A stretch of 41,616 nucleotides of DNA from Bacteroides sp. (GTDB lineage: Bacteria; Bacillota; Clostridia; Oscillospirales; Acutalibacteraceae), in NCBI GenBank assembly GCA_023665085.1, contig JAMPEQ010000016.1, positions 1 through 41,616 on the forward strand. Direction: 5' to 3'. The notes under the pieces are model-generated. The model had not been told where the DNA came from. It did no database searches and worked only from the letters and a program-made list of their open reading frames with translations. Position 1 is the stretch's first letter. Each line of letters starts with the position of its first letter. The translations under genes were made by a program, and so were the position numbers. This document shows, one piece after another, positions 1 through 41,616 of the stretch.

Positions 1-43
1 TTCAGATAATTAACAGTTAATTTACAAATTCTGATAAAAGAAA

Positions 44-127
44 AAGCCGTTTACACAAGTGAATAACACAAACAAGCAGAGCTATTAACTCCACCTGCAT
101 AGCGTGTTTATCACTATGTAAACGACT
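44..127. ncRNA. Candidate structured RNA with pseudoknot, copy 1
   Basis: On the plus strand the segment folds into nested helices: 49-55 with 117-123, 58-62 with 111-115, and 65-69 (AACAC) with 104-108 (GTGTT). Inside the last helix, GCAG 76-79 pairs with CTGC 95-98 while GCTAT 81-85 pairs with ATAGC 99-103, so the two helices cross as a pseudoknot. The stretch AGTGAATAACACAAACA recurs exactly at 30019-30035, where the same crossing arrangement forms with different bases. On the minus strand the outer helix is followed by a T-rich run, so it could act as a terminator-like element after the lipoprotein operon. I could not match it to a known RNA family, and the transcribed strand is unknown. 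Confidence 0.45.
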
Positions 128-334
128 TAATTTTAGTCTTTATTAATTATATGTATGGCACTATTTGTACCATCAAAAACATAAACACATATTCAATTTA
201 TATCAAAATATTAACAGATAAATTTGGTTGTGTCAATGAAATACAGCAAATTATTTTTGATTTAGGTTCGCATAAGTCTGTATATGCTTGAAACAAAAAT
301 ATTACTCATTTTATTCATAAATCCAGAATAATAA

Positions 335-368
335 AATAATGAGCCATGAAAATACACAGCTCATTATT
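335..368 (-). terminator. Terminator of the RHS/subtilase operon
   Basis: AATAATGAGC at 335-344 pairs with GCTCATTATT at 359-368. Read on the minus strand the stem is followed by TTATTATTC. It begins just after the lipoprotein stop codon. The remaining sequence from 128 to 334 shows no gene or clear signal. Confidence 0.6.
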
Positions 369-373
369 CATTA

Positions 374-889
374 TTAATTGCTTTTTAGTGCTTCATATTT
401 TTCATAAGTGCTCTTTAATTTATCATATCCACTGACCGTATCACTACTAGATGTATCAATTCTTACAACATATTCTTTGTTTGATTTTGCTGATAAATAG
501 AAGTGATTTGAAATATCTGTGTAAACTGTTCCAAATTCCTTTTCTGTGTCTTCATTTGAATAAACTATATAGCATTTCCCGATTTCTATTAAGGAATCAT
601 CAAGTATAATATCTTGTGTATTTTCAGCATCTTTTATATATCCAATTAATTCTTCTGTTATTTCAAGTTCATTTTTTTCATTATATATGTTAAACAATAT
701 CTTTGAAATACCCATTTTTTCTGTCAATTCAGATACTGGTTTACTTGTTTGCTCTTCGCTCTTATTTGTCGAGGATTGAAGATTACTTGTTTGTGTATCA
801 GAGGTTTCAGAGTTGTTCTGAACACTGCAAGAGCAGAGAATTAAAAGGTTAAGAATTATACATAGAATAATAATTATACTTTTTTTCAT
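374..889 (-). CDS. Small secreted lipoprotein of unknown function
   Basis: The 171-residue product starts with a short basic hydrophobic signal and a lipobox ending at Cys21 (ILCSC), so it should be lipidated and held on the outer face of the membrane. Residues 22-55 are a Ser/Thr/Gln-rich linker. The rest is a small mixed alpha/beta domain with no motif I recognise. The ATG is preceded by AAGGAAATAG. It is the last gene of the minus-strand surface operon, 18 bp after the subtilase gene, and is followed by a terminator. An accessory or protective role for the neighbouring protease or RHS protein is possible, but nothing in the sequence shows it. Confidence 0.75.
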   Translation of the reverse strand: MKKSIIIILCIILNLLILCSCSVQNNSETSDTQTSNLQSSTNKSEEQTSKPVSELTEKMGISKILFNIYNEKNELEITEELIGYIKDAENTQDIILDDSLIEIGKCYIVYSNEDTEKEFGTVYTDISNHFYLSAKSNKEYVVRIDTSSSDTVSGYDKLKSTYEKYEALKSN

Positions 890-907
890 ATCTCTATTTC
901 CTTTAAA

Positions 908-3900
908 TTAATCAACTTTCTTTTTTATAAGAATTATTACTATAAAAACAATTATACAAATGCAAAATACAACTATACTTTCGTTTTTACCCCCAGTATT
1001 TGGTGAAATTTTACTATTGTTTTTCTTTATACTTTGAGAAGATGTTGAGTTGTTTTGTGATTGTTTATTCGTTGTTGAATTATCCGTAGTACCAACTTCT
1101 GATGTTGTTTCATTAGCAGACGCCACAGGGTTTGTATTTTGCACTGTTGTTGATTCAGTAGTATTTTCAGTTGATGGTTTTGTTGGTTCTGTTACCTCTG
1201 TACTCGGCTCTGTCGGTTCTGTGGCTGGTTCTTCAGGCTCAGAATATAAAAGATTATGACTGACTGCACTATAGGCATCAAATGTTTTTACAACATTTCC
1301 ATCATTATCCTTATCTGTGCTTGTCATTACACAGTAATAGTAAGGGTAATATTCATAGTTTTCAGGTGAGAACACCTCACTATTTGCACCATCAAGAGCT
1401 ATTCCATTTTCAGTATCATTTGTATATGAGCCGTACCATTGATACTGTTTATTAAACCCATAGCAATCAAAAGAAAGCTGTTCATTAGAAAACCTGTCAT
1501 AAACAGGATATACATCTTTAACTATTGAATTATCTCTATCAAGCATAATGAAATCTGCACCAACTTCGTCTGCCCATTGAGCTGCATATGAAGCCTTGCT
1601 GCTACCATAAACAACATAATGTGTGTGTTCTTCAATAGATTTATATTTATTATTTTTATATCGTTCATAAGGATTGATGAGGTATTCCAAAGTAGACGGA
1701 AGTACAAGTATAAAATCCGTAGCATAATTATCATATGAATACCCATAAATATATCTGATATAATTTAATGAACCATCAGCATTAAAAACAATATTTTCCA
1801 AATAATTTGCAGGCAAGGAATCTATTTTCACTGCATTTGAAAGTTCAAATCTTTTTGCACCACAATTATAAAACATATCAGAATAGGCGTAATTGCTGTT
1901 TGTCGTATTATCCAAATTATTAAGAGTAACTGATTTTAAAAGTTGTGTATGAGAGAATACCTCTCTGCAGTCATTATTCCTATAATCATTTTTTATGTCA
2001 GCTTTACAAATATTGGCATTAGGAATATCAAGTAAAGATAAATGTTTGCAGTATGTGAAAGTACTCCAAGAGAATGTTTCTAAATTTTCGGCATAGAATT
2101 CTCTTATTGTGCAAGTCTTAACCCCATGAGAAAACACATTTGAATCCAAATCTTTCAAATTTGGTAAATTCATTCCATAAATATGTGAGCCATCAAATGC
2201 ACCTTCTGTTATTTTTATTACATTTGGAAAATCAACTTCTTTTAATTCATTTGTCATTTCAAAAGCAAAATCGTGAATAACAGATAGGTTTTTGCTTATA
2301 ATATATTGAATAAATGGGTTACCACTAAAAGCATATGAATAATAATGGTCAAAAGTCCCAAATTCATCGTTTTCAACAATATGCTCATTTTTGATGCCTA
2401 ATTCGGTGATCGTTTCCGGAAGAACAACGCCAATACAATTTATATTTGAAAAAACATATTGTCCTATATCTTCAACAGTTATTCCATTAATCGTTTCAGG
2501 TATTTTCAAATATTTAACATTTCCACTGTATGATGTAATAACACCCTCGTTATTAATAGTGAACATATCCTCATCATCTAAAGTTGCTGAATGAATTTGT
2601 TTTGAAGAGAATGCGCTTCTATAACCTGTTTTCTTATTAACGGCAATCGCTTTAATGGTGAAATAATCATCACTAAATTTGATAGGCTCTGTATATAATA
2701 TGCTGTCTCTAGGTGACGGATATTTTGAACCCATTGTATAATATATATCACAATTCTCATCTGATTTTAATTCTATAGTAACAGGACCTACATATACATT
2801 TTTATCAGTACCGTAATTTTTCCCTGAATTTATAACATTTATTTCGGGTGCCTTCTCCTCAAGCATATCAAATAATTTTAAAACATCAATAATTCCACTG
2901 CCAAAATATCCCGTTGAATATGGTGTATCGTGTTGTACTGTACTTCCAACCATCATTCTTTCCTTCTCTGCCATAGTCATATTATTATAGATAATATCTA
3001 ATAATGCATATACAGCAGATATGAAAGGCGCAGAAAATGATGTACCAGCACTTAACTTATATCCTCCGGTAAATTCCGCTACAGGAATATCTGTAGCAGG
3101 TGCTAATAATCTAACGGATTCACCATAATTAGTTTTTTGATATGGAATGTTATATGCGGTATTACCTCCTATACAATAAACATAATCTGAATTTTCAAAT
3201 CTCCAAGAACCATAATCCATATTTGTCGCATAATTTCCGGCAGCAACACAAATAAAACAATCTTCATCATAAAGGGACTTTAATGTGAATTGTAATATTT
3301 CATCATTTTTCTCGTCAAGGCCATTTATACCAAAACTACAATTAAATATTTTACAGCCATCAAGTTTGGCTTGTATAAATCCCTCAATTAAATATGATAA
3401 CGAAGTTATTCCACTGTTTGAAATAACTTTATATGTTGCAATTTTTACACAATTAGGCGTATTTGCTGCAATAACACTTGCAACCATTGTTCCGTGACCA
3501 TATGTATCATCTGATTCATCACCATCCGAAAACAAATTAAATCCTGTTTTTACAAGTCTATCGGTATTAATTTCTGTAAAATATTGATGATTATAATTTA
3601 TACCTGTATCAAGAACAGCAACCTTAATATCAAAAAAATCAGAATTATTTAATATATCTGCTTTTCTTGTGAGAAATTCTTTGATTCCTGTTGAATATGT
3701 GTACCAATTATCAGTTAAATCTTCAGCAGTGATTTTTTCATTTATTGCCGATTGATTATCTGACAAATCTACAGAAATAATTTCATCAACTGATACAGAA
3801 GAAACATATTTATCATTAAGATATTTATTGTATGCTTCTTCTGTATCTTTTTCATTTTCAAACTGAACAATATGATAATCTTCAAAACCATCAGCAACTG

Positions 3901-4240
3901 CAATTGCATCCTTATCATCAAATCTTTTGCTTTGCTTAACGATAAGTCGGCAGGTTTGAAAATCGAGTTCATTTTCTTCTAATGGTTTCTCATCATCTTC
4001 AAAAAGTGTTGGTTCCCATATTGTCGGGTCATCATTCTGTGAAATTATTTCAGGTGTTTCGGAGGAAACAACAAATTCTTTATCAGTATCATATGTACTC
4101 ACAATATCGGCTACTTCGTCAACAAAATTTTCAATATTTTTTGACTCAATATCATTAGCATATGCATAAAAGCCAACTACAACTGTCGAAAGTATTATTA
4201 TAATTGAAAGTATTATTGATAATATTTTCTTTATTTTCAT
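908..4240 (-). CDS. Cell-wall-anchored subtilisin-like protease (S8) with LRR region
   Basis: This 1110-residue protein is a secreted serine protease. A signal peptide covers about residues 1-28 and an acidic propeptide-like segment follows. The S8 domain spans about 200-460 and has the complete triad: Asp211 (VLDTG), His249 (GHGT) and Ser401 (GTSFSAP), with oxyanion Asn336 (AAGN). After it come a chitobiase-C-terminal-like beta domain (about 480-550), BspA-type LRR_5 units (about 560-870), an aromatic-rich beta segment and a Glu/Pro/Thr linker. The end has a sortase-type signal: SPNTGG, a hydrophobic helix and KKK. The motif departs from LPXTG at its first residues, and no sortase gene is present here. 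The ATG follows GGAGGAG. The gene lies 24 bp after the RHS gene, so processing of the RHS protein is a plausible but untested role. Confidence 0.88.
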   Translation of the reverse strand: MKIKKILSIILSIIIILSTVVVGFYAYANDIESKNIENFVDEVADIVSTYDTDKEFVVSSETPEIISQNDDPTIWEPTLFEDDEKPLEENELDFQTCRLIVKQSKRFDDKDAIAVADGFEDYHIVQFENEKDTEEAYNKYLNDKYVSSVSVDEIISVDLSDNQSAINEKITAEDLTDNWYTYSTGIKEFLTRKADILNNSDFFDIKVAVLDTGINYNHQYFTEINTDRLVKTGFNLFSDGDESDDTYGHGTMVASVIAANTPNCVKIATYKVISNSGITSLSYLIEGFIQAKLDGCKIFNCSFGINGLDEKNDEILQFTLKSLYDEDCFICVAAGNYATNMDYGSWRFENSDYVYCIGGNTAYNIPYQKTNYGESVRLLAPATDIPVAEFTGGYKLSAGTSFSAPFISAVYALLDIIYNNMTMAEKERMMVGSTVQHDTPYSTGYFGSGIIDVLKLFDMLEEKAPEINVINSGKNYGTDKNVYVGPVTIELKSDENCDIYYTMGSKYPSPRDSILYTEPIKFSDDYFTIKAIAVNKKTGYRSAFSSKQIHSATLDDEDMFTINNEGVITSYSGNVKYLKIPETINGITVEDIGQYVFSNINCIGVVLPETITELGIKNEHIVENDEFGTFDHYYSYAFSGNPFIQYIISKNLSVIHDFAFEMTNELKEVDFPNVIKITEGAFDGSHIYGMNLPNLKDLDSNVFSHGVKTCTIREFYAENLETFSWSTFTYCKHLSLLDIPNANICKADIKNDYRNNDCREVFSHTQLLKSVTLNNLDNTTNSNYAYSDMFYNCGAKRFELSNAVKIDSLPANYLENIVFNADGSLNYIRYIYGYSYDNYATDFILVLPSTLEYLINPYERYKNNKYKSIEEHTHYVVYGSSKASYAAQWADEVGADFIMLDRDNSIVKDVYPVYDRFSNEQLSFDCYGFNKQYQWYGSYTNDTENGIALDGANSEVFSPENYEYYPYYYCVMTSTDKDNDGNVVKTFDAYSAVSHNLLYSEPEEPATEPTEPSTEVTEPTKPSTENTTESTTVQNTNPVASANETTSEVGTTDNSTTNKQSQNNSTSSQSIKKNNSKISPNTGGKNESIVVFCICIIVFIVIILIKKKVD

Positions 4241-4264
4241 TCGTAGTCTCCTCCGTTTTAGAAA

Positions 4265-7200
4265 TTAAACTGTTATAAATATGCCACTACTCCAAGCATA
4301 GTTCTTTATTGATGGAGCAGCATTCCATATATTTATATAATTTTTTATAATGTAATCTTCTTCATTGTTTTTGACATAAATTGAACTATCAGAAGATACA
4401 TCATTTGTTAGCCATCCACGTCCCCAATTAGCATTAACTTTATTAATTGCATTTGGAGAATAATGACCTAATGCTCGAGCAAATAGATTTGTAGATATTC
4501 GCTTAATATCCATATTATACAGATTGCTTCCATATTGATAATTCCAACTACCGTTTTCCTTAATTATCTGTGATGCAAAAAGTGTACAAATTGGTCTTGA
4601 TAAAAATGCTTTGCTCATATCAACACTAAATCCGTTGTCAAACAAATTAAAATCATTATCAATTGTTGACCATGATGCATAAGCGTCATTATTATTTATC
4701 AAATTATTATTACAGAACAAATATGGATTTGAATCAAGTGGATTTGACGAAGCATGCATCATACCTGAGTAATCACCGTCAGTAGATATATTTCTCGCCC
4801 ATGTCGGTGAATAGCATTCACTTTTGGCATAATACATTCCGCTTTCATAATCATATAAATATCCTTTATATGTACACGGATTAAATAAAGCTGTTAGCAT
4901 ATACGAATTATATCCTAGTTTGTTTGGATCAGGAATATTATCTAGAGTTAACTGTCCCCATGAATCATAAGACATAGATACGCTTATAACACCCTCATCA
5001 TCTCCTGTAACCAGTAGGCCAATAACATTACCTTGTGAATCCTTAACATACTGATGCATGTACCCTGTAGGTGTAACATATCCTATTGGCGAACCTTCAG
5101 AGTCATAGATTATTTTCGAAAATGTTATCATGTTAATGTCAGAAGAATCTTCTTCCCTAAGATAATCATAGATATTACCTTTAAAAATAATACCTTCTAA
5201 TACACCATTTTCCCATACATAATCTTGCTCACTATGCAAACCGAAGACACCTTCATCGTTCTTTAAGTATTTCTTTTTCGCCGTTCTATATCCATTTTGA
5301 TCATATTCGTATGTGAAAATTTTAATTATTTCTCCATCATCATCTAACAAATCAAATTCTGTTAATAAATTACCACACCATTTCAGTTTAGCTCTTACTA
5401 GACCTTCATAATTATAACCAATATAGTTTAACGGATTTCCACAACCATCATATTCGATCTCTTCATCTACAATGGTCTCACTCACAATCTCATTATTATT
5501 TTTAACAACAGTTTTTTCGGCGTAACCTATCATCCTGTCCTTAAAAACGTGATCAAATGTATAAGTGTATTCATAGTATGCCTTTGAATCCATAAGCAGC
5601 AAAGAATTTTTGAATTTACTAAAGTCGAAACTTTCAAATTCATCTTCATCCATTGCTATGAGTTCATATACTGAAAAGTCAGGATCATCTGACATTTGAA
5701 AAATTGGAACTTCATTTAATATTCTTTTTGTACATAAGTTACCGCTCTTATCATAAACATATGTAGCATATTTATCATCAATTGGATTAGCTTCGCAAAC
5801 TAATTGATTTTGCTCGTCATACCCATAGTAATTTCCTAAAACATAATGTTCTTGTGTAATTGGACAAGAACATTTATTACAGCACTTCTCGCTTTCAGTA
5901 CAATATCCTTTGGCTTCATAATCGCAATTACAAGTACATTTATCATTTTGTTGACAATTAATACTTTCTTCAAATTTATAGTACTTAAATTGTAGATTTC
6001 CTCTTGAATCATATTTAAATACCATAGAAATAGCATCTTCAAGTACTTGTGAATTTTCAACCATTTCACTTATAGCAATTTGATATTCAGATAAAAGGGA
6101 GCTTGTTTGATTGTTTTCTGAATCAAGTGTCATATATGAATAATTCGATGTATAATTGAATGTGCCATTATTATTTGGTTGTGAACGATTTATAAAACTC
6201 CTGTCTATAGAATTTGACGTAATTCTTCCAAATGAATCCTTTTCAATAACTGATTCCATATTATAATCTATTTTCATAGAATCAATAATAATAAAGCTTT
6301 TGTCCATATTAAAGGACATAGTATCAGTTGTAGAGTTGTTAGATTTATTAGAAGAATATGTAGTTGTGGCAGTGTCAAAAGTACTATTGTCAATATTTCC
6401 TGTAGTTGTTAAATATGTTTCATTTTTAGAGAGTGAGCCTTCATTAGTTGAATATATTAAGCGTTCAACTTCATTAACATAATCATACAGTTCATATCCG
6501 TTCTCAGAATATACAATTTTAGTTTTGGATGTTGTATTTTCACCTGAAGTAAAATCTGTAACATTACAAATAACCGAACTCACTTCGCCATTATTATCAT
6601 AGGAATAGTCAAATTGTAACAGTGCAGGACTTTCAGAATTATTTGTATTATTATAGTAACTGATTGTATTAACTTTACCGTTATTGCTATAAGAATATGA
6701 TATTTCGCTACTATTTCCATAAACAATTTTGTTTATATTTGAATTGGAATCATATTTATATTGCTGTAATTTTTGATTAATGATATCATTTCCTTTTTGC
6801 CCAGTTACAGAAATACTGTCAATATTTCCATCAGCAAAATAATTAAATGAATATGTAGTTCCATTATTTGTTACAGATGTGATTCTATTTGATGAATCAT
6901 AGCTATACAATGAACTTAATGAAGTGGTAGATGTGCTGTTACCTATATCATTTATTAATGAAATTGTAGCTGTTACACTTTTTAATAAATGATTTGCATA
7001 GTATGAATACTCAGTTGGATTTTTTATTTTTTCTGAAAGATCAATAGTGTTTCCAGATTGCACTAGTTTATTGGTTGTAGAATCATATTTATAATATGTT
7101 GTTATTCCATTTTCATTAGTTGTTGATGTTAAATTATTATTTTCATCATATTGATATGACTGAATTAAGGAATTATTATCATAGGATATTGAATTTTGGA

Positions 7201-9742
7201 TTATTCTTCCATATTCATCATATTCTGAATTATATACTTTTGATGTTTTAATGCCAAATGGATCTGCCGATGATTCTTTGGCAATGAATATTTCAGCATT
7301 GTTTATTGTTAATGAACCACAATCTCCTTTAGTTTGAATATAATATTCAATACCAATGCAGTTATCCTTAAGATTTATAGCACTCATTATTGTTTGTGAT
7401 AAACCATCAAGACTAGTATCAAAACTTAATTCAACTGTCTCAGAATATTCATCTTGATTTTCATCTAAATAATATACAATTATTTCTACTTTACAATAGT
7501 GTTCATTAGACTCATTTGGATAATTTTCTTTGGCAATACCCTCAATGCCAAATACAACAGTAGTATTTTTCACAAATTTTTCATTTTCAATTCCCTGAAC
7601 AATATTAACTGCATTACTTTTAGGTGTCAGTGTAATTGAATTATCTTCGTATGAAAAATAATTCATATTACTTTCGTACCATTCATTGTTTTCATCTTCA
7701 AAAGGATTTATTGAAAAATCTCCATTGCTTAGTAAATTTTCGTTTTCACCAGGGAATGCATAAGAAAATATTTTTCCTTCTGTATCATAAGATATGCACG
7801 TAGTATTCTTATATTTATCAATGTACGTAATTAAATTATAATTATGATTATATGAGTACTTTTCTACTAAATTCTTCTCATCAGTAAAAGTTCTGTAATA
7901 AGTTTTATCGGATCCAATTAATAATGAGTTCAAAACTGTACTTTTTTCGATTGATGAATAATGTGAATATGAAACCAAATAGTTATTTGAATTATTCTCC
8001 GACTTATCTTTATATGTAAATTCAACAATTGAACCATCTTCACATTCAATAATTTGTAATCTTCCACCTTTATTAAATTTGTAAGTTACAACATCTCCAT
8101 CAACAAATGTTTCTGTGTTTATTATCATTTTTGATGAAAAATCATACTTGGTATCAAAGTTAATTTCAAGTTGTTTCCCTCCAATGCAAATCGGCTCATT
8201 ATTATTATTGAAAATAGAAATATTACTAACATAATCATATTCATTAATATCCCACGGTAATGTATATGAATCATATGAAAAATAATAGATATTTCCATTA
8301 CCATCGACTATATTATCAATTCCAGCACTAGCATATTCAATAGAAATACTATTGTTATTTTTTGAAATTGAGGATATTCTACCGCTTGAATCAAACCTAT
8401 ATATATAATCATCGTTAGAAACATAACATTGAGTATAGTTTGTATTTTTGCCATTTGTATTGGCAGCCCTTTCCGTTATCCATAAAGTAGCATATACAGA
8501 AGCATTATCAGTGATTTGTTCCCACATTTGATAACCGTTTTTAGTTTCACCATTATTATATCTAAATTGAATTGATGTTCCATCAAGCATTGTCCATGTA
8601 AATATATTTCCATTTAGTTCGGCAGAATATCCATAGTTCCACATACCGCCAATATTTTCAGTAGAATGTACACTTAAATTTGACGATAAAATATTTCTAA
8701 TTATTTCAACTGGTAATAAAGTTGAATCAACGCCTATAATAGATTGAGTTAAGGACATTGAATTAGTAATATCATTAATAGATATTATTCCAGCTTTACC
8801 TAAATCTTCTGTATGATATGTGAAATATGAATTGCTATTTTCAGCATCTATATAATTAATTGAAATTACAGGCTCTTCAAATGTAGCTGAAAAAAGGGTA
8901 GTTGCTGGTTTCAATATAATTGATATGCCATGATTATTATCTGATTCAACTGTTTCTCTTTCCCATTTCGAAAAAGCATTTGTAATATTCAAATCATAAG
9001 TGCCTGTATGTGTAAGTTTTAAGGAATCAATAAGTTCAACATTTTTACTACCATCATAAATATCCACACCTTCACTTTCCCAGTTAGATGTTTCTTCCCA
9101 TGCAGTAAGAGTAGCTGAACTCTTTGAAATAACAGTTGTAAATTTTAATGTAGCATTAATCACTAATTTATTATTAGAAGCATATTTGTTAATATAGTCA
9201 GGTTTTAAGAATAATGTTGCAGTACCAGAGCGACTAGGAATACTAATCTTTTTTTCTATGTTATTAACAGTTGCATTAATTGCATTTAATGTTATATAAT
9301 CTTTTGTTATTGAACTAGTATCGTTGGATACTGTCGATGGAGAATTCATAAAAACCTGATAACAAATTTCATTAATCTGTTGTTCTGCTTCGTCGGTAGA
9401 TTTTGGTGGTATATCTAATTCAGCATTAACGCTTGTCCATTCATTATTGTTATCTAAATAATGAACAGGATATGCACAAGTTATACAATAATAACTGCCA
9501 TCATCTAAAAGATAAGTTTTTGAATATTGATCACGCCTTTCAGTAGCTTCAGCAATTATACTTTTACTTTGCTGAGTTGATTCTATATTATCGCAAATCA
9601 TCTTATCTATGTCCTTTTGCGACAATTGATTAAAAGTCATTTTTGTATTGGCAAAAACAGTTAAGGGAAAAAGCTGAATTACCATAACAAATATCAAGAA
9701 TGTAGCTGAAAATTTAAGCCACATATTTCTTTTAACTTCCAT
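4265..9742 (-). CDS. Giant secreted RHS/YD-repeat protein
   Basis: The product has 1825 residues. A signal peptide (about 1-32, ending VFANT) is followed by a helical region, then a DNRLRE-type adhesive domain (about 145-300). A long array of YD/RHS repeats (YDSxGN- and YKYDxxxN-like units) runs from about 380 to 1600, and an RHS-associated core lies at about 1610-1692, recognisable from YKGYLYDYESGMYYAKS and a degenerate NPYLFCNNNLINNND. Such proteins form a hollow beta-cocoon, and in polymorphic toxins the segment after the core is the variable effector. Here the tail is about 133 residues and matches no toxin fold I know. A Cys-rich insert lies at about 1262-1297. The ATG has AGGAGG upstream. 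No small immunity-type gene follows directly; the next gene is the subtilase. A structural or adhesive role is as likely as a toxic one. Confidence 0.85.
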   Translation of the reverse strand: MEVKRNMWLKFSATFLIFVMVIQLFPLTVFANTKMTFNQLSQKDIDKMICDNIESTQQSKSIIAEATERRDQYSKTYLLDDGSYYCITCAYPVHYLDNNNEWTSVNAELDIPPKSTDEAEQQINEICYQVFMNSPSTVSNDTSSITKDYITLNAINATVNNIEKKISIPSRSGTATLFLKPDYINKYASNNKLVINATLKFTTVISKSSATLTAWEETSNWESEGVDIYDGSKNVELIDSLKLTHTGTYDLNITNAFSKWERETVESDNNHGISIILKPATTLFSATFEEPVISINYIDAENSNSYFTYHTEDLGKAGIISINDITNSMSLTQSIIGVDSTLLPVEIIRNILSSNLSVHSTENIGGMWNYGYSAELNGNIFTWTMLDGTSIQFRYNNGETKNGYQMWEQITDNASVYATLWITERAANTNGKNTNYTQCYVSNDDYIYRFDSSGRISSISKNNNSISIEYASAGIDNIVDGNGNIYYFSYDSYTLPWDINEYDYVSNISIFNNNNEPICIGGKQLEINFDTKYDFSSKMIINTETFVDGDVVTYKFNKGGRLQIIECEDGSIVEFTYKDKSENNSNNYLVSYSHYSSIEKSTVLNSLLIGSDKTYYRTFTDEKNLVEKYSYNHNYNLITYIDKYKNTTCISYDTEGKIFSYAFPGENENLLSNGDFSINPFEDENNEWYESNMNYFSYEDNSITLTPKSNAVNIVQGIENEKFVKNTTVVFGIEGIAKENYPNESNEHYCKVEIIVYYLDENQDEYSETVELSFDTSLDGLSQTIMSAINLKDNCIGIEYYIQTKGDCGSLTINNAEIFIAKESSADPFGIKTSKVYNSEYDEYGRIIQNSISYDNNSLIQSYQYDENNNLTSTTNENGITTYYKYDSTTNKLVQSGNTIDLSEKIKNPTEYSYYANHLLKSVTATISLINDIGNSTSTTSLSSLYSYDSSNRITSVTNNGTTYSFNYFADGNIDSISVTGQKGNDIINQKLQQYKYDSNSNINKIVYGNSSEISYSYSNNGKVNTISYYNNTNNSESPALLQFDYSYDNNGEVSSVICNVTDFTSGENTTSKTKIVYSENGYELYDYVNEVERLIYSTNEGSLSKNETYLTTTGNIDNSTFDTATTTYSSNKSNNSTTDTMSFNMDKSFIIIDSMKIDYNMESVIEKDSFGRITSNSIDRSFINRSQPNNNGTFNYTSNYSYMTLDSENNQTSSLLSEYQIAISEMVENSQVLEDAISMVFKYDSRGNLQFKYYKFEESINCQQNDKCTCNCDYEAKGYCTESEKCCNKCSCPITQEHYVLGNYYGYDEQNQLVCEANPIDDKYATYVYDKSGNLCTKRILNEVPIFQMSDDPDFSVYELIAMDEDEFESFDFSKFKNSLLLMDSKAYYEYTYTFDHVFKDRMIGYAEKTVVKNNNEIVSETIVDEEIEYDGCGNPLNYIGYNYEGLVRAKLKWCGNLLTEFDLLDDDGEIIKIFTYEYDQNGYRTAKKKYLKNDEGVFGLHSEQDYVWENGVLEGIIFKGNIYDYLREEDSSDINMITFSKIIYDSEGSPIGYVTPTGYMHQYVKDSQGNVIGLLVTGDDEGVISVSMSYDSWGQLTLDNIPDPNKLGYNSYMLTALFNPCTYKGYLYDYESGMYYAKSECYSPTWARNISTDGDYSGMMHASSNPLDSNPYLFCNNNLINNNDAYASWSTIDNDFNLFDNGFSVDMSKAFLSRPICTLFASQIIKENGSWNYQYGSNLYNMDIKRISTNLFARALGHYSPNAINKVNANWGRGWLTNDVSSDSSIYVKNNEEDYIIKNYINIWNAAPSIKNYAWSSGIFITV

Positions 9743-9782
9743 ATAAAATTAACCTCCTTATCACTTATTAATCAATTAAGTT

Positions 9783-10193
9783 TTAACTATATGTTTTTTC
9801 AACATTTTTAGTGATCTTATCATCACTTCCGCCAGTACCCGAAATAGTAAATACTACGTGAGCACGATATGTGCCCTTGCTTGATAACTGTACAGAATGG
9901 CTTTTTGAAAAGCTTGTTAATGTTGAAGTATCTGTCCAATTTCCGCTATCAACGGTTATCCATATAAGTCCAACCTTTTTTTGCACTTTAGTTACAATTT
10001 CTGCTTTTTTTGTTGTACCCGATTTTCCTACATAACTGTAATATACAGTTGCTTTTCCGCTGCTTGATATTGAAAATGTAACATCGGTAGTATTAACATT
10101 ATTAGAATAAGGTTGAATACTGCTGGCATAAGCAGTAATTGTTGCTGAAAAAAGTGTAACAATACAAAGACAACTGGCAATAAATTTCTTCAT
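9783..10193 (-). CDS. Small secreted beta-rich protein, first gene of ECF-controlled operon
   Basis: The product is 136 residues with a clear signal peptide (cleavage near residue 23, after ITAYA). The mature part begins SIQPYSNN and is a Ser/Thr/Lys-rich series of alternating hydrophobic strands, which suggests a single beta-sandwich. It resembles small exported proteins common in gut Clostridia, but I cannot name a family or function. The ATG is preceded by a strong GAAAGGAGGG site. The gene lies directly downstream of the promoter at 10233-10265, which copies the sigma gene's own promoter, and 40 bp upstream of the RHS gene. It is therefore probably the most highly expressed product of the operon. 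Confidence 0.75.
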   Translation of the reverse strand: MKKFIASCLCIVTLFSATITAYASSIQPYSNNVNTTDVTFSISSSGKATVYYSYVGKSGTTKKAEIVTKVQKKVGLIWITVDSGNWTDTSTLTSFSKSHSVQLSSKGTYRAHVVFTISGTGGSDDKITKNVEKTYS

Positions 10194-10232
10194 AAAAAAT
10201 CCCTCCTTTCAAACTGTTATTTGCCCTCATAA

Positions 10233-10265
10233 TATACAACAGTTTAAAAAGAGGTTTATGTTACA
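10233..10265 (-). promoter_or_regulatory. Predicted ECF-sigma promoter for the secreted-protein operon
   Basis: On the minus strand TGTAAC (10265-10260) is followed after 19 bp by GTTGTATA (10240-10233). The flanks TTTTTGTAACATAAA and TTTTTAAACTGTTGTATA closely match the element in front of the sigma gene at 11506-11538, with the same 19-bp spacing. The -35-like TGTAAC resembles the AAC-containing -35 elements of ECF sigma factors. It sits just after the anti-sigma stop codon and about 40 bp before the next ATG. The ECF assignment is inference from the duplicated motif and gene context. Confidence 0.7.
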
Positions 10266-10272
10266 AAAATAT

Positions 10273-10944
10273 TTAGTTTTTTTCAGAAATGTTTTTGGAC
10301 AAAGTAATAATATCATTACGTAGATTATTTGATACATTTAATGTAAACCAATAATTACCATCTGTCCATCTCATAAATACTCCCGATTTATCTTCTACGT
10401 AATAAGCTGTATAACCATTTATTAACAATTCTTTGTAATTATGTTCATTATCTATTGTAAAATTCGTATCTATAATATTTTGCGAAAATGTTATTTCATC
10501 ACCATTATTATTTATCCAAGTCGTTAAAATACCTAATTCGTATTTTTGATATTCTTTTATTTCAAAACCATCGGGCAAATTAGTCAGTGTATATTCTGTT
10601 TCTATCTTATCAACGGGCGGTGTTGACTCTTCACTTAATGTTATTTCATTAAATTGTGGAAATATCTTTTTAACGAACTCTATAAATGGTGCTCTTGTTG
10701 CTGATACACTCATTAAACCTGTAAAAGTTACTATAATTGCAATTATTGCTGCCAACAATCCTTTTCTGATATGTCTTCTTGTTGAAAGTTTTATATGATT
10801 ATTCTTTTTGATAAGCTTGTTCATTGACTTTTCAAATTTTTCTGAAAAATCCCATTCAATTTCATCTTCACTTTTCAACTTTGAATTATCTATCCTTTCT
10901 GCTTCCAAAAAGGCTTTTATAAATTGTTCTTTACTATTTTCCAA
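10273..10944 (-). CDS. DUF4367-type membrane anti-sigma protein
   Basis: The 223-residue protein has an acidic and basic cytoplasmic N-terminus (1-60), one membrane segment (about 62-82, LLAAIIAIIVTFTGLMS) and an extracytoplasmic domain at about 110-220 with the layout of DUF4367 (TLTNLPDGFE start, then alternating strands). Proteins of this kind are encoded next to ECF sigma factors in Clostridia and are thought to hold the sigma factor at the membrane until an outside signal releases it. The start codon is TTG, one base after the sigma stop codon and preceded by GAGGGAT, so translation is probably coupled to the sigma gene. The signal is unknown. Confidence 0.82.
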   Translation of the reverse strand: MENSKEQFIKAFLEAERIDNSKLKSEDEIEWDFSEKFEKSMNKLIKKNNHIKLSTRRHIRKGLLAAIIAIIVTFTGLMSVSATRAPFIEFVKKIFPQFNEITLSEESTPPVDKIETEYTLTNLPDGFEIKEYQKYELGILTTWINNNGDEITFSQNIIDTNFTIDNEHNYKELLINGYTAYYVEDKSGVFMRWTDGNYWFTLNVSNNLRNDIITLSKNISEKN

Positions 10945-10945
10945 A

Positions 10946-11491
10946 TTAATCCCTCAAATCTTTTTCCAATATTTCAAGTAATTTCTTCTTTCCTCTGATA
11001 AGTTGCTGCTGAACTGCAGAATTCTTTTTGCTCAGCAAATCTGCAATATCCTTGATTTTCATTTCCTTAACAAAATGATAAAACATAACATCTCTGTATG
11101 TATCGTTAAGGCTTCTGATTGCAGTTACTATTTCCTCATAACTCTCTGTTAAACTTAATTTCTCAAAAAATTGTTCATCCGTCATATTTTCAACATCATC
11201 AAGCTTAATCAATTCATTCCTTCTTTCATTTTTGTTAAGAAGGTTTATTGCATTATTTTTAGTTGCCTTTATCACATATGATAAGGTTTTATTTGATTTT
11301 GGATCATCAATAGATTTCATATTGCGTGCAATCTTTATAAAGGTATCATGCACCACATCTTCTGCATCATCCTTGTTGTGAAGAACAGAATCAGCAGTTA
11401 ACACCATTCTTTTTCTGTATGTGTGATATATTATTTCAAATTTTGCTCGGTCATCCTCATCATCAATGAATGACATATATAATGCTAACAT
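10946..11491 (-). CDS. ECF-type RNA polymerase sigma factor
   Basis: Sigma-70 region 2 covers about residues 14-80 (DAEDVVHDTFIKIARN) and region 4 about 110-175 (LNDTYRDVMFYHFVKEMKIKDIADLL, then a helix with QQQLIRGKKKL). Only regions 2 and 4 are present, as in ECF factors. I place the start at ATG 11491 (MLALYMSF), preceded by AGGAGAACTT. An upstream in-frame start at 11515 would overlap the promoter-like element at 11506-11538. The product is 181 residues. It is followed immediately by its presumed DUF4367 anti-sigma partner. The matching promoter before the secreted operon implies that it drives both itself and that operon. Confidence 0.9.
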   Translation of the reverse strand: MLALYMSFIDDEDDRAKFEIIYHTYRKRMVLTADSVLHNKDDAEDVVHDTFIKIARNMKSIDDPKSNKTLSYVIKATKNNAINLLNKNERRNELIKLDDVENMTDEQFFEKLSLTESYEEIVTAIRSLNDTYRDVMFYHFVKEMKIKDIADLLSKKNSAVQQQLIRGKKKLLEILEKDLRD

Positions 11492-11505
11492 AAGTTCTCC
11501 TACTC

Positions 11506-11538
11506 TATACAACACTTTAAAATTTAATTTATGTTACA
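11506..11538 (-). promoter_or_regulatory. Predicted autoregulated ECF promoter of the sigma/anti-sigma operon
   Basis: The minus strand reads TGTAAC (11538-11533), 19 bp, then GTTGTATA (11513-11506). It is the twin of the element at 10233-10265, including TTTTTGTAACATAAA on the left and TTTTAAA just before the -10 side. The transcript would start within about 10-15 bases of the ATG at 11491, giving a very short leader that just holds the AGGAG site. Confidence 0.68.
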
Positions 11539-11672
11539 AAAACTTTTATAATTTTATTTAATACTTTATTTTAAAACTTGTCAATAGAATTTGACTAAAT
11601 GCAGAAAAATAAAGCATAAATGCAGAAATTCACACTTTTACAGGATTATTCTAATGATATAAGAATAATAAA

Positions 11673-11693
11673 AAGGCAGGAAAATCCTGCCTT
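11673..11693 (-). terminator. Terminator after tnpV-like gene
   Basis: AAGGCAGGA pairs with TCCTGCCTT across a short A-rich loop. On the minus strand the stem ends in CCTTTTTATTATT. It starts 8 bp after the stop codon of the TnpV-like gene. Confidence 0.8.
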
Positions 11694-11700
11694 AAAATGA

Positions 11701-12072
11701 TCAACACTTATAAATTATATCATTATATATAATTTCTCTTGCTTGATTAGAAATATTATTCATCATCTGCACCCATAACATTTGATTATTTGCTTTGAGT
11801 TGTTCTGTAATGCCTTGACCTTCAGCAAGCTGTTTGACAAGCAAATCATATTGTTCTTTCGCTCTAATATCAACTTTGTGCAGATATGAATTAAGTTTAT
11901 CACTTGTGAGTAAATTATAATAAATAACTCTATGATGTTTTTTAAAATACGCCTTATGCATTTGTCCCCAAATACCTATCTCATAATTTGTATCAGTTGA
12001 TACTAATGCAGGAACTTTAATATCTCCAACTTCAATATAATTTCCGTTTAATTCTTCATATAATGATTTCAT
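11701..12072 (-). CDS. tnpV: TnpV-family transposon protein (remnant)
   Basis: The 123-residue product has the TnpV pattern seen in Tn4451/Tn4453-like elements of Clostridia: an N-terminal MKSLYEELNGNY, a central IGIWGQMHKAYFKKHHRV block, NLLTSDKLNSYL, and a C-terminal AEGQGITEQLKANNQMLWVQMMNNI block ending in an acidic aromatic helix. Length is normal for the family. No large serine recombinase, other transposon gene or clear element ends are nearby, so it is a solitary leftover or an independently kept gene. Its molecular function is not well established. It marks a boundary between the ECF locus and the D,D-carboxypeptidase gene and suggests past mobile-element activity. Confidence 0.85.
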   Translation of the reverse strand: MKSLYEELNGNYIEVGDIKVPALVSTDTNYEIGIWGQMHKAYFKKHHRVIYYNLLTSDKLNSYLHKVDIRAKEQYDLLVKQLAEGQGITEQLKANNQMLWVQMMNNISNQAREIIYNDIIYKC

Positions 12073-12148
12073 TATACGTCCTCCGATTTGACTTTATTAT
12101 ATTTAACCTACAATCAAATCATTTGGGCTGATTACAAGCACCAAAAAA

Positions 12149-12174
12149 GCGTACCCTCTTTATCGAGTGTACGC
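12149..12174 (-). terminator. Terminator after D,D-carboxypeptidase gene
   Basis: GCGTACCCTC at 12149-12158 pairs with GAGTGTACGC at 12165-12174 with one mismatch. The minus strand continues as TTTTTTGG, a classic intrinsic terminator about 70 bp after the stop codon. Confidence 0.8.
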
Positions 12175-12243
12175 CTTACGGACCATTTTTACGTAATATT
12201 TAAATACAAAGTACAAAGCTGAATTTTTTTGTTCATTACAAAG

Positions 12244-13623
12244 CTATCTTCTTATCGGCGGATGAGGAGGGGGCAGATAATCGTCATCATCTCTTCGCTG
12301 TCTTTCCTCCTGCTTAAGTCTTTTTCTATTTTTCTTACGTTTTTTTTCAAAATACAGCATAACAAAAAATACTGCTGCAAGAATAACAAAAAGCACTGCT
12401 ATAATTATAACAATAGGAGAAGAGAAAAAATTTTTAAGTGCATTCAGAACCTTTAAGAATGTTGAAAGCTCAACAGTATCCGCCGCGACCAAATCAACCG
12501 TAGCAATAATTTCATTTCCGTATATTATATTAACCTTGCATATATCATCACCCTTTGTTACCGGTGCCTCTACAGACACAGGCTTGTCTACAAAATCATA
12601 AATTATTGCCGATTTATCAAGTCCGGCAGGAACAATAACATTTGTATCAATTTTACCCACCAGCTGAACGCTGTCTGCGTCCTTACCATTTTCTACTGCA
12701 ACCTCGCCTACCACTTCATTTTCCCTTACAAGAGTAGTATACTTAAGGTTATCAAATGCCCACTCAAAAAGCGTCTTTGCATCTACAAATGAACATTTTG
12801 TTTCGTATGATTGTCCTTCTATCTTCTGCCTTGGTGATTTTAATACAACAGCGAGGTAATTATATCCATCCTTAGATGCTTTTGTAATTACGCAATATTC
12901 AGCTTCTTCTGTTGATCCTGTTTTAATTCCCTGTGCATATTCGTAATAGTAAGTCTGATATCCTTCGATAAGCATCAAATTCGTGTGCGGCAGCGTATAC
13001 TTTCCGTAAGTAACTTCTTTGGCAGAGGAAATTTTAACAAATGTAGAATTCTTTAAAGCCTCAAGAGTAATTTTAGACATATCTCTTGCCGTTGTATAAT
13101 GATTGTCGTCATGCAGACCGTCAGGATTAACAAAATGCGTATCCTTACAGCCTATAGATGCTGCCCACTTATTCATTTCATCAACAAATGCAGAAGCTGA
13201 TCCGCTGACATATTCTGCAAGTATCTGACAGGCATCGCATGCGGAATGAACCATGGTAAGATATAAAAGCTGTTCAATAGTCAATTCCTCTCCGACACTG
13301 ATACCTGCAACCTGAGCACCTGTACCGAGAGTTGTATCATATGCTGATTGGCTCATCTTTGTTTTAGACTGCAAATCCTTAACATTATTAAGTACAACCA
13401 TAGCTGTAACAATCTTTGTAAGTGAAGCCGGATAAAGCTTTTCGTCAGCATTTTTTTCTGCTACAACAGGACAGGAATCATCATCAAGATTTATCAGCAT
13501 ATATGCTTTAGCATATATTTTTCTGTCAACCTTATATGCTGCCGAAGCTGTAATCCCAGGCACGCAAAACAGTGATGTAATAAGTATTGTAAAAGTTAAA
13601 ATATAAGAAAGTGTTTTTTTCAT
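12244..13623 (-). CDS. D-alanyl-D-alanine carboxypeptidase (peptidase S11)
   Basis: This 459-residue enzyme trims the terminal D-Ala of peptidoglycan pentapeptides outside the cell. A signal peptide covers about 1-28. The serine beta-lactamase-like domain has SLTK with nucleophile Ser67 and Lys70, and KTG at 234-236. The second motif, normally Ser-x-Asn, reads Ser127-Ala-Cys129, which is a departure. After a beta-rich C-terminal domain (about 300-385) there is a true transmembrane helix (about 402-425, IVIIIAVLFVILAAVFF) and a highly basic cytoplasmic tail ending PPPHPPIRR, instead of the amphipathic anchor of E. coli PBP5. The ATG follows AAGGTG. The gene is transcribed divergently from the metallophosphoesterase. 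Confidence 0.92.
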   Translation of the reverse strand: MKKTLSYILTFTILITSLFCVPGITASAAYKVDRKIYAKAYMLINLDDDSCPVVAEKNADEKLYPASLTKIVTAMVVLNNVKDLQSKTKMSQSAYDTTLGTGAQVAGISVGEELTIEQLLYLTMVHSACDACQILAEYVSGSASAFVDEMNKWAASIGCKDTHFVNPDGLHDDNHYTTARDMSKITLEALKNSTFVKISSAKEVTYGKYTLPHTNLMLIEGYQTYYYEYAQGIKTGSTEEAEYCVITKASKDGYNYLAVVLKSPRQKIEGQSYETKCSFVDAKTLFEWAFDNLKYTTLVRENEVVGEVAVENGKDADSVQLVGKIDTNVIVPAGLDKSAIIYDFVDKPVSVEAPVTKGDDICKVNIIYGNEIIATVDLVAADTVELSTFLKVLNALKNFFSSPIVIIIAVLFVILAAVFFVMLYFEKKRKKNRKRLKQEERQRRDDDDYLPPPHPPIRR

Positions 13624-13717
13624 AGACTTGACACCTTAATTAAAAATTATTATAGTATTAGTGTAACATTTTTTTTATGCATTTTAAAGACTATTTTATA
13701 TTTTTTTGGAGAATTTT

Positions 13718-14395
13718 ATGATTTATCTTACCGGTGACACCCACGGAGACATTTCCTGTTTTAAAAATCCCAAACTTAATAAGCTTGGAGAAAAAGATTA
13801 CCTTATAGTATGCGGAGATTTTGGATTTTTATGGAATCCTGAAGACTCTAAAGAAAAGAAAAATTTAGAGTGGCTGAAGAAAAGAAAATACACAATATGC
13901 TTTGTTGATGGTGCTCATGAAAATTTTGAACTTCTCAATTCTTATCAGCCGTACAGATGGAAAGGCGGAAATGCACACAAAATAGCTAATAATATCTATC
14001 ACCTTATGCGAGGTGAAATTTTTACTCTTGAAGGCAAGACTTTCTTTGCTATGGGCGGCGGTGAAAGTGATGATGCACATATGAGAGAAAGCGGTATAAG
14101 CTGGTGGGAGGCAGAACTTCCTAACGCTGAAGAAATGAAAAATGGTGTAGATAACCTTAGAAATACAGAAAAAACAATCAACTATGTGCTTACTTATGAG
14201 CCTCCGACTGTTGCAAAGGATATTTTAAAACAGCGTACAAATCAAAATCTTATTATTACTCCGCTGAACACATATCTGCAGGAACTCATGCTTAATGTGG
14301 ATTACATGCATTGGTACTTCGGTGCTCTTCATATAGATCTCAACATCAGCAAAAAAATGACTGCTGTGTTCAACGAGATAATTCAAATATCATAA
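13718..14395 (+). CDS. Calcineurin-like metallophosphoesterase
   Basis: The 225-residue product has the metal-binding signatures of the superfamily: GDTHGD near the N-terminus (Asp and His ligands), VCGDFGFLW, and DGAHENFELL in the place of the GNHE box. A late conserved His is in FGALHIDLN. Reactions of this subgroup vary (phosphomonoesters, phosphodiesters, nucleotides), so the substrate cannot be stated. I start it at ATG 13718 because GGAG lies 6 bp upstream; an in-frame TTG at 13706 would put that site inside the gene. It has no signal peptide and is probably cytoplasmic. It is a single plus-strand gene between minus-strand neighbours. Confidence 0.88.
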   Translation: MIYLTGDTHGDISCFKNPKLNKLGEKDYLIVCGDFGFLWNPEDSKEKKNLEWLKKRKYTICFVDGAHENFELLNSYQPYRWKGGNAHKIANNIYHLMRGEIFTLEGKTFFAMGGGESDDAHMRESGISWWEAELPNAEEMKNGVDNLRNTEKTINYVLTYEPPTVAKDILKQRTNQNLIITPLNTYLQELMLNVDYMHWYFGALHIDLNISKKMTAVFNEIIQIS

Positions 14396-14406
14396 TATAC
14401 AGCGAA

Positions 14407-14430
14407 AGCGTGCAGAATAATCTGCACGCT
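14407..14430. terminator. Bidirectional terminator between convergent genes
   Basis: AGCGTGCAGA pairs perfectly with TCTGCACGCT across ATAA, followed by TTTATTA on the plus strand. It lies 11 bp after the phosphoesterase stop and just before the 3' end of the minus-strand transglutaminase-like gene. Confidence 0.85.
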
Positions 14431-14437
14431 TTTATTA

Positions 14438-17400
14438 CTATAATTTAACCTTAACAGTTTTTGAATAGGCGGAATAATATGTTGTCGATCCAACTTTTTT
14501 ATAACTTCGTATACGAACATAGTAGATTTTGCCCTTTTTCAGCTTTTTAAAGGTATAAGATGTTGTCTTATTCTTTTTTATTGTTGCCGATTTTTTACCT
14601 TTAGTAAACTTGCTGTTGGTTGCAAGAACAATCTGATAACCGTTTACTGAGCTGTCCTTGTTCCAGGTTACTTTTAAAGCTGTTTTGCTCTTCGTCAGTT
14701 TCTTAATTGCAGGAGTTTTAGGAAGAGTATAAACATTTATTGAGGAATAAGCACTATACCTTGCAATCTTTCCGCTATTAGCTGTAAAGAAAGCTCTTAC
14801 CCTGAACTGATAATTTGATGCACCCTTTAAGGCCGATTTCTTTCCTTTTAAGAAAACGGCAGATACATTGAAGCTGTTTGAAGAGGTCTGCCCTATCTTG
14901 TACCATGCTTTTTTAGCAGTATCATAGACATCAATTTGATAGCCTGTTGCACCGCCTTGAGCTGTCCATGACAGTTTAATATTTGAAGCTGAGGCTGATA
15001 CCTTCTTTAATCCTGACACCTTTGCAGGATTAACAAAATATGTATACTTTCCTGAAATATTTGCAAAATTACCGATACCCTTAACAGTACAGATATAAAC
15101 TCCGGGTGTTTTAGCACTGCCTGATACAGTATAGTCAACACCCTTTTTTAAAACTGCACCATTATAGCTGACCTTTGGTGACGGACTTTGATTTTTTCCG
15201 TTATAGACAAGATCAGGAACAGTTACACTGAAATTTGCAGGGGAAGCAATATCAAAGCTCATTGTAGCACTACCGCTGAATTTGCCTATAAATTCAACCT
15301 TAATCGTACCACTGCCACAATCAATATTTTTTCCATAACCTAATATACGGTAATCAACATTCTTGACAAGATTTACCTTTTTTCCGTCAATTACACATGC
15401 AACAGTAAAATTATCAGGTTTAATCTGTTTGCCTGTATATGTATATTTCAGATTAGCAATCTTCTTTCCGTCAAAGAGCGGAGAAGCATTCATTCTTCCG
15501 TTTATTATATAGTTTACCGCTGCAATTGAACCTTCTTTTAGATAAGCACTGTCTTTTAAACCTATAAGCTGAACAACACCGCTGTCCATATAATCGAAAC
15601 CGCCTACCACATTAACAGAATAATCTTTTCCCTCGTATAGTGTAGTATCACCAAGTTTGAAGCTGTCAAATGAAGATAAAATATTCTTTCCATAGGTAAA
15701 TTCTTTATTACCTAATTCAAGAATTGATATATCAATTTTTTCTATTGTTACCGGAATTTCGATAAAACCTGAATAGTTTCCAAAATAATCTATTCTGATT
15801 ATATAATCACCGGGATTACGAAACTCAACCTTTTTATGTTCCTCATCTCCTGCTTTATAAAAATACAAAGCATAATCCCTATTCTCTTCAAGAAGTGTTT
15901 TTGACGTATCAAAAATCTCTGTAGAAAACTGAAGACTTCCGCCTGCAAAGCCGTCACCTACAATGTTATAGTAAAGATCGTATTTACTTTCATCTCCCAT
16001 GTAGCAAGGTGAAATTGTTATACTTCTATTTGCAATAAAATTATTATTAGGATCTGCTATTTCAAAGTCATAACTTCCTGCATTTTTCAATTTTCTATCC
16101 TTGCAGACATATTCAATTCCCTCTGCAAAGTCATAAAGCTCAAAACTATACCAATATCCGTCATTGGCACCATAATACGCAAATCCATCTGTAATATAGC
16201 TGTATTTGTAAATATATTTATCTTCAGGATTATATTCATCCTCAGATACTTCAACCTCACCGCTGTCTGTGACTTTATACTTTCTTACCCTCTTAAGCTT
16301 ACCATCAGTGTCAATTATAATATAATTTTCAAGATTATAAACTCCGTCAGAAACATATTTTGTTGACTTATCCTCTAATCTGCGTCTTGTAACAACAGCA
16401 TAAGCATTTTTTACATCTACATTATTAAGCTTAAATCTGTAATCATTTACGCTGGCATTTGCCAAATCAGCTTTATCAAATACCTGCTGATGTTTTTCCT
16501 TTGAAAAATCAGCATTTTCTGTGCCTCGCAGGAAAAACGCATAATCCGTAACAGTAAAATCGTCGCTTATTTTCTGTGTACGCTGTGAGCCGAATGTGGC
16601 ATCAACATAATACCATTCATAATCACTGTCTTGATAATCCTTTAAGCGTACCATATTCCACGCATGAGGATCATTGCCCTTTTCGGAATCATCAGTATAA
16701 TCACCCAAAACAATTTTTGCATCAATTCCGTTAAGCTTGCAAAGATAATAAAAAGCAAGAACATATCCGTCACAAACAGATCTGCCCTGATTAAGAGTTC
16801 CTATTCTATAAAGCCCCTGATTATCTCCGTTTGCTGATGCATATGCAAGATTCACCTTATAATCATATACGTTTGAGTTGGTTTTCTCTTCATAATGTGA
16901 AAAGGTTTTATATTGAAAATTATCATCATAACAACCTTCAATATTGCCGAACAATGCACCAAAGGCACTGTGTGAAACTTTATACCTTACGCTGTCTGCA
17001 GGGTATTGCTCATTATTAAATCTATCATTGTAAACATCAATATCATATACTGTATTTTTAGTAAGATAATTATATATTGTTTTTACAATATAATATTCTC
17101 TTTCACTTCCTGTTGATGAGCTGATTTTCTTATTGTTTTCAATATAATATTCATTCCACTCCTGCAAAAATTCATTAACCTGCTCCTCCTGATGAGCCGT
17201 GGTGGAATACTCAAAAGAAAGCTCAATTCTGTAAAAAGAATATTCATCACTCTTGCTTGACGCAGTAACATAGCCTGATTCGCTGCCAAGAGTTATCCCA
17301 AGCGTAAGATGCTCAAGATAATCACTACCATAAGGGCTCACTGAATCATTATAAACATCTTCACAGATTGTATTAAACAAATCAGTTAAATAACGCTTAT

Positions 17401-17752
17401 ATACATCTTCACTGTCAGAATTGCCGTCAGGCGAAACATATTTATCCTTTACAATAAAATAAGCGGAGTATTTATCCTGCCTTTTATACATAGCCTGCTG
17501 TATATCAGCAATAAGATTGGTCAGCTCTTTGTCATCGTTATATATACAGCTGTGCCATAGACTATTGCTTACTACCCAGTATTCATTATTAATATTGTCA
17601 ACAACAAATACTTCACCGTCTGCTGCTGTATACTCTTGTCCTTCCTGAAAATCTACAGCTTTAACAGAAACAGGAAAGACTGCAAGCATCGTTACCATAA
17701 CTGAGGCAACTAAAAAAAGAGATATAATCTTTTTTGTTAAATTTTCAACCAT
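14438..17752 (-). CDS. Large secreted transglutaminase-like protein with Fn3 domains
   Basis: The product has 1104 residues from ATG 17752, which has AGGTGG 5 bp upstream; an in-frame GTG at 17761 is less well placed. A signal peptide covers about 1-33. The papain-like transglutaminase core is at about 310-390 with a full triad: Cys327 (GRSVCDGY), His363 (DPHAWNMV) and Asp384 (YYVDATFG). Many bacterial members act as proteases or peptidoglycan-linked enzymes rather than crosslinkers. Beta-rich MBG/Ig-like modules follow, then two Fn3-like domains rich in Lys (about 920-1104, ending YYSAYSKTVKVKL), similar to the tails of the BspA-like proteins elsewhere in the window. No anchor motif is seen, so it is either released or held by charge. 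Confidence 0.87.
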   Translation of the reverse strand: MVENLTKKIISLFLVASVMVTMLAVFPVSVKAVDFQEGQEYTAADGEVFVVDNINNEYWVVSNSLWHSCIYNDDKELTNLIADIQQAMYKRQDKYSAYFIVKDKYVSPDGNSDSEDVYKRYLTDLFNTICEDVYNDSVSPYGSDYLEHLTLGITLGSESGYVTASSKSDEYSFYRIELSFEYSTTAHQEEQVNEFLQEWNEYYIENNKKISSSTGSEREYYIVKTIYNYLTKNTVYDIDVYNDRFNNEQYPADSVRYKVSHSAFGALFGNIEGCYDDNFQYKTFSHYEEKTNSNVYDYKVNLAYASANGDNQGLYRIGTLNQGRSVCDGYVLAFYYLCKLNGIDAKIVLGDYTDDSEKGNDPHAWNMVRLKDYQDSDYEWYYVDATFGSQRTQKISDDFTVTDYAFFLRGTENADFSKEKHQQVFDKADLANASVNDYRFKLNNVDVKNAYAVVTRRRLEDKSTKYVSDGVYNLENYIIIDTDGKLKRVRKYKVTDSGEVEVSEDEYNPEDKYIYKYSYITDGFAYYGANDGYWYSFELYDFAEGIEYVCKDRKLKNAGSYDFEIADPNNNFIANRSITISPCYMGDESKYDLYYNIVGDGFAGGSLQFSTEIFDTSKTLLEENRDYALYFYKAGDEEHKKVEFRNPGDYIIRIDYFGNYSGFIEIPVTIEKIDISILELGNKEFTYGKNILSSFDSFKLGDTTLYEGKDYSVNVVGGFDYMDSGVVQLIGLKDSAYLKEGSIAAVNYIINGRMNASPLFDGKKIANLKYTYTGKQIKPDNFTVACVIDGKKVNLVKNVDYRILGYGKNIDCGSGTIKVEFIGKFSGSATMSFDIASPANFSVTVPDLVYNGKNQSPSPKVSYNGAVLKKGVDYTVSGSAKTPGVYICTVKGIGNFANISGKYTYFVNPAKVSGLKKVSASASNIKLSWTAQGGATGYQIDVYDTAKKAWYKIGQTSSNSFNVSAVFLKGKKSALKGASNYQFRVRAFFTANSGKIARYSAYSSINVYTLPKTPAIKKLTKSKTALKVTWNKDSSVNGYQIVLATNSKFTKGKKSATIKKNKTTSYTFKKLKKGKIYYVRIRSYKKVGSTTYYSAYSKTVKVKL

Positions 17753-17790
17753 ATAAACCACCTGCCAATAATAGTTATTTACACCAAAAA

Positions 17791-17820
17791 GGTGCTGAAT
17801 AAAAAAAGCAACTCAGCACC
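17791..17820 (-). terminator. Terminator after alpha/beta hydrolase gene
   Basis: GGTGCTGA at 17791-17798 pairs with TCAGCACC at 17813-17820. Read on the minus strand the stem is followed by TTTTTGG. It separates the hydrolase from the transglutaminase-like gene. Confidence 0.8.
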
Positions 17821-17841
17821 CTATAATAAGTATTATTATTT

Positions 17842-18768
17842 TCAGATTACATTTTCCAGGAAACTGAGAATATCTGCATAAACTTCATTTTTATTAATCT
17901 CATTTAATATTTCATGTCTGGCATCGACATAAAGATTTTTCTGAGCCTTGCTGTGACCTGTAGAAACAAGCTTTTCATGAACCTCATCAATACCTTTGCC
18001 AAAATTACCTACGGGATCCATATCACCGCTGATAATAAGAATATCTATATCCTTAGGCACATTTTCGTACCACTCGTTGCTGTTTGCAGCAATATTAAGC
18101 TTAACAAGGTCGTTCATACCCTGAGCTGAAAAAAGAAAACCACAATAGCTGTCTGCAATATACTTGTCAACGGCATCTTTATCGCGAGTAAGCCAATCGA
18201 ATGCTGTACGCTTTTCAAATTTATCTCCGTAAGCACCGAAGGTCATTTTATCAAGCAGCTTGCTTTTATAAGTGGCTCCCTTGATTTTTGCAACGAGAGA
18301 GGTAAGCTTGTCACCAACTGCTGCAATAGGATTAGCACCGCCTGTGCCCATATAAATTGCCGCACTGAAGCCACAATTGTTATACCATGCAGTGAAGCAT
18401 CGCACAATAAACGATCCCATTGAATGACCTATTACAATAATCTTTTTATCAGGATATATTTTTTTTGCCATATCAAAAGTAGTTTTGAAATCGCTTACAA
18501 GATTTTTATAACCGTCTATTCTGCCGAAATATCCTGTCAATTCAGTATTTTGATTTGACTTTCCGTGATTTGCCATATCGTGCATTAAAACAGCAAATCC
18601 ATTGTCTGTAAGATACTGAAAGAAATCGTCGTATCTCTTCTTATGCTCTGCCATACCATGATGCACTGCAACAACAGCCCTCACATTTTCATCGTTCGGA
18701 GTATAAATATTTCCGTAAATTTCACACACACCTGTTGCTGACGGAAAATGGTACTCTTTAATCTTCAT
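17842..18768 (-). CDS. Alpha/beta hydrolase, monoacylglycerol-lipase-like (S33)
   Basis: The 308-residue cytoplasmic enzyme has the serine hydrolase layout: an oxyanion-region HHGMAEHKKRY, the HDMANHGKS loop, nucleophile elbow GHSMGS (Ser116), an acid residue in SGDMDPVG and a catalytic His in DARHEILNE near the C-terminus. This arrangement matches the monoglyceride lipase/lysophospholipase (serine aminopeptidase S33) group, so an ester of a lipid-like substrate is likely but unproven. I start at ATG 18768, which has GAGAGGTG 7-8 bp upstream; the ATG at 18774 is too close to that site. The gap to mscL is only about 29 bp, so the two are probably cotranscribed. Confidence 0.87.
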   Translation of the reverse strand: MKIKEYHFPSATGVCEIYGNIYTPNDENVRAVVAVHHGMAEHKKRYDDFFQYLTDNGFAVLMHDMANHGKSNQNTELTGYFGRIDGYKNLVSDFKTTFDMAKKIYPDKKIIVIGHSMGSFIVRCFTAWYNNCGFSAAIYMGTGGANPIAAVGDKLTSLVAKIKGATYKSKLLDKMTFGAYGDKFEKRTAFDWLTRDKDAVDKYIADSYCGFLFSAQGMNDLVKLNIAANSNEWYENVPKDIDILIISGDMDPVGNFGKGIDEVHEKLVSTGHSKAQKNLYVDARHEILNEINKNEVYADILSFLENVI

Positions 18769-18797
18769 AATCATTCACCTCTCGGTAATTATATCTA

Positions 18798-19223
18798 TTA
18801 TTCTTCCTCGGGAATATCTGATGTACAATGACAGCATTTTACTGCATCAACAGGGATTTCACTTTTGCAGTAAGGGCAAATTTTTGTTACGGGAGCTTTT
18901 TCTTCTTCAGGAGTTTCAAGCTTTTTGCCAAGCTCAACAGCCTTATTTACAGTCTTAACAATACAGAAAATGATGAGTGCCATAATTAAGAAGTTGATAA
19001 CTGCCGAAAGAAATGCACCGTAATCTATGTAGTTTTCACCAACAAGATGAATTTTTCCCTGAATTTCAGCACCGCCGATGCAGTTAATAAGCGGATTTAT
19101 TATATTATCAGTAAGTGAAGTTACAATTGCAGAAAAAGCACCGCCTATAATAACGCCGACTGCAAGGTCAAGAACATTGCCTTTTGAAATAAATTCCTTA
19201 AATTCTTTTAAAAACTTTTTCAT
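18798..19223 (-). CDS. mscL: Large-conductance mechanosensitive channel with zinc-ribbon tail
   Basis: MscL opens under membrane tension to release solutes after osmotic downshock. The N-terminus KEFKEFISKGNVLDLAVGVIIGGAF is the family signature helix and first membrane segment, and the second segment is at about residues 68-90 (FLSAVINFLIMALIIFCIV). The ATG at 19223 is chosen because it begins the conserved MKKFLKEF and has GAGGATG upstream. The 141-residue product ends in CPYCKSEIPVDAVKCCHC, a CxxC-CxxC zinc-ribbon-like module that the E. coli protein lacks. It would lie in the cytoplasm and could bind metal or report redox state. The hydrolase gene follows closely. Confidence 0.95.
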   Translation of the reverse strand: MKKFLKEFKEFISKGNVLDLAVGVIIGGAFSAIVTSLTDNIINPLINCIGGAEIQGKIHLVGENYIDYGAFLSAVINFLIMALIIFCIVKTVNKAVELGKKLETPEEEKAPVTKICPYCKSEIPVDAVKCCHCTSDIPEEE

Positions 19224-19317
19224 TTTACATCCTCTTCTTTCCATAGCCAAACGAGAATCAAACAAAAAAAGTTTCATTTCTTGTTTGACTAATAATATTT
19301 ATTACACAGTTATAATA

Positions 19318-20184
19318 TCATATTACACCTGTAAAATCAAATTTCGGAATAAATTTTGCTTGAGCAGATGAAAGCTCCTGTATGAAAACATTTTTTATTC
19401 CCTTATCCACAGCATAATTTACAACCTTTTCATATTCTCTTTTTGTGATAGTTCTGTTAATTTCATTAAAATTATCAAGATTGCCGCAAGGAACATACTG
19501 CGCCATAAGAGAAATATACGTATCAGGCAGATTTTCACTGATCCAGTCAATAATCTCCAGAGAAGAATTAGTGTTCTGCGGTAAAATAAGATGACGTATG
19601 ATAAGACCTTTCTTCATTAAACCACCGTCAAATACGTCATTAACCTGCCGACGCATTTCAAGTATTGCAGATTTTGCCGTATCAAAATAATCTTCTGCAT
19701 TTGAATAACGTTTCGCCTTGTCTGCTCTGCTGTATTTTAAATCAGGCAAATATATGTCAATTAATCCTTCAAACTTTTTCAGCATTTCCGTGTTCTCATA
19801 TCCGCTGCTGTTATATACAATAGGAACAGGACTTTTCCATCCTTTCAGCACACTGGCAAGTCTGTCGGCATAATGAGTAGGATTAACAAGATTTATATTA
19901 TTCGCACCTTGATTAATTAAATCTTCAAATATTTCCACAAGTCTTTCATCGCTTATTTCAACACCCTTGCATTCCCTGCTTATTTCATAGTTCTGGCAGA
20001 AAACACATCTCATATTACAGCCACTGAAAAACACTGCTGCACTTCCGCTGTTTCCGCTGATGCAAGGCTCTTCCCAATAGTGCAGAGCAGCCCTTGCCAG
20101 CTTAAAGGCACTCGGTGCATTGCAGTATCCTGTTTTTATATTTCTGTCTATATTACATTTTCTGGGACATATTGAACAATTCAT
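19318..20184 (-). CDS. Radical SAM protein, pyruvate-formate-lyase-activase-like
   Basis: The 288-residue protein contains the radical SAM motif GCNMRCVFC (Cys56, Cys60, Cys63), which binds a 4Fe-4S cluster and cleaves S-adenosylmethionine. Four more cysteines near the N-terminus (3, 6, 10, 21) could hold a second metal site, as in the PflA-homologue family with an N-terminal CxxCPxxC pattern. NLVNPTHY and LPDLKY are typical of this family. The target protein or substrate is unknown. The ATG overlaps the rsmI stop by 4 bp, so it is translationally coupled to an rRNA/tRNA methylation operon, although a functional link is not obvious. Confidence 0.87.
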   Translation of the reverse strand: MNCSICPRKCNIDRNIKTGYCNAPSAFKLARAALHYWEEPCISGNSGSAAVFFSGCNMRCVFCQNYEISRECKGVEISDERLVEIFEDLINQGANNINLVNPTHYADRLASVLKGWKSPVPIVYNSSGYENTEMLKKFEGLIDIYLPDLKYSRADKAKRYSNAEDYFDTAKSAILEMRRQVNDVFDGGLMKKGLIIRHLILPQNTNSSLEIIDWISENLPDTYISLMAQYVPCGNLDNFNEINRTITKREYEKVVNYAVDKGIKNVFIQELSSAQAKFIPKFDFTGVI

Positions 20185-21002
20185 ATCAGTGCCTTATATA
20201 TATCACCTTTCTTAAATGGTGTCTGCGAAGCAATTTCCTTTGAGGCATTATTTACAGACATTCCTTTTTCTACTAAAGACCTTGCCATATTTACTGCATC
20301 ATCAAAGGTAAGCTCAGTTTCAGCCTCCTGAATTTTACCCTCAATAATCAACACAATCTCGCCCTTTAAGCTGCCGTTTGTATAATCCTGAGATGCGCTT
20401 TTCAGCGTGGTATTAATAACCTCTTCATGAAGTTTTGTAATTTCTCTTACGATAGCAAGCTTTCTGTCACCAAGAACATTGTATAAATCCTTCAAAGTAT
20501 AAGGCAGCTTATGAGGTGCTTCGTAAAAAATAAGGGTTCTCTTTTCTTCCTTTATATCTTCAAGATGTTCTCTTCTCGATTTTTTATTTACAGATAAAAA
20601 GCCTTCAAAAGTAAAACGTCCGCTGTTCATTCCTGATATTGCAAGAGCTGTAGCAAATGCAGTAGGCCCCGGAACAGATTCAACTGTAATTCCGAGTTCA
20701 TGGCACAGTGACACCAAATCCTGACCGGGATCAGATATTGCAGGCATACCTGCATCGGTAACTATCGCACAATTCTCACCGTTCAAAATACGCTGACATA
20801 TAATTTCACCGCGTTCTCTTTTGTTATGTTCAAAATATGATACCATTTCTTTTTTTATGCCAAAATGGTTTAAAAGCTTCAATGTAACTCTTGTATCTTC
20901 TGCCGCTATAAAATCAACAGTTTCAAGAGTTTCAACCGCTCTTGGAGAAAAATCACCAAGATTTCCTATAGGAGTTCCAACTACAAATAATTTACCACTC
21001 AT
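20181..21002 (-). CDS. rsmI: 16S rRNA (cytidine-1402-2'-O)-methyltransferase
   Basis: RsmI methylates the ribose of C1402 in the decoding centre of 16S rRNA. The 273-residue product has the tetrapyrrole-methylase fold signatures: VGTPIGNLGDFSPRA at the N-terminus, AAEDTR, YFEHN, VTDAGMPAISDPG and VPGPTAFATALAISG, plus FEGFL and IFYEAPHKL. A short C-terminal helical domain ends GDIYKALI. Length is typical. It overlaps the upstream trmN6-like gene and the downstream radical SAM gene by 4 bp each. The pairing with a YabB/TrmN6-like gene is the same as in the yabB-yabC region of Bacillus. Confidence 0.96.
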   Translation of the reverse strand: MSGKLFVVGTPIGNLGDFSPRAVETLETVDFIAAEDTRVTLKLLNHFGIKKEMVSYFEHNKRERGEIICQRILNGENCAIVTDAGMPAISDPGQDLVSLCHELGITVESVPGPTAFATALAISGMNSGRFTFEGFLSVNKKSRREHLEDIKEEKRTLIFYEAPHKLPYTLKDLYNVLGDRKLAIVREITKLHEEVINTTLKSASQDYTNGSLKGEIVLIIEGKIQEAETELTFDDAVNMARSLVEKGMSVNNASKEIASQTPFKKGDIYKALI

Positions 21003-21730
21003 TTATCATACCCATCGGCATAAGAGCCATATATTTCTAACATTTCATCAGTAAATCTGCCGTTTTCTTTTTTTATTATAAGCTGAGGCTCAACCCGAAG
21101 AAAAGGCTTTGCTCCCTTCTGCCCCTGTACCAAAAACAAAAACGGCTGTTCATCCACCTTATCCTGCACAAAACGCAGTCTTTTAGGCTCAAGCTTGTAT
21201 TTTCTCATGATTTCCAAAGCATCAACAAGTCTTTCAGGCCTGTGACACATACAAAATCTTCCGCTGTATTTCAATAAATATGATGCCGCTTTAACTGCAT
21301 CTTCAATATTACAGCATATCTCATGTCTCGCAATCTTTGCACTTTCGCCAAGAGACTCAATACCTGTGCCGACAGGCTTGTAAGGTGGATTCATTGTGAC
21401 AAGAGAAAATTCTTCAGCACCGAAGAATTCATCAATTTTTCTCAAATCACAATTATACGCCTTTATTCTGCCTGACAAATTGTTAATATCAATAGAATGG
21501 CAGACCTGCTCATAGGCATTTTGCTGAATATCCAAACATGAAATATTATTTATATTTTCATTTCTCAGCCACAAAAAAGGAATTATTCCGCATCCTGTTC
21601 CCATATCAAGAGCCTTATCCCGTGCTTTAATTTTGGCAAAATGAGACAAAAGAACAGCGTCTGTTCCAAAGGTGTGATCTGAACTAACAGCTAATTTAAT
21701 GTCATCCGACAATCTTTCATAATTATACAT
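20999..21730 (-). CDS. tRNA1(Val) (adenine-37-N6)-methyltransferase-like protein
   Basis: This 243-residue class I SAM methyltransferase has the glycine-rich motif I region (ALDMGTGCGIIPFLW), an acidic motif II (SCLDIQ) and the N6-adenine catalytic motif NPPY (MNPPYKP), as in TrmN6/YfiC and Bacillus YabB. It starts NYERLSDDIKL, as family members do. The predicted promoter at 21737-21765 ends only 7 bp before this ATG and no Shine-Dalgarno sequence is present, so the message may be leaderless. An alternative TTG six codons in is the only nearby substitute. It is the first gene of a three-gene coupled operon. Confidence 0.88.
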   Translation of the reverse strand: MYNYERLSDDIKLAVSSDHTFGTDAVLLSHFAKIKARDKALDMGTGCGIIPFLWLRNENINNISCLDIQQNAYEQVCHSIDINNLSGRIKAYNCDLRKIDEFFGAEEFSLVTMNPPYKPVGTGIESLGESAKIARHEICCNIEDAVKAASYLLKYSGRFCMCHRPERLVDALEIMRKYKLEPKRLRFVQDKVDEQPFLFLVQGQKGAKPFLRVEPQLIIKKENGRFTDEMLEIYGSYADGYDK

Positions 21731-21736
21731 ATGTTT

Positions 21737-21765
21737 ATTATATCAAAAACAATAGTACTTTTCAA
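21737..21765 (-). promoter_or_regulatory. Sigma-A-type promoter of the trmN6-rsmI operon
   Basis: The minus strand reads TTGAAA, 17 bp, TATAAT. The -10 is perfect and lies 6 bp before the first ATG, so transcription should begin at or next to the start codon. Confidence 0.75.
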
Positions 21766-21806
21766 CAGTTTAAAAGCCGACAAAAATTCTGCCGGCTTTT
21801 AAACTG
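21766..21806. terminator. Terminator of the subtilase/BspA-like operon
   Basis: CAGTTTAAAAGCCG at 21766-21779 pairs with CGGCTTTTAAACTG at 21793-21806 around a 13-base loop. On the minus strand the GC-rich core is followed by CTTTTAAAC. It lies 2 bp after the stop of the 498-residue gene and abuts the -35 of the next operon. Confidence 0.75.
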
Positions 21807-21808
21807 AT

Positions 21809-22281
21809 TTATTTTATTGTAACAGCTTTTGCTTTAGACCAGGAAGAATAAATTTTTGTGCTCTTTCCGTTTACTTTGACTGTTTTATAAGTGCGGACAC
21901 GAACATAATACTTTTTCTTCGCCTTAAGCTTTGATATTGTTTTGGAGGTAATTTTATTTTTGCTAACTGTTACAGTCTTGTTGTTTTTCTTAAAGCTTTT
22001 ATCTGTTGAATACTGAAGCTGATAGCCTGTTGTCTGTGATGCCTGCTTTTTCCATTTAGCAGTAAGCTTCTTCTTGCCTGCTGTCAGTTTTGTGATACTT
22101 GTTGACTTGGGTTTAATGGTGTAATACATGGTCTTCTGCCCTTGGTATTCACCCTTAAGCTTAATAACCATCTTGTATTTGCCGACTTTCTTGTTTACTT
22201 TATCTACAGTCACAGTATAGTCTGTGTTCTTCTTGAGCTTTCTGCCATACTTGTCTTTTACTGTTACGGTAGGTGTATGAG
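21809..22281 (-). repeat. 473-bp direct repeat, copy 1 (paralogue B tail)
   Basis: This segment is identical by eye to 23343-23815 (offset 1534 bp) and encodes most of the MBG-like module and all of the Fn3-like tail. Similarity continues with scattered changes to about 22450, then drops. Confidence 0.9.
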
Positions 22282-23305
22282 CTTTGCCATCATACGTATA
22301 ACTTGTTTTTGACAGACTGTATTTTAACTCCTTAGCTGAAACCTTTTCGGCATAGTGGATTTTGATGCCTGACAAATCATTATACTCACCAAGTTTTATA
22401 TTCTTCCAATCAACAATTGTTCCGCCATAGTAAATATCTTTTATGGTTTTATTATAATAATCGGGATTAATATTATTTTCTTCTATATACTTAACTGATT
22501 TCGGAATAGTTACCGAGTCAGCATATCCCCGAAGAAAATATTTGCCGATTTTTGTTACACCATTATTTATAATTACAGAGTTAATTAAAGGATAGCATAT
22601 AACATCATCATATATAAAATGAATTGCGAACAAGCCATCAAGGTCAATATCAGGATGACCTACCTCAACTTTATCTTTTCCGGATACTGTCAAAACACCT
22701 GTATAATAATTTAAAGTACAAGTTCCGTTCTTAATGTTTTTCTTTTCAGTAACTTTATCTTTAAATACAGATGATCCCTGTGCTGCGGGAACTTTGTTTG
22801 AAAAGTTTATTTCTTTTGCATTTATCAGACCATTATTTGTGCCGTCTTGATTATCAATCTGTACCTTATTCCAGTCAAGCAAATTTCCGCCGTAATTGAT
22901 TGTATCTATTTTTATATCGGACGGAAATGTTCCTCTTAAAACTCTTTTCAGTGATTTTGGCAAAGTAATTTCTTTTACATTTTTAAATGAACTGAATGGA
23001 TTATTTGATATTAAAGTTATACCTTCTGAAAAAACTAATTTAGTAATTTTTGATGAATCAATATTATTATTGTCTAAATATGGAGAATCTCCACTGCCAT
23101 CCAGTGAACTTTCGTAAAAATAGCAAAAAACTTTTCCTACGGCAGTTACCGTAAAAGTACCTGTAGAATAATCAAGTTCATATTGTATATTATTGTTAAG
23201 ATTTCCGCTTATAATTTTATCATCAGCAAATGAAACAGAATTGATTGGTAAAATAGTAACTATAAGCATTACAACTGCTAATACTGTTGATAAATATTTT
23301 TTCAT
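21809..23305 (-). CDS. Secreted BspA-like protein with MBG-like and Fn3-like tail (paralogue B)
   Basis: The product has 498 residues. A signal peptide (about 1-28, ending VSFAD) is followed by two units that each begin YELDYSTGTFTVTAVGK- or CTLNYYTGVLTVSGKDK-like and continue into an LRR_5/BspA strand-turn pattern (LVFSEGITLI, ITLPKSLKRV, YGGNLLDW). Then come an MBG/Ig-like module (about 325-395, LSKTSYTYDGKAHTP) and a Lys-rich Fn3-like domain to the C-terminus. Such proteins usually mediate surface contact. The basic tail may bind polyanionic wall polymers, which is inference. The last 473 bp are identical to those of the neighbouring paralogue, and the ribosome binding site (ATGAGGTGATATT) is shared as well. 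Confidence 0.85.
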   Translation of the reverse strand: MKKYLSTVLAVVMLIVTILPINSVSFADDKIISGNLNNNIQYELDYSTGTFTVTAVGKVFCYFYESSLDGSGDSPYLDNNNIDSSKITKLVFSEGITLISNNPFSSFKNVKEITLPKSLKRVLRGTFPSDIKIDTINYGGNLLDWNKVQIDNQDGTNNGLINAKEINFSNKVPAAQGSSVFKDKVTEKKNIKNGTCTLNYYTGVLTVSGKDKVEVGHPDIDLDGLFAIHFIYDDVICYPLINSVIINNGVTKIGKYFLRGYADSVTIPKSVKYIEENNINPDYYNKTIKDIYYGGTIVDWKNIKLGEYNDLSGIKIHYAEKVSAKELKYSLSKTSYTYDGKAHTPTVTVKDKYGRKLKKNTDYTVTVDKVNKKVGKYKMVIKLKGEYQGQKTMYYTIKPKSTSITKLTAGKKKLTAKWKKQASQTTGYQLQYSTDKSFKKNNKTVTVSKNKITSKTISKLKAKKKYYVRVRTYKTVKVNGKSTKIYSSWSKAKAVTIK

Positions 23306-23342
23306 AATATCACCTCATGAATAATTAAGCTGAAGAAGTTAA

Positions 23343-23815
23343 TTATTTTATTGTAACAGCTTTTGCTTTAGACCAGGAAGAATAAATTTTTGTGCTCTTT
23401 CCGTTTACTTTGACTGTTTTATAAGTGCGGACACGAACATAATACTTTTTCTTCGCCTTAAGCTTTGATATTGTTTTGGAGGTAATTTTATTTTTGCTAA
23501 CTGTTACAGTCTTGTTGTTTTTCTTAAAGCTTTTATCTGTTGAATACTGAAGCTGATAGCCTGTTGTCTGTGATGCCTGCTTTTTCCATTTAGCAGTAAG
23601 CTTCTTCTTGCCTGCTGTCAGTTTTGTGATACTTGTTGACTTGGGTTTAATGGTGTAATACATGGTCTTCTGCCCTTGGTATTCACCCTTAAGCTTAATA
23701 ACCATCTTGTATTTGCCGACTTTCTTGTTTACTTTATCTACAGTCACAGTATAGTCTGTGTTCTTCTTGAGCTTTCTGCCATACTTGTCTTTTACTGTTA
23801 CGGTAGGTGTATGAG
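23343..23815 (-). repeat. 473-bp direct repeat, copy 2 (paralogue A tail)
   Basis: Identical by eye to 21809-22281, with the first mismatch at 23816. Recombination between copies would delete one gene and leave an intact chimera. Confidence 0.9.
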
Positions 23816-24869
23816 TTTTGCCGTCATACGCATAACTTGTTTTTGACAGACTGTATTTTAACTCCTTAGCTGAAACCTTTTCAGCATAGTGGATTTTAAT
23901 GCCTGATAAATAATTATACTCACCAAATTTTATATTCTTCCAATCAACAATTGTTCCGCCATAATAAATATCTTTTAAGTCTCCACGATAAAGCGGGCCG
24001 TCATAATCTTCACCATAGTCAAAATAATCAAAATTATTGGCATCTATTTCTTTTACTGATTTTGGAATAGTTATAGATGAAGCTGAAGAATGAAGGAAAT
24101 ATTCCCCTATTCTTACAGGTCCGCTTTTAATAACAACATCATTAACAAGTGGAAAATAACCAGTATCACAATCAAGAGGCGGATACGTAACAGGCTCTTC
24201 ATTTAAATCGTAGAAGACGAATTCACCTTCCAAATCGGTTTTACCTGATACTTCAACAACACCGGTATAATAATTTAAAGTACAAGTCATATCGTCAGAA
24301 CGCCACTTTTTTGTAACCTTATCTTTAAACTCAGCTGATCCAGGTGCTGCAGGAACCTTGCTTGAAAAGTTGATTTTTTTAACATTCTTTAATCCATTAT
24401 TTGTGTCGTCTTGATTATCAATTTGTATCCTATTCCAGTCAAGCGAATTTCCGCCGTAATTGATTGTATCTATTTTTATATCAGACGGAAATGTTCCTCT
24501 TAAAACTCTTTTCAGTGATTTTGGAAGTGTAACCTCCTTCAAATTCTCAAATGTTCTTATAGGATTACTACAGATTAAAGTAATTCCTTCAGAAAAAACG
24601 ACTTTAGTTACTTTTGAGCCATCAATATCTACACAATATTTTTCACCTACACTACTCATATTTTCGATACCACTAAAAGCTTTTCCATTACCTGTGACTG
24701 TGAAAACACCTGTATTGTAATTTAACTCATAATCAATCCCATAATTGAACTCACCGCGGACAATATTTTCACTGCTGTTATTTTCTTTTGAATAGGAAAT
24801 TAAATTTACGGGTAGAACTACTGTTAATGTCATTAAAAATGCCAATAATGCTGATAAATATTTTTTCAT
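23343..24869 (-). CDS. Secreted BspA-like protein with MBG-like and Fn3-like tail (paralogue A)
   Basis: The product has 508 residues and the same layout as the next gene: signal peptide (about 1-28), two units of BspA/LRR_5-like beta repeats (LVFSEGITLI, ITLPKSVKEI, YYGGTIVDWKNI), an MBG-like module and a Lys-rich Fn3-like domain. The N-terminal halves of the paralogues differ widely except around LRGTFPSDIKIDTINYGGN, while the C-terminal halves are identical. This suggests diversification of the exposed part with gene conversion of the tail. The gene starts 19 bp after the subtilase gene and is followed 37 bp later by paralogue B, so the three are probably one transcript. The ATG is preceded by ATGAGGTGATATT. 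Confidence 0.85.
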   Translation of the reverse strand: MKKYLSALLAFLMTLTVVLPVNLISYSKENNSSENIVRGEFNYGIDYELNYNTGVFTVTGNGKAFSGIENMSSVGEKYCVDIDGSKVTKVVFSEGITLICSNPIRTFENLKEVTLPKSLKRVLRGTFPSDIKIDTINYGGNSLDWNRIQIDNQDDTNNGLKNVKKINFSSKVPAAPGSAEFKDKVTKKWRSDDMTCTLNYYTGVVEVSGKTDLEGEFVFYDLNEEPVTYPPLDCDTGYFPLVNDVVIKSGPVRIGEYFLHSSASSITIPKSVKEIDANNFDYFDYGEDYDGPLYRGDLKDIYYGGTIVDWKNIKFGEYNYLSGIKIHYAEKVSAKELKYSLSKTSYAYDGKTHTPTVTVKDKYGRKLKKNTDYTVTVDKVNKKVGKYKMVIKLKGEYQGQKTMYYTIKPKSTSITKLTAGKKKLTAKWKKQASQTTGYQLQYSTDKSFKKNNKTVTVSKNKITSKTISKLKAKKKYYVRVRTYKTVKVNGKSTKIYSSWSKAKAVTIK

Positions 24870-24888
24870 AATATCACCTCATAGATAA

Positions 24889-27171
24889 TTATACTAAACT
24901 AGTATTTGAATTAATTTTCCAATCTTCCATTGTTAAATCAACGCCTTCAAGAGCAAGCCCTGCAGCAGTTGTATAATTTTGAAAATTATTAAGTTTTACT
25001 GTTTTATACGGTTTATTCTGAGCTGCTGTTCCGCCATATACTTTAGGATAAACCAGCTTTGTATAAAATGAACCTGCTTCTTTAAAACGTTTGGCAATTC
25101 TTTTGCATGCCTGTAGCGAAGCTTTATATCTTTCATTACAGAAGGATGCATCATCTTCATAAGGATTATCTGAACCTTGTTTTCCGTCTTTTAAGAACAT
25201 ATTTATATCTCTGAATTCAACAACCTGCATGTATACACCTTTTTGTATATATTCCCAGTATTTTATTGATCCGATAATTTTATCGCTGTAACATGCGTCT
25301 TTAATCAATTTTTTATGGCTATCATCGTCGCTGTAAGTATCTGTCCTATCAAAATCACCATATCCCAGCATTGTCTGTCCGTCACTATTTTTAGTCTTAG
25401 TTTTAGGATTAGTTCCTTCTACTGTATATTTCGGAACAATGGTTCTGTGTGCATACATATCGCCTGCAAGATGAAGCGCCATACCGAAAATCATCATTCC
25501 TAAATAACGGTTTTGAGTTTCCTTTGAATAAGTGTCGAATTTATTGTTTATACTCGTCTCCATAAGATTTCTGTTTTTCAGCAAGTATTTCACTTGAGCC
25601 ACCAATTCATCAAATCTTGCTTTGTCAAAATTTTCATTTTCAGGATGCCAGCTTACATTCCAATAGGATTTATTATTTTCATATGATTTTATCATATTCT
25701 CATATTCAGTGCCGGTTCCGTTATCATAAACACATCTTGAAATTGAAAACAGGAATTTTAAACTTATCATATAATTTGCACTCCCATGAGGGCAATATGA
25801 TTGTTTTTTTATCTTAACTAAGTCATTATTAACCTCATCTAATTTTGTACAAGCATATCTTGCAAGTTTTGGTGCATTACCTGAAAATCCTGCATATTCT
25901 GATGCTGAAGTTGCAAGCTCATAATGCCCAGGTACACTGCTTGGATTACGCCACAAAGCCTCAACAAAATCAGAATAATCAAAATCATCATTTACTTCAA
26001 AAATTCTTTCAGTTATTTGTGTCGGAATATAAGCCGCTTCAAATTCATTATACACTTCAAAAGCGTTTTTGCAATTTACAATCCCTGCTTCTGTTCCTGT
26101 TAATGAACTCGGCTTATTCACTGCTGAGCAAATCAGCTGCTTTATAAAATCATTCGACTTTGTTTTATCTCTTGACCACAGCAATGACGCTATTCCTGTT
26201 ACCTGAGCTGTTGCTATACTTGTTCCGCTGACACCTGTTATGCTGTCAAGAAGATCTATTGCAGCTATACATTCTCCCGGTGCAAGCACATCAAGGTTTG
26301 TTCCTGTAGATGTATATTCTGACAGTTCACCATTCGAATTTACTGAGCCAACTGAAATAACCTCATCATATGCGGCAGGATACTGCACTGCCTGATGCTT
26401 AGTATTTCCTGCTGCGGCTACCATTAAAATTCCTGCATCATAAGCTGCTTTTACAGCAGTATACATTATCTCAGAATCCACTTCAGTTCCGAAGCTCATA
26501 TTTATAATATCAATATTATTTTCTATTCCCCAATAGATGCCCTCAACTATTCTGCTGAGAGGTGACTGATTGTTACTGTCGAGCACTTTTACAGAATAAA
26601 GATTTGCTGAATCATTTATTCCCTCAATTGAGCTGTTATTTTTATCGGCACATATTACACTTGCTATTGCTGTTCCGTGGCCTGTATTATCTACAAAAAC
26701 AGGACTTTCGTTAAGATCCTCATCATTAAGATTAATATTTTCAACAGGCATAAATTCATTTGAATAATCAACACCACTGTCAAGAAGCTCTATATTAATT
26801 TTATCATTGACTTCTTCGTCTCCCGTTACTCCTGCAGCGTCAAGATACCACTGATCCATTTCCTGAGATTTTTCTGAAGAAGCTTCACTTCCGGTAAGCA
26901 TAATATCCTTTTCTATGCTTACTACATAGTCCTTATTATCAAGTCTTTCAGCCTGATATTCAGTTAAATCAACAACACATATATTTTCTGCTCCATCTAC
27001 TGCTGAAGCATCATATGTATCTTCAAGATTTTTGAGTTTTTCTTCATCATTCACCATTACTATATATTGATTTTCTTCAGCAGGTGATACTAAATCACTT
27101 TGAGCCAGCACTTCAGCAGGCACAAGCAATATCATTATCGTACTCATTAAAATACATAATAATCTTTTCAT
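24889..27171 (-). CDS. Secreted subtilase fused to a helical HxxxDxxxH domain
   Basis: The product has 760 residues from ATG 27171, preceded by CGGAGAG; an in-frame GTG at 27180 overlaps that site. A signal peptide covers about 1-23, then an I9-like propeptide (about 35-92), then an S8 domain (about 120-370) with Asp131 (LLDSG), His165 (GHGT), Asn256 (AAGN) and Ser318 (GTSIATA). The C-terminal half (about 400-700) is not a usual subtilase extension. It is alpha-helical and carries HLAGDMYAHRT (His567, Asp571, His575), which resembles the metal-binding HxxxD/H helix of zinc-dependent phospholipase C and S1/P1 nucleases. Whether it is active is unknown. It heads an operon with two BspA-like genes and has a regulated-looking promoter. 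Confidence 0.85.
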   Translation of the reverse strand: MKRLLCILMSTIMILLVPAEVLAQSDLVSPAEENQYIVMVNDEEKLKNLEDTYDASAVDGAENICVVDLTEYQAERLDNKDYVVSIEKDIMLTGSEASSEKSQEMDQWYLDAAGVTGDEEVNDKINIELLDSGVDYSNEFMPVENINLNDEDLNESPVFVDNTGHGTAIASVICADKNNSSIEGINDSANLYSVKVLDSNNQSPLSRIVEGIYWGIENNIDIINMSFGTEVDSEIMYTAVKAAYDAGILMVAAAGNTKHQAVQYPAAYDEVISVGSVNSNGELSEYTSTGTNLDVLAPGECIAAIDLLDSITGVSGTSIATAQVTGIASLLWSRDKTKSNDFIKQLICSAVNKPSSLTGTEAGIVNCKNAFEVYNEFEAAYIPTQITERIFEVNDDFDYSDFVEALWRNPSSVPGHYELATSASEYAGFSGNAPKLARYACTKLDEVNNDLVKIKKQSYCPHGSANYMISLKFLFSISRCVYDNGTGTEYENMIKSYENNKSYWNVSWHPENENFDKARFDELVAQVKYLLKNRNLMETSINNKFDTYSKETQNRYLGMMIFGMALHLAGDMYAHRTIVPKYTVEGTNPKTKTKNSDGQTMLGYGDFDRTDTYSDDDSHKKLIKDACYSDKIIGSIKYWEYIQKGVYMQVVEFRDINMFLKDGKQGSDNPYEDDASFCNERYKASLQACKRIAKRFKEAGSFYTKLVYPKVYGGTAAQNKPYKTVKLNNFQNYTTAAGLALEGVDLTMEDWKINSNTSLV

Positions 27172-27217
27172 TAAAATCACTCTCCGTATTATAAAAACAG
27201 TTTGTTATCACAATTCT

Positions 27218-27246
27218 AATATATAGTATATACATACTGTTGTCAA
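27218..27246 (-). promoter_or_regulatory. Near-consensus promoter of the subtilase/BspA-like operon
   Basis: The minus strand reads TTGACA, 17 bp, TATATT. The spacer contains an imperfect dyad, AGTAT-ATAC-ATACT (27225-27238), that could be an operator. The -35 is consensus and lies 6 bp from the first of two direct repeats. Confidence 0.75.
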
Positions 27247-27252
27247 CATGAA

Positions 27253-27288
27253 ATACAAAACTGCACATTTTTTATACAAAACTGCACA
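27253..27288 (-). promoter_or_regulatory. Tandem activator sites, LytTR (AgrA/VirR)-like
   Basis: TGTGCAGTTTTGTAT occurs twice on the minus strand (27288-27274 and 27267-27253), perfectly conserved and 21 bp apart. The downstream copy is 6 bp from the -35. Direct repeats with a core CAGTTNTN and two-turn spacing next to a -35 are the arrangement recognised by LytTR-domain response regulators such as VirR and AgrA. The regulator itself is not in the window. Confidence 0.6.
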
Positions 27289-27351
27289 GATTATAAGAAT
27301 TTTAATATTAAATACCTTACTTATTGTTAAGTATAAAAAGTAACAAAAAAA

Positions 27352-27381
27352 CACCTGACAAACAATAAAGTTTATCAGATG
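27352..27381 (-). terminator. Terminator of the amino-acid ABC transporter operon
   Basis: CACCTGACAAAC pairs with GTTTATCAGATG around TTTATT, with G-T wobbles. The minus strand continues TTTTTTTG. It lies about 35 bp after the ATPase stop codon. Confidence 0.85.
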
Positions 27382-27416
27382 CTTTTAGAAAATATTTTTA
27401 GTTTACAGCCTTTGTC

Positions 27417-28226
27417 TTAATCCAATGCTTTATTTAAAAAAGCCTTTAAAATTTCACTCTTTGGATTTGAAAAAACTTCTTCAGGTGTACCGCTTTCTTC
27501 AATGACTCCATTTGCCATAAATATTACTTTATCGGCAACATTTCTTGCAAATTCCATTTCATGAGTAACAACCACCATTGTTGAACTGCCTGTTTTCAGA
27601 TTTCTAATAACATTGAGGACTTCGCCTGTAAGCTCAGGATCAAGTGCTGAAGTTGGCTCATCAAAACACAGAATATCAGGATGCATTGCTAATGCCCTTG
27701 CAATAGCAACTCTCTGCTGCTGACCGCCCGAAAGCTCACAAGGATAAGCTTTAACTTTATCACTCAGACCTACTCTTTCAAGCAAAGCCATTGCATTATT
27801 ATTTATTTCTTCCGTTCTTTTTTGCTTATAGTCCTTCGGGATATTCTGCTTATTTTTTTTCATTGACTTAAGCTCTTCTTTAAGCGCAAGCTCGGGTGCA
27901 AGAGTAAGATTTTTTAACACAGTATACTGCGGAAAAAGATTAAACTGCTGAAACACAAGACCGAAATGAAGTCTGTTCTTCCTGATTTCCTTTTCCGACA
28001 AGGAATTCTTATCGGATGTATCAAAAAGAGTCTTGCCGGCTACCGAAATTGAGCCCTCGTCAGCAATTTCCAAAAAATTCAGACATCGCAGCAAGGTTGT
28101 TTTTCCTGAGCCTGATGAGCCGATAATAACAAGAACATCACCTTTTTCAAGTGAAAAGTCAATACCTTTAAGCACCTCATTGCTTCCAAAGCTTTTATGT
28201 ATATTTTTTACATCTAATATAGCCAT
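27417..28226 (-). CDS. Polar amino-acid ABC transporter ATP-binding protein
   Basis: This 269-residue cytoplasmic ATPase powers an amino-acid importer of the GlnQ/ArtP/TcyC type. It has Walker A GSSGSGKTT, a Q-loop in VFQQFNLFPQ (typical of this family), signature LSGGQQQRVAIARAL, Walker B ILCFDEPTSALDP and the switch His in VTHEMEF. An insert of about 25 residues rich in Lys lies before the signature. The start is set at ATG 28226, 4 bp after the permease stop and preceded by AGAGGTT; a start at 28262 would run into the permease gene. The substrate cannot be read from the sequence. Confidence 0.94.
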   Translation of the reverse strand: MAILDVKNIHKSFGSNEVLKGIDFSLEKGDVLVIIGSSGSGKTTLLRCLNFLEIADEGSISVAGKTLFDTSDKNSLSEKEIRKNRLHFGLVFQQFNLFPQYTVLKNLTLAPELALKEELKSMKKNKQNIPKDYKQKRTEEINNNAMALLERVGLSDKVKAYPCELSGGQQQRVAIARALAMHPDILCFDEPTSALDPELTGEVLNVIRNLKTGSSTMVVVTHEMEFARNVADKVIFMANGVIEESGTPEEVFSNPKSEILKAFLNKALD

Positions 28227-28230
28227 ATCT

Positions 28231-28878
28231 TTAACCTCTGTAATAATCCAGTTTCTTTTCAATTTTTCCGAAAATAATTGTCAGAAGTCCATTGAAAATA
28301 AGGAAGAATGCACCTGTATAGAACAACGGCCAGATTACACCTCTTGCCGAAAATCTGTCTGCCGCCATTATAATTTCCGAAACAGCAATCACTCTGGCCA
28401 GCGATGTATCTTTTACAAGAGTAATAATTTCATTGCTCATAGGAGGTATAATCTTTTTTACCACCTGCATCAAAACAACCTTAAAGAAAATCTGACTCTT
28501 AGTCATTCCGAGCACCTGCCCGGCCTCATATTGCCCTGCAGGCACGCTTTCGATTCCGCCTCGGTATATTTCTGAAAAATAGCAGGCATAGTTTATTACA
28601 AATGCAATAAGTGCCGCTGTAAAACGTACCTTTATAGGAATACCGAACAAAAGACCTGGTACATACAAAACTACAAACAACTGAAGCATAAGAGGTGTAC
28701 CGCGGATAATCCACACAAAAGTTTTTGCCAGCCATTTTAATGGCTTGAATTTTGATGTAGAGCAGAAAGTAATTACCAAACCTAAAGGCAGTGAAAACAG
28801 CAAAGTGAGAACAAAAAGCCTTGCATTTTCGCCAAACCCCTTCAACAGCTCTACTGAAACTGAAAGAAAATTTTCCAT
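28231..28878 (-). CDS. Polar amino-acid ABC transporter permease
   Basis: The 215-residue membrane protein has the HisM/GlnP/TcyB pattern, with about five hydrophobic segments and the EAA loop in ESVPAGQYEAGQVLGMTKSQ, which contacts the ATPase. The motifs RGTPLMLQLFV and FVINYACYFSEIYRGGI are typical of the family. Only one permease gene is present, so it should work as a homodimer. It lies between the substrate-binding lipoprotein gene (114 bp upstream, with a hairpin between) and the ATPase. The ATG follows AGGGGAT. Confidence 0.94.
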   Translation of the reverse strand: MENFLSVSVELLKGFGENARLFVLTLLFSLPLGLVITFCSTSKFKPLKWLAKTFVWIIRGTPLMLQLFVVLYVPGLLFGIPIKVRFTAALIAFVINYACYFSEIYRGGIESVPAGQYEAGQVLGMTKSQIFFKVVLMQVVKKIIPPMSNEIITLVKDTSLARVIAVSEIIMAADRFSARGVIWPLFYTGAFFLIFNGLLTIIFGKIEKKLDYYRG

Positions 28879-28920
28879 ATTAATCCCCTATCACTATTAC
28901 ATTACGCTGTAAAATCAACA

Positions 28921-28950
28921 GACGGAAACATCATTTCAGGTGTTTCCGTC
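28921..28950 (-). terminator. Intra-operon hairpin between binding protein and permease
   Basis: GACGGAAACA pairs perfectly with TGTTTCCGTC around a 10-base loop. No long T tract follows on the minus strand (TGTTGATTTT), so it probably terminates only part of the transcripts or stabilises the upstream message, which would give more binding protein than permease. Confidence 0.65.
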
Positions 28951-28992
28951 TTAATGTTCAGACAGTGAACAAATTATTCAGCTGTCATATAA

Positions 28993-29814
28993 TTAGTCAA
29001 CTATAAGCTGTTCGCCAAGTTTATAGCTGTCCGCAATTTTCTGAAGTGTACCGTCAGCAACAAGCTCGTCAATAATCTTATTAACCTCAACTGTTACATC
29101 ACTGCCCTTTCTGAAAGCGATACCATACTGCTCATCAGCAAAGCTTGCACCGTCAACAATAACGATATCACTATAATCAGTACCCTCACCCAGAGAACCA
29201 ATACCTGTTACATAGTCAATAACAGCAGCATCAGCTGTGCCTGCCTTAACTTCCATCATAGCCTTGCTCATTGAATCAACTGCTGTGTAATTGCATCCCT
29301 TGAAGAAATCATCTGAAGTAGCAACTTCTTCACCTGCTGACTCTTTTTCCGCAACAACTGTCAAGCCGTTTAATGAGCCTGCTTCCTTATACTTATCAGC
29401 ATTTTCAGCCTTAGTAATAAGTACCTGCTTGTTGTTCATATAAGGCTGAGAAATAGACATTGTCTCTTTTCTTTCGTCAGTAATTGTAAGACCATTCCAT
29501 AAACAGTCTATATTTTTAGAGTTAAGTTCACTTTCTTTAGCCTCCCAGCTGATAACCTGAAATTCAGGTGTAACGCCAAGTTTTTCGCAAACTGCTTTAC
29601 CGAATTCAACCTCAAAACCTGTAAGCTCTTTCTTATCCTTGTCAGCATAATAATCCATTGGTGCAAAAAGTGTAATACCGATTACGAGCTTTCCCTTATC
29701 CTGAATATAAGCTAAATCCGACTCTGTTTTTGTTTCTTTTGAGCAACCTGCAAATGCCATAACAACAGATAATGTCATAAGCACAGCAAGTACTGCCGAT
29801 AATACTTTTTTCAT
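28993..29814 (-). CDS. Amino-acid ABC transporter substrate-binding lipoprotein
   Basis: The 273-residue product begins with a lipoprotein signal ending FAGC (Cys24) and continues as a family 3 solute-binding protein: GKLVIGITLFAPMDYY, LTGFEVEFGKAVCEKLGV, DCLWNGLTITDERKETMSIS, and a second lobe with VDSMSKAMMEVKAGTADAAVIDY. It captures a polar amino acid outside the membrane and delivers it to the permease. The motifs fit glutamine, cystine or arginine-type binders about equally, so I give no substrate. It is the first gene of the operon, with a promoter about 90 bp upstream and AAAGGAAT before the ATG. Confidence 0.94.
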   Translation of the reverse strand: MKKVLSAVLAVLMTLSVVMAFAGCSKETKTESDLAYIQDKGKLVIGITLFAPMDYYADKDKKELTGFEVEFGKAVCEKLGVTPEFQVISWEAKESELNSKNIDCLWNGLTITDERKETMSISQPYMNNKQVLITKAENADKYKEAGSLNGLTVVAEKESAGEEVATSDDFFKGCNYTAVDSMSKAMMEVKAGTADAAVIDYVTGIGSLGEGTDYSDIVIVDGASFADEQYGIAFRKGSDVTVEVNKIIDELVADGTLQKIADSYKLGEQLIVD

Positions 29815-29901
29815 TTTTAATTCCTTTCAAATGTAATATTATGTACTTCTTTCACCATGACAGCACATTATCACTGTACTATGGTAAATCATTACTAAAT
29901 A

Positions 29902-29930
29902 AGTATAACAGATAATAAAATAAAAAGCAA
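29902..29930 (-). promoter_or_regulatory. Sigma-A-type promoter of the amino-acid transporter operon
   Basis: The minus strand reads TTGCTT, 17 bp, TATACT. It would give a leader of about 80 bases before the binding-protein ATG, with no obvious riboswitch in it. Confidence 0.7.
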
Positions 29931-29948
29931 TAAATTTCCATAAAATCA

Positions 29949-29988
29949 TAGACACGGCTGCTCTCAATTAAGAAAACAACCGTGCCTA
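29949..29988. terminator. Hairpin in the divergent intergenic region
   Basis: TAGACACGG at 29949-29957 pairs with CCGTGCCTA at 29980-29988 with one mismatch, and the stem extends inward with CTG/CAA-type pairs. There is no clear T tract, so the terminator role is weak. It could be part of the adjacent structured element. Confidence 0.4.
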
Positions 29989-30009
29989 CGATTCGAAGAT
30001 ATTTTTAAT

Positions 30010-30071
30010 AAGCAAATTAGTGAATAACACAAACACAGTGCTGACGACTGCCTAGCTTAAGGTGTTTGCTT
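30010..30071. ncRNA. Candidate structured RNA with pseudoknot, copy 2
   Basis: On the plus strand AAGCA 30010-30014 pairs with TGCTT 30067-30071, and AACAC 30026-30030 pairs with GTGTT 30062-30066. Inside, CAGT 30036-30039 pairs with ACTG 30047-30050 while GCT 30040-30042 pairs with AGC 30054-30056, a crossing pair. The conserved AGTGAATAACACAAACA and the GTGTTT on the 3' side match the element at 44-127, whereas the helices inside and outside differ in sequence but keep pairing. It lies between the transporter promoter and the glmS promoter. No known family was recognised and the strand is unknown. Confidence 0.45.
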
Positions 30072-30245
30072 AATCAACTTTTTGATTACCATTGAAATAA
30101 TAACATCAATTATTCAATTTGTCAATATATTTTTTAAAATTAAGCTGATTTTTTCAACTTTCAGCCTATTATTTGTCCATAATGATATTTTTCAACATAT
30201 ATATAGTACATTTCATGCAAATATGTAAAATTAATTATTGACTTA

Positions 30246-30274
30246 TTGACTGTTTGCCTTTGATGTGATATTAT
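30246..30274 (+). promoter_or_regulatory. Sigma-A-type promoter of glmS
   Basis: TTGACT, 17 bp, TATTAT. Transcription would start near 30281, about 60 bases before the ribozyme cleavage site. A small hairpin (TGCGG/CCGCA, 30281-30295) begins the leader. Confidence 0.75.
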
Positions 30275-30330
30275 GCTCCTTGCGGAATAACCGCACTGTA
30301 CCTTAAAAATTTAATCGTGCATACATAGTA

Positions 30331-30483
30331 TTTCCTTATAGCGCCATGAGCCTGACCAGATCAGGATGACGAGGAAAAGAGTTATCGAAAATTCGGCGGA
30401 TGCTCTTTCGTACTCCCCTTGGTGCGTAATAAAAAGAATAAAAACATTTGGTAACAGATGAACAAAAACTTTTTAACAAGGGA
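30331..30483 (+). ncRNA. glmS ribozyme: glmS ribozyme (glucosamine-6-phosphate-activated)
   Basis: The leader of glmS contains the conserved ribozyme core in order: ATAGCGCCATGAGCC with the cleavage site between A30340 and G30341, then GATGACGAGG, GTTATCGAAAATTCGGCGG, the P3-type region, and a P4 hairpin CATTTG-GTAA-CAGATG with a GNRA tetraloop. Glucosamine-6-phosphate acts as the cofactor for self-cleavage, and the 5'-hydroxyl product is then degraded, which lowers GlmS when its product is plentiful. The position 66 bp upstream of the glmS ATG confirms the assignment. Confidence 0.95.
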
Positions 30484-30548
30484 TTAATTATAAATTAAAT
30501 GTCATAATTATAATATATGACTAAACTATACTGAAATGAGGATTTATT

Positions 30549-32357
30549 ATGTGTGGAATTATTGGATATACAGGCTTCAGCGAAGCTAGAAACATTTTGC
30601 TTAAAGGATTAAAAACCTTGGAATACCGTGGATATGACAGCACAGGAATAGCGGTATTTCATCCTGATTTTAAAGAATGTCTGATTACGAAATGCGAAGG
30701 CAAAGTAGAAAATCTTATTAAAAAAACATCCGATGTTAAGGGCAATTCAGGTATAGGTCATACCAGATGGGCAACTCACGGCGGTGTATGTGATATAAAC
30801 TCTCACCCACACAAGTTCGGAACTGTAACAGTTGTTCATAACGGCATCATAGAAAATTATGAGGCATTAAGAGACACTCTTGGGGTGGCTCACAAATTAA
30901 AGTCGCAGACCGACAGTGAGGTTGTGGCTGCTCTTATTGACAGGTGTTTTAAAAATAATCCCGAGGATGCAATTATTGAGGCTGTAAAAAAGCTTACCGG
31001 AACTTTCGCTCTTGCAATAATGTTTGACAGCATACCTGACACTATTTTTGCTGTCAGAAATGTAAGTCCCATTGTCTGCTGTAAAAATGATAACGGAGTT
31101 TATATAGCATCCGACATTATGGCAATAGGTGAATACAGCACCGAATATTTTGTTCTGCCTGAGCTTACAATTTCAAAAATAACAAAGAACGGTTACAGTA
31201 TTATTGATTTTTATCATAATGATGTTAAGCCAAAAATGCTAGAGCTTAATTGGGATATCAAAAACAGCAGCAAAGGCAAATACCCATTCTTTATGGAAAA
31301 AGAAATTATGGAACAGCCGCAGGTTATTGAGAAAACTATTCTTAATCGTATAAAAGACGGTTTGCCGTGCTTTGACGCAGATGGTGTCGATGACAGTGTT
31401 TTTGAGAACTGCACAAATATCAGCATTATAGCCTGCGGCACTGCCATGCATGCTGGACTTATAGGAAAACATCTTATTGAAAGCATCTGTGCAATACCCG
31501 TAAGCGTTAATATGGCAAGTGAGTATGTTTACAGCAATCCCATTATAAACAGCAGCACTCTTGTTATATGCGTTTCGCAAAGCGGTGAAACAATAGACAG
31601 TCTTGAGGCGTTGAAATATGCAAAAAAATGCAGAGCAAAAGTACTGTCAATTGTCAACGTCAGAGGTTCATCAATAGCAAGAGAAAGTGACTATGTAATT
31701 TATACTGAAGCAGGACCTGAGATTGCAGTAGCTTCTACAAAGGCATATACCACCCAACTTGCCGTATTTTATCTTATTACTGCAAAGCTGGCTTATCTCA
31801 AAGGCAGTTTTAATTATGAAGGTGTAACAAGTTTTATTGATGAATTAAAAAAAGCGCCTGATGCAGTCAAAGATGTACTTGAAAGAAGAAGTGAAATACA
31901 TCATCTCAGCAAATCCATGCTGACAGCCGATGATGTATTTATGATAGGCAGAGGTATTGACTACCCTGCACTGCTTGAAGCATCACTTAAGCTTAAGGAA
32001 ATCTCGTATATTCACAGCGAAGCTTTTGCCAGCGGAGAACTTAAGCACGGAACAATTGCGCTTATCACTCATAAAACCCCTGTAATTGCACTGCTGACAC
32101 AGCAATATCTGGTCAGCAAGCAGGTAAGCAATATTAGAGAAGTACAAAGCCGAGGTGCAAATGTAATCAGCTTTGTGCGCAATGATTTAGCCACAAAGGA
32201 TATAGACTGCAGTTTTATGCTTCCGGCACTTGATGATGAATTTATGCCGATACCGTCAGTTGTATCACTTCAGCTTTTAGCATATTATGTTTCAAGTGAC
32301 AAAGGGCTTGACGTTGATAAGCCAAGAAATCTTGCAAAAGTAGTAACGGTTGAATAA
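30549..32357 (+). CDS. glmS: Glutamine--fructose-6-phosphate aminotransferase (isomerizing)
   Basis: GlmS makes glucosamine-6-phosphate from fructose-6-phosphate and glutamine, the first step to UDP-GlcNAc for peptidoglycan. The 602-residue protein starts MCGIIGYTG, so Cys2 is the N-terminal nucleophile of the glutaminase domain after Met removal. GHTRWATHG and HNGIIENY are glutaminase motifs. Two SIS sugar-isomerase domains follow (about 280-420 and 450-590) with CGTAMHAG, SQSGETIDS and SEAFASGELKHGT, and the C-terminus is the conserved KPRNLAKVVTVE. GAGGATTT precedes the ATG. It is a monocistronic gene controlled by the ribozyme upstream. Confidence 0.98.
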   Translation: MCGIIGYTGFSEARNILLKGLKTLEYRGYDSTGIAVFHPDFKECLITKCEGKVENLIKKTSDVKGNSGIGHTRWATHGGVCDINSHPHKFGTVTVVHNGIIENYEALRDTLGVAHKLKSQTDSEVVAALIDRCFKNNPEDAIIEAVKKLTGTFALAIMFDSIPDTIFAVRNVSPIVCCKNDNGVYIASDIMAIGEYSTEYFVLPELTISKITKNGYSIIDFYHNDVKPKMLELNWDIKNSSKGKYPFFMEKEIMEQPQVIEKTILNRIKDGLPCFDADGVDDSVFENCTNISIIACGTAMHAGLIGKHLIESICAIPVSVNMASEYVYSNPIINSSTLVICVSQSGETIDSLEALKYAKKCRAKVLSIVNVRGSSIARESDYVIYTEAGPEIAVASTKAYTTQLAVFYLITAKLAYLKGSFNYEGVTSFIDELKKAPDAVKDVLERRSEIHHLSKSMLTADDVFMIGRGIDYPALLEASLKLKEISYIHSEAFASGELKHGTIALITHKTPVIALLTQQYLVSKQVSNIREVQSRGANVISFVRNDLATKDIDCSFMLPALDDEFMPIPSVVSLQLLAYYVSSDKGLDVDKPRNLAKVVTVE

Positions 32358-32404
32358 TTTTTTACTGAAATACTATGTATCACAATTAAATTAAGGTATA
32401 AAAA

Positions 32405-32429
32405 ATGTCGGTTCAAAATGAACCGGCAT
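32405..32429. terminator. Bidirectional terminator between glmS and nrdR
   Basis: ATGTCGGTTC pairs with GAACCGGCAT (one G-T) around AAAAT, followed by TTTCTTTTATT on the plus strand and, on the minus strand, by TTTTTATACC. It serves both convergent genes. Confidence 0.88.
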
Positions 32430-32446
32430 TTTCTTTTATTATAAAA

Positions 32447-32890
32447 TTACATTCGTGATATTTCATCACTGAAGGCCTGGGCACTGTCAAACTCCTTATA
32501 AACCGAAGCAAAACGAACATATGCCACTTCATCAATCATCTTAAGCTTTTCCATAATAAGCTCTCCGATTCTTGCAGAAGTAACCTCTCGGTCAATTGCA
32601 GACTGCAAAGTTGCCTCAATTTCGCCTATTGCAGTTTCAAGATCTGAAACTGTAACAGATCTCTTTTCACAGGCACGAAGCATACCCTTAAGAATTTTAT
32701 TCCTGTCAAAAACCTCACGGCTTTTATCTTTCTTTATTACAATAATAGGTACATCCTCTATGGTCTCATATGTTGTAAAACGTTTACTGCACTGCAGACA
32801 TTCTCTTCTGCGTCTGATGCGCTCGTTTTCATCAGTTGGACGTGAGTCAATAACCTTGCTTTCCTCATAACCGCAAAATGGACATCTCAT
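32447..32890 (-). CDS. nrdR: Transcriptional repressor NrdR
   Basis: NrdR represses ribonucleotide reductase genes and senses dATP/ATP. The 147-residue product starts MRCPFCGYEESKVIDSRP, and with CLQCSKRFTTYE this completes the four-Cys zinc ribbon. The ATP-cone domain follows (IIVIKKDKSREVFDRNKILKG to MLRACEKR, and ending EVAYVRFASVYKEF). I start at ATG 32890 because it begins the conserved zinc ribbon and follows AGGGGGAT; upstream codons to 32935 are not conserved. No ribonucleotide reductase gene is in the window, so its targets lie elsewhere. Confidence 0.97.
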   Translation of the reverse strand: MRCPFCGYEESKVIDSRPTDENERIRRRRECLQCSKRFTTYETIEDVPIIVIKKDKSREVFDRNKILKGMLRACEKRSVTVSDLETAIGEIEATLQSAIDREVTSARIGELIMEKLKMIDEVAYVRFASVYKEFDSAQAFSDEISRM

Positions 32891-32923
32891 ATTATAATCC
32901 CCCTGCAAATTTTTAGCAATATT

Positions 32924-32952
32924 ATAATAACACAATATATAGCAAAATGCAA
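32924..32952 (-). promoter_or_regulatory. Sigma-A-type promoter of nrdR
   Basis: The minus strand reads TTGCAT, 17 bp, TATTAT, giving a leader of roughly 25-30 bases before the NrdR ATG. Confidence 0.65.
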
Positions 32953-32981
32953 GTTATTTTACTTTACACCAATATCTTGTT

Positions 32982-33863
32982 TTAATCAGTATTATTTTGA
33001 CTATGCTTCCTGTTGTTGTATATAAACATCCACACAGCCATTGAGCAAATAATAAAATAGCCGACAAATGACCACAAGTCAGGAATTTGACCGCCAAGGA
33101 AAAAGTAACCGCTGATGGCAGTAAATATAATATTTGAGTAATCGTATATTGAAATTTCCTTGCTTGGAGCAAAGGTATAAGCCGCTGTAATTGAAAACTG
33201 ACCGCCTGCTGCACACAAACCTACAAGCAGCAGATATATCCACTGCATTTTAGTCATAGGATAGAAATTAAATATCAGATAAGGAGCAGTAACTACACAT
33301 GAAAAAAGTGAGAAAAGAAATACAGTAACTCTTCCGTTTTCGCCCTTATTTCCCATATGTCTTACACAAGTGTACGCACCGCCGGCACATACTCCGCCGA
33401 CAAATCCGCAAAGCGACGGAAAAAGCTCAACATTTGACATTGTAGGCTTTATTACAAACATTGCACCTGCAAAGGCAATGCCGATAGCTATTGCCTGTTT
33501 GGGCTTAACCTTTTCTTTAAGAAAAACTGCAGAAAAAATCAATGCAAAAAAAGGACTCATTTTATTAAGAATTGCCGCATCCGCAGTTGAAGCCATTTGG
33601 GTAGTGGCATAGAAATTGCCAAACACTCCAAGTAAGCCCGCACTGGAACGTATAAAATGATATTTTATACAATCCCGACGGGGCTTAAAACTCTCTTTTC
33701 TTTTAAGCAGTGTAACCGAGGCGATAAACAGCGCAACAAGATTTCTGAAAAACACCTTCTGCATTACAGGAACATCACCTGACAAATTGATAAAACTGCT
33801 CATACCACTGAAGCATAATGCAGACAGCAATATACAAATTATACCTTTTGTCCTGTTACTCAT
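32982..33863 (-). CDS. EamA-family (DMT) transporter
   Basis: The 293-residue membrane protein has about ten hydrophobic segments arranged as two EamA repeats (first IICILLSALCFSGMSSFINL, second SLCGFVGGVCAGGAYTCVRHM). Proteins of this type export or exchange small metabolites such as amino acids, so the substrate is open. The start is taken as ATG 33863, which overlaps the upstream stop as ATGA (4 bp); another ATG at 33872 is possible, and neither has a good ribosome binding site, which fits translational coupling. It is the last gene of the aminotransferase operon, which suggests export of a product made by the two upstream enzymes. Confidence 0.88.
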   Translation of the reverse strand: MSNRTKGIICILLSALCFSGMSSFINLSGDVPVMQKVFFRNLVALFIASVTLLKRKESFKPRRDCIKYHFIRSSAGLLGVFGNFYATTQMASTADAAILNKMSPFFALIFSAVFLKEKVKPKQAIAIGIAFAGAMFVIKPTMSNVELFPSLCGFVGGVCAGGAYTCVRHMGNKGENGRVTVFLFSLFSCVVTAPYLIFNFYPMTKMQWIYLLLVGLCAAGGQFSITAAYTFAPSKEISIYDYSNIIFTAISGYFFLGGQIPDLWSFVGYFIICSMAVWMFIYNNRKHSQNNTD

Positions 33864-34648
33864 ATCTGCCATAATTTTTCTAAATACGCCTTACTTTCCT
33901 TCAATTCTTTTTCGACATCATAATTCTTGGAATATATTTCTATTACAGCATCACCCTTGAAAGAAGCTGAATCAAGAATATTTTTCATTCTGTTAAAATC
34001 AAAACTTCCCCTGCCTGCAGGCAGACAATCACCAAGCTGGCCATTATCACTCAGGTGAACATGAACAATTTCATTTTTGAATTCCTCTAAAAATTCAAAA
34101 GTATTCTGATTTGCTCTAATAGTTTGTTTAATGTCAAAAACCATATGAAAATCACCGTCAAGCTCACGTCTCATTTTTTTACAAAAATCAATTGTTTGGC
34201 TTTTAAAGCGATTAACATTTTCCTGACACACCATTACACCTTCACGTTTTCCAATCTCAACAAGCATTTTAAAACGCTCAAAATACCTTTCATCAGGTAT
34301 AGGTATCTTTGCTCCTTCAAGTGCACCATGAATAACAACATACTTTGCACCGAGCATTGCTGCAGCATGGCAGGTTTTTTCATATATACCTATATAATCC
34401 TCAAACCTGCGCTTGTATTCGGTAAAAATACAATTTGTTTCCATAAAACTTGAAAAAGGATGAACAGAAATGATTTTTGTACAGGAAGGCTCTGCAATCA
34501 ACTTAAGTTTTTTTACAAAATTTTCTTCCAGCTCACTGGGAGCGTTAAAAAACACCTCTGCCTTTTCAAATCCAAGTTCTGTAATCTTTACTAACGACTT
34601 CTCAGTTTCTAAGGGATAGAAACATGAGGTTGAAGCACCTATTTTCAT
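33860..34648 (-). CDS. Sugar phosphate isomerase/epimerase-like TIM-barrel protein
   Basis: The 262-residue product has the xylose-isomerase-like/AP endonuclease family 2 fold pattern: MKIGASTSCFYP at strand 1, ISVHPFSSFME, AKYVVIHGALEG, VMVCQENVNRF (metal-ligand Glu), FHMVFDIKQTIRAN (Asp), IVHVHLSDNG (His and Asp) and VIEIYSKN (Glu). These ligands usually bind a divalent metal. Members act as isomerases, epimerases, dehydratases or inosose enzymes, so no reaction is assigned. It overlaps the genes on both sides by 4 bp each, and so is strictly coupled to the aminotransferase and the EamA transporter. Confidence 0.85.
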   Translation of the reverse strand: MKIGASTSCFYPLETEKSLVKITELGFEKAEVFFNAPSELEENFVKKLKLIAEPSCTKIISVHPFSSFMETNCIFTEYKRRFEDYIGIYEKTCHAAAMLGAKYVVIHGALEGAKIPIPDERYFERFKMLVEIGKREGVMVCQENVNRFKSQTIDFCKKMRRELDGDFHMVFDIKQTIRANQNTFEFLEEFKNEIVHVHLSDNGQLGDCLPAGRGSFDFNRMKNILDSASFKGDAVIEIYSKNYDVEKELKESKAYLEKLWQI

Positions 34649-35907
34649 TCGCTCAACAGCTTTTCAACACATGCGATACGAACGCATATGCAAAGAAGCT
34701 CTGCTGCAAGGTCCAGCTCATCAACAGGAGGGAATGACGGTGCAATACGAATGTTAGTGTCATTTTCGTCAATACCATAAGGGAATGTTGCTCCCACTGA
34801 AGTAAGAGTTACACCTGCTTCCTTACAAAGTTCACCTGTTCTCTTGGCACATCCGCTCATAACATCAAGGCTGATAAAATATCCGCCCTTTGGATTAAAC
34901 CATTTAGCAATATCCTTGTCACCAAGCTCATTGTTGAGGTGCTTTAATACGATATCAAACTTTGGCTTCATAATAGCGGCATGTTTTTTCATGTGCTCTT
35001 TAATACCGTCAGCATTCTTGAAGAACTTTACATGACGAAGCTGATTCATTTTATCATAGCTGATAGTTTCAGCATTAAGACGTTTTTTAATGGCTGCAAT
35101 GTTATTATCACTTGCAATAATTGCAGATACACCTGCACCCGGGAAGGTCATTTTTGAAGTAGAGCAAACCTCAATGACCATATCTTCATTATTGTATTTT
35201 GGAAGAACGTCAAAAATATTTAAGAGCTCATCTCCATCATCTGTCAAATCATGAACACAGTAAGCATTATCCCAGATAATTCTAAAGTCATCTGCCGCAG
35301 GATTAAGTGCAGCCATACGCTCTACAACCTCATCGCTGAAAGTAATACCCTGTGGATTAGAATACTTAGGTACGCAGAAGATACCCTTAACACTTTCATC
35401 TTCAACAAGCTCTTCAATGATATCCATATCAGGACCATCATCAAGCATAGGCACATTAATCATTTTAATACCAAAATGCTCGCAGATAGTAAAATGTCTG
35501 TCGTAACCTGGAACAGGGCAAAGGAATTTAACCTCATCAAGCTTGCACCAAGGTGTGCTGCCTGCACCGTGAGTATAACACTGGCAAATATAATCAAACA
35601 TAAGATTCAAGCTGGCACTAGGTCCGATTATAACATTTTTATCCTCAACACCCATCAGATCTGCAAAAAGCTTTTTACAGCTTGGGATACCGTCGAGCAA
35701 TCCGTAATTACGTACATCCATGCCGTCAATTACATAGTTATCAACATCATATAAATTCATAGACAAATCAAGCTGATCAGCACCCGGCTTTCCCCTGCTC
35801 ATATCAAGCTTGAGTTCCTTAGCCTTGAAAGCATTATATCTTTCAAGCAATTCTTTTTGCTCATTAAGTAATTCTTCCGTTGTCATTTCTGAATATTTTT
35901 TAGACAT
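34645..35907 (-). CDS. PLP-dependent aminotransferase, aspartate-aminotransferase type (Aminotran_MocR group)
   Basis: The 420-residue protein belongs to the fold-type I aminotransferases whose N-terminus reads ELKLDMSRGKPGADQLDLS. PLP-site features are the IGPSASLNLMFDY glycine/serine region, the IWDNAYCVHD Asp/Tyr and Lys in CSTSKMTFPGAG, and the substrate-binding Arg is near NIRIAPSFP. A related corynebacterial enzyme is an aspartate aminotransferase, so aspartate/2-oxoglutarate is the likely pair, although the subgroup also includes alanine-type activities. The ATG follows GCGAGGTG. It is the first of three coupled genes behind its own promoter. Confidence 0.88.
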   Translation of the reverse strand: MSKKYSEMTTEELLNEQKELLERYNAFKAKELKLDMSRGKPGADQLDLSMNLYDVDNYVIDGMDVRNYGLLDGIPSCKKLFADLMGVEDKNVIIGPSASLNLMFDYICQCYTHGAGSTPWCKLDEVKFLCPVPGYDRHFTICEHFGIKMINVPMLDDGPDMDIIEELVEDESVKGIFCVPKYSNPQGITFSDEVVERMAALNPAADDFRIIWDNAYCVHDLTDDGDELLNIFDVLPKYNNEDMVIEVCSTSKMTFPGAGVSAIIASDNNIAAIKKRLNAETISYDKMNQLRHVKFFKNADGIKEHMKKHAAIMKPKFDIVLKHLNNELGDKDIAKWFNPKGGYFISLDVMSGCAKRTGELCKEAGVTLTSVGATFPYGIDENDTNIRIAPSFPPVDELDLAAELLCICVRIACVEKLLSE

Positions 35908-35936
35908 AATAACACCTCGCTTAATTATTGCCTAAT

Positions 35937-35965
35937 ATTTTATCACAAATATATTTTTTTTGCAA
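35937..35965 (-). promoter_or_regulatory. Sigma-A-type promoter of the aminotransferase operon
   Basis: The minus strand reads TTGCAA, 17 bp, TAAAAT, about 30 bp before the ATG. It forms a divergent pair with the promoter of the GtrA-family gene. Confidence 0.6.
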
Positions 35966-36034
35966 ATAATTGCAGCCAAAATATGTTAGAAAACGCTATG
36001 TTAATTTGACATTTTATTGTGCAAATTAAATAGC

Positions 36035-36063
36035 TTGCTTATATAGATATCATATGTTATACT
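36035..36063 (+). promoter_or_regulatory. Sigma-A-type promoter of the GtrA-family gene
   Basis: TTGCTT, 17 bp, TATACT, about 50 bp before the AGGTCAGGAG ribosome binding site. Confidence 0.7.
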
Positions 36064-36117
36064 TAAATTGCAAAGAAATCCTTAGCAAACAAGCTCTTAA
36101 AGGTCAGGAGAAAAATT

Positions 36118-36615
36118 ATGAGTGATAAGAAGAATAACAAAAAGAATATTCTGCAATTTATCAAATTTGCATTATTTTCTGCATCGGCAGGAATAATTCA
36201 GATAGTCAGCTTTACTCTGCTCAACGAAGTTATAGTAAAGCTTCCGCTTATTCAAAATGCAATGGAGAGTAATCATACATTTGCAAAAATAATGGAAAAT
36301 GAATATGGTCCTATGTATTTAATCGCTTTACTTCTGTCGGTAATTTGGAATTTTACCTTCAACAGAAAATTCACCTTTAAATCTGCAGCAAATGTTCCTG
36401 CAGCAATGCTTAAGGTGCTTGCCTTTTATGCAGTATTTACACCTGTAACAGTTTTGCTGGGAAATCATTTTACTGCAAAATATTCAGATTTTCCGCCAAT
36501 TGAATACATAGTTCTTGCTGTTACAATGCTGACTAACATGATAACAGAATTCATCTATGACAAGCTTGTGGTATTCAGAAATCAGGAAAATACAGCTAAG
36601 AAAAAAAGTAATTAA
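36118..36615 (+). CDS. GtrA-family membrane protein
   Basis: The 165-residue protein has four predicted membrane helices (about 13-35, 62-80, 95-115 and 128-148). It shows GtrA-family features: FIKFALFSASAGIIQIVSF at the start, a SVIWNFTFNRKFTFK motif after helix 2, and a terminal NMITEFIYDKLVVFRN. GtrA proteins are thought to help move undecaprenyl-linked sugars across the membrane, often beside a glycosyltransferase. No glycosyltransferase is next to it here, so its substrate is unknown. The ATG has GGAGAAAAATT upstream. It is a single gene ending in a strong hairpin. Confidence 0.9.
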   Translation: MSDKKNNKKNILQFIKFALFSASAGIIQIVSFTLLNEVIVKLPLIQNAMESNHTFAKIMENEYGPMYLIALLLSVIWNFTFNRKFTFKSAANVPAAMLKVLAFYAVFTPVTVLLGNHFTAKYSDFPPIEYIVLAVTMLTNMITEFIYDKLVVFRNQENTAKKKSN

Positions 36616-36633
36616 TATAATATTTCAATCCAT

Positions 36634-36684
36634 AACACAAGATACCCCGCAGAAACATCTGATTTCTGCGGGGTATCTTGTGTT
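36634..36684. terminator. 22-bp perfect hairpin, bidirectional terminator
   Basis: AACACAAGATACCCCGCAGAAA at 36634-36655 pairs without mismatch with 36663-36684 around a 7-base loop. It fills the gap between the convergent GtrA and EF-G-like genes. The T tract is short, but the stem is very stable. Confidence 0.8.
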
Positions 36685-36692
36685 AACTTCAA

Positions 36693-38738
36693 TTATTTTT
36701 GTGCTTCGCTTATTACCTTTTGAGCAATATGCTCAGGTGCTCTGTCATATCTTGCAAACTCTGTTGTAAATGATCCTCTGCCCTGAGTGATCTGACGCAT
36801 TGATGTTGAGAAGGTAGTCATTTCGCCATCAGGAACTTCAGCTATAATTTCCTGAGTACCATCACTGTTAGGTGTCATACCTAAGACTCTTCCGCGGCGC
36901 TTGTTAATATCACCGATAATATCACCCATGGCGTCGTCATTAACTACAGCCTTTAAAGTAACAATCGGTTCTAAAATCACCGGCATAGCATTAGAAATGC
37001 CCTCTTTAAATGCAAGTGATGCTGCCATCTTGAAGCTCATTTCATTTGAATCAACCGGATGATAAGATCCATCATATAAAGTAGCCTTTACACCTACCAT
37101 CTGATATCCTGCAAGAATGCCTGACTTCATACATTCCTGAAGACCTTTTTCTACTGCAGGGAAAAATCCCTTCGGTACAGCACCACCGACAATTCTTTCA
37201 TCAAAAATAAGACTTTCTGTATCATACGGCTCAAATTCAATATGAACATCTCCAAACTGACCGTGACCGCCGCTCTGCTTTTTGTGTCTTCCCTGAGCTG
37301 ATACCTTACGTGTAATTGTTTCTCTGTATGCTACCTTTGGAACATTAAGCACAGCTTCAACACCAAATTTATCTTTAAGTCTTGAAACTGTAACCTCAAG
37401 CTGCTGTTCACCGAGACAAGAAATAATCTGCTGATTAGTTTCCTTGTTTATAGCAAAAGAAATTGAAGGATTTTCCTCACTTAATCTTGCAATACCTGAG
37501 GCAATCTTTTCTTCCTCACCCTTCTTTGCAGCATTAATAGCCATTTTATACATAGGCACAGGAATGTCAACACTGTCAAGTCTGACAACATTATCAGGCG
37601 CGCAAAGCGTATCACCTGTAGCAAAGCCGCCAAGCTTGGTCACTGCACCGATATCACCTGCTGAAAGCTCAGAAATATCCTTTTGCTTTGCACCAAACAT
37701 CTTAACCAACTTTCCCATTCTTTCTTCTTTACCGGTTCTTGTATTGAATACAGCAGAAGATGAGGTAAGCACACCTGAAACCACTTTAAAATAACTAAGC
37801 TTGCCTATAAATGGATCAGCAACTGTCTTAAAACAAATTGCTGCAAGCGGTCCGTCTGCGTCAGGTGTAAGTTCAACAGGCTCACCGGAACTGTCTATGG
37901 CATATTCTGATTTCGGTGACGGACATACATCAGCAATAAAATCAAGAAGCATATCGCATGCAACACCTGTCAAACCTGATAAAGCAAAGGTAGGAATAAT
38001 AGAGCCGTCCGCCATACCAAGCTTAAGTCCTTTAATTTTATCCTCAACAGTCAGCTCTTCACCATCAAAATATTTTTCCATAAGCTCTTCATCGGCTGAA
38101 GCAACTGCTTCGGCAAATACGGCTTTGACAGCCTCAAATCTAGCCATATCATCATGTGCTATATCAACTGCTTTTTTGCCAGAATCATAGCTGTAAGCCG
38201 TGTCGTCAATCATATTATAATAGGCAGCAACCTTTCCGTTAGAAATAACAGGAACAACTATCGGACAAACCTGAGTGCCGAATTTTGCAACAATACCATT
38301 AAAACTCTTATAGAAGTCAGCTCTGTCATCATCCATTTTTGTTACTGCAAAAATTCTTGAGCAACCTTTTGAGCCTGCATTTTTAAATGCCTTTTCAGCA
38401 CCAACTGCAAGACCTGATCGTGCGGAAACCACAATAACTGCTGTATCTGCAGCACGTACTCCTTCATTTGCCCCCATTGCGAAATCGAACAAACCCGGGG
38501 TATCAATTATATTAACAGTTTTCCCTTTATATTCAGTACTTGCAACTGAACTGTTAATACTAATCTTTCTCTTCTTTTCTTCTGCATCAAAATCAGAAAC
38601 AGTATTTCCGTCTGCTGTTTTTCCAATACGCTCTGTTGCCTTGGCAGAATACAAAAGTGCTTCACAAAGTGTGGTCTTACCTTTAGAGGCGTGCCCCACT
38701 AACGCAATATTTCTGATATTTTCCGATTTTATACTCAT
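36693..38738 (-). CDS. EF-G-like translational GTPase paralogue
   Basis: The 681-residue product has EF-G architecture: a G domain with P-loop GHASKGKT (15-22), G3 DTPGLFDF (79-86) and G4 TKMD, then domain II, domain III (INKETNQQIISCLGEQQLEV), domain IV (GRHKKQSGGHGQFGDVHIEFEP, KGFFPAVEKGLQE) and domain V. Canonical EF-G reads DTPGHVDF, and here the catalytic His is replaced by Leu and the next residue by Phe, so GTP hydrolysis may be slow or differently triggered. It resembles the second EF-G class found beside the normal fusA gene in many Clostridia. No ribosomal protein gene is near. The start is set at ATG 38738, after AAGGGAT. Confidence 0.9.
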   Translation of the reverse strand: MSIKSENIRNIALVGHASKGKTTLCEALLYSAKATERIGKTADGNTVSDFDAEEKKRKISINSSVASTEYKGKTVNIIDTPGLFDFAMGANEGVRAADTAVIVVSARSGLAVGAEKAFKNAGSKGCSRIFAVTKMDDDRADFYKSFNGIVAKFGTQVCPIVVPVISNGKVAAYYNMIDDTAYSYDSGKKAVDIAHDDMARFEAVKAVFAEAVASADEELMEKYFDGEELTVEDKIKGLKLGMADGSIIPTFALSGLTGVACDMLLDFIADVCPSPKSEYAIDSSGEPVELTPDADGPLAAICFKTVADPFIGKLSYFKVVSGVLTSSSAVFNTRTGKEERMGKLVKMFGAKQKDISELSAGDIGAVTKLGGFATGDTLCAPDNVVRLDSVDIPVPMYKMAINAAKKGEEEKIASGIARLSEENPSISFAINKETNQQIISCLGEQQLEVTVSRLKDKFGVEAVLNVPKVAYRETITRKVSAQGRHKKQSGGHGQFGDVHIEFEPYDTESLIFDERIVGGAVPKGFFPAVEKGLQECMKSGILAGYQMVGVKATLYDGSYHPVDSNEMSFKMAASLAFKEGISNAMPVILEPIVTLKAVVNDDAMGDIIGDINKRRGRVLGMTPNSDGTQEIIAEVPDGEMTTFSTSMRQITQGRGSFTTEFARYDRAPEHIAQKVISEAQK

Positions 38739-38770
38739 AAATAATCCCTTCTTCATATGTCTTTGTGCAT

Positions 38771-38799
38771 ATTGTATAATAATTTTCAACAATAGTCAA
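38771..38799 (-). promoter_or_regulatory. Sigma-A-type promoter of the EF-G-like gene
   Basis: The minus strand reads TTGACT, 17 bp, TACAAT, about 30 bp before the ATG. Confidence 0.75.
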
Positions 38800-38849
38800 T
38801 GCTTTCACAATATTTTTAACAATTATATGATAATTTTTTTCAAAAAATA

Positions 38850-38884
38850 AAAGCAAGATTAAATCTCACTCTTAATCTTGCTTT
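38850..38884 (-). terminator. Terminator upstream of the EF-G-like gene
   Basis: AAAGCAAGATTAA pairs perfectly with TTAATCTTGCTTT around 9 bases. On the minus strand it continues TTATTTTTTG, so it should end transcripts coming from the BspA-like gene about 340 bp upstream. Confidence 0.85.
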
Positions 38885-38957
38885 ATATTATTATGCACAA
38901 ATGAAAAATATTATGCCATATTAGGACAATATGCCACGAAGAGAACATTATATAAGA

Positions 38958-39228
38958 GACACCTTATTCGTAGTATTCACTTTGAGGCATTTTCTGTCGA
39001 AAAAGTGTAAGGTGTTGTTTCCCTGTGCCGTTGTGCGTATTATGCGCACGGCACACGCTTAGAGGGGGTTATCAGGTGGAATTTGCGTAGGCAATCCCCC
39101 TGATTCGTTTTCTTGGTATCGTTCTTTTGCGACACAAAAGAATGATACAACCGTGCGTTAGCACAAATATTTTAATAAAATAATTTATAATAAACACCGT
39201 ATCCGCAGCATGAATGCGACACCTTATT
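38958..39228. other. Hairpin-rich intergenic block flanked by 11-bp direct repeats
   Basis: There is no gene here. GACACCTTATT occurs at 38958-38968 and 39218-39228. Between the copies are several foldback structures: ACACCTTA 38959-38966 with TAAGGTGT 39008-39015, GTGCC...GGCAC around 39025-39054, an AGGGGG/CCCCCT pair at about 39061-39100, a 14-bp stem GTATCGTTCTTTTG/CAAAAGAATGATAC at 39116-39148, and GTGCGTTAGCAC. The base composition is more GC-rich than the surroundings. It could be a small non-autonomous mobile or repeated element. Confidence 0.45.
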
Positions 39229-41545
39229 ATTTCTTTGTTGTAACAGTCTTAGCTTTTGACCATGAAGAATAAATCTTTGTATTCTTGCCGTTTACTTTGA
39301 CTGTTTTGTAAGTTCGAATACGAACATAATATTTTTTCTTTGCCTTGAGCTTAGAAATCGTTTTTGATGTTGTGCTGTTTTTGCTTACAGTTACAGTTTT
39401 CTTATTCTTGGTAAACTTGCTGTCGGTTGCATACTGAATTTCATATCCTGTTGTTTGCGTAGCTTGTTTTTTCCACTTTACAGTAAACTTCTTCTTATCT
39501 GCTGTCAGCTTTGAAATACTTGTTGCCTTCGGCTTGATTGTAAATGTTTTTGTAACAGTACCACTGTAATTACCTTTAAATGTAATCTTTACAGTATACT
39601 TACCAACATTTTTTCTTCCGCTTGCATAAGTAACAGTATAATTGCTTGACGATATCTTATTACCCTTACTGTCCTTAACAGTTACACTCGGCTTTTTAGC
39701 CTTGCCATCATAAGTGTAGCTTGTTGCAGAAAGAGTAATTGTTTTTGCTGAATAGATTGTTGTATTTGTCTTTACTGCACCACATACTGAACAGGTTAGT
39801 GTAAGTTTTCCGTTTTTACTTGTTGTGGCTTTTGTAACGACCTTATCTTTATAGCTATGGTCAAGGCATACAAATTTTCTTGAATATTTCTGCGCATATT
39901 CTCTTGCTGTGGAATTACGATAACCATAAATTACGGTATTTCTCGGAATTGCCGATACACTCTGATTTATATATGTATCAGTGTCTTTAAATGTTATTTT
40001 TTTCAATACTCTGCACGCAGTAAAGCAACAGTTGTCAGTATAGCCAACAGCTTCTATATTATTATTTTCTTTAACAAGGTCGATTGCGTATGGCTCAATA
40101 GATTCAACACCCTCCTCTATCACAAGCTCTTCAAGTGTGTTTCTGCTGAGATACCATGGATTATAAAAGTTGGTATAAGGTGAACGATAATTATAACCAT
40201 TCTTACATTCTCCTACTGCACCATAAATTTTTGGACCGAAGCCGCTTGTAAGAGTGATTTTTTTGATTTTCAGACAGTCATTGAATGGAAAAAATGCATC
40301 AGTAAAACAACCACGTTGACAAGATCCAAAATTATAATATGAGCTTGTGGGCATTGTAAGCTCTTCAATTTCAGTACAACCTCTAAAAGCCTCGCCACAT
40401 ATTTCGGTTATCTGTGTGGAACTACCTTGAATTTTTACTTTTTTCAGCTTTTCCGCATTTTTAAATGCTTCGCAACTTATATGTTCAATACCTTTTCCGA
40501 TTGAAACACTTTCGAGCTGTTTGCAGTCTAAAAAGGCACGAATACCTATCTCAGTTACACTGTCCGGAATAGATATGCTTGTTAAGTTGCCATTGTCCAT
40601 AAATGCATATATGCCTATACTCGTTACGCTGTTTGGTATTTTATAGCTTTTGCTTTTTTTAGCAGGGCAATAGTTTAATAATATCGTTTTTTTCTTATTA
40701 AACAGAATTCCGTCTTCTGATGAAAAATAAGGATTTTTATTATCAACATCTATGCGTGCAAGGTTTGGAAAAGAACCATAAAAGGAACTATCTATGCTTG
40801 ACACTCCGCTGCCTATTGTTATACTTTTAAGCGAGTTACAATTAAAAAATTGGGCACTTTCTATACTTTTTACGCCGTTGCCGATTATCACATTCGTAAG
40901 CGAGGTGCAGTCAGCAAAAGCTTTCTCACCTATACTTGCTACGCTGTCCGGGATTGTTATGCCCGTGAGCGAGGTGCAACCCGCAAAAGCCTTCTCATTT
41001 ATACTTGCCACACTGTCCGGGATTGTTACGCTCGTGAGCGAGGTGCAACCCGCAAAAGCCTTCTCATTTATACTTGCCACGCTGTCCGGAATTGTTACGC
41101 TCGTGAGCGAGGTGCAGTAAGCAAAAACATTCACACCTATATCAGTTACACCTTCGGGGATTGTAACGCTTTTTAAACTGGAGCAGTCATAAAATGCACC
41201 CCCATCTATGCTTGTAACTCCTTTGGGGATTATTACGCTTGTTAAGCTGGAGCATTCGTTAAATGCATACCGACCTATACTTGTTACACCTGATTTGATA
41301 TCAACAATTTTAATTTCAAAGCGCAAATCATACCATGGAACATATCTCCGATAATCATAGTCTCTCATATTTCCCCTTCCGCTTATGGTAAGCACACCTG
41401 TATCAGTATCAAGAGTCCATGATACACTAGTACCGCATGTACCTGAATATACCTGAGCATAAGCAGATAAATCAAGTCCTGATGTAATGCTCAAGAGCAT
41501 TACAACTGACAGGAAAACGGATAAAAGCTTTTTGGTCTGTTTCAT
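39227..41545 (-). CDS. Large secreted BspA-like LRR protein with MBG-like and Fn3-like tail
   Basis: The product has 772 residues and a signal peptide (about 1-31, ending LSAYAQ). A short beta unit (GTCGTSVSWTLDTDTGVLTI) is followed by a run of LRR_5/BspA repeats (about 70-520) with a 23-residue period and consensus LTSVTIPDSVASINEKAFAGC. A spacer with CSVCG comes next (about 575-605), then an MBG-like module (about 610-680, LSATSYTYDGKAKKP) and a Lys-rich Fn3-like domain to the end. The tail is close to those of the two paralogues at 21809-24869. BspA-like repeats typically bind host or bacterial surface ligands. AAGGAG precedes the ATG. No wall-anchor motif is seen. Confidence 0.9.
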   Translation of the reverse strand: MKQTKKLLSVFLSVVMLLSITSGLDLSAYAQVYSGTCGTSVSWTLDTDTGVLTISGRGNMRDYDYRRYVPWYDLRFEIKIVDIKSGVTSIGRYAFNECSSLTSVIIPKGVTSIDGGAFYDCSSLKSVTIPEGVTDIGVNVFAYCTSLTSVTIPDSVASINEKAFAGCTSLTSVTIPDSVASINEKAFAGCTSLTGITIPDSVASIGEKAFADCTSLTNVIIGNGVKSIESAQFFNCNSLKSITIGSGVSSIDSSFYGSFPNLARIDVDNKNPYFSSEDGILFNKKKTILLNYCPAKKSKSYKIPNSVTSIGIYAFMDNGNLTSISIPDSVTEIGIRAFLDCKQLESVSIGKGIEHISCEAFKNAEKLKKVKIQGSSTQITEICGEAFRGCTEIEELTMPTSSYYNFGSCQRGCFTDAFFPFNDCLKIKKITLTSGFGPKIYGAVGECKNGYNYRSPYTNFYNPWYLSRNTLEELVIEEGVESIEPYAIDLVKENNNIEAVGYTDNCCFTACRVLKKITFKDTDTYINQSVSAIPRNTVIYGYRNSTAREYAQKYSRKFVCLDHSYKDKVVTKATTSKNGKLTLTCSVCGAVKTNTTIYSAKTITLSATSYTYDGKAKKPSVTVKDSKGNKISSSNYTVTYASGRKNVGKYTVKITFKGNYSGTVTKTFTIKPKATSISKLTADKKKFTVKWKKQATQTTGYEIQYATDSKFTKNKKTVTVSKNSTTSKTISKLKAKKKYYVRIRTYKTVKVNGKNTKIYSSWSKAKTVTTKK
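40896..41102 (-). repeat. Tandem 69-bp repeats encoding 23-residue LRR units
   Basis: Three consecutive 69-bp units start at 40896, 40965 and 41034, and more diverged units lie on both sides. The units 40965-41033 and 41034-41102 differ at only two positions. Each encodes a CTSLTSVTIPDSVASINEKA-type LRR, so changes in copy number keep the reading frame. Confidence 0.9.
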
Positions 41546-41616
41546 AATTTGTCTCCTTTAAAATAAAAAATGCGCAGCCGAAGTGAAAGAGTAAAATAAA
41601 AGTAGACACAAAAAAA

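Follow-up and report, generated by a model that had tools for sequence, protein, structure and literature searches.

Putative twin ECF promoters of a sigma/anti-sigma cassette in Clostridia, the second of which may double as a translation lock on a small secreted protein

When the same promoter-like element stands before an ECF sigma factor gene and again before a secreted-protein gene further down the same strand, does the sigma factor govern its own cassette or a wider regulon, and does the second element act as a promoter only? The stretch of DNA analysed here (hereafter the window) is the entire contig C7, 41,616 bases, of a 2.34 Mb genome (2,344,000 bases, 32 contigs). On its minus strand an ECF sigma factor gene is followed by genes for a DUF4367 protein, a secreted protein, an Rhs/YD-repeat protein, a subtilase/BspA protein and a lipoprotein-like protein, in this order, with 79 bases between the DUF4367 and secreted-protein genes and then 40, 24, and 18 bases down the run:

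10946..11491, minus strand: ECF sigma factor gene (Pfam Sigma70_r2 and Sigma70_r4_2; TIGR02937)
10273..10944, minus strand: DUF4367 protein, presumed membrane anti-sigma factor, directly 3' of the sigma gene (PF14285, E = 2.5e-11; hydrophobic segment by eye)
9783..10193, minus strand: small secreted protein of 136 aa, predicted to be a single beta-sandwich domain (start resembling a signal peptide, by eye; AlphaFold)
4265..9742, minus strand: Rhs/YD-repeat protein, 1825 aa (PF05593, TIGR01643)
908..4240, minus strand: subtilase (S8) with BspA-type leucine-rich repeats (PF00082, PF13306)
374..889, minus strand: small lipoprotein-like gene at the end of the run (NF041193, E = 0.00083, 19.4 bits against a cut-off of 75)

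At E ≤ 0.001 the 189-aa sigma ORF matched only PF04542 and PF08281 in Pfam, i.e., sigma regions 2 and 4 and no region 3, which places it among the ECF factors. The true start of the gene is most likely ATG 11491, which is preceded by GGAG (11500-11497) and corresponds to the residue at which the relatives start, and not the GTG 11515 of the mechanical ORF, with which the -10 of the promoter described below would fall within the gene. The DUF4367 protein is presumed to be a membrane anti-sigma factor; no mention of DUF4367 was found in the literature searched. The genome contains three DUF4367 genes, and two further sigma/DUF4367 pairs lie on contigs C6 and C9. Among the downstream products, the Rhs protein scored above the cut-offs of PF05593 and TIGR01643 and below that of the Rhs core model TIGR03696. 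No Pfam family was found for the 136-aa secreted protein, for which AlphaFold (run with 9 sequences) predicted a seven-stranded sandwich (mean pLDDT 86.5, pTM 0.73); the modelled domain resembles those of Ig/FnIII type, which is a statement about its fold and not its function.

The region upstream of the two promoter-bearing genes contains the following elements:

11506..11538, minus strand: promoter copy 1, before the sigma gene (-35 TGTAAC at 11538-11533; -10 TGTTGTATA at 11514-11506)
10233..10265, minus strand: promoter copy 2, before the secreted-protein gene (-35 TGTAAC at 10265-10260; -10 TGTTGTATA at 10241-10233; predicted start about 10229)
11579..11584, minus strand: TTGACA, a possible weak housekeeping promoter upstream of promoter copy 1 (by eye)
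11673..11693, minus strand: intrinsic-terminator-like site just past the upstream TnpV gene

The first-pass annotation had proposed the two copies as promoters of an autoregulated sigma factor devoted to a surface-protein regulon. Both were found exactly as described, with TTTTTGTAACATAAA, TGTAAC-N19-GTTGTATA and TGTTGTATA in common, and the claim that the window holds no third copy was confirmed, as only these two sites match the short pattern without a mismatch (at ≤ 3 mismatches, 18 matches vs. a shuffled mean of 6.6 and a largest shuffled count of 13). The genome scan that had been suggested with the short pattern recovered both sites together with one additional exact match, on contig C29, and three sites with one mismatch; each of these four additional sites falls within a stop-to-stop frame of 561–1000 codons. 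The short pattern alone says little, because at ≤ 2 mismatches it is no commoner in the genome than its reversed control (52 vs. 50). The extended pattern TTTGTAACATAAA-N13-TGTTRTATA occurs in exactly two places in the 2,344,000 bases, both in this cassette; allowing 3 mismatches adds a single site, and the reversed control has no match. Transcription had been predicted to start 6–9 bp after each element; at the sigma element, such a start would land inside the sigma gene's own Shine-Dalgarno sequence (SD). The usual ECF geometry would place the start of the sigma promoter near 11501-11502. Sequence similar to the TTGACA at 11584-11579 was seen in the loci L146, L022, L028, and L030; promoter prediction did not call this site, and a strong housekeeping promoter before the sigma gene was dropped from consideration.

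A contig scan with the secreted protein found eight relatives, three of which are the loci L022, L044, and L051; those relatives that carry a name are MAGs under the labels Clostridia, Ruminococcaceae, and Oscillospiraceae, a lineage to which the window therefore probably belongs. A TGTnnn/TGTTnnnA-like pair stands before both the sigma gene and the secreted gene in 7/7 same-strand relatives (L146-L152, by eye), and the strict TGTAAC/TGTTGTATA form is present at both places only in L146 and L152. The proteins of these seven relatives share 48–72% (sigma) and 44–65% (DUF4367) identity with those of the window, and the secreted protein 65–74% in six and 56% in L152. In addition, the paralogous cassette on contig C6 has a distinct twin motif, TTCACAA-N14-GGTATATRG, whose two zero-mismatch sites in the genome are both in the C6 cassette (eight other sites at two mismatches, four for the reversed control); with such a private motif pair the cassettes look mutually insulated. 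Upstream of the window's sigma gene lies a TnpV-like gene (Pfam, 11701-12072), and the C6 cassette is preceded by a TnpV-similar frame (L032 11579-11965, by eye) and by similar intergenic sequence, hinting that the cassettes were copied or are moving together with TnpV.

Taken together, the private extended motif, the paired motifs of the seven relatives and the C6 twin fit an ECF sigma factor that regulates itself and serves only the secreted-protein operon of its cassette. This part of the first-pass proposal holds at the level of sequence, and the regulon seems to be confined to the cassette, with no sign of dispersed surface genes. Autoregulation, judged by pattern matches, is not general in the wider family, where a loose promoter pattern precedes 17/71 secreted genes (shuffled mean 1.3) and 4/55 sigma genes (shuffled mean 1.3, largest 6), and a strict one 8/71 and 2/55, respectively (shuffled mean 0.1 each). 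Two further aspects, both absent from the first-pass annotation, are the breadth of the cassette family and an SD-hiding hairpin in the second promoter.

With weak and partial matches counted, the secreted-protein profile matched 89/394 genomes of the order (E ≤ 0.001), a close-clade profile 26/398 genomes of the family, and the single window protein as query 4/80 genomes of the genus; the presence of the protein is therefore patchy. For the comparison of loci, eight duplicates and loci with < 120 nt upstream were dropped, leaving 96 distinct loci with no identical leaders, some of them weak or partial secreted-protein matches. Sigma/DUF4367 genes adjoin the secreted-protein homologue in 85/96 loci, upstream on the same strand in 74 and beside it on the other strand in 11; for the remaining 11, no partner was detected within the available stretch of sequence. 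A pseudogene remnant, L023 (940-1172, G016), stands outside this set: its secreted gene is reduced to its start, most of the hairpin leader is retained, and the sigma and DUF4367 frames are still open. The cassette gene order also occurs on the Clostridioides phage HGP05 and in 5/5 Clostridioides plasmid stretches examined out of 20 plasmid records with a DUF4367 match, 19 of which are Clostridioides. On plasmids of this genus of ~12 kb, L160 (NZ_CP126073.1) among them, the sigma and DUF4367 genes are accompanied by one for a hypothetical secreted protein. In L154 (MT838251.1), the DUF4367-type gene is 49% identical to that of the window and the promoter motif after it is similar, but the small secreted gene is a different one, with a weak DUF2712 match below cut-off; an ABC-transporter ATPase gene lies further on. 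The cargo after the cassette varies. It is an RHS-repeat protein in the window, L146, L147, L151, and C6, where a PT-HINT domain is present as well; in L148 it is a dockerin protein with glycoside-hydrolase-like and peptidoglycan-binding parts, in L152 a repeat protein, and the cargo of L153 gave no family match.

The hairpin joins the second promoter to the start of the secreted gene:

10238..10254, minus strand: hairpin 5' arm CCTCTTTTTAAACTGTT, i.e., promoter spacer and beginning of the -10
10202..10218, minus strand: hairpin 3' arm AACAGTTTGAAAGGAGG, which holds the SD (10209-10202)

The spacer sequence CCTCTTTTTAAAC together with TGTT (10254-10238) is complementary to AACAGTTTGAAAGGAGG (10218-10202), SD included. 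Nine close-clade leaders, the L023 remnant among them, have predicted folding energies of -17 to -33 kcal/mol with the 5' arm, and of 0 to -4 kcal/mol when the same nine begin 7 nt past the -10; the sigma-gene copies of the element reach about -6 to -15 kcal/mol. Of six Clostridioides leaders, three fold strongly (-19 to -25 kcal/mol), L159 moderately (-14.5 kcal/mol), and L158 and L160 weakly (about -7 kcal/mol). Against dinucleotide shuffles, in leader sets that were not selected for pairing, the secreted-gene leaders gave p ≤ 0.01 in 15/71 and p ≤ 0.05 in 21/71 cases, and the sigma-gene leaders in 1/58 and 3/58, respectively. A run over the 133 genes of 16 cassette-bearing loci, i.e., all ATG-started genes with an SD meeting the rule in a set overlapping the loci where the hairpin was first noticed, gave 14 genes at p ≤ 0.05 and six at p ≤ 0.01, every one of the six being the secreted gene. 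When arms were swapped between the 96 loci, likewise without selection for pairing, the own pair was better at z < -3 in 18/96, so that the pairing persists although the sequence changes.

Details of the helix were inspected in 28 loci (a strong-pairing selection plus L023 and three Clostridioides loci, which biases the pairing percentages upward), where the SD bases are all paired in 26/28 and the helix columns contain several pair types. A promoter could be called in 23 of these 28 loci, with a spacing of 16–18 bp (15–19 allowed), the other five having no call, and in 23/23 the anti-SD lies wholly within the promoter spacer. With regard to a lock of the type known from phage T4, the SD is paired on long transcripts in the predicted structures, and transcripts started at the putative promoter would be without the 5' arm in 23/23 callable loci. 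A strong hairpin is absent from most of the family (p ≤ 0.02 in 17/74 same-strand loci), and in L149, a close relative, the hairpin is degraded (swap p = 0.30). Other structures were seen by eye as well. L055 has a strong inverted repeat across the -10, which stops short of the SD and so cannot be the same lock, and in L091, L097, and L100, whose leaders have no SD-hiding hairpin, the mRNA would begin with a small hairpin that may stabilise it.

Loci with the hairpin differ from the others in what separates the anti-sigma gene from the secreted gene. In 72 of the 74 same-strand loci (two gaps among the 72, of 810 and 1306 bases, are outliers), a terminator of ≤ -7 kcal/mol was found between these genes in 0/22 hairpin loci vs. 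16/50 others (Fisher p = 0.0016, with a hairpin-locus cut of z < -2.3 set after the values had been seen and with phylogenetically related loci); 34 of the 50 non-hairpin loci have neither hairpin nor terminator at this threshold. At -5 kcal/mol, terminators were present in 17/50 non-hairpin loci vs. 6.9 expected from shuffles and in 1/22 hairpin loci vs. 0.8, and the median gap is 93 bases in non-hairpin and 78.5 in hairpin loci, so the contrast is in part one of composition and gap length. The C6 cassette of the window genome is of the terminator type. A terminator could do the work of the hairpin if the role of the latter is to silence read-through. Opposite-strand loci were also considered as proof of a read-through function, an argument that was dropped, as the strong hairpin was found in 0/11 of them vs. 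17/74 same-strand loci, a difference that is not significant (p = 0.11).

We consider it probable that the window holds a self-contained ECF cassette with sigma-driven twin promoters, the second of which doubles as a translation lock. The sigma factor would transcribe its own sigma/anti-sigma operon from promoter copy 1 and drive the downstream secreted-protein operon from promoter copy 2, and the DUF4367 protein would keep it at the membrane until a signal releases it. The 18 bp spacer of the second promoter (16–18 bp in relatives) would act as the complement of the secreted gene's SD: an mRNA reading through from the sigma/anti-sigma genes would fold into the long hairpin and hide the SD, and an mRNA begun at the second promoter, between the arms, would be without the 5' arm and translatable. 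With a lock at this position, the small secreted protein would therefore be made only while the sigma factor itself is active. The lock would reach only the SD of the first gene; the Rhs gene has its own SD, and an effect on Rhs would require polarity. A more specific version, rather doubtful in our opinion, is that of a cassette widespread in Clostridia whose ECF promoter spacer is at the same time the anti-SD, a single piece of DNA thereby coupling the choice of promoter to translation, and whose lock insulates from read-through a secreted Ig-like ligand that frees the sigma factor from the DUF4367 anti-sigma factor; the secreted protein would then need insulation because leaky synthesis would fire the positive loop.

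The twin motifs stand independently of the hairpin, several relatives have the promoter without an SD-hiding hairpin, and the inverted repeat over the -10 of L055 misses the SD (by eye), all of which would fit a cassette with twin ECF promoters only, where the repeat is incidental or mRNA-stabilising and exerts no translational control. Such an arrangement is nevertheless improbable, as the arms covary, the SD bases are fully paired in 26/28 of the selected hairpins, and the 6/133 genes at p ≤ 0.01 are all the secreted gene.

The hairpin might also be a cis-acting RNA sensor (of temperature, a ligand or a protein) on an mRNA started upstream, the promoter-like blocks being its conserved loop, and SD-hiding hairpins are indeed a common sensor design. 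However, like blocks precede the close-clade sigma genes without an SD-hiding hairpin, the spacing of the elements fits ECF promoters, the hairpin sequence varies while its pairing is kept, and an Rfam search of 9700-11750 gave nothing at gathering score and two chance-level matches only, all of which makes a sensor very unlikely. We give hardly any credence to the idea that some other DNA-binding protein uses the twin elements as operators: a weak dyad symmetry can be seen by eye in TGTAACA and TGTTGTA, but the genome has two cassettes, each with a private motif pair by its own sigma gene, and the -35/-10 spacing of 16–18 bp in the 23 called loci (15–19 allowed) points to sigma promoters.

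If the translation lock is real, it suggests a design rule in which the promoter spacer, usually deemed nearly free, is selected to pair with a downstream SD, so that a gene would obey one sigma factor even inside a read-through operon. The analysis also brings out a three-gene cassette that is conserved on clostridial chromosomes, on plasmids, and on a phage, and that in several cases precedes the gene of an Rhs protein or another large secreted protein. Moreover, it points to a possible reason for the presence of a terminator in some of these operons and of an SD-hiding hairpin in others.

Autoregulated ECF pairs such as SigM and SigW of Bacillus combine a sigma factor of regions 2 and 4 only with an adjacent membrane anti-sigma factor and their own promoter. 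The window cassette is similar in its sigma regions, its adjacent putative membrane anti-sigma factor and its own putative promoter, and differs in a motif confined to the cassette, a small secreted protein as conserved partner, the predicted translation lock, and a DUF4367 protein without cysteine and hence without a zinc-binding cysteine motif. Hairpin protection from external promoters is a feature of IS10 (Tn10) and IS200. The predicted lock is akin to it in shielding from outside transcription, whereas the gene concerned here is not a transposase and has an internal promoter that goes with a sigma factor encoded alongside. According to PMC2965389, a terminator in front of the transposase gene keeps an IS that has landed in transcribed DNA from being expressed. 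The closest logic is that of phage T4 late genes (PMC2988022): upstream early and middle transcripts of I-TevI fold and sequester the ribosome binding site, and the late promoter is positioned so that its transcripts escape this structure, with like arrangements in I-TevII, I-TevIII, segB, and Aeh1 mobE and sequestration also in soc, e, and others. As in T4, the SD would be sequestered on a long mRNA and freed on a promoter-started one; in contrast to T4, an ECF-like promoter is involved, its spacer supplies the anti-SD, and the whole is housed in a bacterial sigma/anti-sigma cassette, some relatives of which have a terminator instead. The titles and abstract openings of the literature searched, a few of them on T4, contained no bacterial sigma-promoter case of an SD-hiding read-through hairpin. 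The logic of the lock is known from phage T4, and a chromosomal cassette in which the spacer of an ECF promoter is also the anti-SD looks new.
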